From Rhodothermales bacterium (GTDB lineage: Bacteria > Bacteroidota > Rhodothermia > Rhodothermales > UBA10348): 42,174 nucleotides of DNA. Positions 1 through 42,174 of this stretch are shown here, in pieces; position 1 is the first letter of the stretch; every line of letters begins with the position of its first letter. The notes beneath the pieces were generated by a model. It worked only from the letters and a program-made list of their open reading frames with translations, was not told the origin of the DNA and did no database searches. Location: assembly GCA_030830105.1 (NCBI GenBank), contig JAURNP010000207.1:1-42174 (forward strand), given 5' to 3'. The position numbers and the translations under genes are program-made.

Positions 1-108
1 CGCATCGACGACACCAATTTCTGGACCATTTCTGCCGCGTCTGTCGATGGTATCTGGGCGGCTGGCCCGGGTGGTGTCGCACGACTGCAGAACAGGTCGA
101 ACGAGTAA
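1..108 (+). CDS. C-terminal end of an unidentified protein, possibly a beta-propeller
   Basis: Frame 1 is open from the first base to a TAA at 106-108, giving the last 35 residues of a gene that starts outside the window. The visible text includes WTISAASVDGIWAAGPGG and VARL, a pattern of hydrophobic strands, a Trp and paired glycines like the closing blade of BNR/YCF48-type beta-propellers. That resemblance is weak and only inferred. The gene lies 23 bases upstream of cca on the same strand, so the two could be co-transcribed. Confidence 0.4.
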   Translation, partial: RIDDTNFWTISAASVDGIWAAGPGGVARLQNRSNE

Positions 109-131
109 GTCACCCTGTCGGATAGGATAGC

Positions 132-1622
132 ATGGCATCCATAGCAGCCATTCTGGATCAAACACCGTACGTAGCCCTGCTGCGCGAGGTGGGTCAGATT
201 GCCGCGCAGGAAGGCATCGAAACCTACGCTGTGGGCGGTACGGTCCGAGACGCTCTGCTTGGGCGCGAGACCACGGATATCGATTTCGTGTCCGTCGGAA
301 ACGGATCTGGACTCGCTCTGGCTTCGGCCGTACAGAAGAAACTTGGTGGATCGGAAGTCCATCGCTACGAAAACTTCGGCACGGCGGCCATCCGACTACA
401 CGCAACAGCGGATCGGGCAGCACTCGTACTTGAATTCGTCGGCGCACGAAAAGAGAGCTATAGTCGAGACTCGCGAAAGCCCGCTGTAGAGTCGGGTTCG
501 ATGGAGGATGACCAGCAGCGACGAGACTTCACGATCAATGCCCTTGCGGTCGATGTGCTTCCGGAACGATTCGGAACTCTGGTAGACTCCTTTGGAGGTA
601 TTGCCGATCTGAATGCCGGCGTGATCCGCACCCCTCTTGATCCGGAGACCACCTTTGATGACGACCCGTTGCGCATCATCCGCGCAGCCAGGTTCGCCGC
701 TCAGCTCGGATTTGAGATCGATCCGGTGACGCTTGCGGGGATGCGTTTGCGTTCGGACCGAGTAAGCATGCTTTCGGGCGAGCGCGTCAGCGATGAACTC
801 AACAAGATCCTTTGCTGCGCCAAGCCTTCTGTTGGATTCCGTTTGCTCTATGATGCGGGTGTCTTGCATCACATCCTACCCGATTTAGTCGCACTTCAGG
901 GCGTGGAGACCATCGATGGCGTCCGTCACAAAGACAATTTTTTCCATACGCTGAAGGTTGTCGATAACCTCATAGAAATTCTGCCAGAGAGAGACTGCCC
1001 TGAAACGCTCTGGCTGCGGTGGGCAGCCCTCCTGCATGACATAGGGAAGACGTCCACAAAGCGATTCTCGGAAGGTCTCGGCTGGAGCTTCCATGGGCAC
1101 GAGGAACGCGGGGCACGAATGGTCAAAAAGATTTTCCGCAAGCTGCGGCTGCCGGTGGACGAGCGCATGAAGTACGTCCAGCAGATGATTCGACTTCACC
1201 ACAGGCCCGTGGCGTTGGTAGACGATCATGTGACCGACTCTGCCGTGCGCCGCCTGCTTTTCGATGCAGGCGAGCGAATTGAGGATCTGATGCTGTTGGT
1301 CCGCGCCGATATCACGTCCAAAAATCCCCGGCGTGTCCGACGCTACCTGAATGCCTTCGATAGCGTTGAGGAAAAATTTCGGGAGGTCGAAGAAAAAGAT
1401 GATCTGCGCAATTTCCAGCCACCCGTTGATGGCGGTGAAATCATGCACGTCCTGGGCATCCCTCCGTCACCAGCTATCGGAGTGATCAAGAATGCCATCC
1501 GCGAAGCCATTCTGGACGGCAAGATCCCGAACGAGCACGACGCTGCCTACGCTTACATGATCGAGATCAAAGATGAACTGCTGGCCGGTCTGGATGAAGA
1601 TGATTTCCGGGATCGGCGCTGA
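132..1622 (+). CDS. cca: CCA tRNA nucleotidyltransferase / poly(A) polymerase family, with HD domain
   Basis: This 496-residue protein belongs to the class II CCA-adding enzymes, which build or repair the 3' CCA of tRNA from CTP and ATP in the cytosol. The nucleotidyltransferase head has the GGTVRD motif at residues 35-40 and the metal-binding pair D49/D51 in TDIDF. RRDFTINAL follows at 130-138 and DDPLRIIRAARF, the nucleotide-recognition helix, at 178-189. An HD phosphohydrolase domain follows, with HDIGK at 302-306 and further His residues in FHGHEE and LHHRP, as in the HD-bearing bacterial subgroup. A poly(A) polymerase role cannot be excluded from sequence, since both activities share these motifs. 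The ATG at 132 is the first in frame and leaves the motifs at normal positions. The gene looks intact. Confidence 0.93.
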   Translation: MASIAAILDQTPYVALLREVGQIAAQEGIETYAVGGTVRDALLGRETTDIDFVSVGNGSGLALASAVQKKLGGSEVHRYENFGTAAIRLHATADRAALVLEFVGARKESYSRDSRKPAVESGSMEDDQQRRDFTINALAVDVLPERFGTLVDSFGGIADLNAGVIRTPLDPETTFDDDPLRIIRAARFAAQLGFEIDPVTLAGMRLRSDRVSMLSGERVSDELNKILCCAKPSVGFRLLYDAGVLHHILPDLVALQGVETIDGVRHKDNFFHTLKVVDNLIEILPERDCPETLWLRWAALLHDIGKTSTKRFSEGLGWSFHGHEERGARMVKKIFRKLRLPVDERMKYVQQMIRLHHRPVALVDDHVTDSAVRRLLFDAGERIEDLMLLVRADITSKNPRRVRRYLNAFDSVEEKFREVEEKDDLRNFQPPVDGGEIMHVLGIPPSPAIGVIKNAIREAILDGKIPNEHDAAYAYMIEIKDELLAGLDEDDFRDRR

Positions 1623-1734
1623 TCCTGATACAGCGTGCATCCCTGACGCCAAATGACCGTAGACCCATCCTGAGCGTGACCAGAGACGAGATCGCTCTGA
1701 ACCGATTCTGTTCACCCAATCCGTTTACGTGACC

Positions 1735-1902
1735 ATGGCCGACTTGATTCGCGTCATCCTCTCTATCATCATTCCGCCGCTTGGCGTCTTTTTCAAAGTC
1801 GGATTTGGCTCGCATTTCTGGATCAACATCTTGTTGACCCTGGCCGGCTACATCCCGGGACTGGTCCACGCCATCTGGATCTTGGCCAGCTACAAGGACT
1901 GA
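1735..1902 (+). CDS. Pmp3/YqaE (UPF0057) family small membrane protein
   Basis: A 55-residue ORF runs from ATG at 1735 to TGA at 1900-1902. It reads as a typical Pmp3/YqaE proteolipid. A first hydrophobic helix with the signature IIIPPLGVF spans about residues 5-20. A short GFGSHFWIN turn follows, then a second helix of about residues 31-50 that ends in the family pattern of Gly-Tyr-Ile-Pro-Gly followed by His-Ala. Members of this family are two-helix plasma membrane peptides linked to membrane potential and to salt or cold stress; the exact bacterial role is unclear. The length matches the family (50-60 residues). It lies 112 bases after cca and converges, with only 9 bases between, on the DUF2256 gene. 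Confidence 0.88.
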   Translation: MADLIRVILSIIIPPLGVFFKVGFGSHFWINILLTLAGYIPGLVHAIWILASYKD

Positions 1903-1911
1903 TTGGCGCTG

Positions 1912-2079
1912 CTAGTCTGTTGGAGAGTCGTCCCGACGCATCCGGGACCGTCGGCATCGCTCAGAACAGAATACCACCTCGTCCCACACGTCTGCCCATT
2001 TCTTGCGCCAGGCGAATGGTCGTTCGCACACCGGACACACTTTGGAAGGCAGATCCCGTTTCTTCCGCATCTTCGGCAT
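1912..2079 (-). CDS. DUF2256 family small zinc-binding protein
   Basis: Reading the minus strand from ATG at 2079 to TAG at 1912 gives a 55-residue basic peptide. The core has CPVC at residues 15-18, then RPFAWRKKW and WDEVVFCSERC, with the second Cys pair at about 38 and 42. This is the DUF2256 pattern: a single four-cysteine zinc-ribbon-like site with a WRKKW stretch between the pairs. The function of the family is unknown; the basic tail (RRSRMRRDD) could bind nucleic acid, which is inference. It starts 30 bases after the stop of the 2110-2526 gene on the same strand, so the two are probably co-transcribed. Confidence 0.85.
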   Translation of the reverse strand: MPKMRKKRDLPSKVCPVCERPFAWRKKWADVWDEVVFCSERCRRSRMRRDDSPTD

Positions 2080-2109
2080 GAGTGCCGACCTGAATAAGTT
2101 TTCGTCCGA

Positions 2110-2526
2110 TTACTCGGCGACAGCTTCCTTCGTCGGACGGATATCCCACATCAGCATCTGCTCGATGTCGGCGTAGTCTTCTTCGCCATCTGCGTCCGTG
2201 AAGGAATAATCACCAAGCTTCTCACGCTGCATGGGTGAGAGCAGCTTCCAAGCCTGGCCTTCCTGATCCGCGAATTCTGCGGGATAAGGATTCGTCACGC
2301 GGTATGATGGGTGGTAGGACTTGTACGTCTTTTCAGCTTCGTACAAAGCCGCCCGACGCGCACCGGCCATCGTGGCACTTTTGCCCGTCACCTTGAAAGG
2401 CGTGATCGTGATGCTCGCAACAAAGAAGCCATCCTCCTGCTCCAGATACTCCGGGCGCATGACTTTGTAATCGCCTGGGTGAGGATATGCGCTGCGTTCG
2501 TTGAAGTCCATGATAATGCGGGCCAT
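2110..2526 (-). CDS. hypothetical protein
   Basis: This 138-residue protein is not recognised. It begins MARIIMDFNER, has a middle region with FFVASITITPFKVTGKSA, and an aromatic stretch KTYKSYHPSYRVTNPYP. The C-terminal half is acidic (FTDADGEEDYADIEQ). There is no signal peptide, membrane segment or obvious catalytic motif, so it is probably a soluble cytosolic protein. Its ATG at 2526 faces the long spacer before nrdJ, so its promoter should lie in that spacer. DUF2256 follows 30 bases downstream. The ORF is real by its lack of better competitors on either strand and by its operonic neighbour, but no function can be offered. Confidence 0.7.
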   Translation of the reverse strand: MARIIMDFNERSAYPHPGDYKVMRPEYLEQEDGFFVASITITPFKVTGKSATMAGARRAALYEAEKTYKSYHPSYRVTNPYPAEFADQEGQAWKLLSPMQREKLGDYSFTDADGEEDYADIEQMLMWDIRPTKEAVAE

Positions 2527-2678
2527 GTGCTGATGAGGGATACCCAGGTCCGAATTCTCCGTTCGTGGAAAACTCGGTTGGGGAGAAGACGCGGTTGTAC
2601 CTCCGAACCGGTTTCGGGTTCAAGATCCGGATGGAGAAGTTCGTGCAAAAGGCGCTTTTCTAAGGCCACGGGCCAAAA

Positions 2679-3008
2679 GCCGTTATTGGGCTCTCTTAAA
2701 TGCCGTTATTGAGGATTCGAAGAAGTCTGCTGTGGAAAAGATCGTGGACAGATTTGGGTTGTCCACAGGACCTCTTTTGCAATAACGGACGTATGCTCCC
2801 GGGATGTTTGAATTTCGGGCCTATGATCGCGTCAAAAGGGCCTCCTATCAGCTCCATTGACTGCTCTTGAAGTAATGATGTAAATGTGGACAAAAAATGG
2901 TTGCATAACGGCCATTCCACCCATTTATTGGTATCCGCACCAGCCGCCACTTTGCGCTTTTCGGTTCACTCGATAGCCAGTTACAGCTTGACGTGAACCG
3001 TTATTTTT
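2679..3008. repeat. Five copies of a CCGTTATTG / CAATAACGG motif
   Basis: GCCGTTATTG occurs exactly at 2679-2688 and again at 2702-2711, 23 bases apart. The reverse orientation CAATAACGG is at 2780-2788 and a variant GCATAACGGCC at 2903-2913. A further forward copy, ACCGTTATTTT, is at 2998-3008. All lie in the spacer upstream of nrdJ. Such a cluster of direct and inverted copies is what a transcription-factor operator set looks like; the factor is unknown. Confidence 0.5.
2731..2893. promoter_or_regulatory. Three DnaA-box-like 9-mers upstream of nrdJ
   Basis: TTTTCCACA is read on the minus strand at 2731-2739 and fits the relaxed DnaA box TTWTNCACA. TTGTCCACA is on the plus strand at 2759-2767 and on the minus strand at 2885-2893; each differs from TTATCCACA at one base and equals the box used in actinobacteria. 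In E. coli, DnaA boxes of this kind control the nrdAB ribonucleotide reductase operon, so a replication-linked control of nrdJ is plausible. A replication origin is less likely, since dnaA, dnaN and similar neighbours are absent. Confidence 0.45.
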
Positions 3009-3229
3009 TCGGTCCCGCCGGATTGCAAAATGGCGAGAAACTGCCCAGAAAGCGGTCCCACTGTCGTCTGTATAAAGGCCTTGAACCGGCCCATACGACC
3101 CATCCGCCCCCACCGGTACGTGCGACGATGCCTGCTCGGCATCACCTCTACCCTTTGACACACCCACGCGGGTGCACCGCCGCGCCGGCTCGTCCGGCAA
3201 GCCCTGCACCCGAAAATTGAAGAGTTGCC

Positions 3230-6200
3230 ATGCCTGAAACCAACCGGGAATCCTTGTTCGGAGACGAAACCACGATGGACGTGACACGCGGTCTTACGAT
3301 TGACCGTGTTTTTTCTGCGGAAGGAGAGGATCCTTTCGATTCTGTGAAATGGGAGACGCGCGATGCGTCCATCAAGAACCACACCGGCGAAGCCATTTTT
3401 GAGCAGACCAATGTGGAATTCCCAGAAGGCTGGAGTCAGCTGGCTACCAATGTGGTGACCAGTAAGTACTTCTACGGCGAACTGGCCAATAATGGCATCC
3501 ACCCCAGCGAAGGCGGCAGGGAGAATAGCCTGCGTCAGCTCATCCATCGTGTCACGCGTACAATTGCCGATTGGGGTACGAAACAGAATTATTTTGCGAC
3601 CAAACAAGATGGTGAGACCTTCTACCAGGAGCTGACCTGGCTGTGCGTCAATCAGTACGGTGCCTTCAATAGCCCGGTTTGGTTCAACGTGGGTCTGAAT
3701 CAGCAATACGGGGTCACAGACTCCGGCGGTAAGACCATTTTCGGATGGGATCGCAAGAAAAAGAAGGTCGTCCCGGTCGACCCGTACATCCGCCCGCAGG
3801 CTTCCGCTTGCTTCATCATCTCCGTCGAAGACTCGATCGATGATATCTGGCAGCTCATGGGCGAGTCGGCCCGCCTGTTCAAATTCGGATCCGGAGTAGG
3901 TGCGGACTGGTCCAAACTGCGCTCCAGCCGTGAGAAGCTCTCTGGTGGCGGCGTACCGTCTGGCCCAGTCTCCTTCATGAAGGTCCAAGACGCCACGGGT
4001 GGTACCATCAAGTCAGGTGGTAAGACGCGCCGCGCTGCCATCATGCAGACGCTCAAGAGCTGGCACCCGGACATCAAGGAGTTTGTCGAGGCCAAGCAGG
4101 AAGAAGAGAAGAAAGCTTGGGCCCTCATCGAAGAAGGGTACGATGGGAGCTTCAACGGCCCAGCTTACGGCTCAGTAGCCTTTCAGAATGTCAACCAATC
4201 CGTTCGCGTCGACGACGCCCTCATGGCAGCCGCCGACGATAACGCGGCTTATGGCCTGCGCGCTGTCAAGTCGGGTGACGTGATAGAAGAAGTGGATGCC
4301 GCAGGCATCCTGGAGAAAATTGCTGAAGGAACCCACGTTTGTGGCGATCCGGGTGTCCAGTACGAGGACACTATCCAGCGCTGGCATACGTGCAAAAACT
4401 CGGATGCCATCAACTCGAGCAATCCTTGCTCCGAGTACATGTTCTTGGATGATTCGGCCTGTAACCTGGCTTCGCTGAACCTGCGTAAGTATCAGAATGC
4501 AGATGGCACGTTTGATGTGGCTCGCTTTCGCGCTGCAGCCCGCATCTACATCACGGCCATGGAAATCCTGGTTGATAACGCAGGCTATCCGTCTGCACCG
4601 GTTGCCGAAAACTCCCATCTCTACCGTCCGCTCGGTCTCGGCTTTGCCAACCTCGGTGCGCTCCTGATGTCGATGGGCCTGCCATACGACAGCGACGAAG
4701 GACGCGCCGTGGCTGGTGCCGTCATGGCCATCGAGCACTGCGAAGCGTACGCACGCTCGGCTGAGATCGCCGGAAACCCGAAAATCGGCACGTTCGACGG
4801 CTTCGAAGCCAACCGCGAGCCCTTCCTCGAAGTCATGCGCATGCATCGCGACGCCGTGGATACAATCCACACGTCGTGCCCCGAGTATTTGCTGGAAGCG
4901 GCCCGCGAATCGGCAGATAAAATGGTGGCCCTCGGCGAAGTTCACGGCTATCGCAATGCGCAGTCGACGGTACTGGCACCAACTGGCACCATCGGTTTCA
5001 TGATGGATTGCGACACGACAGGTGTTGAGCCAGACATTGCCCTTGTCAAGTACAAGCTGCTGGCGGGCAAAGGAGATGGTATGCTCAAAATCGTCAACCG
5101 TACGGTCCCCGAAGCGCTCGAGCGCCTGGGCTACAAGAAGAAAGCCGTAAAAGCGATCATCAAGCACATCGACGAGGAAGACACGATCGAGGGCGCACCT
5201 GGTCTCAAGGATGAGCACCTGCCGGTGTTTGACTGCGCTTTCAAGCCATTCAACGGCGAGCGTTCGATTCACCACATGGGTCACATCAAGATGATGGCAG
5301 CCACGCAGCCATTCATCTCGGGCGCCATTTCCAAGACGGTCAACATGCCGGAGAGCACGACGGTCGAGGAAATTTCCGATGCCTACATGCAAGGCTGGAA
5401 GCTCGGCCTCAAGGCAGTCGCCATCTATCGCGAAAACTCCAAGCGTAGTCAGCCACTGGCCACGTCCAAAGGCGGTAACACGAAAGGAGCTTCTACGGAA
5501 GTTGCCTCCGGTGACGGACAGGCAACGACCGTCGAGCCCGAAATCAAAGTCGTTGAGCGCGTCGTGCACAAGTCGGTTCGTCACCGTCTCCCGGACGAGC
5601 GCCCGTCGCTGACGCACAAATTCTCGATTGCCGGACACGAAGGTTACCTGCACATTGGCATGTATCCAGATACAAAGATGCCGGGCGAGATCTTCATCAC
5701 GATGGCCAAGGAAGGGTCGACCATTTCCGGCCTGATGGATGCCTTCGCCACATCAATCTCGATCGCACTTCAGTACAACGTGCCGCTCGAAGACCTGTGC
5801 AACAAGTTCAGCCACATGCGCTTCGAGCCGAACGGGTTCACCAACAACCGGCAGATTCCGATCGCCAAGTCCATCATGGACTACATCTTCCGCTACCTCT
5901 CCATGCGCTTCCTCTCCCAGCCCGAGGCTGAAGTGAAAGCAAAGGAGACGGCCTTGGACGAACCGGCATCGGATCTCGAGCAGATCGACATGTTCACAGC
6001 TGAGCCGACCGAATCCTCGGTCGACCCACTCGTGGGTGACACGGTTGAGGACTTCCTTGGACGCTCCAGCGCTGAAGCTTCAGCTGTGGCCACGGCCACG
6101 GCGACAGCTACGGAAACCGAAACCACCTTTGCCAACCAGGAGGATGCACCTCCTTGTTCAAATTGCGGCAGCATCACGGTGCGCAGCGGAGCATGTTACT

Positions 6201-6238
6201 CATGCCCGAACTGCGGTAACACCAGCGGATGTGGATGA
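3230..6238 (+). CDS. nrdJ: Adenosylcobalamin-dependent (class II) ribonucleoside-diphosphate reductase
   Basis: This 1002-residue enzyme makes deoxyribonucleotides from ribonucleotides using a thiyl radical generated from adenosylcobalamin, so it works with or without oxygen and needs no second subunit. The active site is clear: N398-P-C400-S-E402 carries the radical cysteine and the general base. C194 (SACFI) and C411 (DSACNLASLNL) form the redox pair. APTGTIGFMMDCDTTG near residue 590 is the family's substrate loop. A low-complexity Ala/Thr/Glu linker (about 946-975) leads to a C-terminal zinc-ribbon-like tail with cysteines at 976, 979, 989, 992, 995 and 1001, which probably re-reduces the active site. 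The ATG at 3230 follows a 700-base regulatory spacer and the gene ends at a strong terminator, so it is probably a single-gene unit. Confidence 0.95.
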   Translation: MPETNRESLFGDETTMDVTRGLTIDRVFSAEGEDPFDSVKWETRDASIKNHTGEAIFEQTNVEFPEGWSQLATNVVTSKYFYGELANNGIHPSEGGRENSLRQLIHRVTRTIADWGTKQNYFATKQDGETFYQELTWLCVNQYGAFNSPVWFNVGLNQQYGVTDSGGKTIFGWDRKKKKVVPVDPYIRPQASACFIISVEDSIDDIWQLMGESARLFKFGSGVGADWSKLRSSREKLSGGGVPSGPVSFMKVQDATGGTIKSGGKTRRAAIMQTLKSWHPDIKEFVEAKQEEEKKAWALIEEGYDGSFNGPAYGSVAFQNVNQSVRVDDALMAAADDNAAYGLRAVKSGDVIEEVDAAGILEKIAEGTHVCGDPGVQYEDTIQRWHTCKNSDAINSSNPCSEYMFLDDSACNLASLNLRKYQNADGTFDVARFRAAARIYITAMEILVDNAGYPSAPVAENSHLYRPLGLGFANLGALLMSMGLPYDSDEGRAVAGAVMAIEHCEAYARSAEIAGNPKIGTFDGFEANREPFLEVMRMHRDAVDTIHTSCPEYLLEAARESADKMVALGEVHGYRNAQSTVLAPTGTIGFMMDCDTTGVEPDIALVKYKLLAGKGDGMLKIVNRTVPEALERLGYKKKAVKAIIKHIDEEDTIEGAPGLKDEHLPVFDCAFKPFNGERSIHHMGHIKMMAATQPFISGAISKTVNMPESTTVEEISDAYMQGWKLGLKAVAIYRENSKRSQPLATSKGGNTKGASTEVASGDGQATTVEPEIKVVERVVHKSVRHRLPDERPSLTHKFSIAGHEGYLHIGMYPDTKMPGEIFITMAKEGSTISGLMDAFATSISIALQYNVPLEDLCNKFSHMRFEPNGFTNNRQIPIAKSIMDYIFRYLSMRFLSQPEAEVKAKETALDEPASDLEQIDMFTAEPTESSVDPLVGDTVEDFLGRSSAEASAVATATATATETETTFANQEDAPPCSNCGSITVRSGACYSCPNCGNTSGCG

Positions 6239-6330
6239 CCGCACTGACATCCCGCCCTGCGCACGGGAGCGTAGGTCGGGATAATTCACCCCAGGGTGTG
6301 GGCATCAGTACCACGCCCGGTTAACGGGGA

Positions 6331-6370
6331 GCGCCCGGCGGTTGGTGGGACCGCCGGGCGCCTTTTTTTT
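6331..6370 (+). terminator. Intrinsic terminator of nrdJ
   Basis: GCGCCCGGCGGT at 6331-6342 pairs perfectly over 12 bases with ACCGCCGGGCGC at 6350-6361 across a 7-base loop. After one C, eight T residues follow (6363-6370). This is a textbook rho-independent terminator placed about 95 bases after the nrdJ stop. Confidence 0.92.
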
Positions 6371-6610
6371 GTAGGAGCCATCAGCTCTCATGCCTGTGAC
6401 GTCACGAAGGCGACGGCTAATGACCCCCAAAAAAAAGCCGTCGCTCGCGGGGGCAGGTACAAGTTCACTCCGGAGAACTCGATCCAGCCACCCGCAAACG
6501 CCGGCACTCTTAGAAACGTAATCCCCAGGGTATTTCACGACATCGACTCCGATTCGTAACCTGATCCTCGGCTGAACAACACATGAGAGCTTCAAATCTC
6601 CAGGTACTCT
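6371..6610. other. Spacer after the nrdJ terminator; no gene seen
   Basis: The 240 bases between the terminator and the SDR gene hold no convincing ORF or RNA gene. An AAAAAAAA run at about 6428-6435 is the only conspicuous tract. The promoter of the SDR gene should lie here, but no clear pair of promoter hexamers could be picked. Confidence 0.4.
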
Positions 6611-7372
6611 ATGGCTCGCTTCGAAAACAAAATTGTCCTTATTACCGGCGCCAGCTCCGGCATAGGTGAAGCGGCCGCGTATGCGTTTGGTCGCGAAGGC
6701 GCCAAGGTATTTCTCGTGGCGCGGCGTGCAGATCGTGGTGAAGCTGTCGCCCAGCGGATCCGCGAAGAAGGCGGAACGGCTCTCTTTTACCAGGCCGACA
6801 TGGCCGACCGTGCGCAGATCGGTGCTATGGTGGCCGCCTGCGTAGAGAAATTCGGTGGTCTCGATGTCGCCTTCAACAACGCGGGTATAGATGGAGCCTT
6901 CAACGTCAACATCCCCGATCACCCGGAGGATGTCTGGGACGATGTTTTGACCATCAACCTGACCGGTGTGTGGTACTGCATGCGCCACCAGATTCCGGCA
7001 ATGCTGGAGAGAGGTGGAGGATCCATTGTCAACATGGCATCGATGGCCGGTGTGAAAGGATTCCCGGGCAGCTCAAGCTATGCGGCCAGCAAGTTCGGTG
7101 TGGTTGGCATCACCAAGGCCGCCGCACTCGAATATGCCGATCAGGGCATCCGAGTAAACGCAGTCTGTCCGGCCGTCATTCGCTCCGAGATGGCTGATCG
7201 CGTCTTCGGCACAGACGAGGCAGACAACGAAGCACAGGCAGCTTCTTGGCACCCAATTGGTCGCATCGGAGAGCCCGAGGAAGTAGCCAACGTTGTTTTG
7301 TGGCTCGCCTCAGATGAAGCCTCCTTTGTCACGGCGGAAACCATCCAGATTGACGGTGGCCTCGGAGCCTAG
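6611..7372 (+). CDS. SDR family NAD(P)-dependent oxidoreductase
   Basis: This 253-residue protein is a classical short-chain dehydrogenase/reductase. The dinucleotide site TGASSGIG is at residues 12-19, NNAG at 89-92, and the catalytic set S144, Y157, K161 lies in NMASMAG and YAASK. A C-terminal DGGLGA matches the usual tetramer edge of the FabG/glucose-dehydrogenase-like subgroup. R39-R40 after the second strand suggests NADP preference, which is inference. The substrate cannot be told: relatives reduce keto groups of acyl-ACP, sugars or xenobiotics. It stands alone, with about 240 bases to the terminator upstream and 200 bases to the next gene. Confidence 0.88.
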   Translation: MARFENKIVLITGASSGIGEAAAYAFGREGAKVFLVARRADRGEAVAQRIREEGGTALFYQADMADRAQIGAMVAACVEKFGGLDVAFNNAGIDGAFNVNIPDHPEDVWDDVLTINLTGVWYCMRHQIPAMLERGGGSIVNMASMAGVKGFPGSSSYAASKFGVVGITKAAALEYADQGIRVNAVCPAVIRSEMADRVFGTDEADNEAQAASWHPIGRIGEPEEVANVVLWLASDEASFVTAETIQIDGGLGA

Positions 7373-7480
7373 TCGTGAACGCTGGCGCCTGAATGGCACA
7401 TGAGCGTCATTAAAGACGCGAGAAAAAAGTCTGTGATGGCCCTCGCACGGCGTAATTACGGGCAGCGTATGCCTGAATAA

Positions 7481-7534
7481 TTGACACCAATTCGGTTTAA
7501 ACATAACAAAATGCCCCCTCGACTCGTTAGGGGG
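7481..7534 (+). promoter_or_regulatory. Possible promoter and leader hairpin of the 7580 gene
   Basis: TTGACA at 7481-7486 is a perfect -35 hexamer. Seventeen bases later stands TAACAA (7504-7509), a poor match to TATAAT. Just downstream CCCCCT at 7514-7519 pairs with AGGGGG at 7529-7534 over a 9-base loop. The hairpin has no following T run, so it is a leader structure rather than a terminator. Confidence 0.35.
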
Positions 7535-7579
7535 AGTGAACAGCCAGAAACATCATAGCCGCCCTCGGTTGTAAACCCC

Positions 7580-8539
7580 ATGGGAAGGTTTTTCAAAGAG
7601 TACGGACTGATCGCAGTCCTTACAGCGGTTGCACTCAGCGGATATTTCCTGATCGGTGACCGACCTGGAGACATCATGGAGTACACCCTGGATATGATGG
7701 GCACACGCCTCATCGAATTGGCTCAGGGCGACGATGAGAAGCAGGAAATTGCCCGTCAGTTTGCTGCATTTTCCGAGCGAGTGGAACGTGATGAAGTTGC
7801 GCCTGAAGTGATCGAGTCGGTAGCAGCGAACGTATTGAATCTGCGTGCTCGAGGAGCAGTGATCACGCCGGAAGAAGCAGAGCTGATGCTTTATCCCGAG
7901 GCTGTGTCGACATTACCGATTCCTGCTGATTCTTCGGCAACAGTCCCGGCGCTACCGGCATACTCCATCGCCTCGGCGGGATCCGCTGTTCACGTTGACA
8001 TGAAGGAGCTGGGAGACCGCATCACCTACATGTTCGAAATCGCGGATGCTGTGGGACAACACGACGACTCTGGCCGTACGCATGTTCGTTTTGCTCGAGA
8101 TACAGACGGGATACACGTAATCATGGATCCGCGTGTGGAATCGTTCTTCGAGACATCGTCCGCGGGTGACCTCTACTCAGAAATGAGCGAAAAGGAATGG
8201 GTACGGTGGGAAGTGGATTTAGCGGAACAGCAGGAGCGGGACGCAAAGCGCCTGGAGCGCCAAGCCGAACGTATTACAGTACTTGAAAACTCCCAAGAAG
8301 CTGTCCTTGAAGTATCCCAGGTCCAACGACTGAAAGCCCTGAAGCGTGTTCAAAAACTGGCCATGATGGGGGCCATGACCGACTTGGACACGTTGGTGCT
8401 TTATCAGGAAATGGAGTCGCTCCTTGAGGGCCTTACGTTCGAGCTCCAGACGAGGATGGACACGGAAGAGACCGATGTTGCCGCACAGCCTGGATCCGTC
8501 AGCATCGTCATCCAGTCCGACTCGACAACCAACCGGTAG
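7580..8539 (+). CDS. Hypothetical membrane-anchored protein with coiled coil
   Basis: This 319-residue protein was not recognised. A single N-terminal hydrophobic segment (about residues 8-26, including LIAVLTAVALSGYFLIG) after a basic start looks like a signal anchor, leaving the rest outside the cytoplasm or held at the membrane. Residues about 130-200 are a possible small folded domain. A charged region of about 205-250 with WEVDLAEQQERDAKRLERQ and AERITVLENSQEAV is probably a coiled coil. The C-terminus is acidic and Thr/Ser-rich. No catalytic motif is visible. A TTGACA-containing promoter-like site lies about 75-100 bases upstream. The neighbours, an SDR and a QueD-like enzyme, do not suggest a role. 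Confidence 0.6.
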   Translation: MGRFFKEYGLIAVLTAVALSGYFLIGDRPGDIMEYTLDMMGTRLIELAQGDDEKQEIARQFAAFSERVERDEVAPEVIESVAANVLNLRARGAVITPEEAELMLYPEAVSTLPIPADSSATVPALPAYSIASAGSAVHVDMKELGDRITYMFEIADAVGQHDDSGRTHVRFARDTDGIHVIMDPRVESFFETSSAGDLYSEMSEKEWVRWEVDLAEQQERDAKRLERQAERITVLENSQEAVLEVSQVQRLKALKRVQKLAMMGAMTDLDTLVLYQEMESLLEGLTFELQTRMDTEETDVAAQPGSVSIVIQSDSTTNR

Positions 8540-8659
8540 TAGTCCTCCCACCAGCATGGGACACCCCCTCCGAGAGGCGGTCAGGAACGCACGCGGGGAT
8601 TGCACCGTTCATGGGCCGCTAATCCCACTCCAGTCCCCACCCCTCTCTCCCGATACCCC

Positions 8660-9091
8660 ATGAAAGTTGCCAAGCGATTCCGCTGGGAAGGTGCCCATCG
8701 ACTTCCCTGGCACGAAGGACGTTGCCGTGACCTGCACGGCCACTCCTACGAAATGTTTGTTGAAGTGGAAGGAGAGCCGGACGCGCAGGGCATGCTCATC
8801 GACTTCAAGCATCTGAAACGGGCGCTCGCGCCAGTGGTCGACGAGTGGGATCATGCAACGGTTGTCGCCGAAAATGACACCAAGCTCCTGAACATCATGA
8901 AGGAGAGCGGCTGGCGTCATGTGGTCATTCCCTACGATACGACGGCCGAAAACATCTGCGTCTTCTTTGCCGATCACCTCGTCAATGAGCATCGCGATCT
9001 ACTCGAGGCACGCAAGATCCACACAGTCCGCGTCCGCATTGCGGAAACGGAGACGTGCTACGCAGAAGTCGCGCGTTCGCTGAGCGACTGA
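8660..9091 (+). CDS. queD: 6-carboxytetrahydropterin synthase / 6-pyruvoyl tetrahydropterin synthase family (QueD-like)
   Basis: A 143-residue T-fold enzyme. QueD converts 7,8-dihydroneopterin triphosphate to 6-carboxy-5,6,7,8-tetrahydropterin, the second step of queuosine and deazapurine synthesis. The zinc ligands are H13 (EGAHRL), H26 and H28 (LHGHSY) and the catalytic cysteine is C22 (GRCRDLHGH). The base-pair partners D64-H65 (WDHA) and the pterin-anchoring Glu in AETETCYAEV are present. The ATG at 8660 was chosen because MKVAKRFRWEGAHRL matches the family's N-terminus; an upstream in-frame ATG at 8600 would add a Pro/Ser-rich tail unlike any relative. No Shine-Dalgarno sequence is seen. 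A eukaryote-like pterin synthase activity is possible, but the CxxxHGH spacing fits QueD. Confidence 0.87.
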   Translation: MKVAKRFRWEGAHRLPWHEGRCRDLHGHSYEMFVEVEGEPDAQGMLIDFKHLKRALAPVVDEWDHATVVAENDTKLLNIMKESGWRHVVIPYDTTAENICVFFADHLVNEHRDLLEARKIHTVRVRIAETETCYAEVARSLSD

Positions 9092-9160
9092 TCCCTGAAG
9101 ATATCCCTAACCAAGCAGCTAATTGGTGTAAGCGTGGTCACACCCTGTTGGGCGTTTGCA

Positions 9161-10570
9161 TCACGGGAAAATACCCATCTCAGCGTAGGTGACAGCTACC
9201 TTGTTGATGGCGTTGATGAACGCGGCAGTTCGCATATCCGTCCCTTTGGAAAGCGCGATTTCCCGGGTCTCCTGATAGGCCGTTGACATCGTTTCTTCCA
9301 GACCTGAATTGACCAGGTCCACCTCGTCAGCTCCGGCGGTCAATCGCATCATCTCCGCTGGCGTGATTTCTACCTTCATGGCACCGGCAAGAGCTTTGAC
9401 AATGCGTTCGTTGGATGACTGCTCAAATCGCTTGCTCATCCGTCCAAAGCGGACGTGCGACAGGTTCTTGAGCCACTCGAAGTAGGATACCGTCACGCCT
9501 CCCGCATTCAGGAATACATCAGGCAAGAGGAGCACGCCCTTTTCGAGAAGCATGGCGTCTGCATCTGCCGTAACGGGGCCATTGGCTGCTTCTGCAACGA
9601 TTTTAGCCTGGATACGCGGTGCGTTTTCTTTGGTAATCACCCCTTCCAGCGCAGCCGGGATCAGGATATCACACGGCAGCTCCAATGCTCTCGCTGTTTC
9701 AGGGATATCGGTGGCACCCGGGAAACCGAGAATGGAGCCGGATTCCTTGCGATGCGCCATTACGGATTCCAGGTCGAGACCATCAGGATTGTGGATGGCT
9801 CCCTCGTATTCGGCGAGGCCGACGAGGACGGCGCCACCCTCCTGCATGTACTTGGCGGCATGATAGCCCACGTTTCCCAGGCCCTGTACTACTACCGTCT
9901 TACCTTCGAGACCGGGCTTCAGCCCTCTATTGGCCATATCGGTTTCAAATGAGACACTTTCCCGGATACCATAGAAAACACCGCGACCGGTGGCTTCTGT
10001 TCGTCCCCGAACACCGCCCTGTGCGATGGGCTTGCCCGTGACACAAGCTTGTGCGGTAAGTGGATCGTCAGAAAGTGTTCGATAGGTGTCAACAATCCAA
10101 GCCATTTCCCGTGCGCCAGAGCCATAATCAGGCGCCGGTACGTCCGTGCCAGGACCGATGAAGTTTTTTGCGAAGAGCTCATAGGTATAGCGTCGCGTGA
10201 TCCTCTCGAGTTCAGCGTCCGAGAAATTGTTGCGATCGATCTGGATACCGCCCTTGCCGCCACCAAAAGGGACGTTTACGATCGCACACTTGTAGGTCAT
10301 GAGCGTGGCCAGCGCCGCAACCTCATCCTCGTTCACGGCCATACTGAATCGGATCCCGCCTTTTGTCGGCAGTTTGTGATGACTGTGCTCGGCGCGCCAA
10401 GCCTTGATGACTTCGATGGATCCGTCGTCCTTTACGAGGGGAAATTCCATCTTGTATACAGAGTTGCAAATGGAAATCTGCTTGAGAAGCCCTGGCGTGT
10501 GATCCGTCAATGCGGCCGCCTTGGCGTACATGCGATCAACCTGCTGCAGAAAGCTGGGATGGGAAGCCAT
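9161..10570 (-). CDS. gdhA: Glutamate dehydrogenase family (Glu/Leu/Phe/Val dehydrogenase)
   Basis: This 469-residue enzyme interconverts glutamate and 2-oxoglutarate plus ammonia with NAD(P)H. PTKGGIRF at 68-75 and K94 (TYKCA) bind the substrate, K106 in PFGGGKGGI is the catalytic lysine, and D148 in DVPAPDYG is the catalytic aspartate. The Rossmann motif GLGNVG is at 230-235, followed by a typical C-terminal dehydrogenase fold. Length is slightly above the 410-450 usual for hexameric bacterial enzymes. The nearby sequence DYGSGAREM differs from the more common D[VM]GTNxxxM, so the substrate range could be other than glutamate; a branched-chain role is less likely given KGGIRF. The gene is divergent from aroE with only 68 bases between the two start codons. 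Confidence 0.9.
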
Positions 10571-10638
10571 AAGGGACTATTTCGGGGATTGAGGGGATAG
10601 GAAACGGACAGAGAGAATCAACGTGCTTACCTTGTAAG

Positions 10639-11493
10639 ATGCAACGCGACCAATCCGAAAATATCGCTGATCCCTCTACGCCGCAGACCTGCTACCTCAT
10701 CGGTCATCCCATTGGGCATTCGCTCTCTCCCCTGATCCATTCGGTAGCCTACGAAGCAACCGGATTGGACTGGCATTACGCCGTGATGGATGTCCTCGAA
10801 AGAGATCTTGACGCTGTCTTGGCCGGAATTGACGGCGTGAATGTTGTGGGAGTCAACGTGACGATTCCGCATAAACAGGCCATATTCCGACGCGTGGATT
10901 CGCTGACAGAAACGGCCCGGGCAGTGGGTGCGGTGAATACAGTATATCGGCGTGACGGCAAGCTGGTGGGAGACAATACAGACGTAGCCGGTTTCATCGC
11001 TCCGCTGCGGGAATTGACCGGTTACAACTGGTCATCCAAGTCAGCGCTGATCCTGGGAGCGGGAGGTGCGGCGCGCGCCGTGGCCCATGCCCTGACTCAG
11101 AAAATGGGACTGGCAGAAGTGGCCGTATCGGCGCGACGTGAGGCCACGGCGCGCGACATCCCTAACGTGACCGTCACCGCATGGAACCAGCGAGAGGTCG
11201 CTGCTGCAGAGGCAGATTTGATCGTGAATACCACCCCGGTCGGTATGAATCCGAATGCAGACGCCTCTCCACTGCCAGACACCACGCCCTTCTCACCTCA
11301 TCAGATTGTCTACGACCTGATCTATGCGCCTCCCAGAACGCAGCTGCTTGATCGAGCTCGGTCGGCGGGCGCCCAAACGATTGGCGGCCTACCCATGTTA
11401 ATCGGTCAGGCTGCCGCCGCATTTCACATCTGGACTGGACGCGAAATGCCAATAGAATCGGTCATGAATGCCCTCCGAGACCATCGGGCCTGA
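10639..11493 (+). CDS. aroE: Shikimate dehydrogenase (NADP+)
   Basis: The 284-residue protein catalyses 3-dehydroshikimate to shikimate in aromatic amino acid synthesis. The substrate loop GHSLSP is at 26-31, with VTIPHK containing the catalytic K79, GAVNTV at 97-102, and GDNTD with the catalytic D115. The NADP Rossmann loop GAGGAARA is at 140-147, NTTPVGM follows, and the C-terminal GLPMLIGQAA helix is present. The first 15 residues before CYLIGHP are an unusual short extension; an internal start is possible but no better ATG exists. It heads the plus-strand run with the Rieske oxygenase, nadE and ruvA genes. Confidence 0.94.
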   Translation: MQRDQSENIADPSTPQTCYLIGHPIGHSLSPLIHSVAYEATGLDWHYAVMDVLERDLDAVLAGIDGVNVVGVNVTIPHKQAIFRRVDSLTETARAVGAVNTVYRRDGKLVGDNTDVAGFIAPLRELTGYNWSSKSALILGAGGAARAVAHALTQKMGLAEVAVSARREATARDIPNVTVTAWNQREVAAAEADLIVNTTPVGMNPNADASPLPDTTPFSPHQIVYDLIYAPPRTQLLDRARSAGAQTIGGLPMLIGQAAAAFHIWTGREMPIESVMNALRDHRA

Positions 11494-11505
11494 ATCAGGA
11501 ATTCG

Positions 11506-11513
11506 TAACTTTG
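11506..11513 (+). promoter_or_regulatory. Bacteroidota-type -7 element before the Rieske gene
   Basis: TAACTTTG matches the TAnnTTTG -7 consensus exactly and lies 24 bases before the ATG at 11537, giving a leader of roughly 15-20 bases. No TTG is visible about 20 bases upstream, so the site would be weak or need an activator. It would allow expression independent of aroE. Confidence 0.35.
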
Positions 11514-11536
11514 AGTCCCATCAACAACGTCTGACC

Positions 11537-12652
11537 ATGTTGCCTTCCTCAGTCACAAATCAGCTGACGGACGAAGCACTCTCCGAAGCTCCGCTCGCCC
11601 GCTCGAAAACTATCCCGTCCGCATGGTACGTGGACCCGGCGTTTCACGGATTCGACCGGGACGCAGTAATTGCTCGAACCTGGCAGTATGTGGGCCCGGC
11701 CGAACGGGTACGCAACCATGGGGACTTCATGAGCGATCTGATCGCGGGCAACCCCATCGTGATTGTCCGCAACAAGGACGGAGATCTCGCCGGGTGGTTT
11801 AATGTTTGCAAGCACCGCGGTGGCCCGTTGGCCATGGAAGAATGTGGTCACGCCAAGGTCCTGCAGTGCAAGTACCATGGCTGGACCTATCTGTTGGATG
11901 GATCCCTGCGGGGCGTGCCCCGATTTGACCGCACCGAACTATTCGACAAGAAGGATTTCGGACTGGACCCGGTAGCCGTACGTGAATGGCAAGGGATGAT
12001 CTTCTGCTGTATCGAGCCCGATCATGCCCCGCCGTTCGAGGAGGTGATCGCTGGAATCGTGGAACGCATCGCACCCCTCGAGCTGGGAGACCTCGGCTTC
12101 CATCAACGCGATCGCTACAATGTGAAGGCCAACTGGAAAGTCTACGTAGACAACTACCTCGAGGGCTACCACATCCCGCTCGTCCATCCCGATTTGTGCG
12201 ACGTGCTGGACTTCCGCTCCTACCAGACGGACACCATGGAGCACTACTCCGTGCAGCACAGCCCTCTCAAGGATGAGGACAACATCTACGGCTCAGCAGA
12301 CGAGCAAGCGTTCTACTATTTCATTTATCCGAACATCATGCTGAACATCCTTCCGGGGCGCCTTCAGGTGAACCGCGTGGATGCGCAGGCCTGGAATGCA
12401 TGCCAGACCGTTTTCGACTATTACTATACGCCCGCAACGCTCGAAGCCAATCCTGAACGTGTCCAGGCCGACCGCACTTTCAGTGACCAGGTTCAGGCCG
12501 AGGACATTGGTATTTGCGAGCGCGTACAGGCAGGCCTCGAATCTCGTGCCTATGATCAGGGCCGTTTTTCCTACGATCTGGAGGGAGGCGTCCACCATTT
12601 TCAGCAGCGTCTTAAACGCTCTTACCGGAACGCACGGGACGCTGGTTCGTGA
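11537..12652 (+). CDS. Rieske-type aromatic ring-hydroxylating / choline monooxygenase-like oxygenase alpha subunit
   Basis: This 371-residue protein is an oxygenase component of the Rieske non-haem iron family. The [2Fe-2S] ligands are C91, H93 (CKHRGG), C111 and H114 (CKYHGW). The mononuclear iron ligands are H212 and H217 in GYHIPLVH and D323 in AEDIGIC. The residue three before H212, which bridges electrons between the clusters and is Asp in naphthalene dioxygenase, is Glu (E209), as in carnitine oxygenase CntA. Overall it resembles the choline/glycine-betaine/carnitine group, but its substrate is not shown. The reductase partner is not in the window. The ATG at 11537 was preferred over 11468, which overlaps aroE and adds a non-homologous tail. 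It overlaps nadE's alternative GTG start. Confidence 0.85.
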   Translation: MLPSSVTNQLTDEALSEAPLARSKTIPSAWYVDPAFHGFDRDAVIARTWQYVGPAERVRNHGDFMSDLIAGNPIVIVRNKDGDLAGWFNVCKHRGGPLAMEECGHAKVLQCKYHGWTYLLDGSLRGVPRFDRTELFDKKDFGLDPVAVREWQGMIFCCIEPDHAPPFEEVIAGIVERIAPLELGDLGFHQRDRYNVKANWKVYVDNYLEGYHIPLVHPDLCDVLDFRSYQTDTMEHYSVQHSPLKDEDNIYGSADEQAFYYFIYPNIMLNILPGRLQVNRVDAQAWNACQTVFDYYYTPATLEANPERVQADRTFSDQVQAEDIGICERVQAGLESRAYDQGRFSYDLEGGVHHFQQRLKRSYRNARDAGS

Positions 12653-12660
12653 ACGCACGC

Positions 12661-14358
12661 ATGAACATTGCCCTCGCACAATTCAATCCGATCGTCGGCG
12701 ACCTGACCGGCAACGCTCACCGTACGGTCAGATGGATCGAACGGGCCCGCGAAAAGGGTGCTGATCTCGTTGTGTTTCCGGAGCTGAGTGTGGTCGGCTA
12801 CTCCCCGCACGACCTTCTGGACAATGTCCATTTCATGGACGCTGTGGAAGTAGCCATCCGCTACATTCACGCGCACGTGCCTCCCGACATGGGCGTGCTG
12901 GTCGGCGCGCCGATCCGCAATCCGAACCCAGTCGGAAAGAAGCTCCTCAACGCGGCGCTCCTGTTGGAGAGAGACGTGCCTGCCCGCACAACGGCCAAGA
13001 TGCTTCTGCCCACGTACGACGTCTACGATGAGTACCGCTATTTCGAGCCGGCAGAGCGCCAGGAGGTGATGGAATTCCGCGGCATGCGTCTCGGAGTCCA
13101 TATCTGTGAGGACATGTGGAATCTGGAGGAGTATGCGACCTACCACATGTATGAACGAGATCCTGTAGCCGAACTGGTGGCACAGGGTGTCGATGTATTG
13201 ATAAACCTGTCTGCCTCCCCGTGGGCGCATGACCGCCACGTAGTCCGCACTGGCATTATCGAGTCGCTCTGCCATCGGCACAACGTTCCCTTCGTGATGG
13301 TGAATCAGGTCGGTGCCAATACGGAGCTGATATTTGATGGAGACTCCAGCGTGTTTGGAGCAGATGGGCAGCTGCTCGCTTGTGCTCCCTCTTTTGAAGA
13401 GTCCCTGTTGTTGTGGAATACCGATCACACCGTGGCCTGTGAACGGCCGCCACGCGAACGTATCGAGGATCTTCACGATGCACTCGTGCTGGGTATCCGG
13501 GAATATGTGGACAAAACCGGCGCCTTCGATGAGGTCCTCATTGGACTGTCTGGCGGAATAGACTCGGCCGTGACGGCCGCGTTGGCAGTCGAAGCGCTCG
13601 GACCCGAACGTGTCACCGGGATCACGATGCCGTCGGTCCACTCATCCGAGGGCAGCATCAATGACTCGGAGTCACTCGCCCAAAATCTGGGTATCGCCTT
13701 CCATGAGTTGGCCATCGAGGATATTGTCGATTCGTTCGAAAAAACGCTGACCCCTTTGTTTGAAGGCACGCCCTTTGGCATCGCCGAAGAGAACATTCAA
13801 GCCCGCTCGCGCGGGGTTCTCCTTATGGCAGTCGCCAACAAGTATTCCCGTATGGTCTTGACCACGGGCAACAAGAGCGAGCTCGCCATGGGCTACGCAA
13901 CGCTCTACGGTGACATGTCAGGCGGCCTGGCCGTCCTCGCCGATGTGTTCAAGATGGACGTCTACGCCCTTGCCCGCTTCATCAATGACCGGGCAGGCAC
14001 CGTCCGCATTCCGGTTTCCAGTATTGAAAAGCCCCCGTCGGCCGAGCTTCGACCTGACCAGAAGGATGAGGACTCACTTCCTCCCTACCCGCTCCTGGAC
14101 GATATCTTGCAGCGCTACATCGAAGAGCGCCAGGACGAGGAGGTCATTGCGCAGGCCACCGGCCAATCGGTCTCCTTCGTTCGTGGTATTCTGGACGCCG
14201 TCGACCGGAATGAATACAAGCGTAAGCAGGCGCCCCCCGGGCTGCGGGTGAGCGTCAAAGGATTCGGTAGCGGCCGGCGTATGCCTATCGTAGCCCGGGT
14301 CAATCGCAAGGATATCGAACGGATGATGCACGAGCTGCAGGAGGATTCCACCGCATGA
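12661..14358 (+). CDS. nadE: Glutamine-dependent NAD+ synthetase
   Basis: This 565-residue two-domain enzyme makes NAD+ from deamido-NAD+ with ATP, using ammonia released from glutamine. The N-terminal nitrilase-type glutaminase (about 1-260) has its triad as E41 (FPELS), K113 (TAKMLLPTYDVYDEYR) and C149 (GVHICEDMW). The C-terminal synthetase carries the ATP-pyrophosphatase P-loop SGGIDSA at 297-303 and TTGNKSELAMGY further on. The ATG at 12661 gives the family N-terminus MNIALAQFNP. A GTG at 12649, overlapping the TGA of the Rieske gene, would add four residues and would suggest translational coupling; it cannot be ruled out. The stop overlaps the ruvA start in an ATGA. Confidence 0.94.
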   Translation: MNIALAQFNPIVGDLTGNAHRTVRWIERAREKGADLVVFPELSVVGYSPHDLLDNVHFMDAVEVAIRYIHAHVPPDMGVLVGAPIRNPNPVGKKLLNAALLLERDVPARTTAKMLLPTYDVYDEYRYFEPAERQEVMEFRGMRLGVHICEDMWNLEEYATYHMYERDPVAELVAQGVDVLINLSASPWAHDRHVVRTGIIESLCHRHNVPFVMVNQVGANTELIFDGDSSVFGADGQLLACAPSFEESLLLWNTDHTVACERPPRERIEDLHDALVLGIREYVDKTGAFDEVLIGLSGGIDSAVTAALAVEALGPERVTGITMPSVHSSEGSINDSESLAQNLGIAFHELAIEDIVDSFEKTLTPLFEGTPFGIAEENIQARSRGVLLMAVANKYSRMVLTTGNKSELAMGYATLYGDMSGGLAVLADVFKMDVYALARFINDRAGTVRIPVSSIEKPPSAELRPDQKDEDSLPPYPLLDDILQRYIEERQDEEVIAQATGQSVSFVRGILDAVDRNEYKRKQAPPGLRVSVKGFGSGRRMPIVARVNRKDIERMMHELQEDSTA

Positions 14359-14954
14359 TTGACTACGTATCAGGCAGTCTGGCAACCAAAAAACCGACCG
14401 AAGCCGTGATTGACGTCGGGGGCATCGGGTATCGGGTCCTGATTCCGACATCGACCTACGAGCGCCTTCCCGAGCCAGGTGAGGAGACCGTCCTGCTCAC
14501 GCACCATCATGTGCGCGAAGACGCTATCACGCTGTTCGGCTTCGTTTCAGCCGAGGAACGTCGAGTGTTTGAATTGATGCTGGGTGTCTCGGGGATCGGA
14601 CCAAAGCTGGCACTAGCTGCACTCTCTGCACTGCGGCCCTCCGAGATCAAGCAGCGCATTGTGGACCGGGATGTCGCTATGCTGACCCGCATTCCGGGCG
14701 TCGGCAAGAAAACGGCGGAGCGACTGTTTATTGAGCTCAGAGACCACTTCGAAAAAGACGGGCTGGAAGAAAGCCATTCACATGGCAGCGGCGAGACGGC
14801 CGCGGGTGGAAATTTCCGAGCCGATGCCATGGCCGCGCTCGAGTCGTTGGGCCTGTCCCGATCCGCCGCCGAAAAGGCCGTGATCGGTGTGCTCCGTAAG
14901 GATCCTTCGATTCGAAACGCCGAGGAGATCATTCGGCTGGCGCTTCGCTCTTAG
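14355..14954 (+). CDS. ruvA: Holliday junction branch migration protein RuvA
   Basis: This 199-residue protein binds four-way DNA junctions as a tetramer and loads the RuvB motor in recombinational repair. An N-terminal OB fold (about 1-62, MIDYVSGSL and VGGIGYRV) is followed by two helix-hairpin-helix motifs, VSGIGPKLA at 78-86 and IPGVGKKTA at 113-121. A flexible linker rich in Ser, His and Gly (SHSHGSGETAAGG) joins the C-terminal RuvB-binding domain of about 155-199. The start overlaps the nadE stop by four bases, so translation is probably coupled. Its stop overlaps that of convergent mscS. Confidence 0.95.
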   Translation: MIDYVSGSLATKKPTEAVIDVGGIGYRVLIPTSTYERLPEPGEETVLLTHHHVREDAITLFGFVSAEERRVFELMLGVSGIGPKLALAALSALRPSEIKQRIVDRDVAMLTRIPGVGKKTAERLFIELRDHFEKDGLEESHSHGSGETAAGGNFRADAMAALESLGLSRSAAEKAVIGVLRKDPSIRNAEEIIRLALRS

Positions 14955-16027
14955 GAATCCGCCCGCTCGATGTGCAATGTCTGTGTGGGGAACGCGAAAT
15001 CGATGCCCTGATCCGTGAATGAGCGGTGTATGGCCAGGTTGATGGCCTCCTGAGTGTCCATGAATGTCGCGTAGTCAGGCACAAGCATGTAGTAGACGAT
15101 TTCAAAGTCGATCGAGAAGTCTCCGAACCCTTTCAGATGGGCCCGATCAAAACGCACATTTTCTTGCATCTCTACGGCCGACTTCAGGATTTCTGGAATG
15201 GACTGCAGCACCGCGTGCTTCGTGTCGTAGGTGACGCCAATTGAAAACAAGGCCCTGCGCTCATTCATGCGCTTAAAATTGCGCACGCGGCTACCCAGCA
15301 AATCACTGTTGGAAAAAATGATCTGCTCACCGCTCAAGCTGCGAATACGTGTGGTCTTGATCCCAATGTGTTCGACCGTACCCGAGTGCTCGCCGATGAC
15401 GAGAAAATCTCCTAAGACGAAGGGGCGGTCGGCGATGATGGAGACGTAAGCCAGCAAGTCGGCTAGTACGTTCTGAACGGCCAGAGCAATTGCGATCCCT
15501 CCTATACCGAGACCCGCAACCAATGCCGTGACATCTACTCCGAAATTGTCGAGAAGGGCCAGGAAAACGATGGTCCACAGTACGAGGCGACCCACCATTG
15601 CAACGGCTCGTGCCGCCGTTATCTGACCCTCATCGCCATCACGTGCTTCCACATACCAGCCGGTGGCAGCTCGGATCAGGTCATTGCCCCACAGACCTAT
15701 CTGGATCAGGAAGCCTACAAAGACGACCCGCAACAGCCATGGAATGACCGGAGCATCGGAGGCAACGAATTCAACGGCCAGATAGAATGCGACCACCAGC
15801 AGAAACCATGTTCGCATCCCGTGCAACAACTCTGCAATCACATCATCGACGCGGTTGGACGTGCGCTTGGCCAACGCTGTAAAGCGCCCGAAAAAGAGGC
15901 GTCGCACGAGCATGAGCGCAAGGGTCAAACCAAGTGTGATGCCTACAAGCTCGACCCAATCTACAAGGGCCAATCCAAGAACTGTCCGATCCATGAATGC
16001 GAGAGCTATGTCAGTACTTTCCGGCAT
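14951..16027 (-). CDS. mscS: Small-conductance mechanosensitive channel (MscS family)
   Basis: This 358-residue inner membrane protein releases solutes when membrane tension rises. Three or more N-terminal hydrophobic helices (about 22-45, 70-90, 96-115) are followed by another at about 145-165. The pore-lining TM3 comes next, with VTALVAGLGIGGIAIALA and VQNVLADLLAYV at about 168-200. The cytoplasmic beta domain begins at RPFVLGDFLVIGEHSGTVE, the usual MscS hallmark. The length is above E. coli MscS (286), with extra helices before the channel core, as in many MscS-like proteins. Its stop lies within the last codons of convergent ruvA. An extended -10 promoter is visible just upstream of its ATG, so it is independent of the asd operon. 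Confidence 0.9.
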   Translation of the reverse strand: MPESTDIALAFMDRTVLGLALVDWVELVGITLGLTLALMLVRRLFFGRFTALAKRTSNRVDDVIAELLHGMRTWFLLVVAFYLAVEFVASDAPVIPWLLRVVFVGFLIQIGLWGNDLIRAATGWYVEARDGDEGQITAARAVAMVGRLVLWTIVFLALLDNFGVDVTALVAGLGIGGIAIALAVQNVLADLLAYVSIIADRPFVLGDFLVIGEHSGTVEHIGIKTTRIRSLSGEQIIFSNSDLLGSRVRNFKRMNERRALFSIGVTYDTKHAVLQSIPEILKSAVEMQENVRFDRAHLKGFGDFSIDFEIVYYMLVPDYATFMDTQEAINLAIHRSFTDQGIDFAFPTQTLHIERADS

Positions 16028-16053
16028 GGTAGTGTCGTCAGTGGATGGGAATG

Positions 16054-16062
16054 ATTATAACA
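16054..16062 (-). promoter_or_regulatory. Extended -10 promoter of mscS
   Basis: The minus strand reads TGTTATAAT, a perfect TATAAT preceded by TGn. It lies 27 bases from the mscS ATG, giving a leader of about 20 bases. The -35 region 17 bases upstream (GCGACG) is poor, as is common for extended -10 promoters. Confidence 0.5.
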
Positions 16063-16133
16063 CAATCACAAAAATACGTCGCAGTGCGGCCCGATTACCT
16101 CGTGGAGCGAATCTACCGCCATTATTCGCCAGA

Positions 16134-17198
16134 TTAGACTTTTCGTCGAGCCAACAGACCCCGAGAAGCCAGTAGCTCGGCGTTGAGGATCGCCCCTCCC
16201 GCAGCGCCTCGGATCGTGTTATGGCTCAAGACCACAAATCTGGCATCGAAAACCGGACATGAACGAACGCGACCAACCGAAACGGTCATGCCCGCGCCGC
16301 GATGTACATCGCGGCGCGGCTGCGGCGCGGCGTCGGCGTCATCTACCATGAGACACGTTTCTGGAGCCGACGGCAAACCAGCAACTTCATCGGGCGTCGT
16401 GAAGCTTCGCAGGGCTTGCTCCACTTGGTCAGCCGTCGGAGAGCCTGCCAGTTTGACCGAGACACATTCCATGTGGCCTTCGATAACAGGCACGCGGTTG
16501 CACTGGGCGGATACAGGAAAAGAGAGGGGCGTGACCGACGAACTGGCACCTTCCCCTTGGCGCGGTGCGAGGATGCGTAGCGGCTCGGTCTCCAGCTTGT
16601 CTTCTTCACCGCCGATGTATGGCACCACGTTGGCTACGGCATCCAAGGACGCCACGCCGGGGTAGCCAGCTCCGGACAGGGCCTGCATGGTCGTGACATG
16701 GACCGCCTCGATCCCGAACACATCTTGCAACGGCTTGAGAGCTATGGTCATTCCAACTGTGGCACAATTCGGATTCGTGACGATGAACCCCGTTTCCGAA
16801 TACGTCTGGCGCTGAACCAGGTCAACATGCTCCGGATTGATCTCCGGGATGAGCAGCGGGACATCATCATCCATGCGATGATTCTTCGCATTGGAAATGA
16901 CGGGATAGCCCGCAGCGGCAAACGCCTTTTCAACCGTCCCTGCTACGGAGCTGTCAAGCCCTGAGAAAACCAGATCACAATCCAACCTAGGCTCGCAGAG
17001 CTGTACTTCCAGGCCTGCCACACTTTCCGGCATACGAGTCGGCTCGATCCAGTGGGCTGCATCCCGATAGGATTTGCCAGCTGAACGCTCTGAAGCGGCA
17101 ACTGCTGTGATGGTAAACCACGGATGATTCTCCAGCAGTCGCACGAATTTCTGTCCTACGGCGCCCGTTGCGCCAAGAATACCAACGTTGAGTTTCAT
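16134..17198 (-). CDS. asd: Aspartate-semialdehyde dehydrogenase
   Basis: This 354-residue enzyme reduces aspartyl phosphate to aspartate semialdehyde with NADPH, the second step toward lysine, threonine and methionine. GATGAVGQ at 9-16 binds the cofactor. TNPNC at 141-145 carries the catalytic C145, and TTMQALSGAGYPG and GHMEC with the general base H242 follow. The TNPNCATVGM and ALSGAGYPG forms place it with the archaeal/fungal-type enzymes rather than the E. coli type. The ATG at 17198 gives the exact N-terminus MKLNVGILGATG; the upstream ATG at 17258 would add 20 unrelated residues. It follows lysC by 74 bases on the same strand and is probably the last gene of the met operon. Confidence 0.93.
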   Translation of the reverse strand: MKLNVGILGATGAVGQKFVRLLENHPWFTITAVAASERSAGKSYRDAAHWIEPTRMPESVAGLEVQLCEPRLDCDLVFSGLDSSVAGTVEKAFAAAGYPVISNAKNHRMDDDVPLLIPEINPEHVDLVQRQTYSETGFIVTNPNCATVGMTIALKPLQDVFGIEAVHVTTMQALSGAGYPGVASLDAVANVVPYIGGEEDKLETEPLRILAPRQGEGASSSVTPLSFPVSAQCNRVPVIEGHMECVSVKLAGSPTADQVEQALRSFTTPDEVAGLPSAPETCLMVDDADAAPQPRRDVHRGAGMTVSVGRVRSCPVFDARFVVLSHNTIRGAAGGAILNAELLASRGLLARRKV

Positions 17199-17272
17199 GA
17201 GAGTCGAGTTCAATTCAATGCAGGAGTGCCTCGAAACAACGAGTAATACCCAAGGCACACAAGGGCCAATAA

Positions 17273-18256
17273 CTACATCGCCGCGTTGGATCGATCCATC
17301 AATTCGCGCGCATCCTTCTCAACCCGCTTGGGAAGATGAGCCGGAAGAATGAGCGTCCCATCACCCTGAGGCTGTCGGGTAGACCGTACATGCACCGGAA
17401 TGCACGCATGTAGCACAGGCTCGAAAGCATGCGCATGCATACCAAGCTGATTGGCCTCGTTCCATGTCGTTGCATCTTCCAGAAGCAGGTACAGGAATCT
17501 TCCGGCCTGCTCGTTCTTGCGCGGATCGGCCGTGTAGAGCCCGTCCACATCGGTCCACCGATCGAATTTGGATGCGCCAACTGCCTCGGCAATGAGGGAA
17601 GCCGAATAATCACTTCCCCCGCGACCCAATGTCACGACGCGACCGTCGTCATCAGCACCCAGGAATCCGGTGATCACGGGGAGTTTGTCAGCTGGGAGAT
17701 GGTGGAACCACCGCTCGGCCTGAGCACGTGTCTGATTGCGGTCTACTACCCAGGATCCAGATGCGCTTTTAACGACATGGATCAACTTACGTGCGTCTAC
17801 CCACTCTGCATTGAGGCCGTGCTGCTGCAAGAGCAATGCAACGAGCGGAGCCGACATCCACTCGCCGCTGGCCCAGATGGCATGCGAACGTAGCGCACTG
17901 GGCCCGCGACGAACGACGTCGCGCAGGTTTTCAATTCGGTCCGAAAGTCTGTTCAAGTACTCCGCGTGCCGATCGTGATCCAGGACTTCTCCTGACAATG
18001 CGAGGTGGCGACGGGCGAGCTTCCGCATGAGCACCTGTTGCCGCTTCGGCTCGGACTCCTTTTCCAGGGCGTGTAGTAAGTCGGTTACACCCGACAGAGC
18101 TGAAACCACCAGTAATGGACGCGCCATCTTGGACTCCGCCGCCACGATACCCACCAGGCGTCCGAGCGCTTCTGCCGATCCGACAGAGGTCCCCCCGAAT
18201 TTGAGCACCTTGACGAGGTGGTGCCCTCCCGCTTCCTGTATGGGGTCAGTGGACAT
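17273..18256 (-). CDS. lysC: Aspartate kinase, catalytic domain only
   Basis: This 327-residue protein phosphorylates aspartate, the entry step of the aspartate-family pathway. KFGGTSVG at 19-26 binds ATP, LGRGGSDYSA at 210-219 and TDVDGLYTADPR at 235-246 are further family signatures. The sequence ends shortly after VHVRSTRQPQGDGTLI, just where the two regulatory ACT domains begin in ordinary enzymes of 400-450 residues. It therefore lacks the feedback-sensing part. No homoserine dehydrogenase domain is fused. The ATG at 18256 was chosen because the longer reading to 18601 only runs antisense-like through the neighbouring SDR gene. The start overlaps the SDR stop by 11 bases, so the two are translated from one transcript. 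Confidence 0.9.
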   Translation of the reverse strand: MSTDPIQEAGGHHLVKVLKFGGTSVGSAEALGRLVGIVAAESKMARPLLVVSALSGVTDLLHALEKESEPKRQQVLMRKLARRHLALSGEVLDHDRHAEYLNRLSDRIENLRDVVRRGPSALRSHAIWASGEWMSAPLVALLLQQHGLNAEWVDARKLIHVVKSASGSWVVDRNQTRAQAERWFHHLPADKLPVITGFLGADDDGRVVTLGRGGSDYSASLIAEAVGASKFDRWTDVDGLYTADPRKNEQAGRFLYLLLEDATTWNEANQLGMHAHAFEPVLHACIPVHVRSTRQPQGDGTLILPAHLPKRVEKDARELMDRSNAAM

Positions 18257-19004
18257 AACTGGCAGCGTTGATATCGATGGAACACCCGGTGGCGTGATCG
18301 GACAGGCCGCTGGCAAGCAGAACGATAGTCGGCGCCACGTCAGAGGGTTCTGTGAGTCGATCCAAAGCAATTCCGCCCAGAACGAAGTCCTCTCCGTAGG
18401 CATCAATGGCATCCTGTGCCATCGCCGTGCGGACGAATCCAGGGGCGATAGTGAACGCTTTGATGTTTTGTTTACCGTAGGCTCGTGCCACCGAACGGGC
18501 CAGGGAGACCATGGCTCCCTTCGAGGCCGCATAGGCCAGATAGTCTTCAGAGTCACCACGGAAGGCTGCGCGGGAGGCCATGTAGATGATGCGTCCGCCA
18601 CCGTTTTCGATAAAGTGCGGAATGGCTGCGCGCGTCAGGATGCCTGACGCGCGCGTATTCACGTCCATGGTCTTATCCCATTGCTCCACCCACTCGTCCA
18701 AGTCGCGCTCAACGGGAGAGTGAAGGGCAATTCCAGCGTTGTTGATCACGCAATCCACGCGCCCGTAGGCACCGACCACATCCCGGAAAAGGCGGTCAGC
18801 CTCCGAGGCGTCCGAGAGATCGGCCCGGAAAGCCTCGCTCTTGCCACCAATCTCCTTGCACAAGGCCACGGCCTCGTCGGAGGACGATGAGTAATGCACG
18901 GCGACGGTAGCTCCGGATGCAGCCAGCTGTTTGGCGATTTCCCGTCCAATGCCGCGGCTGGCGCCGGTTACCAGAATGATCTGTCCTGTCAGGTCGATAT
19001 GCAT
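18246..19004 (-). CDS. SDR family oxidoreductase inside the met operon
   Basis: This 252-residue FabG-like short-chain dehydrogenase has TGASRGIG at 13-20, NNAG at 88-91 and the catalytic S144, Y158 and K162 (YAASK). A HYSSSSDEA stretch follows the second strand; its neutral Ser residues favour NADPH. It overlaps metX upstream by 16 bases and lysC downstream by 11, so it is tightly embedded in the methionine operon. Known FabG-like enzymes reduce 3-ketoacyl-ACP. The context offers another idea: homoserine dehydrogenase is the one aspartate-to-methionine step not encoded here, and this reductase sits in its place. That is inference only. Confidence 0.87.
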   Translation of the reverse strand: MHIDLTGQIILVTGASRGIGREIAKQLAASGATVAVHYSSSSDEAVALCKEIGGKSEAFRADLSDASEADRLFRDVVGAYGRVDCVINNAGIALHSPVERDLDEWVEQWDKTMDVNTRASGILTRAAIPHFIENGGGRIIYMASRAAFRGDSEDYLAYAASKGAMVSLARSVARAYGKQNIKAFTIAPGFVRTAMAQDAIDAYGEDFVLGGIALDRLTEPSDVAPTIVLLASGLSDHATGCSIDINAASYVH

Positions 19005-20143
19005 GTCTTCAACGCGTGATGTCGTGGATTGGCTGGGGCGTCGAGGCGCTCAGACCAGTCACGGATAAGGACGTCGAGCCGGTCTGCATCCAGCAAGAAT
19101 CCATCGTGTCCGTGTGGCGAAGGCAGCGTAGCTACTTCCGCGTTAGTCAGGTGAGCAGCCAGCGCCTCGATATCAGCCAAGGGGAAAAGGATATCAGAGG
19201 GTATACCCACGAGCAGCACAGGTTGCTCAAGTCCAGATCTTTTTTTTCCGGATTCAGATGGGCGGGCAAACCGATCCGGATCGGAAGACAGTTTCTCCAG
19301 TCCCAGATCATGCGAATTCGCCATGTGTGTCAAACACACATAGCTGTTCGCGTCAAAGCGCTGGACCAGTTTACGGCCCTGGTGATGCAGGTAGGACTGC
19401 ACGGAATAAGAGGGACGGGGTCCGGTCTGATCAGAGGCCTGAACCTGGGGGGTGACAGCCACCGCTGCGGCAGGCTCCCGCCCAAATCGCTGCTGGAAAG
19501 AGTCGGAGTTGCGGTAGGACAGCATGGCCATCATGCGGGCTGCGGCCAATCCGGCCGCAGGCGGGCGATCTGGAGCATAGAACCCATCTTCCCACGCAGG
19601 GTCGGCATAGATCGCTTGCCGTTGGGACTCGCTCCAGGCAATACACCAGGCCGAGTGGGCGGCTGAAGTGGCCACGGCAACCACGCGCCGAACCGAGGGG
19701 TCCCATGCTGCCCACTGCAGTGCGAGCATACCGCCGAGTGATCCTCCAATGACCATATCTACGCGATCGACGCCCAGATGCGCGCACAGCTGTCGCTGTG
19801 CGCGCACATTGTCCCTCACGGTCACATCTGGAAAGTTGGCCTGCCATGGCTTTCCAGTAGCCGGATTGATGGACGTGGGTCCCGTGCTTCCGTAGCAGGA
19901 TCCCAAAAGGTTGGCGCAAATGACATAATGCTGCTCGGGATCGACCGCTTTGCCGGGTCCAAACAACCCGGACCACCACGTGGTCACGTCGGCATCGCCC
20001 GTGAGCGAATGAAACACCACCACAGCATTGTCCCGTCGCTCATTGAGCCGACCCCAGGTCCGGTAGGCCAGACGTGTCGCGGGCAGGATCGCACCGGATT
20101 CCAGCGCAAAGTTGCCGAGCTCAAAACAATCGGACTCAGCCAT
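18989..20143 (-). CDS. metX: Homoserine O-acetyltransferase (MetX)
   Basis: This 384-residue alpha/beta hydrolase-fold enzyme activates homoserine by acylation, usually from acetyl-CoA, in methionine synthesis. The nucleophile S135 lies in GGSLGGM. The acid D317 is in PSDILFP and the base H346 is in HGHDGFL. ANLLGSCYGSTGP at about 77-89 is the family's oxyanion/substrate loop. Length matches MetX of 350-390 residues. Some MetX-like proteins use succinyl-CoA, and the sequence alone does not settle this. The ATG at 20143 overlaps the metB stop by eight bases. Confidence 0.93.
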   Translation of the reverse strand: MAESDCFELGNFALESGAILPATRLAYRTWGRLNERRDNAVVVFHSLTGDADVTTWWSGLFGPGKAVDPEQHYVICANLLGSCYGSTGPTSINPATGKPWQANFPDVTVRDNVRAQRQLCAHLGVDRVDMVIGGSLGGMLALQWAAWDPSVRRVVAVATSAAHSAWCIAWSESQRQAIYADPAWEDGFYAPDRPPAAGLAAARMMAMLSYRNSDSFQQRFGREPAAAVAVTPQVQASDQTGPRPSYSVQSYLHHQGRKLVQRFDANSYVCLTHMANSHDLGLEKLSSDPDRFARPSESGKKRSGLEQPVLLVGIPSDILFPLADIEALAAHLTNAEVATLPSPHGHDGFLLDADRLDVLIRDWSERLDAPANPRHHALKTCIST

Positions 20144-21356
20144 GGACTGTCACCCCATTCGTTGAGGCCCTCGGGACATGATGTCCATTTGTCCGCGGCG
20201 TCCCTCCTTCAGGGCGAATCGCCACGTCGAAGGCCTGCTCAAGATCAGCAATGAGATCATCGACGAATTCGATGCCTACGGACAGGCGAATTACCTCGTC
20301 CGTGATTCCAGCCGCTTCACGTGCCTCCGGCCGCATGGAAGCATGACTCATGGTAGCCGGCTGCTCGATCAGGGACTCGACACCTCCCAGGGATTCGGCC
20401 AGCGTGAACACGCGTGTGGCGGACAGAAGTCGCGATATCGGAAATCCTTCGCGAACCCGGAAAGAGAGCATACCCCCGAATCCAGCCTGCTGACGCGCGG
20501 CCGTTTCGTGCCCCGTGTGACTCGACAAACCAGGATAGTACACCTCTTCAACCGCGTGATGCGTAGCCAGGTAGCGCGCTACTGCATCGGCGTTCTCCTG
20601 GTGCTGCCGCAGTCGGATCGGAAGCGTCTTGAGGCCACGCAAAATGAGCCAGCTGTCAAACGGTACAGCTGTGGCGCCCTGGGCATTTGCGGCAAAGTGA
20701 ACAGCCTCGTGCCCTTCCTTGGTAGCTGCGATGACGGCTCCGCCCACCACGTCCGAATGGCCATTGAGGTACTTGGTCGTTGAGTGCACGACATAGTCGG
20801 CTCCGAAATCGATTGGACGCTGCAGCAGGGGTGTCAGGAAGGTGTTATCAACAATAAAATCGATACCCGCATCCTTGGCGACGCTGCCCACTTGATACAG
20901 ATCCGTCACGCGCAGTAGCGGGTTCGAAGGCGTCTCCACCCAAAGAGCCCGAGTCTGCGGAGTGATGTGCAGCGCCAGCTCAAGCGGATCGGTAAGGTCT
21001 ACAAAGGACACGTTGATCTTGCCTTGACGTTGCCACCAAGACAAGAGCCGCTCTGTACCGCCGTAACAGTCATGCGAACAGATGATGTGGCTTCCTGCGG
21101 GATACAGGGAAAGCACAGACGCCACGGCGGCCATACCACTGCCGACGCATACAGCGCCGGCACCTCCTTCCAGGTCTGCCAGAGTTTGCTCGAGAGCCGT
21201 CCGGGTGGGATTCCCACTGCGGCTGTAATCGTACTCTGGTTTCGTTCCGTCCGCATTGAAGCGGAAAATGGCCGACTGATAGATGGGAAGCGATACGCTG
21301 TTGAATGTCGAATCGGTTGACTGTCCGGCCAGCGTAAGTCGGGTCTGCGGATGCAT
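20136..21356 (-). CDS. metB: Cystathionine gamma-synthase family PLP enzyme
   Basis: This 406-residue type I PLP enzyme probably joins O-acetylhomoserine with cysteine to make cystathionine. Y44 and R46 (YDYSRSGNPTR) and the schiff-base K195 in STTKYLNGHSD are visible. The FIVDNTFLTP loop at about 167-176 has the PLP-binding Asp. The Cys/Met metabolism family also includes cystathionine gamma-lyase and O-acetylhomoserine sulfhydrylase. The next gene being metX favours a biosynthetic role, but the three cannot be told apart with certainty. As first gene of the operon it carries a long structured leader. The ORF fits MHPQTRL at 21356. Confidence 0.88.
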   Translation of the reverse strand: MHPQTRLTLAGQSTDSTFNSVSLPIYQSAIFRFNADGTKPEYDYSRSGNPTRTALEQTLADLEGGAGAVCVGSGMAAVASVLSLYPAGSHIICSHDCYGGTERLLSWWQRQGKINVSFVDLTDPLELALHITPQTRALWVETPSNPLLRVTDLYQVGSVAKDAGIDFIVDNTFLTPLLQRPIDFGADYVVHSTTKYLNGHSDVVGGAVIAATKEGHEAVHFAANAQGATAVPFDSWLILRGLKTLPIRLRQHQENADAVARYLATHHAVEEVYYPGLSSHTGHETAARQQAGFGGMLSFRVREGFPISRLLSATRVFTLAESLGGVESLIEQPATMSHASMRPEAREAAGITDEVIRLSVGIEFVDDLIADLEQAFDVAIRPEGGTPRTNGHHVPRASTNGVTVHG

Positions 21357-21517
21357 GAGAGTCTGCTGCGAGGCAGCTGTTGGATGGATGATGAAGATCC
21401 TTCCATCCTGAACCGCTGATGGCTCGCCTGCCGCAGTGACCGATTCCCCGATAAGCAGTGCTGGAGAACGGGTTCGTCACTGTTGGGGTGACCGGCTGCA
21501 TGCCGCTTCGTTCTCCA
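21357..21517 (-). promoter_or_regulatory. Structured leader RNA of the met operon (candidate riboswitch or attenuator)
   Basis: In the mRNA sense, UGGAGAACG (plus-strand 21509-21517) pairs perfectly over nine bases with CGUUCUCCA (21462-21470). The enclosed part folds as two adjacent hairpins: CGGC-AUGCA-GCCG (21493-21505) and GUCAC-CCCAACA-GUGAC (21476-21492). Together they make a compact three-way junction. Farther downstream, GGATGGA pairs with TCCATCC (about 21376-21402). GCTGC pairs with GCAGC across CTC just before the start codon (about 21365-21377). No S-box, SAM-II or other known SAM riboswitch core was recognised. The position just before metB suggests control by a methionine-pathway signal, which is inference. 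Confidence 0.55.
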
Positions 21518-21531
21518 TCTCACCCAGATAC

Positions 21532-21567
21532 AAAAAAGCCCTCGCAGGCTCAGTGGCTCTGGGAGGG
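21532..21567 (-). terminator. Probable intrinsic terminator of the beta-propeller gene
   Basis: On the minus strand CCCTC (21563-21567) pairs with GAGGG (21539-21543), extended inward by CAG/CTG after one mismatch, and is followed by six T residues (21532-21537). It lies about 100 bases after the stop of the upstream minus-strand gene and before the met leader. A second perfect hairpin, AACGAAGC and GCTTCGTT around three bases at 21572-21590, stands just before it; its T run faces the plus strand. Confidence 0.5.
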
Positions 21568-21666
21568 ACACAACGAAGCGTGGCTTCGTTTTTCCTTCCC
21601 ATCTGCCTCGTATCGAGCAGGATTTAGCACCTTTGGTCCCTTATCGGGCTCCCGGTTGCTACGACG

Positions 21667-23184
21667 TCAACGGGCCTGTCCCTCGGTCGTTCTTGATGGA
21701 AGTGGGGCGAGTATACGGCAATGGACGGTTGTGTTGCAAGCCCATTCGCAATCAGGACAATCGACTTGACAGCGGATTAACCTCGCCTGCCAGTCGCGGG
21801 TTGCCTGATCGCTCCCGGTAATGGAGGAGTTGGTCCAGGCTGATCCTGAGTGCAGCCAGACACCCGCATGGTAACTGGCCAGAATTGTCCCATCCCGGGT
21901 GACATCCAGATCCCGGATGGCTGGCATGCCCGGTGGCCCGAGTGCAGCCCATCCATCTTGAGGATCCAGTCGCCATACGCCTGCTCTGGTGGCCGCCAGA
22001 AGGCTGCCGTCGGCATCCTGTGCCACATCGGTCACAGATTGTATGAGTGGAAGGTCCAGAAAGGCGCGTTCCCAGGTGCTACCCAGGTTTCCAGAGAGAA
22101 AGAGGCCTCCAGTCGTCCCGGCAACAACACGTCCATCGGTAAGGGTGCGCACCGTTGTAATCGAGCTTCGAAGGCCATTGTTGGAGGCGTGCCAGGTGAT
22201 GCCGCTGTCTGATGATCGCAGAACTCCCTGTCCGTGCGTACCGATGAGCAACGTGGAACCCAAGAATAGAATGGACTGGACATTCGAGCCTGCTGCCCGG
22301 CGGGACAGCCACGTTCCTCCCTCGTCGCCCGTCGCGTAGAGATTGCGGAAGCCGCCCGCGAACAGTGTTCCGTCAGGTGCCACCTTGATCATGGGGACCG
22401 TGAGCGGATCTGTGTCAGGCTGGATGCATGTCCACAGGCTGCCGTTGCCTCGACTTCGATAGAGAGCACATCCTCCCTGCCCCGGCTGAGCGCCAGCGAA
22501 AAGATGCCCAGATTCGTTCGAGGTGATGGAACGCACGTCATATTCCTGCAATCCAAACGAAGAGAATTCCCAGGTCAATCCTTGATCGACCGACCGAAAA
22601 ATTCCCAAGTAGTTAGCAGCAAAGGCGAAGTCTTCGTTCGCCGTCAACGATTGAACGTTGACCGAATAACCTTCCAAGGAGCGAGCGGACCAACTCGATC
22701 CCCCGTCTTCACTGCGGTAGACGAAACTATTGGCTCCGACCAGGAAGACTCCGGGTTCAGGTTCTAGGAGGCTGGTTGTATAAATGTTTTCCAGGCCGGC
22801 CGGAGTCCACCCCGCATCTTGCGCGCCCCGGCTGAAAAGACCATGACCGAATGTTGCCACTCGAACGACTCCGGACGCATCTACATGGATATCACGTACA
22901 TCGAACAAGGTCAATCCATCACTGTCAGAGGTCCACGTGTAGCCATTGTCCAAGCTTTTGTGAACACCGTTCGATGTTGCCGCCAAAATGGATCCGTCGG
23001 CCAGCCGTTCCAGATCCCAAATAGTCGTTCCGCCATAGGGACCATCGACTGGCGCCCACCAATTGGTCTGCGCACTGGCGTCGAGGACAACCAAAAACGC
23101 GAAGAAACCCACCATCAAACCAAGGAATACTCGATTCCAGGCTCTGGCGGCCACTAACGTGATATGTCGGAAAGGCATAGGCAT
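21667..23184 (-). CDS. Exported Asp-box (BNR/sortilin-like) beta-propeller protein
   Basis: This 505-residue protein has a signal peptide: basic N-terminus, a hydrophobic core (FLGLMVGFFAFLVVLDA) and a probable cut after ASA near residue 38. The mature part is a string of Asp-box motifs: KSLDNGYTW, RSEDGGSSW, RSVDQGLTW, RSSDSGITW and LSGNLGSTW, with two degenerate ones. These alternate with GVF/GLF strands, giving a sialidase- or VPS10-like propeller. No catalytic sialidase residues were recognised, so it may be a binding or surface protein. The last 50 residues, Cys-rich and ending EGQAR, do not look like a propeller blade or like a type IX secretion C-terminal domain, so the 3' end may be damaged. 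It starts 60 bases after the dnaJ stop. Confidence 0.8.
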   Translation of the reverse strand: MPMPFRHITLVAARAWNRVFLGLMVGFFAFLVVLDASAQTNWWAPVDGPYGGTTIWDLERLADGSILAATSNGVHKSLDNGYTWTSDSDGLTLFDVRDIHVDASGVVRVATFGHGLFSRGAQDAGWTPAGLENIYTTSLLEPEPGVFLVGANSFVYRSEDGGSSWSARSLEGYSVNVQSLTANEDFAFAANYLGIFRSVDQGLTWEFSSFGLQEYDVRSITSNESGHLFAGAQPGQGGCALYRSRGNGSLWTCIQPDTDPLTVPMIKVAPDGTLFAGGFRNLYATGDEGGTWLSRRAAGSNVQSILFLGSTLLIGTHGQGVLRSSDSGITWHASNNGLRSSITTVRTLTDGRVVAGTTGGLFLSGNLGSTWERAFLDLPLIQSVTDVAQDADGSLLAATRAGVWRLDPQDGWAALGPPGMPAIRDLDVTRDGTILASYHAGVWLHSGSAWTNSSITGSDQATRDWQARLIRCQVDCPDCEWACNTTVHCRILAPLPSRTTEGQAR

Positions 23185-23243
23185 CCTTCCTCATTATCGA
23201 CCGTCAGGCGCTGGAATAAAGCGTTCGCAAACTGAGGGGAAGC

Positions 23244-24194
23244 TCAGGATTCGTTCGAATTCTGGACCTGCCGGATGAGGTCTTTCTGCTCGTCTGTCAG
23301 TTTCTGCGGAAGGAAGATATCGAGGTGGACAATCAGGTCGCCCGTATCGCTGTCCGACGGAACGCCATGGCCTTTCACTCGAAGACGCTCACCAGGTTGA
23401 GAACCTTCGGGAATGGTGAGCTTGAGCCGCTTTCCGTTGGGAGACTCGATATGCGTCGAAGCGCCCAGAAGCGCATCGAATACGGAAACACGCAGATGGG
23501 TGTGGATCGATGATCCGTCCCGAACGAACTGATCGTCATCTTCCACCCGGATCGTCACATACAGGTTGCCGCGCCCTCCATTCGGTGTCGGTCGGCCTTT
23601 CCCGCGGATACGCACCTTGTGACCGTCCTTGACACCTTTGGGAAACGGAATGGATATCTTTTCGGCATCGAGAGAGAAACTGATCTTGCCCCCTTTGAGC
23701 ATTCGATCGAAGGCAATTCGAACCGTTCGATTGCGGTCGTAGGTTTTGGGATCAGCCTGGCGGCGCGTCCGCCCATGACCAGAAGCAGGTTCTCCCATTC
23801 CGGGCCCAGCTCCTCCGAAGAATCGATCGAAGATGTCAGAGAATCCTGCACCGGTATCAAATTCGGGGTCCATTCGCTCGAACGTACCGTCCGGCTTCTG
23901 TCGATAGCGGAAGCCCGAACGTGTCTCGAACGGTGAGCTGCCGCCTCTGCCGCCTCCCATGCCTCCGAAGCGCTTCATCCGATCGTACTGCTTTCGCTTT
24001 GCCGGATCGGATAACGTCTCGTAGGCGTGCTGGACTTCTTTGAATCGGTCCTCCGCCGTTGCATCATCCGGATTTCGATCCGGATGGAGTTCACGAGCCA
24101 GTTTGCGATACGCCTTCTTGAGAGCGTTCGCATCTGCTTTCTCGTCAACACCTAACGTTTTATAGAAGTCCTGTTGCATGCCCATTGGGGTCAT
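23244..24194 (-). CDS. cbpA: Class II DnaJ / CbpA-like co-chaperone
   Basis: This 316-residue J-domain protein stimulates the ATPase of DnaK and hands it unfolded clients. The J domain spans about residues 9-72 with HPD at 37-39. A Gly/Phe-rich linker of about 78-130 (GGMGGGRGG and FSDIFDRFFGGAG) follows. Two C-terminal substrate-binding beta domains come next, with the FPKGVKDGHKVRIRGKG and TIPEGSQPGERLRVKGHG signatures. The four-cysteine zinc centre of DnaJ proper is absent, so it is the CbpA/DnaJB type. Three in-frame ATG codons (24194, 24185, 24179) crowd the start; the outermost was taken, and the longer ORF to 24287 was rejected as non-homologous. It is divergent from accC. Confidence 0.87.
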   Translation of the reverse strand: MTPMGMQQDFYKTLGVDEKADANALKKAYRKLARELHPDRNPDDATAEDRFKEVQHAYETLSDPAKRKQYDRMKRFGGMGGGRGGSSPFETRSGFRYRQKPDGTFERMDPEFDTGAGFSDIFDRFFGGAGPGMGEPASGHGRTRRQADPKTYDRNRTVRIAFDRMLKGGKISFSLDAEKISIPFPKGVKDGHKVRIRGKGRPTPNGGRGNLYVTIRVEDDDQFVRDGSSIHTHLRVSVFDALLGASTHIESPNGKRLKLTIPEGSQPGERLRVKGHGVPSDSDTGDLIVHLDIFLPQKLTDEQKDLIRQVQNSNES

Positions 24195-24380
24195 TTTGGC
24201 AGGATCTGGCCGGAAATCTGCTGTCGGGCGGCGTCCGTATCCCCTATCTTGCCCTTGGCGAGGTCGACTAAGGGGGCATGAACGCACCCAGAGATCGCGA
24301 ACCGCCTATTTCCGGGCAAAATCACCGTTCTTCGCCCAAACACGCACCAAATTCGTGCCAACCGGCCCGTTCATGCAGAA

Positions 24381-25901
24381 ATGACAGGAATTCGCCCGAT
24401 CACGAAAGTCCTGATCGCCAACCGCGGGGAAATCGCCGTGCGCATCATGCGCACGTGCCAGGAGCTGGGTATTCGGACGGTAGCCGTGTATTCGGACGCA
24501 GATGCCACGTCGCTGCATGTTCGTATGGCCGATGAAGCCTACCATATCGGCCCCGCTCCTTCGGCAGAATCCTACCTTCTCGCTGAGACAATCCTGCAGG
24601 TCGCCAAAGCGAGCGGTGCGGACGCCGTGCACCCGGGGTATGGCTTCCTTTCGGAAAACCACGTGTTTGCCGAGGCTTGTGCTGAAGCGGGGATCGCATT
24701 CATTGGTCCTACCCCTGCTGCCATCCGGGCCATGGGCGACAAGACGGCTGCACGTGCTCTGATGGAGAAGGCCGGCGTGCCTATGGCTCCTGGAACCATC
24801 GATGCCATATCCGACCCCGAAGAAGCCGTCGGCAAAGCTGAGGATATAGGCTTTCCCGTATTGATCAAGGCAGCGGCTGGCGGTGGCGGTAAAGGCATGC
24901 GCATCGTGCGCAGTATCGAAGACTTTTCCGCGGCACTCAATACAGCTTCCAGCGAAGCAAAATCCGCGTTTGGCGATGGCCGCGTGTTCATCGAGAAGTA
25001 CATCGAAGAACCGCGCCATATCGAATTCCAGATCATGGCAGATACGCACGGCAATATTGTGCATCTGTTCGAGCGCGAGTGCTCCATCCAGCGCCGACAC
25101 CAGAAAGTGGTCGAAGAAGCGCCTTCTTGCGTGCTCACCCCCTCCGTCCGTCAGGCCATGGGCGAAGCGGCCATCCGTGCTGCCAGATCCTGCGATTACG
25201 TAGGAGCAGGCACGGTCGAATTCCTGCTCGACAAGGACATGCAGTTCTATTTCATGGAGATGAACACGCGCTTGCAGGTCGAACATCCCGTGACCGAGTA
25301 CATCACCGGGCTGGATCTGGTTGAGCAGCAGATCCGGGTCGCGGAAGGGCATCCCCTGTCGTACGGACAGGAAGATATCAGAATCCACGGTCACGCCATC
25401 GAGTGTCGCATCTATGCCGAGGATCCGTCGTCCGGATTCATGCCAGGTCCCGGTACCCTTTTGGCTCACGATCCGCCGTCTGGACCCGGGGTCCGTGTAG
25501 ACAGCGGTGTGGAAGAAGGATCGGAAATATCGCTCTACTACGATCCGATGATTTCCAAGCTCACAACATGGGCTGCGACGCGCGAGCAAGCCATTGCCCG
25601 AATGATCCGTGCGCTGGACGAGTACGGGGTATCAGGCGTGCCAACCACGATCGGTTTTTGCAGATTTGTGATGACGCACGAGTCCTTTGCGAGCGGGCTC
25701 TTTTCCACTCATTTCGTGGACGATCACTTCTCAGCAGATCGGATCGACTCCTTGAATGAGACCTTGAAAGAAGATCTGGCCATAGCCGCGGCGCTCTATG
25801 CCGATCTGCATAAGCACGCTTCTTCAATCGGCTCGGCGCCCGTCGCACCGTCCAAAGGATACAGTGCCTGGCGGCTCAATCGTCAGCAAGGCGAAGGCTG
25901 A
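24381..25901 (+). CDS. accC: Acetyl/propionyl-CoA carboxylase biotin carboxylase subunit
   Basis: This 506-residue ATP-grasp enzyme carboxylates biotin on a carrier protein, the first half-reaction of acyl-CoA carboxylases. KVLIANRGEIAVR at the N-terminus starts the biotin carboxylase fold. HPGYGFLSEN is at 84-93 and the ATP loop AAAGGGGKGM is at 164-173. ECSIQRRHQK is at 233-242, and EMNTRLQVEHPV at 293-304 holds catalytic residues. The protein is about 55 residues longer than E. coli AccC, a size seen in propionyl-CoA carboxylase type subunits. It has no biotinyl domain or AMKM lysine. The carrier and carboxyltransferase partners are outside the window, so acetyl- versus propionyl-CoA use is undecided. 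It converges on trmB with a 1-base gap. Confidence 0.9.
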   Translation: MTGIRPITKVLIANRGEIAVRIMRTCQELGIRTVAVYSDADATSLHVRMADEAYHIGPAPSAESYLLAETILQVAKASGADAVHPGYGFLSENHVFAEACAEAGIAFIGPTPAAIRAMGDKTAARALMEKAGVPMAPGTIDAISDPEEAVGKAEDIGFPVLIKAAAGGGGKGMRIVRSIEDFSAALNTASSEAKSAFGDGRVFIEKYIEEPRHIEFQIMADTHGNIVHLFERECSIQRRHQKVVEEAPSCVLTPSVRQAMGEAAIRAARSCDYVGAGTVEFLLDKDMQFYFMEMNTRLQVEHPVTEYITGLDLVEQQIRVAEGHPLSYGQEDIRIHGHAIECRIYAEDPSSGFMPGPGTLLAHDPPSGPGVRVDSGVEEGSEISLYYDPMISKLTTWAATREQAIARMIRALDEYGVSGVPTTIGFCRFVMTHESFASGLFSTHFVDDHFSADRIDSLNETLKEDLAIAAALYADLHKHASSIGSAPVAPSKGYSAWRLNRQQGEG

Positions 25902-25902
25902 T

Positions 25903-26844
25903 CTAGACCCACGCTTTGCGAAGGGTCAGTCCCTGACCCACCAGCCAATCGGAAACGGCCATAACGGCTTCGCGGACGCCTTTCGTGGTCATGGGATTGC
26001 CAAACGGTTGCAAGCTGACAAGGACTCCGCCATTTTCGTGCGGCCAAGCCTGAATCATGAGTTCCTGGCGCAGATCCGACTCTTCGCTCACTGCTTTGAA
26101 AAGGAGTCCATCACTGGACAAATCCCTGTATGCCTCCAGGACGATGGCGTGACCACCTTTGAATGGGCGTACCTGCTTCTCGAATGAGCCGACGTCGGAC
26201 AGACTTCCGTCCAGAATGGCATGTTGCATGGGAATCAGCATGTTTCGTGGCTCGGGAGCGTCCACGACGTTGTTGACGGTAAACCGCGCATGATAAATGG
26301 GCTTGTCTTGCTCCAGCCATTTCATGGCGTACTTGGTCCGAAGCGTTGCCGGAGGTGGCGTGCCTTCCTCCACATCAAAACAACCGGAAGCCTTTCCCTG
26401 CTCGACTGAAAAGGCAAAGTACTCGGGATGATCTGTTGTGAGCAGCAGATCCCCTCCTGGCTCCAACCGGCTGGACAAGATCTGGAAGAAAGGCACCTGC
26501 AGCAGGCGATTCTTCAGATGCTTCTTGCGTGGCCACGGATCCGGAAAGTTGACATAGACCCGGTGCAGCTTCTGCTCAGGCATGGCGTCGCGAACCACAA
26601 AACGACCGCTACCCTTGTAGAGGCGGACATGATCGGCCCCACATCGTTTCATGCGGCGATACGCGCGCCAGACGGAGCCCAATGACACCTCGGCACCGAG
26701 CAGATTCCACTCTGGGTGCGCCGCGGCCAGATGTTCGAGATAACGACCGTCACCGAATCCGACTTCCAGCACCAGCGGTGCACTTCGACCAAAAAGGTGG
26801 TCGAAGTCCGACGGGGTATCAAAATCAGAGTTGTGGGTCAACAT
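25903..26844 (-). CDS. trmB: tRNA (guanine(46)-N7)-methyltransferase
   Basis: This 313-residue SAM-dependent enzyme methylates G46 in the variable loop of tRNAs. The SAM-binding motif EVGFGDG is at 27-33, and the family's diagnostic NFPDPWPRKKHLKNRL is at 99-114, followed by the TDHPEY strand. The catalytic core ends near residue 185. Some 125 more residues, absent from the 210-240-residue enzymes, follow, including FKGGHAIVLEAYRD and NPMTTKGVREAVMAV. Such extended forms occur in Bacteroidota-like genomes. The function of the extension is unknown. The ATG at 26844 gives a short N-terminus before the core. Confidence 0.9.
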   Translation of the reverse strand: MLTHNSDFDTPSDFDHLFGRSAPLVLEVGFGDGRYLEHLAAAHPEWNLLGAEVSLGSVWRAYRRMKRCGADHVRLYKGSGRFVVRDAMPEQKLHRVYVNFPDPWPRKKHLKNRLLQVPFFQILSSRLEPGGDLLLTTDHPEYFAFSVEQGKASGCFDVEEGTPPPATLRTKYAMKWLEQDKPIYHARFTVNNVVDAPEPRNMLIPMQHAILDGSLSDVGSFEKQVRPFKGGHAIVLEAYRDLSSDGLLFKAVSEESDLRQELMIQAWPHENGGVLVSLQPFGNPMTTKGVREAVMAVSDWLVGQGLTLRKAWV

Positions 26845-26874
26845 GAGGGTCTGCGCGCTTTCAAGGCCGCTATT

Positions 26875-27351
26875 TTACGTCGCGACCGGCTCCGAGCCAA
26901 GTGAGGATCCTGTGGACACGGCCGCCTCGTGCGTTCCCGTATTCGCTTCGTACTCGAAACGTGAGGTGTCTTTTCCCAGGAATCGAAGCACATGGAAGCG
27001 GACCCTGTCTTCAAGGATAACGAGCGCCGGAACGAGCACCAGAATGATGAAGGTGGCGAACAGGATGCCGAAACCTAGGCTTGCGGCAATCGGAATCAGG
27101 AATTGCGCCTGCAGACTACGCTCCAGGATGAGCGGAAGCACGCCTAGAAATGTGGTCAGCGAAGTGAGAAGGATCGGGCGGAAACGCACTTTGGCCGCCA
27201 CAATAACTGCATCGTGTACGGAGCGGCCTTTCTCCCGCTCCCGGTTCACATAATCGATAAGTACCAGGGAATCATTGACTAATACCCCGGCGAGTCCCAC
27301 AATTCCGAAAAGACTCAGGATCCCTACAGCAAGTCCTGTAAGACGCTTTGA
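26875..27351 (-). pseudogene. 3' remnant of an RND efflux transporter gene
   Basis: The minus strand is open from the codon after the ferritin TAA to TAA at 26875, and it encodes the last 150 or so residues of an AcrB-like RND pump. Readable parts are [51 protein letters not shown] and [20 protein letters not shown], i.e. the final three membrane helices with the conserved loop [11 protein letters not shown]. Normal pumps have about 1000 residues, so over 80% is missing. There is no N-terminal part elsewhere in the window. The frame is the same as that of ferritin, whose stop abuts it. A GTG at 27300 could start a 141-residue fragment, but function is unlikely. It is best read as a decayed gene left by a deletion or insertion. 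Confidence 0.85.
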
Positions 27352-27855
27352 TTATTCCTCTTCCTCCTCGGGAGCGCGCTGACCCAACTCGCGATCGACC
27401 AGGAAAAGGCCCTGACCACTCTCACCAGCCAATCGGAGGCTATCGATGATGGCTTCTGCGTTCTCTTCTTCCTCCACCTGCTCGTCGATGTACCAGTGCA
27501 TCAGTGTCTGCAGCGCATAGTCCTTTTCCTCGATCGCCACTTCGTACAGCTCGTGAATAAGCTTCGTGACATGCTGCTCATGCGCCAGGACCTGCTCAAA
27601 GGCATCCAGCGCTGACTCGAAGGAAACCGTTGGCGCATCGAGCGTCTCTAGTACGGGGGCTTGACCGCGGCGGATGAGGTGATCAAACAGCTTCATCGCG
27701 TGCGCCGTTTCTTCCTGCCACTGGATGCGCATCCAGTTGGCCGCACCGCTCATCTTCATGTCCTCAAATCGGCCGGACATGGCGAGGTAGATATATGCCG
27801 ACTGGAATTCGGCCTGGATCTGCTTGTTGACTGCGTCGAGCGTACGGGACGTCAT
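27352..27855 (-). CDS. ftnA: Bacterial non-haem ferritin
   Basis: This 167-residue protein stores iron in a 24-subunit cage. The ferroxidase residues match E. coli FtnA: E16 and Y23 in the first helix, E49 and H52 in EETAHAMK, E93 and Q126-E129 in the later helices. The four-helix length is normal. A C-terminal run of acidic residues (APEEEEE) ends the protein right at the boundary with the RND remnant. No haem-binding Met of bacterioferritin is obvious. The ATG at 27855 begins MTSRTLDAVN. It is divergent from porX across about 215 bases. Confidence 0.92.
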   Translation of the reverse strand: MTSRTLDAVNKQIQAEFQSAYIYLAMSGRFEDMKMSGAANWMRIQWQEETAHAMKLFDHLIRRGQAPVLETLDAPTVSFESALDAFEQVLAHEQHVTKLIHELYEVAIEEKDYALQTLMHWYIDEQVEEEENAEAIIDSLRLAGESGQGLFLVDRELGQRAPEEEEE

Positions 27856-28029
27856 GGCGATGGAGTCTTGATGGGATGGGGGCTGGTGATACTATTGGTG
27901 GGTGAGGAGCGTTCCGCATTTCTGGGATCATCTCGTGTCTTCCTCTGACTGCCTGTCAAACCCCGAACAAAGACCTGTGGGGCGGGTACACCGGGTCCTT
28001 TCCACCAGCCCGTTCAACACTCCGACACT

Positions 28030-28051
28030 CGTTACGAATTTCCCAATCTGA
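28030..28051 (+). promoter_or_regulatory. 22-base motif upstream of porX, also found upstream of the MFS gene
   Basis: The motif ends 19 bases before the porX ATG, has an AATTTCCCAATC core, and matches 19 of 22 bases of the site at 35248-35269 (minus strand), in the same orientation to its gene. In both copies CCTTT lies about 32-33 bases upstream. This suggests a shared leader element or operator, unidentified. Confidence 0.35.
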
Positions 28052-28070
28052 GGACGAATCACGGAACCGA

Positions 28071-29642
28071 ATGGCAACGCATTCCCGCATTCTTTGGGCT
28101 GACGATGAGATTGATCTCCTCAAGCCCCACATCCTTTTCCTGGAATCCCGTGGGTACCAGGTGACCAGCGTGACCAATGGCACAGACGCCATTGAGCATG
28201 TCCGTTCCGGCGGCTGCGATCTCGTTCTTCTCGACGAGCAGATGCCCGGAATGGGAGGACTAGATACGCTGACGGCCATCAAGGACATCAGCTCCGAGAT
28301 GCCAGTCGTAATGATCACGAAAAGTGAAGAAGAGCGCATCATGGAAGAAGCGCTCGGTGGAAAAATAAGCGACTATCTGACCAAACCAGTCAACCCAAGT
28401 CAGGTCCTGCTCACGTGCAAGCGCATCCTGGACGGTCGTCGAATTGAGGCCGAAAAAGCGTCCGAAAATTATCTGCAATCGTTCGGCCAGATCACGGCCG
28501 CGCTCATGAACCCCATGAGCCATGAAGAGTGGGTCGAGTTGTACCAGCGACTCATTCGCTATGACCTCGAGCTGGACTCGGACGAGGGCGTTCGCCAGGT
28601 CTTCGAGGATCAGGCCCAAGAAGCCAATCGTTCGTTCTCCAAATTCGTCGAAAAGGCCTACTCCCAGTGGATTGCCAACGTGGACACCGCCCCGAATGAG
28701 GATCGACCTGCCCTTTCTCACGAGGTCATTCCGCGATGGGTGGTTCCGGAGATGAAGGGGGGCAAGCCTGTAGTCTTCTTCGTGATTGATTGCATGCGAT
28801 GGGATCAGTGGCTCGAGTTTGAGCGGTTGTTGGCTCCGCTTTATTCCATTGAGCGGGGCTACCACTATTCCATCCTTCCCACGGCGACCCCTTACTCGCG
28901 CAATGCCATCTTCTCGGGTCTGCTGCCCAAGGACCTGGCCGAGACCTACCCACGCATCTGGGCTCAAGGGGAAGACGATGAACACAGCAGAAACCGCAAC
29001 GAGGAGCAATTTCTAAACGATCTCTTGGCGCGCCGGCACCTCAAGGCCCGGGTACGCTACGACAAGTTGATCGGCACCAAAGACGGTCGGGAATTCCAGG
29101 CCTCTGTGCACGACCTCCTGCAAAGCGACTTGAGCGCAGTGGTCGTGAACTTCGTGGACATCCTGGCCCACAGCCGCTCGGACTCAGCTGTCTTGAAGGA
29201 GATTGCTCCTGACGAACGCGCCTACCGCGCCCTGACCCGGACGTGGTTCGAACATTCATGGCTGTTCCAGGCCCTGCAGCAGCTGGCCGAAACCGATTGC
29301 ACCGTCGTGATCACCACCGATCATGGCGCCATCCGCAGCCTGCACGACACGAAGGTCATCGGTGATCGGGAGACCTCGACCGCGTTGCGCTACAAGTACG
29401 GCAAGAACCTGAAGTGCGATAAGCGGCATGCTGTCTTCGTACGCCACCCAGCAACGTTTGGACTTCCAGCGGACCACCGCGACACCAACTTCATCATCGC
29501 CAAGGAAGACTACTACTTCGTCTACCCGACGAATTACAACCGGTACCAGAGCAAGTATCGTGATACGATGCAGCACGGGGGCATTTCCATGGAAGAGATG
29601 ATCCTGCCGGTGATGAAGCTCAGGCCACGCGCCGGAGGATGA
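28071..29642 (+). CDS. porX: PorX-type response regulator with PglZ (alkaline phosphatase-like) domain
   Basis: This 523-residue protein couples a receiver to a PglZ domain, as in PorX, which with PorY controls type IX secretion and gliding in Bacteroidota. The receiver (about 1-120) has acidic pocket D11-D12, phospho-acceptor D55 (LVLLDEQMPG), T83 and K105. A helical linker (about 125-200) leads to the PglZ domain. That domain has metal site D240 in VIDCMRWDQW, the TATPYSR segment with T271 and T273, D363 in NFVDILAHSRSD and TTDHG at 415-419. Published PorX structures show zinc-dependent oligonucleotide phosphodiesterase activity. Whether a type IX system exists here is not shown by the window. 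It leads the porX-tsaE-folC run. Confidence 0.92.
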   Translation: MATHSRILWADDEIDLLKPHILFLESRGYQVTSVTNGTDAIEHVRSGGCDLVLLDEQMPGMGGLDTLTAIKDISSEMPVVMITKSEEERIMEEALGGKISDYLTKPVNPSQVLLTCKRILDGRRIEAEKASENYLQSFGQITAALMNPMSHEEWVELYQRLIRYDLELDSDEGVRQVFEDQAQEANRSFSKFVEKAYSQWIANVDTAPNEDRPALSHEVIPRWVVPEMKGGKPVVFFVIDCMRWDQWLEFERLLAPLYSIERGYHYSILPTATPYSRNAIFSGLLPKDLAETYPRIWAQGEDDEHSRNRNEEQFLNDLLARRHLKARVRYDKLIGTKDGREFQASVHDLLQSDLSAVVVNFVDILAHSRSDSAVLKEIAPDERAYRALTRTWFEHSWLFQALQQLAETDCTVVITTDHGAIRSLHDTKVIGDRETSTALRYKYGKNLKCDKRHAVFVRHPATFGLPADHRDTNFIIAKEDYYFVYPTNYNRYQSKYRDTMQHGGISMEEMILPVMKLRPRAGG

Positions 29643-29646
29643 AACG

Positions 29647-30081
29647 ATGACCAAATTGGTCAGTCAATCCGCCGAGGAAACCATCCGGGCGGGTGAGGCT
29701 TTCGGATCCGGATTGAGGGCAGGAGCTGTGGTGGGTTTGGTTGGCGACCTCGGTGCCGGCAAGACCCATTTCGCCAAAGGCGTCGCCCTTTCCCAGGGCC
29801 TCGATCCAGAGCAGGTATCCAGCCCGACGTTCACCATCGCCCATGAGTATCGCGGAGATGGAATCCCGATATATCATCTCGACTGCTATCGACTCGAGGA
29901 CGAGGACGAGCTTGAACGCAGCGGCGCGCACACCTACATCGCATCGGACGGCATCTGCCTGATCGAATGGCCCCAGCGGATCGAGGCACTGCTCCCTCCC
30001 GGCACAATCCTCGTCTCTATTCGCCACGAACCCGAGGGGGGCCGGCTTATACAAATCCTCCCTCCGGACGGCCATGGTTGA
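29647..30081 (+). CDS. tsaE: tRNA threonylcarbamoyladenosine biosynthesis ATPase TsaE
   Basis: This 144-residue P-loop protein works with TsaB and TsaD to attach threonylcarbamoyl to A37 of ANN-decoding tRNAs. The Walker A motif GDLGAGKT is at 33-40. SSPTFTIAHEY at about 58-68, the DCYR strand, and LIEWPQRI with the conserved Glu-Trp-Pro follow. Its length is typical. It starts four bases after the porX stop, and its stop overlaps the folC start by eight bases, so it is read within this operon. Confidence 0.94.
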   Translation: MTKLVSQSAEETIRAGEAFGSGLRAGAVVGLVGDLGAGKTHFAKGVALSQGLDPEQVSSPTFTIAHEYRGDGIPIYHLDCYRLEDEDELERSGAHTYIASDGICLIEWPQRIEALLPPGTILVSIRHEPEGGRLIQILPPDGHG

Positions 30082-31384
30082 TTCAACATTCCCGGCCCTG
30101 GACAGACTCCTGGCTATGCCTGCCTTCGCCACCAGCGGTGATGTAGCGCTCAAGCCCGGATTTGACCGCATCCGAGCGCTGCTGAAAGGAATGGGGCATC
30201 CAGAAGAGGGACGCGAAATAGTCCTCGTCGCCGGTACCAATGGTAAAGGCTCTACTGCGTCCATGGTGGCCGCTCTCTCGACGGCAGCCGGGGTGCGAAC
30301 GGCGCTACACACATCGCCCCATTTGAAATGGGTGGGTGAGCGGATGCGTGTTGATGGTCAGACTCCCAGCAAGACTTGGCTGGCTGATGCCTTTGAATCC
30401 TGGGAGCCCCTCTTTCAGGAGGTTCAACCCAGTTTTTTCGAAGCCACGCTCGCACTCTCCTTTTGCTGGTTTGCGAACAGGAAGGCTGACAGATGGGTAG
30501 TTGAGATAGGTCTTGGTGGACGACTGGATGCGGCAAACGTGCTCGACGCGGATGTTGCCATTCTGACCTCAGTCGGCAAGGACCACATGCACCTGCTCGG
30601 ACCCACCCTATCCGACGTTGCCCGCGAAAAGGCCGCCATTGCAAGGCCGAACAAGCCCTTCATTCTCGGGCCCTTGGAAAAGGTGGTCCGCTCAAGCGCA
30701 CTGGACACCCTCCACAAAATCGGTGCGCGGGTGATTGAGCCATCTCATTCGGTCGGCTCAGCATGTATCCTCTCCACTTCAAAGCGCACCGTGAGCGATG
30801 TCCGCTTATCCATCGACGCCCCGCACCAGCGTTCCAATGCCTTACTGGCTCTGGAGGCCATGGATATACTGCACGAAACACCCATCCCCGAGCAGGTGGT
30901 TCGTCACGCCTTCAGCCATGTATCCCAGCTGAGCGGGTTACGCGGTCGGCTGGACTGGGTCAATGCAAGAACGATGGTTGATGTGTGCCACAACGAAGAA
31001 GCGCTGAAAGCGGCAGTGTCTTCTTTCCTGGCCACGGCCGCAGCATCTGAAACAACGCCTCTATCCGCACGATTGATACTGGGTTTTCTGGCGGATAAGG
31101 ATATAGGGCAATTCGGGAGCTGGCTGCCCAAAGCTCTCAGCGATGCAGCCATTTCTGATGTGACCTTTCCTGATGTGACCATCGTGGCCGTCTCCACCGA
31201 AGGAGCGCGCGGACAAAGCGCCGTGGCCACGTCCCGAGCACTGCTTCAAAGCGGGTGGACCGGCATGATTCAGACATCAGACACATTGGACGAAGCGCTG
31301 ACCAAAGAGCATTCGAAGCAAGGGTGGACATTCATCGCGGGGTCCTACCTGATCGCATCAAGAGCCCTGGAGGTGCTGGATTAG
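30074..31384 (+). CDS. folC: Folylpolyglutamate synthase / dihydrofolate synthase (Mur ligase family)
   Basis: This 436-residue ATP-dependent ligase adds glutamate to dihydropteroate and folates. GTNGKGST at 54-61 is the ATP loop. TSPHLKWVGERMRV at about 80-93 and the EIGLGGRLDAAN motif at about 143-154 are diagnostic. TSVGKDHMHLLG carries the metal-binding His. The C-terminal GLRGRLDW and DVCHNEEAL segments complete the Mur ligase fold. Length agrees with the family. It overlaps tsaE by eight bases, which suggests coupled translation. Confidence 0.92.
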   Translation: MVDSTFPALDRLLAMPAFATSGDVALKPGFDRIRALLKGMGHPEEGREIVLVAGTNGKGSTASMVAALSTAAGVRTALHTSPHLKWVGERMRVDGQTPSKTWLADAFESWEPLFQEVQPSFFEATLALSFCWFANRKADRWVVEIGLGGRLDAANVLDADVAILTSVGKDHMHLLGPTLSDVAREKAAIARPNKPFILGPLEKVVRSSALDTLHKIGARVIEPSHSVGSACILSTSKRTVSDVRLSIDAPHQRSNALLALEAMDILHETPIPEQVVRHAFSHVSQLSGLRGRLDWVNARTMVDVCHNEEALKAAVSSFLATAAASETTPLSARLILGFLADKDIGQFGSWLPKALSDAAISDVTFPDVTIVAVSTEGARGQSAVATSRALLQSGWTGMIQTSDTLDEALTKEHSKQGWTFIAGSYLIASRALEVLD

Positions 31385-31734
31385 CCGACTCTGGGTTCAC
31401 GCAAACTTCCGGCAGTAGACTGAACCGGCCTTGTATTTCCCTGAAAATGGGCTATCTTGAGGTAATTGCCTGATCTGCGTTGACCCTTTTGGCTGTCCGC
31501 AGGTCGCTTTTGGATCTGCCCAACTCCTTTCCGGGATCTGATCCACTCTATTTGGCGGACCATCCGCCTACCTTGACCTATTTCAATCCCTTTCCCTAAT
31601 CGAACAGCTCTCGATTGATCGAGGGAATTCTGCCTGACCCATGCGCGTGAGGCATTTCTCCCGGACCTCCTGTCCATTTCTCTCTGACGACGCGTTCTCT
31701 GCGTCGACCCAGTCGCGGGCTATCATTCCAATCC
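31385..31734 (+). promoter_or_regulatory. rho: rho promoter and long C-rich leader
   Basis: TTG at 31431-31433, a 19-base spacer and TATCTTGA at 31453-31460 fit the Bacteroidota promoter form TTG-N19-TAnnTTTG at all but one or two bases. The resulting leader would be about 270 bases. From 31511 to 31600 it is C-rich and G-poor: by hand count 32 C against 13 G, and 16 C against 2 G in 31561-31600. This is what Rho binds. A hairpin CTCGAT-TG-ATCGAG stands at about 31609-31623. Rho is known to attenuate its own synthesis in E. coli; the same is inferred here. No ORF of note lies in the leader. Confidence 0.5.
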
Positions 31735-33702
31735 ATGAAAATTGCTGAACTTCAGGACAAGAAGCTTCCTGAACTGAAACAGATTGCAAAGCAGATGAAC
31801 CTGGCTGGGTTCTCGGCATTGCGCAAGCAGGACCTGATCTATCTTATTCTCGAGGCCAAGGCCGAAGCCGCTGCCGGCTCGAACCGTCGCCGCGAAGATC
31901 AGGCCCAGAAGAAGGAATCCTCCAAAGAATCCCCAAAGTCCTCTCGCGAAGAGGGTGATGGCGACCAGCGCCGTCGCAACCAGAAATCAGACGATGATGC
32001 TGGTGGACGGGGTCGGCGTGGACGCCGTGACAAAGACGATGCATCCGGCGACAACGAAGAAACGTCAGGTCGTGGACGCCGAGATCGTGACAATCGCTCA
32101 GATCGTGACGAAGATGGCGATCGCGACAACCGTGGTTCCCGCCGTGGTCGCGATGGCGGTGAGGAGCGCGGTGACCGAAACCGCGATCGTAACCAGGGTC
32201 GTGGTCGTGGCAAAGATGATGACCGGGGCCGCGACCGTAAGGACGATAACCGCGGGCGTGGTCGTGGCAAAGATGACGACCGGGGCCGTGACCGCAACGA
32301 CGACAATCGTGGGCGTGGTCGTGGCAAAGATGACGATCGCCGAGGCAAGCGCGACAACAACAACGAGCGCGGTAACAGAAACCGGGATCGTAATCGTGAT
32401 GGTGGCCGCGATGGAAATCGTGACGACAATCGCGGGCGAGATCGCCACAATGATCGTCATAATGATCGCGATGGCGGCCGTCGCAGCCGCAGGGACCGTA
32501 ACCGCGAGTCCCGTGAAGAGCGTCGCAAGCAGGTATACGCCGATCAGCCCGAATACATGCAGGAGTACAACCCGAAAGAGGTTGAGCTCGATGGCATGAT
32601 TCGCAAGATCGGTGTCCTTCAGATCCTGCCGGACGGTTATGGATTCCTGCGCAGCGCAGAATTCAACTACCTGCCCAGCCCGGATGACATTTACGTCTCC
32701 CCGTCGCAGATCAAACGGTTCGCCCTCAAGATGGGGGATACCGTTGACGGGGAAATCCGTCCTCCGAAAGAAGGCGAGCGCTACTTTGCGCTTATTCAGG
32801 TCAACTCGATCAACGGGCGCGAACCGGGCGAAATCGACGAACGCTCGAGCTTCGACTTCCTGACGCCATACTACCCCGAGGAGCAGCTCGTGCTGCAGAC
32901 GCTTGGCGGCGAGTACTCCACCCGCGTCATGGATCTCTTTTCCCCCATCGGTAAGGGACAGCGAGCACTGATCGTTGCACAGCCGAAAACGGGTAAGACG
33001 ATCCTGCTTCAGAAAATCGCAAACGCGGTCACGACCAATCATCCGGAGTGCCATCTGCTGATCCTGTTGGTGGACGAACGCCCCGAAGAAGTCACCGACA
33101 TGCGCCGTCATGTACAGGGTGAAGTGATTGCCTCGACGTTCGACCAAGACCCTGAAAAGCACGTCGAAGTGGCCGACATCGTGCTGCAGAAAGCCAAGCG
33201 TCTCGTGGAAGCTGGTCAGGATGTGGTCATCCTGCTCGACTCCATCACGCGTCTGGCGCGTGCGCACAACTCTGTGACCACATCAACCGGTAAGACGCTT
33301 TCCGGTGGTATGGAAGCCGGCGCCCTGCGCGGCCCCAAACGATTCTTCGGTGCTGCCCGCAACATTGAGGAGGGCGGCTCGCTGACCATCATCGGTACGG
33401 CCCTCATCGACACGGGCAGCCGCATGGATGAGGTCATCTTCGAAGAGTTCAAGGGAACGGGTAACTCGGAGATCGTCCTCGATCGCGAGCTGGCTGACCG
33501 TCGCATCTTCCCGGCCATCCACATCGTGAAGTCGGGTACGCGTCGCGAAGAGCTCCTCATTCCAGAGGCCAAGCTCAAACGTATCTGGATCCTGCGCAAG
33601 CTCCTGGCGGACATGAGCCCCATCGATGCCATGAACTTCCTGCTCGACAAGATGCGCGGCACGAAGAAGAACGACGAGTTCCTGGTCACCATGAACTCGT
33701 AG
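31735..33702 (+). CDS. rho: Transcription termination factor Rho with long disordered insert
   Basis: This 655-residue RNA helicase ends transcription at Rho-dependent sites as a hexameric ring. The Rho_N helical domain is at about 1-42 ([17 protein letters not shown]). A very long insert rich in Arg, Asp, Asn and Gly spans about 45-265. The RNA-binding fold then begins at about 283 ([18 protein letters not shown]). The motor follows, with the Walker A QPKTGKT at 416-422 and D502 in [25 protein letters not shown] and [10 protein letters not shown] are also seen. E. coli Rho has 419 residues, so the insert roughly adds 230. In Bacteroides such an insert drives phase separation. A strong terminator follows. 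Confidence 0.95.
32197..32346 (+). repeat. 57-base tandem repeat in the rho insert
   Basis: Two full units (32197-32253, 32254-32310) and a partial third (32311 to about 32346) code for [14 protein letters not shown] followed by a K/N-DDNR tail. The bases are nearly identical between units, so recent duplication or ongoing expansion and contraction by slippage is likely. Confidence 0.8.
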
Positions 33703-33745
33703 GCTCCTCTTTGGCCTCTGTCCTTTTAGAGGACGCAGATACAAC

Positions 33746-33780
33746 AACGCGCCGCCGACCCATGGTCGGCGGCGCGTTTT
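33746..33780. terminator. Strong terminator after rho
   Basis: AACGCGCCGCCGACC at 33746-33760 pairs perfectly over 15 bases with GGTCGGCGGCGCGTT at 33764-33778, followed by two more T residues (33779-33780). It lies about 40 bases after rho and 56 bases before the stop of the convergent MFS gene. The weaker A-rich left flank means it may act mostly on rho. Confidence 0.85.
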
Positions 33781-33836
33781 GCATTTCAAGGGCGAAGTAC
33801 CCAAATCAAGCGACGCATATCCCGCGTGCGGGTCAA

Positions 33837-35087
33837 CTACATCTCGGGAGCGGGGGGTGACTCTGCGTTCGAGACACCCTCTTTTCCCTTCGACATTTCC
33901 TCTTTCGGCTCTGGTAGCATCCAATGTACGAGCAGGGCCATTCCAAGGATGGCAACCGCACCGGTAATGGTGTTGGATACGTATCCATACTTGACGTAGG
34001 CGATGCCGGCAGCCGCACCCCCCAGCCCAATTCCGACCTGCCCGATAGCTACGGCAAGCGCCAACAATGCTCCGCGCCGCTGCTCTTCGACGATGGCCGT
34101 CATGAGTGACTGCAGGGGAGAAATACGAAGGGCAAACATGATCATGGCGAATCCGAACAGGATGTATGCCATGAGCATGGACGTTGTCAGATAGGTAGTG
34201 ACAACCATCACAAGAGCCAGACCCAGACAGGAGACGATAATAAGCGGCTTTCGCCCTGTTCGATCGGACAGCTTTCCGGCAGAAGGTCCTGCAATGACGT
34301 TGGCGATCCCTCCGACGAAGAAAAGTGAGGCGATGGCCGTGCCATCGACGCCCAAATGCTGCTCCAGCCACGTTGGCAGATAAATCACGTATAGCCCGAT
34401 GCTGAAGAACATCAGGAAATAGGTCGCGCTCGCAGCCACTACCACCTTTCTGCCCAGCAATTCGCGATATCCAGCAATGGCCGAGGACAGGGTCAGTCGT
34501 TTTTGATTGCGCTGCACATCGGGTTGCGGCACATAGAACCAGATCAAAATGGTGGTCAGGGTCATGACGCCGGCAAACATCAGGAAGGCACCCTTGAACC
34601 CGAACCAGTCAGCCAACAGCGTTCCAATGGGAATACCGATGATCTGCCCAACCGCAATACCACTCATCACCCATCCATTGGCCCAACCGCGCTTGTTGTA
34701 TGGGAAATAGTCTCCCACATAAGAGACCGCTGCACCGCTGAGCATTCCTCCTGCAGCGCCCGCAGCCGCACGCATGATCAGAAGTTGGGTAAAATTCTCC
34801 ACCATTCCGTGCAGCCAGAGCGCCACAGCCATTGACCCGCATCCCAGCAGGATGACCAGACGCCGGCCGAATTTGTCCGAAATGGGACCGATGATCAGAG
34901 CAAAAAGGCTCAGAAAAACCGCGTAGGACGTAATCAGCCAACCCTGATAGGCTTCGGCGATGTTGAGTGCTTCGCCGATCCGTGGAAGAATGGGCGATAC
35001 GATGATGACCTGACTGCTGGCGGAGAACACCATCAGCCATAGGGCAAACAAGACCAGATACGGGTGGGAGTTGTCTCTCCGGGCCAT
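33837..35087 (-). CDS. MFS transporter, drug/solute efflux type
   Basis: This 416-residue protein has about twelve hydrophobic helices and the MFS motif A as GPISDKFGRR at 67-76, repeated in degenerate form as GKLSDRTGRKP in the second half. These place it in the drug:H+ or sugar efflux branch. The C-terminus after the last helix is a short charged cytosolic tail (EEMSKGKEG). The substrate cannot be deduced. It begins MARRDNSHPYLVL. The stop converges on the rho terminator. Its upstream region of about 290 bases has phased TAAC repeats and the 22-base motif shared with porX. Confidence 0.87.
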   Translation of the reverse strand: MARRDNSHPYLVLFALWLMVFSASSQVIIVSPILPRIGEALNIAEAYQGWLITSYAVFLSLFALIIGPISDKFGRRLVILLGCGSMAVALWLHGMVENFTQLLIMRAAAGAAGGMLSGAAVSYVGDYFPYNKRGWANGWVMSGIAVGQIIGIPIGTLLADWFGFKGAFLMFAGVMTLTTILIWFYVPQPDVQRNQKRLTLSSAIAGYRELLGRKVVVAASATYFLMFFSIGLYVIYLPTWLEQHLGVDGTAIASLFFVGGIANVIAGPSAGKLSDRTGRKPLIIVSCLGLALVMVVTTYLTTSMLMAYILFGFAMIMFALRISPLQSLMTAIVEEQRRGALLALAVAIGQVGIGLGGAAAGIAYVKYGYVSNTITGAVAILGMALLVHWMLPEPKEEMSKGKEGVSNAESPPAPEM

Positions 35088-35247
35088 GGGCGCTGGGTAC
35101 GCGAATCGTCACAATGGCGATCAATCAAGATCGTGCCCGACCGCAGCCCGGATGCAAGCTTACCGGCGGGCGGCACAGTATACGCATTGCAATACGTCGA
35201 TACGGTGTTGCATCCGTCATTTCGTGTTTGAGGTCGCCGGACAGTCG

Positions 35248-35349
35248 TCGGATTGGGAAATCCGGAACGCATCTGCCTCGGCAGCTCAAGTATCCCAAAG
35301 GTAGCCTGATCGTGTTACGGCAGTGTTACCCGCCGTTAAGCCAGTGTTA
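35248..35349 (-). promoter_or_regulatory. Phased TAAC repeats, TAnnTTTG element and palindromic motif upstream of the MFS gene
   Basis: On the minus strand TAAC recurs four times at 11-, 10- and 11-base steps (plus-strand equivalents between 35312 and 35349; three of the four are TAACAC). TACCTTTG, matching TAnnTTTG, follows at 35296-35303 with no TTG at -33, so an activator bound to the repeats could take its place. Next comes CGGATT-TCCC-AATCCG at 35249-35264, part of the 22-base motif also found before porX. The leader to the MFS ATG would be about 200 bases. The region has no convincing gene. Confidence 0.4.
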
Positions 35350-35380
35350 TCCTTTGCGTGAAGGCTTCTGGAAGGGAGTG

Positions 35381-37285
35381 CTACTCAGCTCCTTCTTCAG
35401 GGGCCGGCTTGGTGGACTGCTCCATGAACGCCATCATACGCCGCACGAAGTCGGCCGGGTTGTCGAGCGACCCTTCCAGAAGCAGGGCTCCTTCGTAGAG
35501 TTGCTCGATGGCCTCCTTGATCCGCTCCTCCTGCCCGGGCACGTCGCGCAGCGCCGACAGGTTCTTGATGAGCGGGTGAGCCGTGTTGACCTCGAGCACC
35601 TTCTTGCTGCCCTCGAACGACTCGTCCATCATCTTCATGACGCGCTCCATCTGGGCGTCCATGCCGGCCGTGCCGGTCACCAGCGTCACGGCAGAATCGA
35701 CCAGGCGATCCGACGAACGAACATCCTCCACCCGATCCCCCAGGACATCCTTGAAGCGCTCGACGAGCTTCTTGGTCTCGCCTTTTTTGAGACCGCCTTT
35801 CTTCTTCTTGTCCAGCTTCAGATCGGAAGATTCGATGCTGACGAGGTCGAAGTCCTTGTACTTCGGAATGCCCGGCATGATGAACGCATCGACGGGCTCG
35901 GTCATCAGGAGCACCTCCATATCGTTCGCCGTGAAATACTCCATGTTCGGATTGCGAAGCGCTGCCTCGCGTCCGTCAGCCAGGACGTAGTAGATCTTGT
36001 CCTGATCGCTCGGCATGCGGTCTGCATAGGCCCCAAAGCCGGTCCATTCGCCTTTATCCTTGATGGACGACTCGAACCGGAAAAGGTCGATCATCTGGTC
36101 GCGATGCTCGAATTCAAACTGGATGCCGGACTTGAAGAGCGGCCCGAACTCCTTGCTGAACGTGGCGAATTTCTCCGGCTCGCCCTCAGCCCACTCTTCC
36201 AACAGTCCCAGGATCTTGCCGGTCAGGATCTTGCGGATCTTGGCCAGGACCGGGCTGTTCTGCGTGACTTCGCGCGAAACGTTGAGCGGCAGGTCCTCCG
36301 TGTCCACCACCCCCTTGACGAAGCGGCACCAGTCCGGCAGGAGATTCTTGGCGTCGTCCTGGATGAAGACCTTCGACGAGTACAGGTGGACGCCGTACTT
36401 GTAATCCTCTTGGAACATGTCCCGCGGCGCTTTCCTCGGAATGAAGAGCAAGGCCTTGAAGCTGACCACACCTTCTAGGCTCAGCTGCAGGTGCCCGAGC
36501 GGTTCGTCGGTGTCATTGGAGACGAATTTGTAGAACTCGGTCAGCTGCTCGTCGGTGATGTCTGACTTGCTCTTGTGCCACAGCGCATCGACGGTGTTAA
36601 CCAACTCACCGTCCACATGCACAGGGAAGTCCACAAAGTTCGAGTACTTCCGGATGATGCTCTTCACGCGCCACTCTTCTGCGAATTCGCCTTTGTCCTC
36701 TTTCAAATGCAGGGTGATCGTTGTGCCGCGTTCGGTGCGATCGGTCTCTTCGATGGTGTAGGACCCGCCTCCGTCGCTCGTCCAGCGCAGGCCCTGGCTA
36801 TCCTTGTCGGCGTGCCGGGTGTCGACCGTAATGGTATCGGCCACCATGAAGGCCGAATAGAATCCGACACCAAACTGGCCGATCATGCTGGCATCCACCG
36901 GACCATCTTGCTTCTTCAGCTCCTGCACGAATTCGAGGGTCCCGGACGAGGCTACCGTACCGATCCGCCTCAGTAAATCGTCCTTTGTCATCCCGACGCC
37001 AGTATCGGTCAATACAAGCGTGTTCTCGTTCTTGTCCAGCTTGATGTCGATACGCTGCTCGGCGTCTGCGTCGACAACATCCCGGTCGGTCAGCATCCGG
37101 AAGCGGATCTTGTTGAGCGCATCGGAGGCGTTCGAGATCAGCTCGCGCAGGAAAATCTCCTCGTGCGTGTAGAGCGAGTGGATGATCAGATGAAGCAATT
37201 GCTTCATCTCGGCCTTGAACTCGTGGACTTCGGGAGCCTGAGTACTTTCTGGGGCTTCTGGAGTCGTGTTGGTTTCGTCAGCCAT
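35381..37285 (-). CDS. htpG: Molecular chaperone HtpG (Hsp90 family)
   Basis: This 634-residue ATP-driven chaperone has the GHKL ATPase at its N-terminus. ELISNASDAL at 48-57, DTGVGM at 94-99 and IGQFGVGFYSAF at 135-146 form the nucleotide site and lid. Middle and C-terminal domains follow, including FIPRKAPRDMF, and a family-typical NTAHPLIKNL segment. Length matches HtpG (620-640). A 20-residue acidic Glu/Thr/Pro N-terminal tail before EFKAEMKQLL is extra. The ATG at 37285 was chosen; the ORF to 37456 adds 57 residues without homology. No CIRCE element was found upstream. It lies 294 bases upstream of the MFS gene on the same strand. Confidence 0.94.
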   Translation of the reverse strand: MADETNTTPEAPESTQAPEVHEFKAEMKQLLHLIIHSLYTHEEIFLRELISNASDALNKIRFRMLTDRDVVDADAEQRIDIKLDKNENTLVLTDTGVGMTKDDLLRRIGTVASSGTLEFVQELKKQDGPVDASMIGQFGVGFYSAFMVADTITVDTRHADKDSQGLRWTSDGGGSYTIEETDRTERGTTITLHLKEDKGEFAEEWRVKSIIRKYSNFVDFPVHVDGELVNTVDALWHKSKSDITDEQLTEFYKFVSNDTDEPLGHLQLSLEGVVSFKALLFIPRKAPRDMFQEDYKYGVHLYSSKVFIQDDAKNLLPDWCRFVKGVVDTEDLPLNVSREVTQNSPVLAKIRKILTGKILGLLEEWAEGEPEKFATFSKEFGPLFKSGIQFEFEHRDQMIDLFRFESSIKDKGEWTGFGAYADRMPSDQDKIYYVLADGREAALRNPNMEYFTANDMEVLLMTEPVDAFIMPGIPKYKDFDLVSIESSDLKLDKKKKGGLKKGETKKLVERFKDVLGDRVEDVRSSDRLVDSAVTLVTGTAGMDAQMERVMKMMDESFEGSKKVLEVNTAHPLIKNLSALRDVPGQEERIKEAIEQLYEGALLLEGSLDNPADFVRRMMAFMEQSTKPAPEEGAE

Positions 37286-37596
37286 GGGTCGAGCGGGAAT
37301 GGGATACAGATGGGAAGGTTGGGCGACTTGAGCCGCTACTACAGCCCCGTCTTTGGCGTTTCCCGCCTGATTGTTCCGTGAACATGTGTCAAAGGAGGTC
37401 CTAGCTCCCCCATCCGTCCTCGAGATAAGTGCAACAAGGGACCTCACGGGAATCAAAACAGAAGTCCAAGGTCACGAAAAAGGGTAGATACAAGTAGGCG
37501 CGGGAGGCGTGCTCTCGCACGCCCCCCGCGCCTGAAAAGGCCCTCAACAGTCCAGCGCTTCCCATCAATCAACAGGAGCGCCGGGTCCGCTAAATG
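37286..37596. other. Spacer before htpG with a long GC hairpin
   Basis: No gene is seen in these 311 bases. GGCGCGGGAGGCGTGC at 37497-37512 pairs with GCACGCCCCCCGCGCC at 37517-37532 with one mismatch around TCTC. No T run follows on either strand, so it is not a normal intrinsic terminator. It may end the 37597 gene by another means, or be a repeat element. The htpG promoter should lie in 37286-37480 but could not be picked. Confidence 0.5.
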
Positions 37597-37866
37597 TTAT
37601 CCTACTCGCCGCGTCCGGAAGGAGCTAGGCATGGCGCGACGATCCTGACGACGTACGCCGGGACGGGATGCTTCCATACGTGGAGCAATCCGGGACATGA
37701 TGCCGTCCGATTCACCTGCTTTCCCGGCAGCCAGTGCTTCGGTAGCCATGGTCAGCCACTGGCGCATGCTGCCGTCCTTTAGAAGCGCGAGGGTTACTTC
37801 CGAGCGCTGTTCATCGTTCAATTCACCGGAGATATACCCGGCGAGAGTGTGTTCGTCAATTTTCAT
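37597..37866 (-). CDS. Small hypothetical protein, possibly anti-sigma-like
   Basis: This 89-residue protein begins MKIDEHTLAGYISGELNDEQ, a pattern like the helical N-terminus of short anti-sigma or zf-HC2-less regulators (L..YI.GEL...E...V...L..D). It continues EVTLALLKDGSMRQWL and ends in a basic, Arg-rich tail. There is no zinc motif or membrane helix, so the anti-sigma label is only a resemblance. The ATG at 37866 is preferred over 38013, whose extra 49 residues are Pro/Arg-rich and unlikely. It stands between the htpG spacer and the hydrolase gene. Confidence 0.5.
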   Translation of the reverse strand: MKIDEHTLAGYISGELNDEQRSEVTLALLKDGSMRQWLTMATEALAAGKAGESDGIMSRIAPRMEASRPGVRRQDRRAMPSSFRTRRVG

Positions 37867-37973
37867 GGTCTTTCTGAGGGCTGCAGAATAAAGTGGTGTC
37901 CGCTGAAAAGGGACACCTCGCCCGTCAGGTATCGGCCGTGGCTCTGGAAACTTAAATCGCCTGCCGACAGAAC

Positions 37974-38894
37974 TTAATCCCGCGACTCTACCGCAGGAAG
38001 CGCCATCAACCAATCCATCAGCGCGGGTCCTATTTCCTGCGACCAGGCTTCAGAATTCGGCGCAATAACCTCGAAATGACTCGCTTCCTCAAAGAAATGA
38101 ACCCGTACCTCATCACCAGCTGAGGTAGCCACTTCGGCATACGCCGAGATCTGCTGCCACGGAATGACATAATCCTGGCGGCCGTGTAAGAAAAGCTGTG
38201 GCGTACCCAGGGGAAGACGTTCGGCGGGTGATGCTTCGGCGTAGCGCTCAGGCAAATCGTCGGGAGTGTCGTCCATCAACTGCAAGACGGCCTCCCCACA
38301 TGGATTGACCTCCTGCGCTACGTGAGCCCTAAGGTCTGCGATACCACCCAGACTCACCGCCCCTGCCAGCTGAAGCGGGTCGGTCGCATAGAGGGCATCA
38401 CCCGGCCTGTAACCATCTCGTCCCGCTGCCCAGAGAGCCAGATGCCCACCCGCGGAGTGTCCCATGGCGACTACGCGCGAAGTATCCAGGTCAAAGTTCC
38501 CGGCGAGTTCGCGAACGTAGTCGACACCCGCTCCTACATCATCAAATGTCCCGGTCCACCCTCCGCCATTATCATTGGCCTGGCGATGGGAGAGACTCCA
38601 TGTAGCCCAGCCACGATCTGTGACCGCATCCATGAGCGGCTCAACATGCCGCGGTCGGTGCAGGCCCACCCAGCAACCCCCGTGCATCATGACCACCACC
38701 GGATGAGGGCCCTCTCCTTCCGGAATACGCAAGACACCCCACTGTAAGGAGTCAGCCCCGTAGGCAATGCGCTGATCCTCTTCGATCTGCGGGTATTCGA
38801 AGTCACCAGGTCCGAGAAACTGGGCGCTCGATGGAAGGGCAAGCAGGCCAAGCAATGCAACCGTGAGGCACTTCTTGAACAGGGTCATGATCAT
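37974..38894 (-). CDS. Exported alpha/beta hydrolase
   Basis: This 306-residue protein has a signal peptide (KKCLTVALLGLLALPSSAQ, cut after SAQ at about 25). The hydrolase fold has the oxyanion HGG at 71-73 and nucleophile S147 in GHSAGG; the acid is probably D241 (HGRQDYVIP) and the base H273 (EASHFEV). This set, with HGG ahead of GHSAGG, is like the esterase/lipase group that includes BD-FAE and kynurenine formamidase-like enzymes. The substrate is not shown. The ATG at 38894 (or 38888) gives a proper signal sequence; the longer ORF to 38957 has a non-signal-like start. Confidence 0.85.
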   Translation of the reverse strand: MIMTLFKKCLTVALLGLLALPSSAQFLGPGDFEYPQIEEDQRIAYGADSLQWGVLRIPEGEGPHPVVVMMHGGCWVGLHRPRHVEPLMDAVTDRGWATWSLSHRQANDNGGGWTGTFDDVGAGVDYVRELAGNFDLDTSRVVAMGHSAGGHLALWAAGRDGYRPGDALYATDPLQLAGAVSLGGIADLRAHVAQEVNPCGEAVLQLMDDTPDDLPERYAEASPAERLPLGTPQLFLHGRQDYVIPWQQISAYAEVATSAGDEVRVHFFEEASHFEVIAPNSEAWSQEIGPALMDWLMALPAVESRD

Positions 38895-39007
38895 GCATGC
38901 TAAATGGAAGGGGTCGCCAAATCTAGCGACCGCGCCAACCACACGTTGGCGGGTCATCGAATTTTACGAACGCGAGCAAGGATGTCTGCGCGCCGTGATT
39001 GAACGGG

Positions 39008-39556
39008 TCAGAACCTGAACTCCGGTGCGACCCAGGTAAGTGAATCACCCAATAGACCATCGGCAAAACTGACCACCTCACCGTTTTCCGGCTCGAAGCG
39101 GATCAGCATAAACATCGCCTCCCGGTCCGGATAAAAAGAAGCCCAGGAGGGACGCCAGTACCGCTCTTTCATCTCAGGATCGTCCACCATTGTTGCCATG
39201 CCACGCAGCGTGACGTAGCCACCTCCATTCGGGGCCTGGTAGTACAACGTCGCCCGTGCATCGTTTTGGATTTCTTGCACCTTGGCGCTGTTGCGGTTCG
39301 TTCCCATCCAGATCACGAACTCTCCCGAGTCCGGAGGCGTGGCATCAAGAATGCGCGCCTGCGGATGTCCTTCGGCATCCAACGTGATCAGCGTGACGTG
39401 CCGGGAAGAAGCTACGATGTCCCAGCCAGCCTGGTGAACCTCGCTCCATTCCATGGTACGATCCGCAACCGGTTCAGGCGAAGAGGGATCGGCTGGCTCT
39501 TGACATGCCGCCATCATGAGGGCTACCAAGGCAAGAAGCGTACATGTGGTGCGCAT
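39008..39556 (-). CDS. Pyridoxamine 5'-phosphate oxidase-like lipoprotein
   Basis: This 182-residue protein has a lipoprotein signal with lipobox MAAC ending at C18. A Pro/Ser/Glu-rich linker follows, then a split-barrel domain: VTLITLDAEGHPQARILDAT, FVIWMGTNRNSAKVQEIQ and NDARATLYYQ, a pattern of PNPOx-like/general stress protein 26 flavin-binding barrels. A membrane-anchored place outside the cytoplasm is unusual for a flavin enzyme, so it could bind another ligand such as haem. No catalysis is claimed. It ends just before the peptidase gene with a gap of four bases, in the same orientation, so the two are probably co-transcribed. Confidence 0.8.
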   Translation of the reverse strand: MRTTCTLLALVALMMAACQEPADPSSPEPVADRTMEWSEVHQAGWDIVASSRHVTLITLDAEGHPQARILDATPPDSGEFVIWMGTNRNSAKVQEIQNDARATLYYQAPNGGGYVTLRGMATMVDDPEMKERYWRPSWASFYPDREAMFMLIRFEPENGEVVSFADGLLGDSLTWVAPEFRF

Positions 39557-39560
39557 GAAA

Positions 39561-41150
39561 TCAGCGCCCTACCGCGGCGAGTCCCTGCTCGAAGACGATG
39601 TCTACCGGAATACCCTCTGCAGCCAACCGATCCAGGTCGGCCTGCAATTGCTGCGGAACGCGCGCGTATTCGGCCACGAATGCCGCAACGCCTTCGTAGT
39701 CCCCATCACCCTGGAAGCGGAGGATTTTTTCCGTCAAAGCGTTCATCGCGTCGATCATCTTGTCGTAGTCGGCGCTGTACCTGCCCGTTTCCCCATCGCG
39801 GGAGAAGGCGCCCATCTCCAGGAAGTAATTGAACCGGATCATGTTGGCGCGGCCATGGGCGCTCGAAGCTCCGAACCGCACACTGCGGAAGATTCCGGCC
39901 AGGAAGGTGACCATGTTGTCGCGGATGTCCCCTTCCACTTCGCCGGCGTCCATCAACGCGGATACCATGTAGAGACCGAGAATGTCCGCTTTTCCCTCTT
40001 CAAGGGCTGACGCGTGTTCTTTCAACGCTCCACGTACGGTATTCGAACCGTCGAGCGTGTTCTTGATGCCCAGGCCGTGCGCCACTTCGTGGAACATGGT
40101 ATTGCCAAAAAAGGCATCAAATGTCACGTGCTGACGCTGATCCTGTGCGATCAGCACTTCCGAAATCGGAACCAGGATCTTGTCGAACTTGGCTTGCATC
40201 GAGTTTTTGAGCTGAAGACGACGCGTGCCTTTGGCCAGCTGCACCTGCTCGTCATTGGGCAGGTTGATGGCGATGGTCTTCGAGCCTGCATTTGTATCCC
40301 CAGCGTAATAGATCGCATCGTATGCATTCAAATCGGAGTCTGTACCGGGCGTCTCTTGCTTGTATTCGGGAGGCACTGATAGTCCTTCCTGCAGCATCGG
40401 AAGCAGCTGGGCATATCGGGAAAGCCGCTCACTCCAGGACATGTCTTTTATCAGAACGAAAGCTTCAGCGGCGGCCTTGTAGCCGAAGAGTGCGTCTTCG
40501 TAGGTCTCGATGGGACCAACGACCATTTCAATTCGATTGTCCTTCATGTCCATCCAGGCCATGTCGCTTTCGAAATACTCTCCCGTCACCAGCGCTTCGG
40601 CGCGCAGCGTGAGGTATGTTCGCAGACCTGGGTCATCCGCAAACTCAGCTGCTGCCAGTAATTCTTCGGAAGCGCGCTGCATTTCATCGGCGAAGGCCTC
40701 GTGATATGGAATCGCTTCGAGCGACTCGTTGGCATCACGCACGACCATGGTGTACAATCCGGCGAGGCTAGGATCTTGGGCCGCTGCAGCCTCGAACTCT
40801 TCCTTGGACACATCCCGCGGGTACATATTGGCGCCGGCAGGTTTGTCGCCTACACCACCGATGAACGGGGCGTTGCCACCAATTCTGTCCCACGGACCGT
40901 AATTGATTTTTGCGTACTCGCGCAGGGCCAGATCCTCGATGGAATTGAGCAACTCTTCCCGATCCCCGTAGGCCTGCTTCCAAAAGATGGATTCCATCTC
41001 ATCTGCGGCTGCAAAAAGGTGTGGAAGCATTCGACATTCATTCTCGCTGAGGACGCCCAGATCTGTAGCGAGTCGGAAGGACGTGTACTGGGAAAGCAGG
41101 TCGCGGCCGAACTCACTTCCTTCGCTCATGTCGACGTCAATCTGGATCAT
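39561..41150 (-). CDS. Dipeptidyl-peptidase III-like zinc peptidase (M49), cut off from its signal peptide
   Basis: This 529-residue enzyme is a peptidase M49 relative. The zinc motif is HEVAH, with H354, E355 and H358; the third ligand lies in EEGKAD (about 384-389). The pentapeptide HExxH, instead of HExxGH, is known in the Caldithrix M49 enzyme. SFRLATDLGVLSENE and FWKQAYGDREELL at the N-terminus and YEDALFGYKAA are family-like. Upstream, in the same frame, is a 34-residue lipoprotein signal ORF (41160-41264) ended by TAA four codons before this ATG. Relatives are commonly lipoproteins with only a short linker. So this gene is probably either a broken lipoprotein gene or re-initiates at 41150. 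Confidence 0.85.
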   Translation of the reverse strand: MIQIDVDMSEGSEFGRDLLSQYTSFRLATDLGVLSENECRMLPHLFAAADEMESIFWKQAYGDREELLNSIEDLALREYAKINYGPWDRIGGNAPFIGGVGDKPAGANMYPRDVSKEEFEAAAAQDPSLAGLYTMVVRDANESLEAIPYHEAFADEMQRASEELLAAAEFADDPGLRTYLTLRAEALVTGEYFESDMAWMDMKDNRIEMVVGPIETYEDALFGYKAAAEAFVLIKDMSWSERLSRYAQLLPMLQEGLSVPPEYKQETPGTDSDLNAYDAIYYAGDTNAGSKTIAINLPNDEQVQLAKGTRRLQLKNSMQAKFDKILVPISEVLIAQDQRQHVTFDAFFGNTMFHEVAHGLGIKNTLDGSNTVRGALKEHASALEEGKADILGLYMVSALMDAGEVEGDIRDNMVTFLAGIFRSVRFGASSAHGRANMIRFNYFLEMGAFSRDGETGRYSADYDKMIDAMNALTEKILRFQGDGDYEGVAAFVAEYARVPQQLQADLDRLAAEGIPVDIVFEQGLAAVGR

Positions 41151-41159
41151 GGTCCCTTC

Positions 41160-41264
41160 TTAGCCGAGAAAAGCGGCGCATTCAAATTCATTGGTGGCAC
41201 TGCCGCATCCATTCAGGATGACGATGGCAGCAAGAACGGATAGCGAGGTAGTAATGCGTTGCAT
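41160..41264 (-). CDS. Detached lipoprotein signal peptide ORF of the M49 peptidase
   Basis: ATG at 41264 starts MQRITTSLSVLAAIVILNGC, a clear signal peptide with lipobox LNGC, followed by GSATNEFECAAFLG and a TAA at 41162-41160. The next in-frame codons (GAA GGG ACC ATG) lead directly into the peptidase. One base change from a sense codon would explain it. A 34-residue secreted peptide with its own function is less likely. Confidence 0.7.
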   Translation of the reverse strand: MQRITTSLSVLAAIVILNGCGSATNEFECAAFLG

Positions 41265-41303
41265 GGCGCGATCTATTCGGTGATACAATCAGGGTGGACG
41301 CGT

Positions 41304-42174
41304 TTAGTAGGTAGGTGCAAGGTCGCTGTCGCCCAGAACGACAAAGTCGCCCAGACCCGTGTGTGCTTCGAGATCAAATGTAGAAGGATCTTCGACACTC
41401 TGCACGGAGATGATCAGGGTGCGGGTTCCGGGGCGATACTGGCGGAGGTGTTCTGGCGTCCCGGTGCCGGATTCGACATGGAAGCCGCCAACAAAGTGGG
41501 CAACCTTCGCGCCGGGACGGCGCGTCATGTGCTCAGCGATGGACCAGGCCATCGTGGCATCCCAGAGGGCCTGAGCGTCAAGCATGGATCCACCGCCGTG
41601 CTGTGGCTGAGTGGTAGGTGCCTCGTGGGTAGCGGCTTGATCCGCAGCATCCCCATGGTCCATTCCAGCGTGGTCCATTTCAGCATGGTCCATCTCGCCG
41701 TGATCCATGGCCGCGTGGTCTGCCTCTCCTTCAGCAACTTCTTGCTGATCTTCCTGTGCCGCTCGCATGGCCTCCATGGCTGCGGCCATCACCTGATTCC
41801 ACTGCGCTTCGTACTCCTGAGAAGCTGCAGCGTAGGGTTGGGGAGCGAGATAACGGCGGGCCTGGTCGGACAGGGACTCCAGCGAAGACCGTCCGCCACG
41901 CGAGACCATGTTCGCATAGCGTCGCGGGGCATTGGCTGCGATCACCGCCAAGGCGTTTGCCTTTGCAAACTCTACAAGCGGACGGTAGTCGGTCTCGTAA
42001 TTGGACCAGGGGCTGCTCGATTGCTGGAAATGAGAGTCTGAAATCAGACCCGTCAGGTACTCGTCCACGATGTACTGCACGTCCCTGGCAAACATCTCCA
42101 AGCTGAGGGCTGCCGCGTGTCCGTGCGCATCAAACCATCCTTGCAGAACGCGCTGCTCGATGAAGTGGGAAACC
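41304..42174 (-). CDS. ChaN-like (DUF399) haem/iron-associated protein with His/Met insert, partial
   Basis: The minus strand is open from the window edge to TAG at 41304 and covers 289 codons, with the N-terminus missing. Segments SLEMFARDVQYIVDEYLTG, SPWSNYETDYRPLVEFAK and VIAANAPRRYANMVSRGG are typical of the ChaN/PhuW group, lipoproteins or periplasmic proteins that bind haem and are tied to iron uptake. An insert with 24 residues of D-H/M-D-H repeats stands in the middle (positions 41649-41720). The C-terminal part reads VAHFVGGFHVESGTG. The insert suggests added metal binding, possibly copper, which is inference. It is followed after 39 bases by the lipoprotein signal ORF. Confidence 0.82.
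   Translation of the reverse strand, partial: VSHFIEQRVLQGWFDAHGHAAALSLEMFARDVQYIVDEYLTGLISDSHFQQSSSPWSNYETDYRPLVEFAKANALAVIAANAPRRYANMVSRGGRSSLESLSDQARRYLAPQPYAAASQEYEAQWNQVMAAAMEAMRAAQEDQQEVAEGEADHAAMDHGEMDHAEMDHAGMDHGDAADQAATHEAPTTQPQHGGGSMLDAQALWDATMAWSIAEHMTRRPGAKVAHFVGGFHVESGTGTPEHLRQYRPGTRTLIISVQSVEDPSTFDLEAHTGLGDFVVLGDSDLAPTY
41649..41720 (-). repeat. Tandem 15-base repeat coding for His/Met-rich metal-binding-like insert
   Basis: The 72 bases code for DHAA followed by MDHGE, MDHAE, MDHAG and MDHGD. Four five-residue units place a Met, an Asp and a His in each. Methionine/histidine patterns like this occur in copper-resistance proteins. The repeats lie within the ChaN-like gene. Confidence 0.85.

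Follow-up and report, generated by a model that had tools for sequence, protein, structure and literature searches.

A SAM-I riboswitch leader of Rhodothermales with a second aptamer 3′ strand behind its terminator that may let read-through RNA sense SAM again

The window analyzed here, a 42,174-nucleotide stretch of a Rhodothermales genome (contig JAURNP010000207.1), contains a met operon whose leader combines a SAM-I riboswitch match and a terminator with a second 3′ strand of the aptamer placed behind that terminator. The post-terminator region has a conserved closing stem, a pairing back to the aptamer's P4 (P4′), and an invariant GAUGG that belongs to a spare P1 strand (P1′), which excludes the stem when it pairs. 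We propose that RNA that has escaped termination can use this second strand to sense SAM again, and we regard this reading as evenly balanced between right and wrong. All coordinates below are window positions, and all features lie on the minus strand.

The SAM-I riboswitch and its operon

A scan of the window with all Rfam families gave a single match, to SAM-I (RF00162) at 21702-21596. The match scored 72.5 bits (cut-off, 44.4; E = 3.3e-15) and covered model positions 1 to 108, the full length of the model. The core letters AAGA.., GAGGGA, GGCCC, GCAACC, GGUGCUAA, and AGAU, which form invariant columns in relatives, were all present in the alignment. The initial annotation of 21357-21517 had found no recognizable S-box, which was wrong for the locus: the aptamer lies outside that interval, 79 bases away on its upstream side. 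Its suggested ligands were methionine, SAM, cysteine, or homoserine; this is indeed a structured met-operon leader with SAM as the most likely ligand. A search for a second complete aptamer in the window and the genome found that RF00162 matches once, the repeated part being the 3′ strand alone.

Alignment and strand comparison placed the P1 5′ strand, CUUCCAUC, at 21695-21702, with up to three possible partners. The P1 3′ strand, GAUGGGAAGGA (21593-21603, from the alignment), doubles as the 5′ strand of an antiterminator. The 3′ strand of that antiterminator, UCCCUCCC (21561-21568), is also the 5′ arm of the terminator and contains CCCUCCC, which is invariant in 16 leaders; it can pair either with GAUGGGAAGGA or with the GAGGG arm preceding the U run. 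The terminator itself, identified by a terminator scan and alignment at 21532-21551, consists of this GAGGG arm, a small hairpin, and a U6 run. The competing strands and the U run are present and kept in relatives, and their dependence on SAM is predicted. Promoter-like hexamers (TTGCAA-18-TATACT, 21710-21739, consensus scan) precede the aptamer, relatives have a comparable TTGC...TAT(A/T)(C/A)T spacing as judged by eye, and the transcript should start at, or slightly ahead of, the aptamer. Judging from sequence, we are as good as certain that the operon is subject to SAM-I attenuation.

The operon reads metB-metX-SDR-lysC-asd, with matches to a MetB-type PLP enzyme, MetX, an SDR, aspartokinase, and aspartate-semialdehyde dehydrogenase. 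Its first gene, metB-like (20136-21356), encodes a Cys/Met PLP enzyme whose best model is cystathionine gamma-synthase, with a score below the equivalog cut-off. The aspartokinase (17273-18601) matched the kinase domain only, and because no ACT domain was found in it, this enzyme may operate without amino-acid feedback. An upstream open reading frame with YCF48/BNR-like repeats (21667-23184) remains open across the promoter and stops within the SAM-I aptamer; translating it might disturb riboswitch function, or its lack of earlier stop codons may be fortuitous.

SAM-I riboswitches occur in 95 of the 114 genomes of the order, and the same aptamer variant occurs in 17 of the 27 genomes of the window's family. 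In 16 of those 17, the arrangement described here stands ahead of a metB homologue; these 16 leaders represent one family and four genera and are not independent events. The 17th (G009) has an SDR gene next instead and is without the spare P1 strand. Among 245 genomes of the class and 395 sampled over the phylum, the exact post-terminator pattern was found in this family only.

The branched stem behind the terminator

A three-way junction (21462-21517, minimum-free-energy fold and strand tests) starts ∼15 bases past the U run and therefore exists in read-through RNA only. Its 9-bp closing stem pairs 21517-21509 with 21470-21462 (UGGAGAACG with CGUUCUCCA in the mRNA sense) and encloses hairpin A (CGGC/GCCG, 4 bp, 21493-21505) and hairpin B (GUCAC/GUGAC, 5 bp, 21476-21492), both from the minimum-free-energy fold. 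This is the 9-bp stem around 4- and 5-bp hairpins that the initial annotation had described, and it is both in the sequence and the predicted minimum-free-energy structure. The accompanying claim that the nested pairs exceed chance was confirmed, with the 161-nt stretch more stable than all 200 of its shuffles (z = -3.0). The z score against shuffles is -4.6 for the junction alone and averages -3.6 over the family's 16 leaders.

Comparison of the 16 leaders supported covariation in this stem. The duplex energy of each leader's own strands averaged -14.2 versus -9.1 for crossed strands, and 0 of 20,000 permutations equaled the own-strand value. When the constant outer pairs were removed in 14 representatives, 0 of 100,000 permutations matched the own-strand duplex energy. 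Counted by cell over 14 leaders (the G008/G016 pair left out), 106 of 112 were standard pairs, with changes on both sides at 6 of 8 positions, and 0 of 20,000 strand swaps did as well; the register for this count was set by hand and is biased toward the structure, whereas the duplex-energy test is independent of that register. We are highly confident that the closing stem is conserved. Covariation in homologous leaders, the check proposed at the outset, was thus borne out for the closing stem only.

Could the junction be an independent ligand-binding riboswitch, new or divergent from a known class, as the initial annotation suggested? Its covarying, conserved stem and its position before met genes would fit, as would the absence of an Rfam match: the leader as a whole matches RF00162, which removes its novelty, but the junction itself matches no family, with only chance snoRNA-like matches on the opposite strand at a permissive threshold. 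However, no conserved loop or junction letters were found among the 16 leaders, and the fold is branched in 10 and unbranched in 6 of them, so it is the closing stem that is kept and not a ligand pocket or aptamer. The operon is, moreover, already under a known SAM-I riboswitch with a terminator directly upstream. An independent riboswitch is very improbable on this evidence, and we conclude that the junction is a read-through part of the SAM-I leader and not a new riboswitch class.

Directly past the closing stem, (A/G)GCAC (21458-21462) occurs in 12 of the 16 leaders and is complementary to the invariant core GGUGCUAA. A general anti-stem hairpin, in which the freed 3′ strand of the closing stem would switch to a downstream GGGGAA, was considered and rejected, being significant in G001 and G004 alone (combined p = 0.30).

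A copied aptamer strand and a possible second reading of SAM

GAUGG is the sole invariant run past the U run in the alignment of the 16 leaders, lying 12 to 15 nt past it in 15 of them and 34 nt past it in one with an inserted hairpin. It ends a post-terminator strand that reads GUAUC-N-GGG-NN-A-GAUGG(G/A), with its parts in the same order as in the aptamer: P4 3′ strand, two bases, A, and P1 3′ strand (GAUGGGAA). The strand is thus a copy of the aptamer's P4/J4-1/P1 3′ strand and can pair with the P4 and P1 5′ strands. In the window, P4′ is formed by GUAUC-U-GGG (21523-21531), of which GUAUC can base-pair with CUCGAUAC, the 5′ strand and loop of P4 (21610-21617, strand comparison). The spare P1 3′ strand, P1′, is GAUGGAGA (21512-21519), the first five letters of which are invariant in the alignment of the 16 leaders.

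The P4′ partners change together. Standard pairs fill 122 of 128 cells across six P4-loop sequences, with double changes at several pairs, and the partner strands vary as AGAAUG/CAUUCU (G002), GAAGCG/CGUUUU (G008), GAUAU/AUAUC (G025), and GAAACG/CGUUUU (G026). In a permutation test over the six loop types, 8 of 720 arrangements were as good. G008 and G016 have GGAUGAUGGGAG as the J4/1-P1 strand of their aptamers, and the copy is identical to it over 12 letters. Copies of the aptamer strand were significant in 8 of 16 metB-type leaders versus 4 of 82 other SAM-I leaders (p 0.05, at which the latter figure is the chance level). Based on these data, we consider the P4′ pairing quite likely.

These pairings also bear on whether the leader is no more than a standard SAM-I riboswitch, with a chance structure in a 5′ untranslated region that is not under selection. 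Such a leader would account for the stretch past the junction, which is no better than shuffles, but compensatory changes keep both the closing stem and P4′, and the permutation tests and the mean z of -3.6 disfavor it; we find this reading scarcely credible. A degenerate second copy of the entire expression platform, which has lost a second terminator behind the stem, would explain the copied P1 3′ strand, the antiterminator-like stem with the same mismatch, and the alternative hairpins in G001 and G004. A terminator scan found no second terminator or U run behind the junction, the alternative hairpin is not general, and conservation speaks against decay, making a decayed duplicate distinctly unlikely.

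P1′ overlaps the 5′ strand of the closing stem, and the two pairings are therefore mutually exclusive. The invariant GA of GAUGG lies outside the closing stem, so its invariance is explained by P1′ and not by the stem. In SAM-I structures, the ligand-adjacent A-U and U-A pairs of P1 belong to the SAM site, and both are retained in P1′. No covariation was found for P1′ itself, the pairs of which scarcely vary across the 16 leaders. In energy models of the read-through RNA, the closing stem with P4′ is the lowest state, or close to it, for most leaders. In these models, P1′ with P4′ is on average 8.4 kcal/mol costlier than the stem state and equal to the original P1 (-130.6 versus -130.9), and we judge that the gap could be bridged by tight SAM binding.

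In the mechanism that we propose, the SAM-bound riboswitch would terminate metB transcription. At low SAM, read-through RNA would form P4′, and the local branched stem would hold the P1′ strand, so that the aptamer stays off. If SAM then rose, P1′ would be released from the stem to join the P1 5′ strand, rebuilding the SAM site on RNA already past termination. One aptamer with two alternative 3′ strands would thereby provide two checkpoints. Renewed sensing through P1′, with SAM bound by the re-formed aptamer, seems to us at best an even call and perhaps slightly less. Likewise, we advance only tentatively the complete picture of a single aptamer with 3′ strands before and behind the terminator, SAM read twice, and the branched stem as the fold that rivals the aptamer during the second reading.

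The same strands might instead act as a lock on read-through with no second sensing, in which the sole role of P4′ and the stem is to make the antiterminated fold more stable and to leave the mRNA with a neat 5′ end. GAUGG would then be kept as a piece of a duplicated antiterminator strand and not for renewed SAM binding. In most leaders, the stem combined with P4′ is the free-energy optimum or close to it, which is consistent with a lock, as is an A.C mismatch common to the closing stem and the antiterminator in several leaders. In other families of the order, a post-terminator strand pairs with the loop and 3′ arm of the terminator (29 of 82 significant) and contains no aptamer copy, which also fits. 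However, a lock leaves unexplained both the invariant GA ahead of the stem and the fact that the altered J4/1-P1 strand of G008 and G016 is copied letter for letter. We regard it as somewhat unlikely but a serious competitor to renewed SAM sensing. The terminator-pairing strand of the other families, seen in L004, L006, L007, L022, and others, may itself lock the antiterminated state.

Under renewed sensing, the second output would probably act at translation initiation, perhaps via a strand ahead of the start codon. Such an anti-P1 strand, GGAUGGAAGG (21399-21408), can pair with the P1 5′ strand and lies ∼50 nt before the metB start (p = 0.005 versus shuffles); in the fold, it is part of a hairpin whose 3′ arm is UCCAUCC (21382-21388). 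Throughout the order, leaders have a counterpart that can pair with the 5′ strand of P1 and with J1/2, mostly 40 to 60 nt ahead of the start codon (CUUCUGGAUGAGUG opposite CAUUCAUCCAGAAG is one case), and it tracks changes in P1 (CAUUUAUCC with GGAUAAAUG in G029). It reached significance in 48 of the 81 leaders tested across the order versus 4 expected from shuffles, perhaps an undercount given that some start codons are mis-called (ATG inside GGAUGAG), and one that includes related, nonindependent species. Among the metB leaders, 8 of 16 were significant. In leaders without a terminator, the anti-P1 strand is the 5′ arm of a hairpin right before the start. Eight such leaders (L098, L101, L106, L141, L147, L148, L155, and L158) have this start-proximal hairpin as their only apparent platform and, by sequence, are likely translational SAM-I switches.

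The two further hairpins that the initial annotation had placed before metB do appear in the fold, but as a structured element the start-proximal stretch is at shuffle level (mean z of -0.55 over 16 leaders). Predicted start-codon accessibility showed no consistent difference between the P1′ and stem states. The end of the U run lies ∼175 nt from the start codon, and by eye no Shine-Dalgarno sequence was seen near the start in the 16 leaders. Members of the Bacteroidetes lack Shine-Dalgarno sequences, and their initiation is governed by local structure (PMC6847099), which makes a translational layer plausible. On balance, we see a translational output as possible, though short of probable.

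Comparison with known systems

From its sequence, the aptamer is a member of the known SAM-I class, and the spare 3′ strand behind the terminator is what appears to be new. In the openly accessible literature, we found neither a study of riboswitches from this order nor a description of an aptamer strand repeated behind a terminator, a silence that is weak evidence. The usual view of riboswitches that act by termination is that they make a single decision, after which a transcript past the terminator is regarded as committed. If our reading is correct, a spare 3′ strand would allow that decision to be reversed through the same sensor, at less cost than a tandem riboswitch. Homology searches that look no further than the aptamer and its terminator can overlook conserved modules past that point, and the anti-P1 strands ahead of start codons suggest that second layers are common in the order.

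The leader resembles other SAM-I (S box, RF00162) riboswitches in its full-length aptamer, antiterminator/terminator platform, and downstream met gene, and differs from them in the second P4/J4-1/P1 3′ strand and the conserved branched stem behind the terminator. The SAM-I riboswitch of Xanthomonas campestris also precedes a met operon and has a long, multi-hairpin platform; its control is mainly translational, sequestering the Shine-Dalgarno sequence and AUG and sensing initiator tRNA (PMC7270179), whereas the leader described here has an intrinsic terminator and, as noted above, no visible Shine-Dalgarno sequence. Dual platforms in which a terminator arm holds the ribosome binding site similarly join attenuation to a second layer on read-through RNA (PMC2258182), but here the U run ends far upstream of the start codon. 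The c-di-GMP riboswitch Bc1 likewise has one aptamer, a long platform, and a proposed transcription-translation dual regulation (PMC11218506); it has two terminators, and its abstract mentions no aptamer strand repeated behind the first of them. Tandem bi-mechanism riboswitches, such as SAM-II/SAM-V (PMC9481103), embody the same idea of one checkpoint during transcription and another, later one on RNA past the terminator. They achieve it with two separate aptamers, whereas the leader described here has one aptamer 5′ part and two alternative 3′ strands.
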